NCBI GenBank assembly: GCA_016839625.1
Contig: JAEOTY010000113.1
Coordinates: forward strand, 1-32,060
Reading direction: 5' to 3'
Length of the DNA: 32,060 nt
From: Candidatus Hodarchaeota archaeon
Lineage (GTDB): Archaea; Asgardarchaeota; Heimdallarchaeia; Hodarchaeales; Hodarchaeaceae
Below the pieces are notes generated by a model. The model was given only the letters and a program-made list of their open reading frames with translations. It was not told the DNA's origin and did no database searches. Below, piece by piece: positions 1-32,060 of the stretch (within the stretch, counting starts at the first letter, position 1; each line of letters starts with the position of its first letter). A program made the translations under genes and the position numbers.

Positions 1-2
1 AA

Positions 3-824
3 TATACCTCCAATTCCTACACTTTTCAAGCTCTGACTAAGAAATTTGATCTAGAGCTGGAAGTCATTCCCAACGTTGGTGGAGTACTTCCAATGGAATC
101 GTTCAGTCAAGCAATTGATCAGACAACACGATTAGTTGCAGTCTCGCATGTTCAATTTAGTAATGGGTTTTGTATCGATTTAAAGGAGCTTGCAAAAATT
201 TGTCATGAGAATGAGGCTCAAATCATGGTAGATGCAATTCAATCTCTCGGGGCTTTGCCGTTAGATGTTCAAAAGCTAAATATTGACCATCTAGCTGCAG
301 GTGGATATAAATGGCTACTTGGACCACTTGGGACTGGACTTATTTATATTAAAAGAGAATTAGCTGAATTACTAAACCCGAGCTTCGTTGGCTCAATGTC
401 CGATACCAACCCACTTAATTTATCGCATCATCCTTATTCCCCTGGTCGTGGCGCAAAAAGATTTCAAGCTTCATTAGGCCCACACACCTTTTTACTTGCA
501 AGAGCAGTGAAGTTCTTAGATGATTTGGGAATTAAAAATATTTTTGCTCAAATTATGAAATTAACCGATCAAATCATTGAATTCGTTGAAAATGAAAGCA
601 ATTTCCACTTACAAACTCCAGTCGAAAGAAAACAACAAAGGAGCGGAATTGTAAACTTTTCTTGTCCTAATGGTGAGAAAATCGTTGAAAAAACGCGAAA
701 ACTCCCCTTTCCAATTGCTATTTCATATCGTGAAGGTGGTTTGAGGATTTCGCCCCATTGTTACAATCAAGAGGAAGAGATTCAAACCTGTATGGATACA
801 ATAAAATCATTGAGCTCAGCGTAA
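3..824 (+). CDS. Class V aminotransferase / cysteine desulfurase-like PLP enzyme, 5'-truncated by the window edge
   Basis: The frame stays open upstream of the listed ATG at 93 to base 3 (YTSNSYTFQALTKKF...). Contains VDAIQSLGALPLD and the PLP-lysine motif AAGGYKWLLGPLGTG. Confidence 0.85.
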   Translation, partial: YTSNSYTFQALTKKFDLELEVIPNVGGVLPMESFSQAIDQTTRLVAVSHVQFSNGFCIDLKELAKICHENEAQIMVDAIQSLGALPLDVQKLNIDHLAAGGYKWLLGPLGTGLIYIKRELAELLNPSFVGSMSDTNPLNLSHHPYSPGRGAKRFQASLGPHTFLLARAVKFLDDLGIKNIFAQIMKLTDQIIEFVENESNFHLQTPVERKQQRSGIVNFSCPNGEKIVEKTRKLPFPIAISYREGGLRISPHCYNQEEEIQTCMDTIKSLSSA

Positions 825-891
825 CTTTGCTGACGAGAAGGCTATAAATCCCAGTTTCTTTTCTCTCTTGGCCTCTTCAGGTCATTCATTC

Positions 892-1545
892 TTATAGATC
901 TTCTTCAAAAGACTTTATCTTTTTGACTGGCACCCCACCATATAGACTATTGCTATCTAATGTCCAATTTGGAGGTATAGAAGAACCGAAAGCAACAATG
1001 GTATTATCTCCAATAGTCACCCCTGGAGCTATAATACAAAGACCGCCAATGCTGACATTCTTACCTACGATAACTTTTTTCCGATATAATCGTCCTTGGC
1101 TGATTTGGTGACCAGAAATGATTGTGTCAGTTCCAATAAGTGTGTTTTCTCCAATATCAAGAAGATCAGGATCCCACATTTTTGTTAAAATTGAAACTCC
1201 TTTTCTACGTTTGAAACCAAAAAGCCTATAGACAAAATCTGGTAAAATGGAATGGATCATGATTTTTTGTGTTAATGTGAGAGCGATATCTAGAGTTGTG
1301 GCCTGAATAGTCCATAACACTACCCCGATACCCTCAATATCACCTTCTTTTGTTTTCATGAGGAGTCTTGATAGCTTATGGACACTTGCTAATATCAGAA
1401 GAGATAAAAAGTATGTAAAAAAGATTGAGATCACTAACGTGGGTACAAGACCAAAACTAAATGATTCAACTCCAGTGAAAACTAGTAAGAAGAGACATAT
1501 TAAACAAAGTATCAATATTAGCTGAATTAAAAAGAAAAGCACCAT
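892..1545 (-). CDS. Membrane-anchored left-handed beta-helix (hexapeptide repeat) acyltransferase-like protein
   Basis: N-terminal hydrophobic helices, then hexapeptide-like repeats (IGENTLIGTDTIISG, VIVGKNVSIGGLCIIAPGVTIGDNTIV) ending in YGGVPVKKI. Confidence 0.75.
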   Translation of the reverse strand: MVLFFLIQLILILCLICLFLLVFTGVESFSFGLVPTLVISIFFTYFLSLLILASVHKLSRLLMKTKEGDIEGIGVVLWTIQATTLDIALTLTQKIMIHSILPDFVYRLFGFKRRKGVSILTKMWDPDLLDIGENTLIGTDTIISGHQISQGRLYRKKVIVGKNVSIGGLCIIAPGVTIGDNTIVAFGSSIPPNWTLDSNSLYGGVPVKKIKSFEEDL

Positions 1546-1678
1546 CTAAACCAATTTCTAATGATTGATATTCTTCATTCTTGGAGTGAATTATTTGGGT
1601 TTTGGCAAAGGTCATTGAGTGAAAAGCAACAACCCCTTGACATTTCGATTCGCAACTCGTTATTCTTTCTCCAAAGGA

Positions 1679-2560
1679 TCAGAAGTTAGGAAAAATATTG
1701 ACTAAAAACTGAGAGATAATTAAATAATCCAATAAAAAGAAAGATATCCATACAATAGGAGCGTTTTCTACCTTCTTTTTGTTAGTTCTCAAATAGTAAA
1801 GAGTATAAACTCCTATCATCAATAAAGCAAGGATGGTCCCATTTAACAAACATAGAACAAATACAGCAGCAGTCATAAGAAAATACATACCATATCTTAG
1901 CTTAAGTGTGGTTTCGATTCCAACAACCACGACAGTAGTCCGTTGATTTGTCTGCATATCAATTGCATAATCAGGAATTTGATGGTTGATTTGACCTAGC
2001 AATGAAATCAAAGAAATATAAATGAAAATAGCATAAAACTGGATATGTTTAGTTTCGAAGCCCCATATCACATCAAAACCGTAAATATACAAGTAGAGAG
2101 GAAGAAAAGTTATTTGAAACCATACCACATGAAATACCCAATCAAGAATTGGACGACCCTTAGCACGAAAAACTGGACTGGTATAAAGAAAAGCTAGGAG
2201 CATACCACCGACTGCAAATAAAAAAGAAATAAAACTGGCAAGGAAACCACTAACTAAACCAGCAATGAGAGAAAACCACATAACAACCAAGCCAATCTTA
2301 TAATCACGATTGTTTGGACTCTCACAAAAGACATTCCTTTTACTTTTTTTTTCATCTTCTATATCGAAGGGGGCATCATAGTAATCATTAGAAATCCAAA
2401 TATAAATATTAAAGAAAACCATTGAAAGAATAATGAAAAAAGCTCCAAGTAAATCGAAATTATTGTTCTGACGAAGGTTTAGGATCAGAGCAGTAAAAGC
2501 AAAAAGTGTTGTACCAATGATATTCGGCCCACGCAAACGATAAAAAACATTTGTTTGCAT
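1679..2560 (-). CDS. UbiA-family prenyltransferase
   Basis: Multi-TM protein with Asp-rich motifs NDYYDAPFDIEDEKKSKRN and PDYAIDMQTNQRTT. The ORF track starts at 2644, but ATG at 2560 (MQTNVFYRLRGPN) avoids overlapping the upstream gene. Confidence 0.8.
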   Translation of the reverse strand: MQTNVFYRLRGPNIIGTTLFAFTALILNLRQNNNFDLLGAFFIILSMVFFNIYIWISNDYYDAPFDIEDEKKSKRNVFCESPNNRDYKIGLVVMWFSLIAGLVSGFLASFISFLFAVGGMLLAFLYTSPVFRAKGRPILDWVFHVVWFQITFLPLYLYIYGFDVIWGFETKHIQFYAIFIYISLISLLGQINHQIPDYAIDMQTNQRTTVVVVGIETTLKLRYGMYFLMTAAVFVLCLLNGTILALLMIGVYTLYYLRTNKKKVENAPIVWISFFLLDYLIISQFLVNIFPNF

Positions 2561-2573
2561 TAATTCAGCCTCA

Positions 2574-4277
2574 TCAATCTTCAAGGTTGACGGAAGGTGC
2601 AAGATGACCAAATACTTTCTCTGCAATGTCAACTGTACCATCAAACAGGGAACGATCTCCAGCCCAAGTTTTTAGAGTTTCAGCGTACTTTGCATGAAAT
2701 TGTTCCAAGAAATCACGGAGGGTTGCTTGCAATTCTGGATCTTGTTTGTTACTAAATATAGCAGCAGATACACCACCTTTTATTTCTGTCAATATAAAAT
2801 GATTTCCATGGCGAACCAAATTTAAATCACCTTTATCTCTCATGGTCTCAGACATGAATGAGGAGACCGCTCGTAATGCTCCAGAGAGTAGAGTTAACTC
2901 TATCGGCGTATCAAGCTTTTTGTGGAAAGTATAATCAAAAATAGGAAGTCCACCTTCTTCAATAACTAGAAGTAATGTGAAATCAAGCGGTTTGAAACTA
3001 TCTGATACCCAAAACAATGGAAGAGCAGCCAAAACTGCGAGAATAGTAAGGAGATAAGTAATAAATTCGATATTAGCAAGGTCAGTCACAATGGGTTTTA
3101 AAATCCAATGGCCAACTACAGAGCCGATTCCCAAACCAAAAGCAAGCGAAATAAAACCAAATGCGTAGTAACGTCCAAGTCCATCCCGAGGAGAAAGATC
3201 AGCCCAAATTGATGAGTCTAAGGTTGGATGAAGCAATGCAAAAGAGAATCCTATGATAAGAGCTGCCATAAAGAAACTATCCAAGATAGGATCCAATCCA
3301 AATATTAGGGAAGCGAACACAGATCCGTAAATTGCAGCCACTATCAAGGTTTTGCGTCCAAAACGATCTGCAACAAATCCTGCAGGAAGTATCATTAATA
3401 AGTCTCCAATCAGAACGATGAACCAGAAAGTTTTATCTACAGGAAGATCGAATTCACCGATATTAGGTATGTTTAAAATCCAAGAAATATCTAATAATGC
3501 ACCTAATTGGGAAAAACTAGCTATCGAGATTCCAAGAATCGTGTATAGTAAAAGATGGCTAATCAAATAAGCTCGTACTGATCGTCTTCCAATTATTTTC
3601 CCAAATTTTGTCGGCCATCGATCATTTTGCCAAGGAACTCCCAAGTCAAAGGTTAAGAACAGGAAAATAATGGATAGAAGGAGTCCTAGAATCCCTATAA
3701 GTGTTAAAACACTAACAAAACTATGACTCAATAGTTCTGTATCAGGGAACCCAGAGGATAGTAATCCTCCAAAAAGAATCGTAGCTAACGCAATGACTAT
3801 AAAAGCAAAGATGATTATAGAGTAGGTTCGACCCCGATACCACATATTAGTTAAACCCGCAAACAGGGTTCCGCTACTTGTCAATAAGATTCCAAAAAAG
3901 AAAGCAAAACTAGCTAAACTTACAATCAAGAATAAACTTTCATTAACAAGATTAACAAATAATATTGCTGTAATGGAGCTTCCTCCCATTCCTACTAATA
4001 TTGAGAGTCTGAGGAACTCGGGATGTTTATCAAGTATTGTACCAGTCAAATATAGCATAAAAATGACTAAACAAAGAATGAATCCTAAAATTAAGACTCC
4101 AAATCCCTTAAAGGGATTAGTTGGAGATGATTCTACATAAGATAATATATCAAATGAATAAATCAAAAGTAAAAGAGAAGCTAGCAGCCAAGAGAAAACA
4201 TTCGGTATAATTATTGTTAAAATGGTTTTGATTTTCACTCTTATCACTTCTAAATCAGTGGAAACCTCTTGTATCAA
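2574..4277 (-). CDS. MFS transporter with C-terminal longin-like domain (paralog 1)
   Basis: About 12 hydrophobic segments with an MFS-type loop (ADRFGRKTLIV), then a soluble about 138-aa tail: PLDFTLLLVIEEGGLPIFDYTF...LTLLSGALRAVSSF...DPELQATLRDFLEQFHAKYAETLKTWAGD...VFG. Confidence 0.8.
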   Translation of the reverse strand: MIQEVSTDLEVIRVKIKTILTIIIPNVFSWLLASLLLLIYSFDILSYVESSPTNPFKGFGVLILGFILCLVIFMLYLTGTILDKHPEFLRLSILVGMGGSSITAILFVNLVNESLFLIVSLASFAFFFGILLTSSGTLFAGLTNMWYRGRTYSIIIFAFIVIALATILFGGLLSSGFPDTELLSHSFVSVLTLIGILGLLLSIIFLFLTFDLGVPWQNDRWPTKFGKIIGRRSVRAYLISHLLLYTILGISIASFSQLGALLDISWILNIPNIGEFDLPVDKTFWFIVLIGDLLMILPAGFVADRFGRKTLIVAAIYGSVFASLIFGLDPILDSFFMAALIIGFSFALLHPTLDSSIWADLSPRDGLGRYYAFGFISLAFGLGIGSVVGHWILKPIVTDLANIEFITYLLTILAVLAALPLFWVSDSFKPLDFTLLLVIEEGGLPIFDYTFHKKLDTPIELTLLSGALRAVSSFMSETMRDKGDLNLVRHGNHFILTEIKGGVSAAIFSNKQDPELQATLRDFLEQFHAKYAETLKTWAGDRSLFDGTVDIAEKVFGHLAPSVNLED

Positions 4278-4341
4278 ATTAATACTAAATATTCGTTATT
4301 TTCTGTTTGCTTGTTTGGATTCATTGTTATCACGAATATGA

Positions 4342-5991
4342 TTAATCATGTGGATTACTGGGAACGGTTTTAGATGGAAGAAGAGGCCCAAATACATCTT
4401 CCGCAATAGCAACAGCGGGATCAAATGTTGTCATTTGGCCTATCCAGTCGTTAATCTCTTCGTGAAAAGTAACACAAAATCTAGCTAAAAAAGTTTCTAG
4501 ATTGCTTTGAAGCTCAGGATCGATCTTGTTAGCAAAAATTGTCCCAACAAGTTCTTTTCCATTTGAACCAACTTTAGACTGGACTGTAAAAACTCTTCCA
4601 TGGCGAACGAGATCTAAAACAGCATGTGCTTCATCTAAACTCTCAAAAAAAGAGCTAATAGCGGATAAAGCTCCAGCAACGAGAGTTAAATCCTTTTCAG
4701 TTATTTTACTTTGATCTGGACGATTGAAATCGTAATTGAACATGCACATACCGCTTGTTGTGACGAGAAGGAGGTAGATGTCAAGGGGTTCATACGAATC
4801 TGCAACAAAGAATAGAGGAAATAAACTAAGAACAGCAATGCCAATAAGAACATAACTGATAGTACCTGTATCTCCTGGAAGAATGATGAACATACCAATA
4901 AGTAGGCCAATAGCAACACCTTGAAGCAAAAAGATGAAATTTAATGCAATGTAGCGACCAACAGAGTCAAGGGGACTGAGGTCTGCGACTACAGCACTAT
5001 CGAGAGAAGGATGCATCGTACTGAAGGATGCACCAATCAAAAACGCTGAAAAATAGAATCCTATCGAGCTGTCGGAAAGTCCTACGATTAATGCCGCAAT
5101 AACAATACCATAAACTCCTACAACGATTAGATTTTTTCGACCAATGCTATCAGAAAGTAAACCCATAGGTATCACAAATAATAGATCTCCCAAGAAAACC
5201 AAAATCCAAAATAGTTTTGTTTGATCTATTTGGTACGTGCCAAAGAAAGGAAGATTAATAAAAGAACTAGGAAAACGTACCTCCCCTATTTGAGAAATTG
5301 AAGTAAAAGCAATACCGAGCATTAGATACACAAAAAAGTGTGATATTAAATAGGCCCTCACGGAGCTACGATTAATAATCTGACTTAATGGGGTGGGGAA
5401 TTCATCATTCGTCCAAGAGGTTGTCGAATCAAAAGTGAAGAAGAAGATTATCATCGCTAGAATTGCCAAACTGCTAATCAAAAACAAGGGGATTTGAAAA
5501 TCTGACGGAAAAAGTTCACCAATGGAAATGATGCCAATTGAGATAAGTGCACTTATGAATAACGCTCCAGCATAGAATTGCCCCCTCTTCTGTACCTCTG
5601 AATGCCCTGCAAAAAGTGCCCCAGAAGATGTTGCTAATACTCCCAGGGAAACACCTATACCTGGCAATCCTAACAAAAGAAGTAATGTAAAATCAGCCCC
5701 TAGGATTGATAAGAGGAGAAAAAATCCGCTCGCCAATAATGATCCTATAATCAGGGGTTTGATGATCTGTGGCTTTTTATCAATGAAAAATCCTGTGCTG
5801 TACAACGAGACAGTAGCAAAGCAAGCTGTGATAAATAGAATAAACACCCCTGGACTGAATAAATCCCTAGTTACAGATGTTTGAGGGTTTGCGTTAAGCA
5901 AATCAAAAGAATAAACAAGGAGAAAGAGCGCTGTAAGCAACCATACAACTGTAGTAGGAAGAATAATTGTGAAATCCTTTTTTAATTTCAT
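4342..5991 (-). CDS. MFS transporter with C-terminal longin-like domain (paralog 2)
   Basis: Same architecture: MFS loop SDSIGRKNLIVV, and tail PLDIYLLLVTTSGMCMFNYDF...LVAGALSAISSF...LDLVRHGRVF...FANKIDPELQSNLETFLARF. Confidence 0.8.
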   Translation of the reverse strand: MKLKKDFTIILPTTVVWLLTALFLLVYSFDLLNANPQTSVTRDLFSPGVFILFITACFATVSLYSTGFFIDKKPQIIKPLIIGSLLASGFFLLLSILGADFTLLLLLGLPGIGVSLGVLATSSGALFAGHSEVQKRGQFYAGALFISALISIGIISIGELFPSDFQIPLFLISSLAILAMIIFFFTFDSTTSWTNDEFPTPLSQIINRSSVRAYLISHFFVYLMLGIAFTSISQIGEVRFPSSFINLPFFGTYQIDQTKLFWILVFLGDLLFVIPMGLLSDSIGRKNLIVVGVYGIVIAALIVGLSDSSIGFYFSAFLIGASFSTMHPSLDSAVVADLSPLDSVGRYIALNFIFLLQGVAIGLLIGMFIILPGDTGTISYVLIGIAVLSLFPLFFVADSYEPLDIYLLLVTTSGMCMFNYDFNRPDQSKITEKDLTLVAGALSAISSFFESLDEAHAVLDLVRHGRVFTVQSKVGSNGKELVGTIFANKIDPELQSNLETFLARFCVTFHEEINDWIGQMTTFDPAVAIAEDVFGPLLPSKTVPSNPHD

Positions 5992-6124
5992 TAAAATTCT
6001 ACCTCTTGGGATAGTAAAATTGCTCCAAAACGTTAATTAAAAAATACTTCCTATTTAATAACTAGATGTTTGTATTAGATATGCTTTAATTTGATGAAAC
6101 TTGAGAGTGCAAGAGAAATAAAAC

Positions 6125-7327
6125 TCAATTTTGCAAGTCGATTATTGTGGCAAGAGTGGCTTGGCATATTTTTTTCATAAATGAAAAATCTAAAGTATTT
6201 ATTGTATCTCCTCCGGTATGATAATAAGGATTACGAAATTTAGCTGTATCCGTGAGCATTATCGCTGGAAAACCAGCTCTCCAAAAAGGAGCATGATCAC
6301 TATTAAGAAGCGTAGGTATTTTTTGTTTTATTTCCTCATAAGATAAGGGAGTAGCAAATCGTAGGCAAGGAAGTTCAATTTCTTTATGTTGACAATTCTG
6401 AAAAAATGATTTTGCTAGCCTCTCTGAAGTGTCATCACTAACCACCAATACAAAATCTCCTATCATGTTTTTCTCATCGATTATATATTTATCCATGGTT
6501 TCCAGTGTCATAGCTGGAGGAAGGCTTTGTGAATGAGGTTTTGAGGATGTGAATCCAACCATTTCAAGATTTATGACTCCTTCAATATCTAATTTCTTTT
6601 CTACTGCTCTCTTGGTATATGCATTACTACCTAATATAGCAAAACTCCCAATAGGATCATCCACTCCTGTTTCACGATGTAATTGATTCCATTTTCTGAA
6701 AAAATCGAGCTCTTTCTCACTTAACTCCTGTTTCACAGAAGATTCAAACTGATTCCACTCATCTTCATCAAGGAATGGTTTTATCACCCCTGATGTTGAA
6801 ATCAGCTTCTTATATTGATCGTAACACTTTTTTATTGTCCAAGATACAAACCGATAAGATTCATCGTAAACACCATGTTTAATCCCCAGCTCCCGCACTT
6901 TTCTTTGGATATAAGGAGACCACTCTTCAAGGTTAAAACTGACGAAAACTACGTTCTTGTTATAATCCAAACGCTTTAGAATCCGAGCTATTTCTAACAT
7001 TATTGCAACTGCACTTGCATTGTCATCTGCCCCGGGAGTAGAATAAACGGTGTCATAATGACTCGTGACCAACATTGAACTATCATATTTAGTTTCTGGA
7101 TGAAGATAACCAACAATGTTGAAGAAAGGATGCTCAAATCCTTTAATCATAAACGGATGCTTTTCAAACTCCAGACCAAACTGCTTAAAAGCTGTTCCTA
7201 TATATTCACCTGTTTGCATGAGGGCTTTGTATGAGTCAAGAGGATGTCGAACTCCTTCTAGTGCCAACATATGATTATACAATCGTTCTATACTTACCAT
7301 TCCAAGTGCCTGCTCTATTGTAGACAT
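6125..7327 (-). CDS. M28-family zinc aminopeptidase-like protein
   Basis: Motifs SHYDTVYSTPGADDNASAVAIMLEIAR, VVFVSFNLEEW, NLEMVGF, LLNSDHAPFWRAGFPAIMLTDTA...YYHTGGDTINTLD. Confidence 0.88.
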   Translation of the reverse strand: MSTIEQALGMVSIERLYNHMLALEGVRHPLDSYKALMQTGEYIGTAFKQFGLEFEKHPFMIKGFEHPFFNIVGYLHPETKYDSSMLVTSHYDTVYSTPGADDNASAVAIMLEIARILKRLDYNKNVVFVSFNLEEWSPYIQRKVRELGIKHGVYDESYRFVSWTIKKCYDQYKKLISTSGVIKPFLDEDEWNQFESSVKQELSEKELDFFRKWNQLHRETGVDDPIGSFAILGSNAYTKRAVEKKLDIEGVINLEMVGFTSSKPHSQSLPPAMTLETMDKYIIDEKNMIGDFVLVVSDDTSERLAKSFFQNCQHKEIELPCLRFATPLSYEEIKQKIPTLLNSDHAPFWRAGFPAIMLTDTAKFRNPYYHTGGDTINTLDFSFMKKICQATLATIIDLQN

Positions 7328-7513
7328 TAGATTTCACACCCTTTGATTAGAATTAAAACTAAATTAATTATTAAGTTTGAATCATTAAACTCACTCATGT
7401 TTTAAAACGATTGAAATAATAAATATTTAGAGCAATTTTTCCATATTATTATTGTAAACATCCATAAAACACCACCCCGAAGTCAAAGATTAGAAAAAAA
7501 TGGTGAAAATTCG

Positions 7514-9196
7514 GTGAAAAAAACACAAATCATGCTAATCAAGCTAGGTGGGAGTTTAATTACTCATAAAAAAGATATTCACCATATAGATCGTTATTTA
7601 GATCAATTAGATTTATACTTATCTGGTAAAGGATCACTAAGCGAATTAACGCAAAAAATTTCAGATTTAATGAATTATGAACGTTTGAATGAGATTTTTC
7701 AAACTTTATCTTTGTTTCTTACAAAAAATCCCCAAAGAAAGCTTATTTTGGTACATGGAGCAGGATCAATTGGTCATTCATTGGTCTTACACTTACTTAA
7801 AAGTCATTCGGATCTTCAAAACGTTTATCCCATAATTAAACTCGCCGTGGCATCTCAGAATCAAATAATTGTATCAACAGCGATAAGGCAGGGAATCAAT
7901 GCGGTCTCGTTTCCCTCTCACCCTCTTTTTGCAGGTGTATTCACAAAAAGTGTATCAACAAAGAGTTGTGATGCCCCGAATTTACGAATTCTTGAACAAT
8001 TAATCACTGAAACTGACGCAATCCCAGTGTTCTATGGAGATGTCGGCCATACTCCTAGCGGATGGAAAGTTTTTTCGGGTGATATATACCCTAGTGCTCT
8101 GATGAGACGTCTTAATATGACCTGTATCGATTCAACAATATTTTTAACAAGCGTTGAAGGCAAACGTACGGGTATTTACACCAAGGATCCCAGTTTCGAT
8201 GATGCTGAATATATAGCACGTATTGAAGTTGAGCCAAACGAGTTTACCAGTTATGGCTCAGATGGTCGATCTTTAACATTCAGTGGGGAGGAGATTGACA
8301 GGAATTTTGATGTCACTGAAGCAATGGGAGGGAAGCTTCGTAACCTCATTGAGTTAGCGAATGGGTATACGAGGTGTTGGGTTGTCGGTTTGGAGGAATT
8401 CGCTAAGGCTCTTGATGGTGAAGAGGTTGGTACTAGAATATTTCCAAAGAACCCCTCTCAAATGCGTGTGGCATTTTTAGGAACAGGAGATGCTTTTGGA
8501 TCAGGTGGACGTAAAAATGTATCGATTTTGGCTGAAATCGGAACACAAGGGATTCTATTAGATTGTGGACCACACATTTTGTCAGCTTTGAAACAATCTG
8601 GACGAAGTACGAATGATATCGACATGGTTTTAATAACACATTTTCACGGGGATCATTGTAGCGGTGTTCCGTTTCTCCTTTTAGAAGCCAGTATTCTACA
8701 ACAACGTAAAAAACCACTAATCATCGTTGGTCCTCCGAAGATTAAGGAAAACATCACTAAACTTTACTCAGCTTTGTATGTAAATGTTTCAAAAGAAGAA
8801 TTACCTTTTTCTTGTGAATTCATATCAATTAGTCCATCTAAGCCCCATGAGATCAATGGTATTAGCATCAAAGCATATAAAATGTTTCATACTCCTGAAG
8901 CACAGGCCTATCGATTAGATTCAAATAACATCTCTATAGCCTACTCAGGTGACACAGGATGGACGGAAAATTTGATTCCGTTAGTAAAGGATACCCAATT
9001 AGCAATCTTAGAATGTAATTCTTTTGACACTGAAATTCCAATTCACCTGAATTTTCATCAGGTTTCAAAACTTCATCCTTTAGCGGACCGATTAGCCCTG
9101 ATTCATTTAGGATCAGAAGTATTAGATCGAATTCCACTATCGGGGAAATCAAGTAATATATTTTTTCCTTTGGAAGGACAAGAAATAAGAATTTGA
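7514..9196 (+). CDS. Isopentenyl phosphate kinase fused to a metallo-beta-lactamase-fold hydrolase
   Basis: One uninterrupted 560-aa ORF (GTG start). N-terminal amino-acid-kinase fold: IMLIKLGGSLITHK, LVHGAGSIGH, EGKRTGIYTKDP, DVTEAMGGKLRNLIELA. From residue 317: MRVAFLGTGDAFGSGGRKNVS...ITHFHGDHCSGVPFL...YSGDTGW...LIHLGSEV. Confidence 0.85.
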   Translation: MKKTQIMLIKLGGSLITHKKDIHHIDRYLDQLDLYLSGKGSLSELTQKISDLMNYERLNEIFQTLSLFLTKNPQRKLILVHGAGSIGHSLVLHLLKSHSDLQNVYPIIKLAVASQNQIIVSTAIRQGINAVSFPSHPLFAGVFTKSVSTKSCDAPNLRILEQLITETDAIPVFYGDVGHTPSGWKVFSGDIYPSALMRRLNMTCIDSTIFLTSVEGKRTGIYTKDPSFDDAEYIARIEVEPNEFTSYGSDGRSLTFSGEEIDRNFDVTEAMGGKLRNLIELANGYTRCWVVGLEEFAKALDGEEVGTRIFPKNPSQMRVAFLGTGDAFGSGGRKNVSILAEIGTQGILLDCGPHILSALKQSGRSTNDIDMVLITHFHGDHCSGVPFLLLEASILQQRKKPLIIVGPPKIKENITKLYSALYVNVSKEELPFSCEFISISPSKPHEINGISIKAYKMFHTPEAQAYRLDSNNISIAYSGDTGWTENLIPLVKDTQLAILECNSFDTEIPIHLNFHQVSKLHPLADRLALIHLGSEVLDRIPLSGKSSNIFFPLEGQEIRI

Positions 9197-9270
9197 CTAA
9201 ATGATTATTCCTACTATATTAAAACAATGAAAAAATCCCCCTAGGAATTGTATATTTCCTAAAATACCAC

Positions 9271-9546
9271 TCATTCTGTCCGCTCAAGCGCATTCAAATA
9301 CCATACAATGTTCTGTCTGGTTCCATTTTTGGTTGGTACAACTTTATATAATATTTTACTGTCCATACGCATTTGAGTGAGTACAAATGGTATCCGGTCA
9401 GCACAATCTTGATTGAACATACTTACTCGTTCGATGATTTCAACTGTAGATGCTTCGCCCAGGTCTTTTAAAACAACAGTAATCCATTTTTCTGTACCAG
9501 AAACATCTTCCTCTGAGTACAAACTAATTATCACCCATGTGAACAT
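9271..9546 (-). CDS. Small (91 aa) winged-helix-like hypothetical protein
   Basis: Sequence is consistent with a helix-turn-helix/wing: EASTVEIIERVSMFNQDCADRIPFVLTQMRMDSKILYKVVPTKNGTRQNIVWYL. Lies between two + genes and does not overlap them. Confidence 0.5.
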   Translation of the reverse strand: MFTWVIISLYSEEDVSGTEKWITVVLKDLGEASTVEIIERVSMFNQDCADRIPFVLTQMRMDSKILYKVVPTKNGTRQNIVWYLNALERTE

Positions 9547-9824
9547 TTTGATACTATCTACACCCGCTTTTAAAAAGAATTTGATCTGGATTTCAACTCT
9601 GAAGAATAATAGTTAATCCTTTAGAATTTTGATCTCACAATTCGTTTATGAATAGATATTATTTCAGAATAGATAATCTCGGAATCTTTATTTAGTTACA
9701 TAATTAATTACTGTTGGATTATTTTCATCACTACAAGGAAAAGCTTTTGAAATAGTGTTATTTGTAAACGTTTAATCATCATAATCTTAGTGATCAAATA
9801 AACCCGAAAAATGGAGATAGTAGT

Positions 9825-10379
9825 TTGTCGCAGGAAATCAAACACATCTTGAAGATTTTACTACTTGGTGATGGCGCTGTTGGAAAGACCTCGTTGATCT
9901 TGCGCTTCATTGAAAATAAGTTCAAAGAAGATTATTCAATGAGCTTGGGAGTTGACTTTTTAACCAAAACTGTAAGGTTTGTTGATGATCAAAATATTAC
10001 TAGGAATGTAGCTTTGCAGGTTTGGGATATTGCTGGGCAAGCACGACAGGTTTCATACTCTCATCTTTATTTAAAGGGTGCACTTGGCGCTTTTTATGTA
10101 TTCGATCTCACACGGCGAGAAACGCTCCTTCAGATGCAAGAAAGATGGCAAGCACAAGTATTAAAAGTATCTCCAAGATCCTTATCGATTCTAATCGGCA
10201 ATAAAGCGGATTTACGAAATGAACGAGCTTTAACCCAAGATGAGATTTCTAGAATCTCGCAGGCTATGCACGCCATTGATTATATTGAAACATCAGCTAA
10301 AACTGGCCAGAATGTCGATGAAGCATTTCAGACGCTGACAACCAGCATTTTAAAAGTCAAAGCGAAGAAATTCTTATGA
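9825..10379 (+). CDS. Rab/Ras-like small GTPase
   Basis: Complete G motifs: GDGAVGKTS (G1), LGVDF switch I region, WDIAGQ (G3), GNKADL (G4), ETSAKTG (G5). TTG start with an upstream GGAGAT. Confidence 0.93.
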   Translation: MSQEIKHILKILLLGDGAVGKTSLILRFIENKFKEDYSMSLGVDFLTKTVRFVDDQNITRNVALQVWDIAGQARQVSYSHLYLKGALGAFYVFDLTRRETLLQMQERWQAQVLKVSPRSLSILIGNKADLRNERALTQDEISRISQAMHAIDYIETSAKTGQNVDEAFQTLTTSILKVKAKKFL

Positions 10380-10392
10380 GGATTGGTGTAGA

Positions 10393-11166
10393 ATGTCGTT
10401 AGAACAGTTTAAAGCGATTAAAGCTTTTTTTATCTTTGAAAAAGAGACAGGAACCACATTATTTACACGATCTTTTGAAACTCAAGAACAAGAAACCAAA
10501 ACACCAGATGCACACCTAGTGGTGGCATTTTTAGCAGCGATTTTCTCTTTTGCAAAATCATCTTCATTAAGCGAACTTAGGGTTGTTGATATGACTGATT
10601 TACGATTCTCATTCATTGAAAGAGGTGGGTTAGTATTTGCTGCGCTAGCATCACCTCTCGTTAGCCCTTTGGATCTCCAGTTCAAATTAACCACCATAGG
10701 AAGTTTATTTTTAGAAGAATATGAATCTAAAATAAAGGAAATTCATTTTGTAGACACTGATGTTTTTGAATCGTTTGCAAATAAGGTTGATGAAGTTTTT
10801 ACTGGAGAAACTCGAGAAATGATGACAAGTTCAAAGAATGCAGCCCTTTTCTATCTAAAAAAATTAACCAAGGAGGACATTGGTGTGCGAGGAGCAATGA
10901 TTGTCTCTTTTACTGGAGATATCCTCATAGAATACAAAATGGACGTAAATCGTATGGCTGGCGCGATACGCATATTGAACGTTTCAACCTATATGAGGAA
11001 TCTAAGATATTTGGTTGTTTCTTCAGAAGCTACAAATTTAGTTGCCTATAAAATCAGTGAGGGACTCTTACTTTATGTTGATGGAGACCCCACATTTGGG
11101 TTAGAGAATCTTGTTGTGAAAGTCTCTGAAACTGTCAAACATGTAAAGGAAGTCATACCTCACTAA
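10393..11166 (+). CDS. Longin-like plus roadblock/LC7-like double-domain protein
   Basis: N-terminal AFFIFEKETGTTLFTRSF...LVVAFLAAIFSFAKSS...RFSFIERGGLVFAALASPL...LFLEEYESKI (longin-like). C-terminal VRGAMIVSFTGDILIEYKMDVNRMAGAIRILNVSTYMRNLRYLVVSSEATNLVAYKISEGLLLYV (roadblock-like). Confidence 0.65.
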   Translation: MSLEQFKAIKAFFIFEKETGTTLFTRSFETQEQETKTPDAHLVVAFLAAIFSFAKSSSLSELRVVDMTDLRFSFIERGGLVFAALASPLVSPLDLQFKLTTIGSLFLEEYESKIKEIHFVDTDVFESFANKVDEVFTGETREMMTSSKNAALFYLKKLTKEDIGVRGAMIVSFTGDILIEYKMDVNRMAGAIRILNVSTYMRNLRYLVVSSEATNLVAYKISEGLLLYVDGDPTFGLENLVVKVSETVKHVKEVIPH

Positions 11167-11286
11167 ATAGCATTAATATTAACAAAAATAATTTTGATGT
11201 TTCAATGACAAAAGTATTCTGGAGAGCGAATAATACTGAGATTTATCACAAGACTCAGATTAATTTTATATTTTTTCTTTACTGCG

Positions 11287-11964
11287 GTGTTATTCATTTC
11301 AGTATTTATCCCCGAAGGTATACTTGTTTACCTCATGATGCAAGGTTTAGATTTTCTCCCCTGGCTTACGATTGCTTTGATTATGCCAATCACATATTTA
11401 ATTTCTAGTATATTGTTTGGGGTCGTGCATTCTCAAATTATCTGTAAAATGTATTTACCAAAAATAAGACCAGGAAAATTTTTTCATGGTTCTGATGAAG
11501 CGCTACTATTTGCAGTAGCCATTGTGTCTCCAGGAATTTTCAAAAGTATGTTGAAAGCTTTCAGTTTCATACCACATTTGCATTCGATGTTCTTAGGTAA
11601 AGCTCTTTCACTTTATGGAATGATGGTTGGTAAAAATGTTTATCTTTCTTCAGGCACAATGATCGATTCTCATTTGGTAAGTATTGGAGATAATTGCTTT
11701 ATTGGCTTACGTGCAATCATTTCAGCACATGCGACCGAAAATCGCTACCTAACGATCGCTCCTGTTAGGATTGGAAAGAATGTTACAATAGGAGGAAATA
11801 CAATCATTGCCCCAGGGGCAGAAATTGGAGATAACTCCATAATAGGAGCCAACTCCCTGGTTAAGAAGGGACAGAAGATTCCTCCAAATAAAATTTATGG
11901 GGGAACTCCAGCTCGCTTTATCAGTGACAAAACCCCTGAAAAACAACCAGAAAATTCTGATTAA
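11287..11964 (+). CDS. Membrane-associated left-handed beta-helix acyltransferase-like protein
   Basis: Hydrophobic N-terminus and hexapeptide repeats (VRIGKNVTIGGNTIIAPGAEIGDNSIIGANSLV...YGGTPARFI). GTG start; the frame stays open a little further upstream, so the start is uncertain. Confidence 0.75.
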   Translation: MLFISVFIPEGILVYLMMQGLDFLPWLTIALIMPITYLISSILFGVVHSQIICKMYLPKIRPGKFFHGSDEALLFAVAIVSPGIFKSMLKAFSFIPHLHSMFLGKALSLYGMMVGKNVYLSSGTMIDSHLVSIGDNCFIGLRAIISAHATENRYLTIAPVRIGKNVTIGGNTIIAPGAEIGDNSIIGANSLVKKGQKIPPNKIYGGTPARFISDKTPEKQPENSD

Positions 11965-12008
11965 ACTTCTTATTTCTTTGTTAATATTGAGAATAGAAGG
12001 AAAAAACT

Positions 12009-12476
12009 TTGTTAAGTTTTCAGCTGGCAAAAAATGGAGATCTCCCTCAAATCGAATCTATTATCCAAGAAGCATATGAACCTATTAGTGACATATTATC
12101 AAGGCCCCCAGGTGCACTTGATAAAACAGCAGAAAAAATATTTCAAGCTTTCAGTAATAACCAACTTTATACGTTATATAATGAAAAACATGGCCTCGTT
12201 GGAACCTTTTCTCTTGCGCTTACAGAGAGTGAAACTGTAAAAATGTTTCATTTTGCCATTAAACCCCAATTTCAAGAACAAGGAGCAGGAAGTTGGGTTG
12301 TTAAGGAAGTTATTAAGATGATCAAACAACAAATGCCTAATGTAAGTGGAATTGAGCTTGAGATTTACTCTAAGATTCCGAGTCATTTAAATTTCTATAA
12401 TAAATTTGGTTTTATTCAAATTGGAAGAAAAGAGATTCGAGGAGAGAAGATTTTAATTCTTAAAAAGCAATTATAA
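12009..12476 (+). CDS. GNAT-family N-acetyltransferase
   Basis: KMFHFAIKPQFQEQGAGSWVVKEVIKMIKQ...IELEIYSKIPSHLNFYNKFGFIQIGRKEI; TTG start. Confidence 0.8.
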   Translation: MLSFQLAKNGDLPQIESIIQEAYEPISDILSRPPGALDKTAEKIFQAFSNNQLYTLYNEKHGLVGTFSLALTESETVKMFHFAIKPQFQEQGAGSWVVKEVIKMIKQQMPNVSGIELEIYSKIPSHLNFYNKFGFIQIGRKEIRGEKILILKKQL

Positions 12477-12628
12477 ACCTTAAAACTAAAACTATCTTTT
12501 TCCAAATCTAGCTTAATTGAATTAAATAATTGGGCAATTTCAATAATTTTCCAAAATAAATGAACATTATTATACTCAGATTAAATGAGTCTTTTAAGGA
12601 TCAATAAACCAAACTAGAGTGATTTTCT

Positions 12629-13711
12629 ATGGAAATAAAAAAGTTAGAAAGTATTAAAACCCTCCAAAAAGAACTTTCCGAAATAATTGGAGTCAGTGGT
12701 TATGAAACACCAGTAGTAAAATTTATTCAAAGCCAATTAGAGAACTTAGAAGTAGATAAAATGTGGGTTGACCCCCTTGGGTCCCTTTTAGTGGTTATCG
12801 AAGGTCAAGAAGGGAAAAATCGGATCATGCTTGATGCTCATACAGATGAAATCGGATTTATGGTTAGTTATGTGGAACCCAAGGGAGGATTTCTTCGTTT
12901 TGTGCCAATAGGCGGATGGGATACACGAATTCTTCTAGGTCAGGCAGTTAAAATTCTTACGGATGATGGGAAGGAATATCATGGCATCATTGGCTCGAAA
13001 CCCCCTCATCTTACAACAGAAAGCGAGAGAAAAAGCGTTGTTAAGATAAGTGACATGTACATTGATACTGGAATGTCTAGTGATGAGGTACAGGCTTGTG
13101 GAATTAGTATTGGCTGCGTTGGTACCCTTTATGATCCTTTTATAGAATTTCCTGGAACTATGATCAGAGGAAAAGCATTTGATGATAGAACTGGCATTAA
13201 TGTATTATTACACACAATAAAGGAGTTTGCAGCTAATCCTCCTTCTGATACCCTCTTATTCAGTTTTTCTTCTCAAGAAGAAGTTGGCGGTCGTGGTGCA
13301 GCACCAGCTGCATTTAGTTTGGATCCTACGATGGCTTTGGCACTTGAAAATACTACCGCGGCAGATGTGCCCTCTGTTAAAGATTCAGAATGTCCTACGT
13401 ATATTGGTAAAGGGCCTGCTATTTCTATTGCTGATAGAAGTATGCTTGCTCATCCTTTGGTGAATCGCAGGCTAATAGAAAACGCAAAATATGAGAAAAT
13501 CCCTTACCACATGAAAAAACCCATTTTTGGTGGGACAAATGCAGGTAGAATTCATCAAACACGAGGAGGTATTCCATCTTCAGTGGTTTCGGTTCCATGT
13601 CGTTATATTCACTCTCCCACATCCCTTCTCTCTCTAGAAGATATTTTTTACACTATACGATTAATTTCAGCGTTTATTCATAATCCAGCAAGAGTAAGCA
13701 TCGCTTTTTAG
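12629..13711 (+). CDS. M42-family aminopeptidase / FrvX-like
   Basis: LMLDAHTDEIGFMVSYVEPKGGFLRFVPIGGWD, GKAFDDRTGINVLL, SFSSQEEVGGRGAAPAAF, GGTNAGRIHQTRGGIPSSVVSVPCRYIHSP. Confidence 0.93.
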   Translation: MEIKKLESIKTLQKELSEIIGVSGYETPVVKFIQSQLENLEVDKMWVDPLGSLLVVIEGQEGKNRIMLDAHTDEIGFMVSYVEPKGGFLRFVPIGGWDTRILLGQAVKILTDDGKEYHGIIGSKPPHLTTESERKSVVKISDMYIDTGMSSDEVQACGISIGCVGTLYDPFIEFPGTMIRGKAFDDRTGINVLLHTIKEFAANPPSDTLLFSFSSQEEVGGRGAAPAAFSLDPTMALALENTTAADVPSVKDSECPTYIGKGPAISIADRSMLAHPLVNRRLIENAKYEKIPYHMKKPIFGGTNAGRIHQTRGGIPSSVVSVPCRYIHSPTSLLSLEDIFYTIRLISAFIHNPARVSIAF

Positions 13712-13820
13712 GAAATGATCCCTCTCCCTAAAGTCCTATTAATAGACGAGTATAAATACCCTTATATGTTGGTTTTTGAAGTAATGGCTAGATTAACACA
13801 TTTATCTGGGAGCAACCTGC

Positions 13821-16199
13821 ATGTCTAAGGATTCAGTGTTAGATGATCTCAAGAACCTTAAATCGAAGAATAATGACCTTAAATGGACTGCAATAAATCA
13901 TTTGAGTAAATATCTTCAATCTAATCCAACTGACTTTCGTTCTCGAATGATAATTAAATCACTAATGCCATTCACGAAGGATCCTGACGATAAAATTAGA
14001 GAAACCGTTTTAACAACCTTATTTAACACTATTTCGGAACCAGAATCATTAGAACCGCATATCTTTTCCGCATTATCAGATAAAAGCCCAGGAATACGCT
14101 CTCTAGCTCTTGAATGGCTTAGTAATCAAAAACATCGTGCTCTCAAGTCGCAAGCGATCAAAGCTTTGGAGGATCCTGGGGAGATCGTACGAAAAACTGC
14201 TTTAGAAATTGTAGTGGCACATCAAATTGAGGGAGTGGAACCACAATTACTGGGATTACTGAAGACTGAATCGGGCGGACTCCGTCGTAGAGTAATATAC
14301 GCTCTTGGAAAGCTAAAGACACCACAAGCTATTGGAACTCTTGTTGAAATAATGCGGAATCCTGACTATGATGATTGGACCCGAAATCAAGCTAGCTCTG
14401 CCCTAGATCACATGGGAGGACGAGAACTTGTCATACCATTCATTGAAAATCTTACTGACCCAAATGATTATGTTAGAGAGACAGCAGCAGCTTATCTAAA
14501 GAAAAATGAAGATGAAATCGTTTCAGTAGTTATGTCAAGTGGTAAGATTGATTTGATTGCGTTTCTTCAAAATGCAACAGACACTACAAAACAGGATTTT
14601 GCTCCTATTGTTGCCACTCTTACTAGTCGAATGTCTTTTGCAATAGAGGATTTACAATCAAGATTAATGAATAAAGATCAATTGAGTATCTCAGACCTTG
14701 CAGCGGACTTACAGTCCTCTGAGGTCGCTACAAAGATATTAACTGAGAAAATATTGTCTTTAAAGCTTTTTCCTTTAGATGAAGACACATTTATCACAGA
14801 AACAGGTCTGGAAAGGTTATTAACAACAATGTTGAGAGACAATCTCTCCATTCATATATCCACTCTTAAACAGGAAAATCCTTTCAAAAAAATACCCTCA
14901 GAAAACCTAGAGGAAATAATATCTTCAATCCCTATTAGCCAGCGAGTCAGCAAAGAACTTTTTTTGACCAAAGAAGTATATTCTAAGATTGCTAGCGATC
15001 TTGAAAATAAGGGACTTCTTAAACTACCAGAAATAGCAAATAATATCAATATATCTATTGATTTAATTAAAAATACATTGATTCCTGCTCTGAAACCTCA
15101 AGATGAAGGATGGTACAACTTTCAAAATGAGTATATAACTCGAAGATTCCTACAAATGGAAATTAATAAGCAGTTAAGCCAATATTACATTATTTCACTT
15201 GATAATTTTTTGAATCAAATAGGAAACCCAAAAATTGAACAGATGTTACTAAAGGAAATGATTGAAGAACAGTTTCAAGGAAAGTGGCTTGATGACATTA
15301 ATGTTTTTCTAGAATCATCAGAATTTCAAAAGCTTGAACGAGATTCATCAGGGATAGATGAATCACGAGTAAATCACCTACTTACACCTATTACCTTAGA
15401 TTTTCCACAGTTCTTACGAAGTTTACAAAAGATTCTAGATATCAAAACTTTTGAAACAAGTGATGGTCAGTTAATTTCTTTAGATCATCTACACCCTTTG
15501 CTTCAACAGAACATTATTGGGCAGGGCTTTCTTTCTATTCCTGAATTTCTAAAAAAATCAAAATTAGATAGATTTGCTGATTCAATTAAACCTGTTATTT
15601 TGAATTATATCACACAAGAATTCAGTGGAAGTACTACACCAGACATGAACTATTTCTTTACTGAAGATTTAATATCTAAGGTCGCTATGGAAGTTGAAGC
15701 TCAAACTCGTATCAATTTTAGCGTTTTGGCGTTCAAGTTAGATTTAGTCCCTGAAATCCTAGCAGTAATTGTTAAACAAGTACTATTTGTTAGAGGATTT
15801 ACCAATACAATTGGAGAGTTTATTACTGAAAAAGGCATTAATCAAGAAATCAAAGGAATTCTAGAATTCCGGCAAGAATTCACTCTCCAAGAGCTTCTAG
15901 AAATTCTTGAAATAGTAAAAGATAAGAAAAATGAAAAGATTGTCAGAGATTTAATTTCCGAAGATAGTGATTTATTAATCTCAGATGACAAAAACATCAT
16001 TATTACTCAGAAAGCCGCTCTCAATAAGGTCATTTATTATATACAACAACCAACTCAAAGAATGAAAGAGCTTGTCCCTTGGGAAGAAATCCGTCGGAAA
16101 ACAAACATTTCTAAAATCGATATCAGGATTATTTTAGATTCTTTGATTCAAAATAACCTCCTATCTGGAGCGATACAAGAACAGGGTTATCGACCATAG
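13821..16199 (+). CDS. HEAT-repeat protein with long C-terminal region of tandem winged-helix-like modules
   Basis: N-terminal about 245 aa of HEAT-like repeats (DKSPGIRSLALEWLSN, DPGEIVRKTALEIV, ESGGLRRRVIYALGKLKTPQAIGTLVEIM, DPNDYVRETAAAYL). C-terminal repeated helical/wing-like segments (IASDLENKGLLKLPEIANNINISIDLIKNTLIPALKPQDEGWYNFQNEYITRRFL). Confidence 0.7.
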   Translation: MSKDSVLDDLKNLKSKNNDLKWTAINHLSKYLQSNPTDFRSRMIIKSLMPFTKDPDDKIRETVLTTLFNTISEPESLEPHIFSALSDKSPGIRSLALEWLSNQKHRALKSQAIKALEDPGEIVRKTALEIVVAHQIEGVEPQLLGLLKTESGGLRRRVIYALGKLKTPQAIGTLVEIMRNPDYDDWTRNQASSALDHMGGRELVIPFIENLTDPNDYVRETAAAYLKKNEDEIVSVVMSSGKIDLIAFLQNATDTTKQDFAPIVATLTSRMSFAIEDLQSRLMNKDQLSISDLAADLQSSEVATKILTEKILSLKLFPLDEDTFITETGLERLLTTMLRDNLSIHISTLKQENPFKKIPSENLEEIISSIPISQRVSKELFLTKEVYSKIASDLENKGLLKLPEIANNINISIDLIKNTLIPALKPQDEGWYNFQNEYITRRFLQMEINKQLSQYYIISLDNFLNQIGNPKIEQMLLKEMIEEQFQGKWLDDINVFLESSEFQKLERDSSGIDESRVNHLLTPITLDFPQFLRSLQKILDIKTFETSDGQLISLDHLHPLLQQNIIGQGFLSIPEFLKKSKLDRFADSIKPVILNYITQEFSGSTTPDMNYFFTEDLISKVAMEVEAQTRINFSVLAFKLDLVPEILAVIVKQVLFVRGFTNTIGEFITEKGINQEIKGILEFRQEFTLQELLEILEIVKDKKNEKIVRDLISEDSDLLISDDKNIIITQKAALNKVIYYIQQPTQRMKELVPWEEIRRKTNISKIDIRIILDSLIQNNLLSGAIQEQGYRP

Positions 16200-16228
16200 T
16201 TAAGAGTGAGTGTAGGAAACTAAAAACA

Positions 16229-16936
16229 ATGAGTCAATCCCTACGAATAATTGTAGACCACCGAGAACCTCAACAAATAAAAAAGCGATTATTAAAACTT
16301 GAAATGAGGGTTGAAGAACAACAATTGGACATCGCTGATTACATTGTTTCAGACCAAGTAGCTTGTGAGCGAAAAACAGGAACAGATTTAACTGCATCAT
16401 TGACGGATAATCGCTTATTTGAACAAATAGACCGATTAATCGAAACATATGAACAACCAATTCTTATATTGGAAGACTTTCCCTCAGCTTTTGATAGAAC
16501 CGAGTGGAAAAAAAGGAAGAAACACATCTACGGGGCGTTAACTTACATTTTTTTACGACGTCAAGTACCAATCGTTCCAACATCACGGATGAGTGAAACA
16601 GCCATCGTGCTTAATCGTATAGCATCATGGGTTCAGGAAGATCATGACGATCCAATTATTGCCCGAAAATCACCAAAAAGCAGAGATCCGAGAGATAATC
16701 AGCTTTTTTTTCTTCAAGGGCTCCATAAAACAGGTCAGAAGAAAGCAGGGATATTACTCGATGCATATAAATCACCAATAAATGTAATGAACGCAATTCT
16801 TGATTCAAAAGTACTTTATACAAAAACAGGAAATCCAAAGGGAATAGAAGGGCCATTAACCCAAATCGAGGGATTCGGACCAAAATACTTGATAGAAAAT
16901 CAGAAATTGCTGAAAATACAGAAGAAAAACTCCTAA
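16229..16936 (+). CDS. XPF/ERCC4-family nuclease, short form without helicase, with helix-hairpin-helix region
   Basis: Nuclease motif ACERKTGTDLTASLTDNRLFEQIDRL (ERKxxxD) preceded by IIVDHREP; HhH-like LQGLHKTGQKKAGILLDAY and IEGFGPKYL. Confidence 0.9.
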   Translation: MSQSLRIIVDHREPQQIKKRLLKLEMRVEEQQLDIADYIVSDQVACERKTGTDLTASLTDNRLFEQIDRLIETYEQPILILEDFPSAFDRTEWKKRKKHIYGALTYIFLRRQVPIVPTSRMSETAIVLNRIASWVQEDHDDPIIARKSPKSRDPRDNQLFFLQGLHKTGQKKAGILLDAYKSPINVMNAILDSKVLYTKTGNPKGIEGPLTQIEGFGPKYLIENQKLLKIQKKNS

Positions 16937-16950
16937 TGAAGATTCTCATT

Positions 16951-17229
16951 TCATTTTCGGTTACTTTTATCTTTTTGAAGATCTTTACCTTGTGAAGAAC
17001 CAGATAAAAAAGCAGCCCATAAACTAGAATCTATTAATTCACAAAGAATACAACCAGGAGGAGAAACTCTTCGGCAATAAACCAACCAAGTACAATCAAG
17101 CTCACAATAGGGATGTGGAGTAGAAGTAAGCCTCTCCTTCGCCTTCTGCAATTCATTTAACAAAAAGCTTCGTAAGGAGGGTTCACTTGAGGCAGAGTTC
17201 GTAGAATAAAGAAATTTGTCGGAACCCAT
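16951..17229 (-). CDS. Small Cys-rich hypothetical protein (92 aa)
   Basis: Lies downstream of panB on the same strand; clustered cysteines HPYCELDCTWLVYCRRVSPPGCILCELI. Upstream minus-strand AAGGAGAT and a TATA-like CTTATATATG. Confidence 0.5.
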   Translation of the reverse strand: MGSDKFLYSTNSASSEPSLRSFLLNELQKAKERLTSTPHPYCELDCTWLVYCRRVSPPGCILCELIDSSLWAAFLSGSSQGKDLQKDKSNRK

Positions 17230-17339
17230 TCCTACTCATTTCATATTACCACCCTGATCTCCTTATAAACACTTCTATGATGCTTATAAAGCATATATAA
17301 GAGGGAGATACCCGAAAATGACGAAAATGACGAATTTCA

Positions 17340-18137
17340 TTAATCGTAGCTGTAACTTAGATCAGGAAAAATGTTCTCTCGCACTTCACGATTATATTCT
17401 TGCACTGCTTTCAAAATCTGTCCTTTTAAGTCCAAATATCTTTTAACAAATTTTGCTTTGAAATCAAAATAACCCAACATATCGTAAGTAACTAAAACTT
17501 GACCATCGCAATGAGGCCCTGCGCCAATACCAATGGTTGGAACAGATAGTGCTTCTGTGATTTCTTTCGCTACTTGCCAAGGGATAGCTTCTAATACAAG
17601 AGAAAATATCCCTGATTCTTCTAGTTGTTTAGCTTCTTCTAAAAGAAATTGGGCAGCTTCCTTGGTTTTACCTTGTACTTTAAAACCCCCAAATTTATGG
17701 AAAGATTGTGGAGTAAGCCCTAGATGACCCATAACAGGAATCCCTGCATCCAGTATTCCTTTGATTGCTGCACTTCGCTCACTTCCCCCTTCCAGCTTTA
17801 TTGCTTCTGCATTTCCGATTTGGACTAGTTTAATAGAATTACGAACGGCCTCCTCTGCAGAAACTTGAAAAGTTCCGAAAGGTAAATCACCTATGACCAT
17901 TGCTTGCTTCACACCCCGAGCTACAGCCTGGGTATGACGAATCGAATCCTCTAAAGTAACAGCCAATGTATTTGGATTTCCAAGAACAACCATACCCATT
18001 GTATCCCCAACAAGCAACATATCAGTTCCAGCTTCATCCAAAATCGACGCCATAACGAAATCGTATGCCGTGAGCATGGTAATCTTTTCCCCCTTTTTCA
18101 TCATGTCTAATATATCTAAAACCGTTTTCTTCTTCAT
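17340..18137 (-). CDS. panB: 3-methyl-2-oxobutanoate hydroxymethyltransferase (ketopantoate hydroxymethyltransferase)
   Basis: MLTAYDFVMASILDEAGTDMLLVGDTMGMVVLG, GDLPFGTFQVS, IKLEGG, GIPVMGHLGLTPQS, TIGIGAGPHCDGQVLV. Confidence 0.96.
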   Translation of the reverse strand: MKKKTVLDILDMMKKGEKITMLTAYDFVMASILDEAGTDMLLVGDTMGMVVLGNPNTLAVTLEDSIRHTQAVARGVKQAMVIGDLPFGTFQVSAEEAVRNSIKLVQIGNAEAIKLEGGSERSAAIKGILDAGIPVMGHLGLTPQSFHKFGGFKVQGKTKEAAQFLLEEAKQLEESGIFSLVLEAIPWQVAKEITEALSVPTIGIGAGPHCDGQVLVTYDMLGYFDFKAKFVKRYLDLKGQILKAVQEYNREVRENIFPDLSYSYD

Positions 18138-18146
18138 AGTTTCACC

Positions 18147-18920
18147 TCAAATGTTTTTTTCACTAGCAAGCTCCTCAAGTCGCGACGACATAAATTTCAG
18201 GGCTTCCTGTAAGAGTTTTTTGTTGTTTAACTGCTTTTTCATAATTTCTAATTCCTGAATACTCAGATTTTCAAACTCCTCCGCGAAAGCAACCATTTCG
18301 GCCACTGCCCGAATGATATTATTTGTTATAGAAACTGATGCTGCAAGTGAAGTTCTTGAAAGTGGATTAAGATCGACAGTGACCACTTGTTTCCCCAATT
18401 TTTTCAGTGCCATTGTACGATCACCATCCTCTAATGGCACAAATACACAATCAGAAAGTGCAATGCCCCGTGAATCAACAATTCTTCGCTGATGAGAAAT
18501 CTCGGGTATAGATTCTTGGGTCTTAGGATCAATTCCATATATTTCCTGAGCACCCGCTCCTTTCAAAACCCTCTCAATTGCTTCTTCTCGTTCTTGTGTT
18601 CTATAAAAAAGATTAATTTCTAAAGTAGCATTAACTTTCTGACTTAATTGAACTATTTCTTGTGGGCATAATACCGCTACATTACCATTTATTGAAATAA
18701 TCGGATGATCTGCCAGTAATAATGTAATTACAGCTAACTTTTCTTGATGTAACGCGAAAGATGGAGTCGATTCTCCCAATATGTAGTCAAATGCTTCACC
18801 CCGACCATGTGCAATCAATCCAGCTTCAGCAACAATTTTTTGATGCATTCCTTCAATAATTTTCTCCCGAGTGATTAAAGATTCATAGCGGGGATGATCC
18901 TTTGGAACTTCTAGAGTCAT
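18147..18920 (-). CDS. 4-phosphopantoate--beta-alanine ligase (archaeal phosphopantothenate synthetase)
   Basis: PKDHPRYESLITREKIIEGM, AGLIAHGRGEAFDYILGE, NGNVAVLCP, LNPLSRTSLAASVSITNNIIRAV; adjacent to pantoate kinase. Confidence 0.92.
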   Translation of the reverse strand: MTLEVPKDHPRYESLITREKIIEGMHQKIVAEAGLIAHGRGEAFDYILGESTPSFALHQEKLAVITLLLADHPIISINGNVAVLCPQEIVQLSQKVNATLEINLFYRTQEREEAIERVLKGAGAQEIYGIDPKTQESIPEISHQRRIVDSRGIALSDCVFVPLEDGDRTMALKKLGKQVVTVDLNPLSRTSLAASVSITNNIIRAVAEMVAFAEEFENLSIQELEIMKKQLNNKKLLQEALKFMSSRLEELASEKNI

Positions 18921-18922
18921 TA

Positions 18923-19813
18923 TTATTCACGTCTTACAATAGTCTTCTGACAAATGTTTTCTCTGTTAATATGGGCCTTAGGCACCTTTATCTGGGCTAG
19001 GTCACCTTTTTCACGATAAAAAACGAAAAGTGCTTCTCCGAGCATGATTTGGGCCCCCACAACTGTTTGTGGTAAACTTTGAACCGACTTCTGCAATTGT
19101 GGAGACCAAAGGTTTGCTTTTTCCGAGAAAATTGCCGAAAGTCGAATGAAGTTTTCAAACCGAGGCCTAGAAATCAACTTAGAAATTAATCCCTTTCCAG
19201 CATTATTTACTGCTTTCCTTGTTAGGGGATTGGATAAAACCTCAAATGTTGAGAGAGGACCAAAATGAATAGTCGCTACTTTCCAACCATCGATACTGGT
19301 GATTGGTATCGTTTTCCCAAAACCAGGAGCTCCCTCCTTCAAACGGAGCTCCAAACCTCCTTGAAAAAGACCGATGACATCACCAAGTCCTGATCTATTT
19401 AAAACTTCAGCTTTATGGGCTACCTGAAGTAACTTTAACTCGGAAAATCCTAATCCCAAGTAATCATTTATCGCAAATGCTGTTCCTACCGCGCCTGCGG
19501 CAGAAGCACCATAACCAGAAGAAAGGGGAATTTCAAAGTCGTGAGTAATTTTTAGATTTGATCTTTCTTGTTGTGGAAGAAGAATCTCAAGCACGCTAGT
19601 GGTTACAGCTGCTTCTGTATTTTTTTGTTTAACTCCATTGAAAAAAATCTCAATTTTTGGACATTTTGATTGTTGAATAGTTGTTTTTACTCCTCTTTCA
19701 ATACAGAGTCCAGCACCCCTTGATCCTTTTGTCAATAAGTCATTGGATTCATCTTTAATTTCAAAAATTCCAGTTAAATGTGCAGCAACCCAGTAAGAAA
19801 CGTCATCTGTCAC
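18923..19813 (-). CDS. Pantoate kinase (GHMP superfamily, archaeal type)
   Basis: GHMP glycine-rich motif PLSSGYGASAAGAVGTAFAIN; gene order with the CoA genes. Confidence 0.9.
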   Translation of the reverse strand: MTDDVSYWVAAHLTGIFEIKDESNDLLTKGSRGAGLCIERGVKTTIQQSKCPKIEIFFNGVKQKNTEAAVTTSVLEILLPQQERSNLKITHDFEIPLSSGYGASAAGAVGTAFAINDYLGLGFSELKLLQVAHKAEVLNRSGLGDVIGLFQGGLELRLKEGAPGFGKTIPITSIDGWKVATIHFGPLSTFEVLSNPLTRKAVNNAGKGLISKLISRPRFENFIRLSAIFSEKANLWSPQLQKSVQSLPQTVVGAQIMLGEALFVFYREKGDLAQIKVPKAHINRENICQKTIVRRE

Positions 19814-19826
19814 AGAAATTCCTTCG

Positions 19827-20747
19827 TTATTGTGGATATTTTTCTAAATGGCGAATTAGATCAGTTATAGCTGCGTTAACTGGAGCTTTCAGGCCTAATC
19901 GATTACTTTCCCGCACAATAAACCCATTAATATAATCTATCTCAGTTCTGCGTCCTCGTTCGATATCCTGAAGCATACTACACTTATTATCCTTAGTTAT
20001 CTCTAATACTTTAAGAACGAATTTCCGCGTTTGTGAAAAATCTTCTTCAGGCAAAGTATGAGCTACAACTTCTAATCCTTCTCGTAGGATAGAATCAAAG
20101 ATTTGCTGAATCGAAGGTTTTTGTAGGATTTCACCATTTGGAACGTGTAAAAGTGCTCCTAAAGGACAGATTGCTGCATTTGTCAACAGCTTTTGCCACA
20201 TCTTTCGTTGAATATCAGCTGTTTTCTGTGTGTTAAACCCTGAATTCTTCATAATATCCTGAATTTTTGGACCATAACCATTTTCATGACCCGCAATTAT
20301 ACCAAAGGAAGTTTTGCCAAATGAAACATGTTTAACTATACCAGGATGAATTAATTCCGCTGCCTCAGTAGTAATCGCACGAAAAATCGGATTGTGTGGA
20401 AAATTTTTTCGGAAAACTTCTTCATTACCCATTCCATTTTGCATGACGAAAATTGGGGTTTGGTCTGTTAGCTTTCCATTCATACTTTTTGCTACAATAG
20501 TATTATCGTAAGCTTTTGTAGTAACAAAAACAGCTTCAGGAGTAATAACATCAGGCTGAAAATCAGTAGCAGCTGGAAAATGAGACACAAATTTTTTCTG
20601 ATTTTCAATGATAAGAAGACCATTTCGATTAATTTCAGCTATGTGAGGCTCACGGCCAACAACTGCCACATCAAAACCTGAATAGGCTATTCTGCCAGCA
20701 AAGAGAGATCCAATGCTACCAGCACCAAATACGGTAATATTCATCAA
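19827..20747 (-). CDS. panE: 2-dehydropantoate 2-reductase (ketopantoate reductase)
   Basis: NAD(P)-binding ITVFGAGSIGSLFAGRIAYSGFDVAVVGR; KLLTNAAICPLGALLHVPNGEI; DIERGRRTEIDYINGFIV. Confidence 0.94.
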   Translation of the reverse strand: MMNITVFGAGSIGSLFAGRIAYSGFDVAVVGREPHIAEINRNGLLIIENQKKFVSHFPAATDFQPDVITPEAVFVTTKAYDNTIVAKSMNGKLTDQTPIFVMQNGMGNEEVFRKNFPHNPIFRAITTEAAELIHPGIVKHVSFGKTSFGIIAGHENGYGPKIQDIMKNSGFNTQKTADIQRKMWQKLLTNAAICPLGALLHVPNGEILQKPSIQQIFDSILREGLEVVAHTLPEEDFSQTRKFVLKVLEITKDNKCSMLQDIERGRRTEIDYINGFIVRESNRLGLKAPVNAAITDLIRHLEKYPQ

Positions 20748-21994
20748 TTATCACTCCGATTAATAAATTCCTCAGTAATGATTTCAGCAATCCGTTTACC
20801 AATGACCATCTTTGAGTCTTTAAGATGTAAGGGTGGAATATTCGGTCGAATAATAAATAATTCGTTAGTTTTTGACACAAACCCTTTTTCTGGTTCACCT
20901 ACCCAATTGGCACAAACCATTTCTAGCTGGTGCTTGTTGAGAAAATCTCTCCCCCTCTTTATAAGGTCATCCTCGGCAATCCCCACTTCAGCTTTATATG
21001 CAACGATGTATAAATCTGGAAAGCTGTTTCGTATATCTTCAACAACCTTGATTGTAGGAACTAGTGTAATTGATAAATCTGTTTGTTTGGAAGGTATTTT
21101 TCCAGATTGATATTGTGGTTTATAATCTGAAACAGCAGCAATAGAGATGAAACCGTGATAATTGAGAGAGGAAAGCTCTGTTCTCACTGTTTCATATAAA
21201 TCCTGTGTTGATTGAACAGTTTTCACGGGAACTGTTAATGTTTCTAAATCCAGATTGTGACTCTCACCGAGGACAAGAAGGATCTCCGCTCCGTGATTTT
21301 TTAGAGCCTGAGCAACATAAAAAGCCGATAATCCAGTAGAAGGATTAGAAATAAAGCGGACATCATCCAAATATTCACGTGTTGCACCCCCCGTAATTAA
21401 AAACTTCTTAGATTTTAGCCTTTTTGAAGAATCAATCAGCTCGAAAATGCACTTCATTAGATCGTTTAATGGTGGAAATTTACGCTTGTTTTCCATTTCA
21501 GATGAGACCAAAAAATGAACATTTTGATGCTTTAGATATGAGATATTTCTTTCAGTAATAGGATTATCTAATAAAACAGTATGAGCTGCGGGAACAACTA
21601 GAAGAGGAATTTCAGCTCCGAATGAGGATAAGGCAGCCAAAGTAACTGGGCCATCTGCAACCCCATTAGCAAGTTTAGAAATAGTATTTGCAGTTGCAGG
21701 GCAAATTAAACATAGGTCAACTTTATAATCAGGATTTGAAACCCATTTTACATGTTCAGAGATTCCAGAGATTTCTGTTATTGGTTCTTTATCCATACAC
21801 CAAGTTAACGCGTCTTTGGTGACAAATCGTGTCGCATCATTCGAAAGTACAACAACTGGATCACCCTCGTACCGTAAAATTTCCCGAACAAGATGGGGAA
21901 CTTCTATAGCTGCTATAGAGCCTGTAACTCCAATTAAAATACGTTTATTCCTTAATCGATCTCCTTTGGCTCCGTAGATTTCAGCTATTCCCAT
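20744..21994 (-). CDS. coaBC: Bifunctional phosphopantothenoylcysteine decarboxylase / phosphopantothenate--cysteine ligase
   Basis: RILIGVTGSIAAIEVPHLVREI, CPATANTISKLANGVAD, FLITGGATREYLDDVRFISNPSTGLSAFYVAQAL. 4-nt overlap with panE. Confidence 0.93.
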   Translation of the reverse strand: MGIAEIYGAKGDRLRNKRILIGVTGSIAAIEVPHLVREILRYEGDPVVVLSNDATRFVTKDALTWCMDKEPITEISGISEHVKWVSNPDYKVDLCLICPATANTISKLANGVADGPVTLAALSSFGAEIPLLVVPAAHTVLLDNPITERNISYLKHQNVHFLVSSEMENKRKFPPLNDLMKCIFELIDSSKRLKSKKFLITGGATREYLDDVRFISNPSTGLSAFYVAQALKNHGAEILLVLGESHNLDLETLTVPVKTVQSTQDLYETVRTELSSLNYHGFISIAAVSDYKPQYQSGKIPSKQTDLSITLVPTIKVVEDIRNSFPDLYIVAYKAEVGIAEDDLIKRGRDFLNKHQLEMVCANWVGEPEKGFVSKTNELFIIRPNIPPLHLKDSKMVIGKRIAEIITEEFINRSDN

Positions 21995-22105
21995 CGTGTC
22001 TAATTCCAGTATATACTAGCTTTCAGTTTTTTCTATGATCAATTTCTCGCTTTTTTCTTTTAAGAATCAGGGTTATACTGACTTTCTATGTATAAGGTGA
22101 AAATG

Positions 22106-22137
22106 AATGTATATACATTGAGGACAGTGTATATACA
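22106..22137. promoter_or_regulatory. Paired palindromic operator candidate: AATGTATATACATT and TGTATATACA cores 20 bp apart
   Basis: Perfect palindrome AATGTATATACATT at 22106-22119; identical core TGTATATACA at 22108-22117 and 22128-22137, in the divergent intergenic region between coaBC and the permease gene. Confidence 0.55.
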
Positions 22138-22260
22138 TTCGATCAAAATCATGCTCAAAACACATAAAGGACGCGAATAATGGCATTTTAGCGCAAAAAA
22201 CGAATTCTATGCGAGAAAAATTACTAGAAAATCGCTTAATTTCAAACTGAGAGTCTCAAA

Positions 22261-23142
22261 ATGTCATTGTGTCAAATAATTGGTGATCCCTTTCTTTCCA
22301 ACTTTGTTGAAGGTTTATTATTCTCTATTTTTGCTCTTATTATTGGAATTATTTCCTCTGCACTTGGAGTTGGAGGAGGCTTTATCACAACTCCCCTATT
22401 AATATTGATTGGAATTGACGAAACTTATGCAATTGGAACTGTTCTATTCATGATCATTTTTACGGCAACTTCATCCACAATTGCTTATGCTCGCCAACCA
22501 GATACAATTGAATACCGAACTGGACTTCTTATCGCCATAACAACAGTAATAGGAGCATTTTTAGGTAGCATCACCAGTTCAATCTTGGCTTCTGAAGCAC
22601 CCCAGATTTTCCGAATCCTTTTTGCGTCATGTTTATTACCAGTTGCTATAAAAATGATATTTTTTCCTAAGCAAAGAAAGGAAACGCTTGTAGAAAATGA
22701 GGATATTGAGCATGATGAAATTGTATGGTATGGATTTGAACAACGAGAACTTTGGTGTACCTTACTGGGATTAGTCGCTGGTTTTGCTTCAGGTTTATTG
22801 GGAATTGGAGGTGGGGTCTTAATGGTGCCAATCCTTGTTCATGTAGGAAAAATGAGCATGCATAAAGCAATTGGAACCTCTGTCTTCATCATGATAGCAA
22901 CAAGCATCTCTGGAGCGGCTGTAAAAATCTCAGGAGGACAAATTCATCCAGATTTGGCCGTTTTTTTAATCGTTGGAATTGTAATAGGAGCCCAAATCGG
23001 CCCTAGAATAAGTAAAAATATCAACACCAAACTTTTACAACAAATCTTCGGATGTGTAATGATAATCGCGTTAATTTCAATCGCAATTGGACGAGATCAA
23101 GTCGTAGATTTGATCCAAGGAGTTTTCAGTCTCCTAGGATAA
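22261..23142 (+). CDS. TauE/SafE-family (DUF81) membrane permease
   Basis: Two repeated halves: IGIISSALGVGGGFITTPLLILIGI and AGFASGLLGIGGGVLMVPILVHVGKMSMHKAIGTSVFIM. Confidence 0.92.
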   Translation: MSLCQIIGDPFLSNFVEGLLFSIFALIIGIISSALGVGGGFITTPLLILIGIDETYAIGTVLFMIIFTATSSTIAYARQPDTIEYRTGLLIAITTVIGAFLGSITSSILASEAPQIFRILFASCLLPVAIKMIFFPKQRKETLVENEDIEHDEIVWYGFEQRELWCTLLGLVAGFASGLLGIGGGVLMVPILVHVGKMSMHKAIGTSVFIMIATSISGAAVKISGGQIHPDLAVFLIVGIVIGAQIGPRISKNINTKLLQQIFGCVMIIALISIAIGRDQVVDLIQGVFSLLG

Positions 23143-23333
23143 TTTCAACTTACCAAATTTTTAAATCTTCTTTTTCTAAAAAGAACAACAATATATATTG
23201 CTAGGTAATATAATTTGATAAAGATGTATTTTGATCAATATAGCGAATATGTCTAAAAAAATATTTATTATTATTGAAGATAGATCTTAATCGGAAATGA
23301 TTAAGGTTTAACAATTCCTCTGGTGATAAGAGA

Positions 23334-23726
23334 ATGGAAAATTTGACAGTTTTAGTCGTTGATGATGAAGAAGATACTGTTGAACTTGCCAGAATGGTAT
23401 TAGAATATGAAGGGTACATTGTTACCTCTGCAAGGAATGGAGAAGAAGCGATTCAGCTCCTTGAGAATAATGGAGAAAAACCAGATCTAATTTTATTAGA
23501 CGTCCTTATGCCCAAGGTTAATGGTTTAGAAGTCTGTAAATGGATCAAAGCACAAAGTGATCTGAAAACCATTCCTGTTTTATTATTTACGGCCAAAGTA
23601 GGGAAAAAGGATAGAATAGCAGGGGAAGAAGCTGGTGCTGACGCATATATCAATAAACCTTTTAGTGCTGATGACTTACTCACCTTGATAAAAACTCACC
23701 TTGAGAAAGCTAAGAAGATGAATTAA
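23334..23726 (+). CDS. Stand-alone response regulator receiver (CheY-like) domain
   Basis: VLVVDDEEDT, DLILLDVLMPKVNGLEVCKWIK, PVLLFTAK, GADAYINKPFSADDLL. Confidence 0.95.
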   Translation: MENLTVLVVDDEEDTVELARMVLEYEGYIVTSARNGEEAIQLLENNGEKPDLILLDVLMPKVNGLEVCKWIKAQSDLKTIPVLLFTAKVGKKDRIAGEEAGADAYINKPFSADDLLTLIKTHLEKAKKMN

Positions 23727-23745
23727 TTTCAATACGACTAGAATA

Positions 23746-24054
23746 TTAGATAAAAACCGCTGCGGAAGGGAAAAACTCTGTTAAATCCTGAGTAAAACTT
23801 GGGGAAGGGGCAACGATTCTGAAAGTAATCTCTAAAAAGTTTTGACGTATGGAAAAAGATAAATGAACATCCAAACCAGGTTCTCTCTTTTCTAGAAATC
23901 TCAATTTAACATCATTTTTATTAAATACGTGTAGACAATTCCAAAAATTCTCCTTAGTAACTAATAATAGAATATTTTGTGGAGTGATTTGTATTGCTAC
24001 TATAGGTGAACAGTCAGGTTTTACTATCGACATTAACATATCGAGACTAGTCAC
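23746..24054 (-). CDS. Hypothetical protein (102 aa)
   Basis: GTG start immediately adjoins the stop codon of the upstream FAH-family gene, indicating translational coupling; no recognised motif. Confidence 0.45.
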   Translation of the reverse strand: MTSLDMLMSIVKPDCSPIVAIQITPQNILLLVTKENFWNCLHVFNKNDVKLRFLEKREPGLDVHLSFSIRQNFLEITFRIVAPSPSFTQDLTEFFPSAAVFI

Positions 24055-24849
24055 TTAGATTACTCCTACTTCAAGTGTTCCTATTCGCTCGATAGTGGCG
24101 CTAATCTTATCTCCTCTATTCACGGGACCGACCCCCGAAGGGGTACCAGTAGCGATTATATCCCCAGGTTCTAATGTAACGATCGAACTACAGTAATTAA
24201 TGATTCTATCTATAGTGAAGATCATGTCTCTTGTGTTCCCTTTTTGTTTAACCTGTCCATTCAGTTTTAGCTCTATGTTTAAAATATGAGGATCATCAAT
24301 TTCGTCAGAAGTTACTATAACTGGACCAATAGGTGAAAAAGTATCAAAGCCTTTTGATGGAAACCATGGCCTACCTTTTTTCTTAGCCACAGCTTGGATA
24401 TCTCTGGCAGTCATGTCGAGCAAGATTGTGTAACCAAAGACATATTCAAAGCTATCCTCTAAAGAAATGTTCTTTCCTTCTTTTCCAATAATTAGGGCTA
24501 GCTCTACTTCATGATCTACTTGTTGAACTTGAGGAGGAAAAATTACGTTCTCTTCAGGCCCAATTAACGCAGATTTTGGTTTTAAAAAGAGATCAGGATT
24601 AGCAGGAAGGTTCACAGGTTCAACACCCATTTCTTTCGCATGAGCAGGAAAGTTTTTTGCTAAACAGATTATCTTTGACGACTGGATCGGTAACTCGAGA
24701 GAAGGAGTATTCTGAAGCAAAGAATATTCAATTTTGTCTATACAAGTTCTATCATGAATTAATGAGTAAATGCTTCCCAACGAAGGATACCGCTTAATAA
24801 GACCATTTTCCCAAATCACTATTGCGCCTTTGTTAACACCAATTCTCAT
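24055..24849 (-). CDS. Fumarylacetoacetate hydrolase (FAH) family protein
   Basis: LAKNFPAHAKEMG, FLKPKSALIGPEENV, VDHEVELALIIGKEGKNI, GFDTFSPIGPVIV, LEPGDIIATGTPSGVGP. ATG at 24849 has a GGAGG upstream, so it is preferred over the ORF-track start at 24897. Confidence 0.94.
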   Translation of the reverse strand: MRIGVNKGAIVIWENGLIKRYPSLGSIYSLIHDRTCIDKIEYSLLQNTPSLELPIQSSKIICLAKNFPAHAKEMGVEPVNLPANPDLFLKPKSALIGPEENVIFPPQVQQVDHEVELALIIGKEGKNISLEDSFEYVFGYTILLDMTARDIQAVAKKKGRPWFPSKGFDTFSPIGPVIVTSDEIDDPHILNIELKLNGQVKQKGNTRDMIFTIDRIINYCSSIVTLEPGDIIATGTPSGVGPVNRGDKISATIERIGTLEVGVI

Positions 24850-25059
24850 ATTTTTTCCTCCAATTAAGAGGATAGTTGCTAGTATCTTAGAAGCCATAAT
24901 AATCTCTATTGCTCAATGAATTAACGAATAAATGGCTAATAATCTCTTTTTTATATGCATTAGATTTAAATTATAACGAGAATTAAACCTTATGACATAT
25001 TCTTAGGCTTTGTAAGATATTAGAAAGAACGCGTTTTACAACAATAGTGAGAGTTAACG

Positions 25060-25986
25060 ATGGAATGTTTAGTAACAGGTGGCGCAGGATTTGTGGGTAG
25101 TCATTTAATCGAGCGATTATTAATGGATAACCATTCTGTGACATGCTTAGATGATTTCAGCACTGGAAAAAGAAAAAATATCGATCATATCAAGGATAGA
25201 ATTAATATTGTTAAAGGAGACATTAGGGACCCTGATGTTGCAAGAAAAGTTGTCAAAAATGTCGACAATGTTTTTCATCTTGCAGCACAAATTTCTGTTA
25301 ACCGATCGGTACGAGAACCTCAGTTTGATGCCTCAGTTAATATTGAAGGGACAATAAATCTTTTAGAAGCAACATGTAATAGCTCTATCAAACGGTTCAT
25401 CTATATATCCACGGGTGGGGCAATTTATGGTGAACCAGAAATTATTCCGGCTTCAGAAAACACTTTAGAAGACCCAATTTCACCTTATGGAATCAGTAAG
25501 CTTGTGGGTGAAAAATATCTTCATTGGTTTCATCGAGTTTATGGCCTTTCATACTCAATCATTCGACCTGCAAATATATACGGACCTCGTCAAGATCCTC
25601 TAGGTGAAGCTGGAGTTATTTCAATTTTTTTAGGTAGAATTAAGGACAAAAAACCTCTTGAAATCTTTGGAGACGGCAATGATACTAGAGATTATGTGTA
25701 TGTTAAAGACATCGCAGAAATCTGTATTCAAGCACTGATTTCGGACGATATAGATATTTTTAACGCCGGGAGCGGGAAACAAACTAGTGTTCTGGAATTA
25801 ATTGAGATTATTGAAGATGTTACTAATTTGAAATCGAATAAAAGGTTTTGTGAGCCTCGGTCAGGAGATGTAAATCGAATCTCATTGGATTCATCAAGAG
25901 CGTTTGAGAAATTGAAATGGAAACCAAAAACCGACTTAATTTCTGGAATAAGCAATACTTGGGATTGGTTTATATCACAAACCTAA
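25060..25986 (+). CDS. NAD-dependent epimerase/dehydratase (extended SDR, UDP-sugar epimerase-like)
   Basis: LVTGGAGFVGSHLIERLL, VFHLAAQISV, SPYGISKLVGEKYL, RPANIYGPRQDP, DYVYVKDIAE. Confidence 0.94.
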   Translation: MECLVTGGAGFVGSHLIERLLMDNHSVTCLDDFSTGKRKNIDHIKDRINIVKGDIRDPDVARKVVKNVDNVFHLAAQISVNRSVREPQFDASVNIEGTINLLEATCNSSIKRFIYISTGGAIYGEPEIIPASENTLEDPISPYGISKLVGEKYLHWFHRVYGLSYSIIRPANIYGPRQDPLGEAGVISIFLGRIKDKKPLEIFGDGNDTRDYVYVKDIAEICIQALISDDIDIFNAGSGKQTSVLELIEIIEDVTNLKSNKRFCEPRSGDVNRISLDSSRAFEKLKWKPKTDLISGISNTWDWFISQT

Positions 25987-25995
25987 TTCTTTTTC

Positions 25996-27015
25996 TTAAT
26001 TTCGATGTGGTAGTAATTCCCTAATTCTTTTTTCCTGCTTGAACAACCATTCTTCATCTAGATCATCAAAACCAAACCATCGCCAAAAGCTACCTACAAC
26101 CCAAGGATCTAACTTCATTTCTAATCGTGGACTCTGGGCAACAAGAAAAAAGGCTTGCCAAAGTTCACCGATAGCTGTTTCAAAAAGACGAGATAAAATT
26201 TTCAAATCATAACCAGATTTTTTCGCTTCTATACACTGGTTTAGGCGACGCTCTGATTCATTAATAGAAACAAAAGCTGCAAGTATCCACATTTCACGAT
26301 CGGTCTTAATATTTAATTCATACAAACGTTCTGCCAATGTTTCCAATTCTTTTCTGGCTTCCTCTAGTGTCTTAAAAGAAAAGGATGAGACACGTAATAG
26401 ATTAGCAAAGAATATGTGGAGATCCTCATCAAAGTCCTTTAAAGCGTCTAGTAAGAGTGTTGCGGTTCCAACCTCGAAAGCGTTTGTTTCCATTAAAGGA
26501 ACACAAATTGCTTCTTCAGCAGCTTTAATCAACCAAATGTATGCATCTGCTAGCATATCTTCTTGGATTCGATTCCTCATTCGATCGAGCAACATCTGAG
26601 TAGTCTGAAGTTTTAATTCTATCAGTTCTGGATCCCATTCGATATGAGGTGCTTGATCTACCCATTGCTGCATTCTCCCCTTAGGATCAAAAATAACATC
26701 GCAATTTTTTAGGATGCGTATGACAGTAGCCACATGCCAATAGGGAACATTCTTCCTTCCTCCTAGCACATCTGAAAAGAAAGAGGGGGGAGCAAACGTA
26801 ACTTTTATCTCCACATCATCAGGAATATTAATCAAATTAGTAATAGTGGTTTCTTTAAGATCTTGTACATTCTCACGGATAGCCCAAAGCGTGATTCTTG
26901 AATCAAACTGCTCAAAATCATCATGAACTAAAAACCGCCCCAATTCTTGATCCTTCGCCTCGATCTTCATTAATAGAAGTTCAATCACTCTGTTTACTAT
27001 CTCGGTTTCAACCAT
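25996..27015 (-). CDS. Uncharacterised protein, possibly nucleotidyltransferase-like with helical C-terminus
   Basis: Long ORF. ATG at 27015 is preceded by GAGGAGC, so it is preferred over 27108. Segment VPYWHVATVIRILKNCDVIFDPKGRMQQWVD followed by helical AYIWLIKAAEEAICVPL resembles some NTase-fold proteins; assignment weak. Confidence 0.6.
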   Translation of the reverse strand: MVETEIVNRVIELLLMKIEAKDQELGRFLVHDDFEQFDSRITLWAIRENVQDLKETTITNLINIPDDVEIKVTFAPPSFFSDVLGGRKNVPYWHVATVIRILKNCDVIFDPKGRMQQWVDQAPHIEWDPELIELKLQTTQMLLDRMRNRIQEDMLADAYIWLIKAAEEAICVPLMETNAFEVGTATLLLDALKDFDEDLHIFFANLLRVSSFSFKTLEEARKELETLAERLYELNIKTDREMWILAAFVSINESERRLNQCIEAKKSGYDLKILSRLFETAIGELWQAFFLVAQSPRLEMKLDPWVVGSFWRWFGFDDLDEEWLFKQEKRIRELLPHRN

Positions 27016-27319
27016 AAGTAGCTCCTCAATTATAACTATTGAGAAGATATTTTTTCTCGACATTATTTGATGAAAATTGTTCACATTTGTTTTTTTTGTA
27101 TATCCCATTCATTTTGTGTAAATCCAAATAAAATTTCACTTTCTCTATTATAAAATTAAGTAGTCACTTTTGGTGTCTTTGATAGGCTTAACATGTCTGT
27201 TTTAAGATGGAGAGGATTGGATCTATTTTTTTTTACTCTCCATACTTAAAAAATCTCAACAATATTCTTATTAGAAGATATATTTTCTTTCATTTGAATA
27301 AGAAGAAGAAGGATTTTCC

Positions 27320-28489
27320 ATGAATAAAAGCTCTAATTTATCTAAAAGAATTTTGGACATTGAAAAGTCGGCTATTCATGAAATGACCCGTCTTTCCAAG
27401 AAATTTGAAGATGTTGCTTTTCTATCATGGGCAAAACCAACATCTGGGACACCAGAATTCATAAGAGCAGCAGCTATGGACGCAATTAAAAATGGTTTAG
27501 TTGATGGCTATTCTGAAAGCTTAGGTATATTGGAATTACGTGAACAAATTGCGAAGAAACTAAAAAACTACAATCGAATTGACTCAACACCCCAACAGAT
27601 CATAGTCACAACAGGAGCAATTGAAGGATTAGCTGCAGGTATTATGGCTTCAATTGATCCAGGTGATGAAGTTATCTTACCTGATCCAACGTATTCAACT
27701 CATATTCGTCAAGTAATTCTAGCCTCAGGGAAACCAATATTGGTACCAGTAATTGAAGATGAGGGATTTAGACTCAACATTGACGAAATCAGAAAAGCGA
27801 TTACATCAAAAACAAAAGCAATAATGTATTGTTCCCCTGCAAATCCTACAGGAGCAGTTTTTACAGAAAAACAGCTCAAAGAATTAGCTGATCTTGCTCT
27901 TGAATATAATCTGATTGTTATTACAGATGAGGCTTATGAATATTTCACTTATGACGGTTACAAACATTTCAGTATTGGGTCAATTGATGAAATGAGAAAT
28001 CGTACAATAAGTTGTTTCACCTTTACTAAGAATTATGCTATGACAGGATGGAGAATTGGCTATTTACATGCAAATGAAGACTTTATTCCTCATTTAAATA
28101 AAGCTCATATACCCTTTACAATATGCGCGCCAGTCGTTTCCCAATATGCCGCTTTAGCTGCATTAAAAGGACCACAGAAATGTATCGAAGATTTTAGAAA
28201 GCATTATTTTGAGGCGAGGAACTTAATGTGTAAGAGATTAGATAACCTCGCAACTGTCTTTTCCTATCAAAAACCACGAGGATCTTATTTGATGTTCCCA
28301 AAAATATTGACAAATGAAGGAAAAGATTCAGCAGCTTTTTGCAAAAAATTATTAAGAGAAACAAGAGTTTCTACAACCCCAGGTATAGCATTTGGACCTT
28401 CTGGCGAAAGTCACATGCGTTTATCATTTTGTGTTCCTTTAAATATGATAAATAAAGCATTTGATAGGATGGACAGATACTTTAGCTAG
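27320..28489 (+). CDS. Class I/II PLP-dependent aminotransferase (aspartate aminotransferase family)
   Basis: IVTTGAIEGLAAGIMASIDPGDEVILPDPTY, YCSPANPTGAVFTEKQL, ITDEAYEYFTYDG, FTFTKNYAMTGWRIGYL. Confidence 0.95.
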   Translation: MNKSSNLSKRILDIEKSAIHEMTRLSKKFEDVAFLSWAKPTSGTPEFIRAAAMDAIKNGLVDGYSESLGILELREQIAKKLKNYNRIDSTPQQIIVTTGAIEGLAAGIMASIDPGDEVILPDPTYSTHIRQVILASGKPILVPVIEDEGFRLNIDEIRKAITSKTKAIMYCSPANPTGAVFTEKQLKELADLALEYNLIVITDEAYEYFTYDGYKHFSIGSIDEMRNRTISCFTFTKNYAMTGWRIGYLHANEDFIPHLNKAHIPFTICAPVVSQYAALAALKGPQKCIEDFRKHYFEARNLMCKRLDNLATVFSYQKPRGSYLMFPKILTNEGKDSAAFCKKLLRETRVSTTPGIAFGPSGESHMRLSFCVPLNMINKAFDRMDRYFS

Positions 28490-28794
28490 ATTCTACAATT
28501 CAGATAATGAGAATTAACCCATTATTTTTAAATTAGAGAAGACAGGATGATTCTTACATATTATTTACGAGCTTTAAAAAAAAACCAAATCCATTAATAA
28601 TATTCTCCTAATGAATGTCAATAAATCCTAAGCTATTCAAAAGAATTTGCGAATAAACCTATTTTCTTTGATTAATAGGTTATTCTTACGAGTCTTTCTA
28701 CGTATTTACACAAAGTACTAGCTGTAAGAAACATTGGTTTATTCTTTTAATAGAATTTAAATTCTCATTGATTAACCAAATATTTGAAATTCAA

Positions 28795-31131
28795 ATGGTG
28801 AAAAATCATTGGTTCTTTGCTCCTATGTTTCTTATTATTTCAAATTTTATCGTTCCATGTATAGGTATTTCTGTTGATCACACTAATGAATTAATTTCAT
28901 ATAACTCCCCTCATTCTACGCTTAAAGCCGCGAGTACAACTCTTTCAGTACTTGTGGTTCTCATGGACTTACCTGACGACCCACATCACCCTACCCACAC
29001 AACAAACCATTATGAGAACCTGTTTTTTTCGACTGGTACGAATAGCGTTCGTCAATATTATCAAAACACTTCTTATGGGGAAGTTACCTTAGTAGGAGAT
29101 ATTCTCGGATGGTTTCAAGCAAAGAATAATCTTAGCTATTATGGAGCAGGAACCAGACTCCCGTATGGCAATCAAGATACTCGAAGTTATGAACTAGTCG
29201 CTGAAGCACAAAATTACTCAATTGAAACTGGTAAAGATCCACAAAACTATGACTTATTTACCATAATTCATTCTGGAGATGGTCAGGAATATTCTGGTAA
29301 CTCCAATGATATCTGGTCTCATAAAGGAAATTATCCTGTTGATTATTCTATGAATCACGAATACATTGATTATGTTACATCTTCTCATGAGCTCGGACAC
29401 GAACTCAACTTTCCAGACCTGTATGATTTACAGTTTGAACACATTTTTGCTGGGCCGTATTGTTTGATGGCTCAAGGTAGAGGCCATTTTTCCATTTGGA
29501 ATAAATACTACAGCAAGGTTTCACGATCAGACTCCGCCCAGTTTATTTCTAACGCTCATCGCTTACAAATTTCCGATTTTTCTAATGACACTATAGTAAC
29601 GGTGAATCCGATAGCAATGACTGAACCTAATGGTATTATGTGGTTAGAACTTGGCTGGAATCCATCAGGATTTGCGAATTCTGAACATGGTAGAGGGTGG
29701 ACAGTTACAGTTAGGGAGAATCTTGATTTTGATAGATATCTACCAAACCATGGTTTTATCATAGCTGAAATTCAGGTTGGTCTCCGTACCTCCAACCAGA
29801 TTCAGGTGCCGTCCTACGTTTCTCCTCCTTGGAATGTCATTGATGCTCATCCTGAAACAAAGGAAAACAAAGATGACGCACCCTTTTCGCTTGCGGAAGG
29901 AGGAATCGGAACTTATTGTTCAGGTGAGGGCTGGGCAGTCCAGTTAATCGAAACAAATGAAAATTTATCCTATCAATTCCGTGTAACAAATGAAAATAAT
30001 ATCCCTCATGTAGCCATTGTTGAACCGAACCGATCCATTGCTAAAACTTACGACATACAAATCTTGGTTAATTCCGCAGAATCATCAGACATTTCACTCA
30101 CAGAAGTTTCTGTTGACAATGGTCCATGGCAAACATGTACCTCGATTAACAGTTCGGAAGGGATGTATTCCTACAACTGGAATACCATAGAGGAAAGAGA
30201 AGGGACTCATCTTGTACGAGCTCGCGCATTAGACAAAACCAGTATAGCCTATATTGGCTATTCTTCATTCAAAAGTTTTGAGGTAGATAATACCAAAGGT
30301 ACAATACTCGTGGTAGACGACGATTTAGGGAGAACATCTGAAATTTCTATTCTTAACGCCTTAGATGAATTGGGATTAAAGAATGAATATGAAATTAAAA
30401 GAACTACATCATTAACTGAAACAGAAATCACAGCAGAAGAAATGATGGCTTACGAATACGTCATTTGGGTAGGAAATCCTTCAATTACTCCTATTAGTAA
30501 CTCTCATATTAATTATAATGAGTTTAAAGAGATAAAAAAATTTTTAGAATCTTCCACAAAAGATAATCCTTCTAATATCATTTTTTTGTCAAATTATAAT
30601 ATATTCGACTTTAGCAATCAAGGGGATGATGTCCATAATGAGATAGATAATATTTTTCATGCCCAGAGTCCTACCAATTTTCGTGCTCCCGTCGATTTAT
30701 TGAAGGGGAGACAATTTTTAGAAAATATTCCTCCCTTTACATTAGGTCCAACTGATACTTTGTTTGGAAATCAAAGTAGTGATGGAGAAGTTGTAACATT
30801 ATTACCTGGAGCTATTCCTATTCTTGAGGATGAAGATCCTGAATTTCCTGGATTTGGAACCAAAGGTTATTGTGTTGTTAACGAGGATTCTGCACTAATC
30901 AATTTTCTTTTTCAACCAGAGTCAGTACCAAGTGTGATATTACCCCAACTCCTTAACTTGTCACTTAATTTCCTTGCTCAATCAGATAAACCAACCTTTA
31001 CAACCTTTTCAGAGTCAAAATCTTCTACAATCCTCTCAAGAACAAGCTCTTCAACAACTGGAATGGATCCTTTGATCTTCTTTTGGACATTAATAACTGG
31101 AATCATCGTTTACATAAAAAGAAGAAAATAG
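28795..31131 (+). CDS. Secreted, membrane-anchored M6-like metalloprotease
   Basis: N-terminal signal-like hydrophobic segment; HELGHELNFPDLYD zinc motif (29386-29427); AGPYCLMAQG; C-terminal Ser/Thr-rich linker, TM helix and KRRK. The ORF track starts at TTG 28768; ATG 28795 is preferred. Confidence 0.82.
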   Translation: MVKNHWFFAPMFLIISNFIVPCIGISVDHTNELISYNSPHSTLKAASTTLSVLVVLMDLPDDPHHPTHTTNHYENLFFSTGTNSVRQYYQNTSYGEVTLVGDILGWFQAKNNLSYYGAGTRLPYGNQDTRSYELVAEAQNYSIETGKDPQNYDLFTIIHSGDGQEYSGNSNDIWSHKGNYPVDYSMNHEYIDYVTSSHELGHELNFPDLYDLQFEHIFAGPYCLMAQGRGHFSIWNKYYSKVSRSDSAQFISNAHRLQISDFSNDTIVTVNPIAMTEPNGIMWLELGWNPSGFANSEHGRGWTVTVRENLDFDRYLPNHGFIIAEIQVGLRTSNQIQVPSYVSPPWNVIDAHPETKENKDDAPFSLAEGGIGTYCSGEGWAVQLIETNENLSYQFRVTNENNIPHVAIVEPNRSIAKTYDIQILVNSAESSDISLTEVSVDNGPWQTCTSINSSEGMYSYNWNTIEEREGTHLVRARALDKTSIAYIGYSSFKSFEVDNTKGTILVVDDDLGRTSEISILNALDELGLKNEYEIKRTTSLTETEITAEEMMAYEYVIWVGNPSITPISNSHINYNEFKEIKKFLESSTKDNPSNIIFLSNYNIFDFSNQGDDVHNEIDNIFHAQSPTNFRAPVDLLKGRQFLENIPPFTLGPTDTLFGNQSSDGEVVTLLPGAIPILEDEDPEFPGFGTKGYCVVNEDSALINFLFQPESVPSVILPQLLNLSLNFLAQSDKPTFTTFSESKSSTILSRTSSSTTGMDPLIFFWTLITGIIVYIKRRK

Positions 31132-31182
31132 AGTTTGAAAAGGAAGTTAAGCTCAGAATTTCATTGATTGTGATTAGCCAAA

Positions 31183-32060
31183 TCATCTATTGTGAGACTG
31201 AAGTGACACAGTTGTTTCATCAGAGTCTTCTTTCTTGGACTTAATTACTTGTGAACTAGATATATCAAATTTAATATCTAAGTATATTCCTAATAAAACA
31301 AGAAAACCTCCAATCAGAGTGATAGGATGTAATACTTGTGAAAATAGGATAAAAGCTAACAAAGACGCACCCACAGTTTCTCCAATGACTGCTAAGGAAA
31401 CTGTTTGAGCTGATATATGTTTCATAGCATAAGTGTACATCGCATGACCGAGTAAGCTTGGACCTATAGCTAATGCAATGAACCAAACTAAATCATTTAG
31501 AGTAAAGAAAAGAATATTTTCTCCCAAAAATAGTGAATAGAGAAGAAGAAACATTGAGCAAAATAAGTTAACAAAAAATACATAGGGAATATTAGGAACA
31601 GTATGTTGGGCGCGCATTCGTCTTCCAATTATAAAATACAAAGCAACCATGATAGATCCAAATAATGCCAAGAAGATGCCTTCAGAAATCAATATAGACG
31701 CCTGTTGGGAGTTAGGAGTAAAAGATATTAAAAATAACCCTCCAAATCCAAGAATTAATCCAACTAATTGGTAAAAGGTAATTTTCTCTCGTAAAAAAAG
31801 AAAAGAAATGACAACAACCCAGATTGGAGAGGAATTGACAACAATCACTGACACAGCTATAGATAATCCAAGCACTGGATCTAAACTTGAAATCCAACTG
31901 AGAAAATGTAATGAAAGGAATAATCCAGATAAGGCGAACAATCGTTGGTAAGAAAATCCAAAAAATGGTTTGAATTGATTTCTGATTTCTTTACGTAAAA
32001 TAAAGGGACATAGGAACACAATCGATAAGAATAACCTCCAAAAAGCTATTACAACTGCTG
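31183..32060 (-). CDS. EamA/DMT-family transporter, 5' end cut by window edge
   Basis: Multi-TM; ALSGLFLSLHFLSWISSLDPVLGLSIAVSVIVVNSSPIWVVVISFLFLREKIT. The frame is still open upstream of the GTG at 32019 to the window end (AVVIAFWRLFLSIV), typical of EamA N-termini. Confidence 0.88.
   Translation of the reverse strand, partial: AVVIAFWRLFLSIVFLCPFILRKEIRNQFKPFFGFSYQRLFALSGLFLSLHFLSWISSLDPVLGLSIAVSVIVVNSSPIWVVVISFLFLREKITFYQLVGLILGFGGLFLISFTPNSQQASILISEGIFLALFGSIMVALYFIIGRRMRAQHTVPNIPYVFFVNLFCSMFLLLYSLFLGENILFFTLNDLVWFIALAIGPSLLGHAMYTYAMKHISAQTVSLAVIGETVGASLLAFILFSQVLHPITLIGGFLVLLGIYLDIKFDISSSQVIKSKKEDSDETTVSLQSHNR

Follow-up and report, generated by a model that had tools for sequence, protein, structure and literature searches.

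A gene that joins an isopentenyl phosphate kinase (IPK)-type kinase to a metallo-beta-lactamase (MBL)-fold hydrolase lies within the 32,060-nucleotide stretch of DNA analysed here (the window; contig JAEOTY010000113.1 of a Candidatus Hodarchaeota archaeon). The fusion is genuine and conserved in the genus. Its architecture and the clade formed by its kinase are new, and both domain families are known. As the original prediction had supposed, the fusion appears not to have been described previously: no description was found in the open-licence literature. We tentatively interpret the protein as a bifunctional phosphate-metabolite enzyme, composed of a divergent IPK paralogue and a short exosite-less MBL phosphoesterase, in which the product of the hydrolase would be re-phosphorylated by the kinase. 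We give this reading somewhat less than an even chance.

According to one proposal, the archaea most closely related to eukaryotes are the Hodarchaea (PMC11052028), the group that carries the fusion, and their isoprenoid metabolism combines enzymes of archaeal type with others of eukaryotic type. The two families involved, divergent IPK paralogues and short MBL phosphoesterases, both include orphan members, and the fusion to a partner offers a strong hint at their function. Should the kinase be an IPK, the fusion would represent a new way of controlling the supply of isopentenyl diphosphate (IPP); if it is not, the fusion marks a new phosphate metabolite.

Organization of the fusion gene

The two complete domains are encoded by one 560-residue reading frame with no stop between them, as predicted from the sequence, and both the motifs and the domain boundaries had been placed accurately (Table 1). 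Residues 6–240 match the Pfam family AA_kinase (E-value 2.3e-16) and residues 347–521 match Lactamase_B_2 (E-value 2.2e-17), both above the gathering scores; the hydrolase half reaches 63.7 bits against PF12706, the gathering score of which is 27. The chance of 560 consecutive stop-free codons is about 1e-18 at the base composition of the window, with homology not yet counted.

Table 1. Features of the fusion gene and of the protein that it encodes
Feature	Positions in the window	Strand	Basis
Fusion gene, whole	7514..9196	+	560 aa from a GTG start codon without internal stop; full-length homologues
IPK-type amino-acid-kinase domain, residues 1–312	7514..8449	+	Pfam AA_kinase; NF040647 match below cut-off; PDB profile matches to IPKs only
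N-terminal insertion of the fused kinase between K19 and K76	7571..7738	+	Segment length in alignment
HGAGSIGH loop with IPK-type histidine H88, followed by shortened loop	7754..7777	+	Alignment
Four-residue insertion, V214–G220 segment of the fused kinase	8156..8170	+	Alignment
DVTEAMGGK motif of the fused kinase with conserved Lys 274	8309..8335	+	Alignment
Junction from kinase-end GTRI to first MBL strand FLG, linker of about 10 residues	8432..8473	+	In frame in all homologues
MBL-fold hydrolase domain, residues 313–560	8450..9193	+	Pfam Lactamase_B_2; Foldseek top matches 1zkp and YhfI (6kns)
HFHGDH metal motif: ligands H376, H378, D380, H381 invariant, F377 variable	8639..8656	+	Alignment
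Further metal ligands H459 (8888-8890), D480 (8951-8953), H531 (9104-9106), all invariant	8888..9106	+	Alignment

A misassembly, missed stop, or frameshift that merged two genes is refuted as the origin of the fusion. The window belongs to a metagenome-assembled genome (MAG), and among related records, some that are presented as "single-contig" consist of several contigs linked by runs of N; nevertheless, the identical in-frame fusion is present in ten separately assembled genomes, nine besides that of the window. Identity at codon positions 1, 2, and 3 of junction residues 300–320 is 55, 63, and 35% in the alignment of homologues, which is the usual coding pattern. Among the fusion homologues, a methionine near residue 317 is confined to the window sequence, and the MBL domain therefore has no conserved separate start. 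A scan for sigma-70-type promoters, a model ill-suited to archaea, gave no excess over shuffled sequences.

Distribution of the fusion

The search of related genomes suggested by the original prediction recovered complete copies of the same open fusion in 10 of the 12 genomes of the genus (Hodarchaeota, Asgard), with 49–62% identity to the window sequence. A run of N replaces the N-terminal half of the fusion in genome G009, and genome G011 (74% complete) is without it. Eleven full-length fusion sequences could be aligned end to end, and their metal ligands and kinase catalytic residues are invariant. By name, the fusion-bearing records are MAGs of Hodarchaeota and Heimdallarchaeota, including Ca. 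Hodarchaeum mangrovi. The single-contig records of the genus (CP0706xx/CP0707xx; L016, L223, L238, L239) are interrupted by stretches of about 100 N, which look like joins between contigs, and it is such a stretch that cuts the G009 fusion gene.

Outside the genus, no full-length fusion was detected when 232 Asgard genomes were searched with a profile, and none by a pattern scan of 85,462 species, which used two short patterns that distant copies may escape. No viral copies were found. The 2,107-base contig L070 (G117:C113) of a Lokiarchaeota-labelled MAG encodes the first 225 residues of the fusion, up to the contig end, with about 50% identity. It is likely that this partial copy is a misbinned Hodarchaeal contig.

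Structure and relationships of the kinase half

The original prediction identified the N-terminal half as an IPK. This holds for the fold, the family, and the catalytic set of Lys, Gly, His, and Asp residues, whereas the score and the phylogenetic position set the fused kinase apart. A profile of the kinase half matched only IPKs in the PDB, and the fused kinase shares with IPKs (NF040647; PDB 8u0k, 3ll9, 7lnt, 3lkk, and 3k4o) the fold and residues K10, GG, K19, H88, GD176, SGD190, D266, and K274. Positions 10, 12, 13, 19, 88, 176, 188–190, 266, and 274 are identical in all the fusions and IPKs compared. However, unlike IPKs, the fused kinase is joined to an MBL domain, and its scores against NF040647, 70.3 bits in the genome of the window (G000) and about 69–90 bits across the genus with a maximum of 90.4, are below the curated IPK cut-off of 120 bits. 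The genome of the window additionally encodes a stand-alone IPK (G000:C222) that scores 165.6 bits, and stand-alone IPKs above the cut-off are present in nine of the 12 genomes of the genus, including this one.

The fused kinases form one clade, with a support of 99/99, apart from the stand-alone IPKs; those of the genus group with the IPK of genome G012, which is encoded in an mvk-ipk cluster together with an rpsB-like gene and the mevalonate kinase gene. The segment between K19 and K76 has 58 residues in the fused kinase and 25–44 in the stand-alone Heimdallarchaeia IPKs compared. The loop after H88 is 19 residues long, in contrast to 22–28 in the IPKs compared, and the V214–G220 segment, located before GIY, contains seven residues instead of the three found in all of them. 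Four conserved IPK positions are replaced: L115 by Q, S136 by H, F/Y184 by W, and I/L193 by P. Positions 115 and 136 vary little or not at all among the compared IPKs, and each has a different but constant residue in the fusions. These changes may reflect an altered substrate preference. Judging by its sequence, the fused kinase is a divergent IPK paralogue, which constitutes a second copy in most of the genomes. Isopentenyl phosphate (IP) is uncertain as its substrate because of the low score, the distinct clade, the altered conserved positions, and the separate IPK in the genome. Since conserved IPK positions are lost and the loop after the catalytic histidine differs, the substrate is probably other than IP alone. 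An attempt to locate the engineered M. alvus IPK residue I74 in the fusion sequence was abandoned because the alignments disagree. In the glycine-rich loop of the stand-alone IPKs of the genus (L177–L185), the histidine of the HG pair is replaced by threonine, and these enzymes have D-A-S in place of D-V-T.

In the tree, an unfused kinase from a neighbouring family (G049:C387, L053:607-1680) is placed as sister to the fused clade, with a support of 96/94, and forms a single long branch. Its other matches at E <= 1e-8 among the 232 Asgard genomes are all fused kinases. It has the V214–G220 insertion, common only to the fusions and this kinase, as well as the long N-terminal segment, the short loop after the histidine, and W184/P193. 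However, it is without an MBL domain and has leucine at position 81 and alanine at position 87. The gene is located upstream of cofD (1737-2705) on the same strand, separated by a 57-base gap. A phospholactate-like substrate is therefore conceivable, and the fusion might act in the metabolism of coenzyme F420 or of a different phospho-acid cofactor. The CofD of this locus scores above its cut-off, and CofD is also encoded in the fusion-bearing genomes tested. Nevertheless, the association comes from one genome and one long-branched kinase, and in none of its loci is the fusion gene near cofD, which makes a role in cofactor synthesis improbable.

Structure and relationships of the hydrolase half

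For the hydrolase half, the AlphaFold model has a mean pLDDT of 80 and a pTM of 0.74, and its Foldseek matches include 1zkp, YhfI (6kns), Apyc1, RNase Z, PhnP, and a PhnP-family diphosphatase. The original assignment of this half as RNase Z-like could not be upheld. The MBL core and the order of the ligands are those of RNase Z/ELAC1, and RNase Z models give the best family-model scores; however, every score is far under its cut-off (102.5 bits against TIGR02651, one third of the cut-off of 292.95). The tRNase Z exosite is absent, as the hydrolase half has no counterpart of residues 155–203 of B. subtilis RNase Z (1y44), the whole stretch between residues 154 and 204. Membership of RNase Z was rejected because of the missing exosite and the low score. 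A nuclease of the RNase Z kind, with the kinase as partner or regulator, is highly improbable for the same reasons, and because the fused MBL domain belongs to a different supported subfamily in a quick tree. The tree, read without L069 (wrong frame) and L030 (long branch), places the fused MBL domains, at subfamily level, with stand-alone MBLs of Heimdallarchaeia and with bacterial MBLs. The stand-alone relatives from other Heimdallarchaeia families (L166–L168, L170, L172, L174, L055) mostly adjoin a ThiF/MoeB-like E1 gene.

In its modelled fold, the hydrolase half resembles small-molecule phosphodiesterases (YhfI, Apyc1, PhnP). It shares the short exosite-less fold, the HxHxDH motif, and the further ligands with the class-II phosphodiesterases YhfI, phage Apyc1, and Rv1339, but the identity is about 20–24%, the tree separates the subfamilies, and a common substrate is not known. 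YhfI favours cAMP and cGMP (PMC9117128), and Rv1339 is a cAMP phosphodiesterase (PMC9293780). An anti-phage role was rejected because PADLOC identified no anti-phage system match for the fusion and the score against the Apyc1 model PF23023 was too low (27.4 bits, gathering score 50).

The nearest bacterial relatives, with 31–39% identity and in the same supported subfamily, are MBLs of Myxococcota. Unlike the fused domain, they are stand-alone proteins in a cell-wall-recycling setting, encoded between MurU-like and AnmK genes and beside an AmgK-like gene. In L080:5689-10078 and its Myxococcota relatives, the short MBL gene (7992-8729 in L080) follows the AmgK-like gene and overlaps the MurU-like one, and AnmK is convergent. 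The route from AnmK to AmgK otherwise lacks one step, a MurNAc-6-phosphate phosphatase, for which the short MBL is therefore a candidate.

By description rather than sequence, a further parallel is the H. volcanii "NZ" protein HVO_2763, an exosite-less RNase-Z-like MBL encoded beside the IPK HVO_2762 (PMC3296008). In contrast to the fusion, these are separate genes, the neighbourhood of which is, according to the authors, not conserved even among close relatives, and HVO_2763 had no activity in vitro on RNA or chromogenic substrates (PMC3296008).

Proposed reaction of the fusion protein

In the bifunctional enzyme that we favour, two metal ions of the hydrolase half would cleave a small-molecule phosphodiester or phosphoanhydride to a phosphomonoester, as inferred from the nearest characterised relatives. 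The kinase half, acting as IPKs do, would convert the phosphomonoester and ATP to a diphosphate. The product of the hydrolase would thus be the substrate of the kinase, which is the simplest reason for fusing the two. This order of reactions, chosen on chemical grounds, would give each half a use and avoid a futile cycle. The proposal is supported by the invariance of both active sites among proteins that share about 50% identity overall. Both halves have separate, unfused relatives in a neighbouring family, and the sugar-phosphate setting of the Myxococcota MBLs also speaks for the proposal. Against it stand the possible IPK role of the fused kinase in genome G010, discussed below, the placement of the sister kinase on one long branch, and the closest archaeal study of a related exosite-less MBL, which found no phosphodiesterase activity with chromogenic substrates (PMC3296008). 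A more specific version is rather unlikely: a new two-step enzyme, in which the hydrolase would free a phosphomonoester other than IP from a diester or nucleotide-linked metabolite and a neofunctionalised IPK half would convert it to the diphosphate, which archaea are not known to do.

Isoprenoid pathway and gene neighbourhood

In the main alternative, a true IPK is paired with a phosphatase for IPP or for a side product, and the pair would set the ratio of IP to IPP in a mevalonate pathway of the archaeal type. It has in its favour the complete IPK catalytic set, the IPK-only matches in the PDB, and the adjacent MBL and IPK genes of H. volcanii. Furthermore, AcnX is encoded in 11 of the 12 genomes of the genus, and IP is therefore expected to be made. 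Diphosphomevalonate decarboxylase scored above the cut-off in five of the 12, and the distribution of the two enzymes is in line with the mixed mevalonate pathways reported for Hodarchaeales (PMC11052028). Genome G010 (96% complete) encodes AcnX, and no stand-alone IPK was found in it; because the assembly contains runs of N, this absence is provisional. If the enzyme is truly absent, the fused kinase may act as the IPK of the G010 lineage. However, a separate curated IPK is present in nine of the 12 genomes, the pocket-side positions and loops of the fused kinase are divergent, and the fusion gene is outside any mevalonate gene cluster. The literature searched yielded no MBL with prenyl-diphosphatase activity, and the Haloferax arrangement is not conserved. 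We consider this alternative unlikely. A kinase–phosphatase pair may control the IP:IPP ratio, as originally suggested, but none of the findings speaks for this rather than for the hydrolase-then-kinase sequence.

A DUF92 gene precedes the IPK gene in G000 and another gene in G010. In L057:2085-3844, the stand-alone IPK gene overlaps the end of a DUF92 membrane-protein gene by four bases. The plant phytyl phosphate kinase VTE6 belongs to the DUF92 family, and the overlap suggests isoprenoid-alcohol salvage.

The fusion gene is preceded by an M42 peptidase gene in most loci, and by an M28 peptidase gene in the window (6125-7327, - strand) and in L059 (6700-7917). The M42 neighbour was set aside as a functional clue because the window lacks it and because many neighbouring genes keep their order throughout this genus. 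A Ras-family GTPase gene and then a weak match to a longin domain (9825-11166 in the window) adjoin the fusion in all 12 long loci compared. A coenzyme A cluster at 17340-21994 of the window (- strand) contains, according to Pfam, ketopantoate hydroxymethyltransferase, phosphopantothenate synthetase, a GHMP kinase that is likely to be pantoate kinase, ketopantoate reductase, and Dfp/CoaBC. Three other loci encode a relative of the ketopantoate hydroxymethyltransferase downstream of the fusion.
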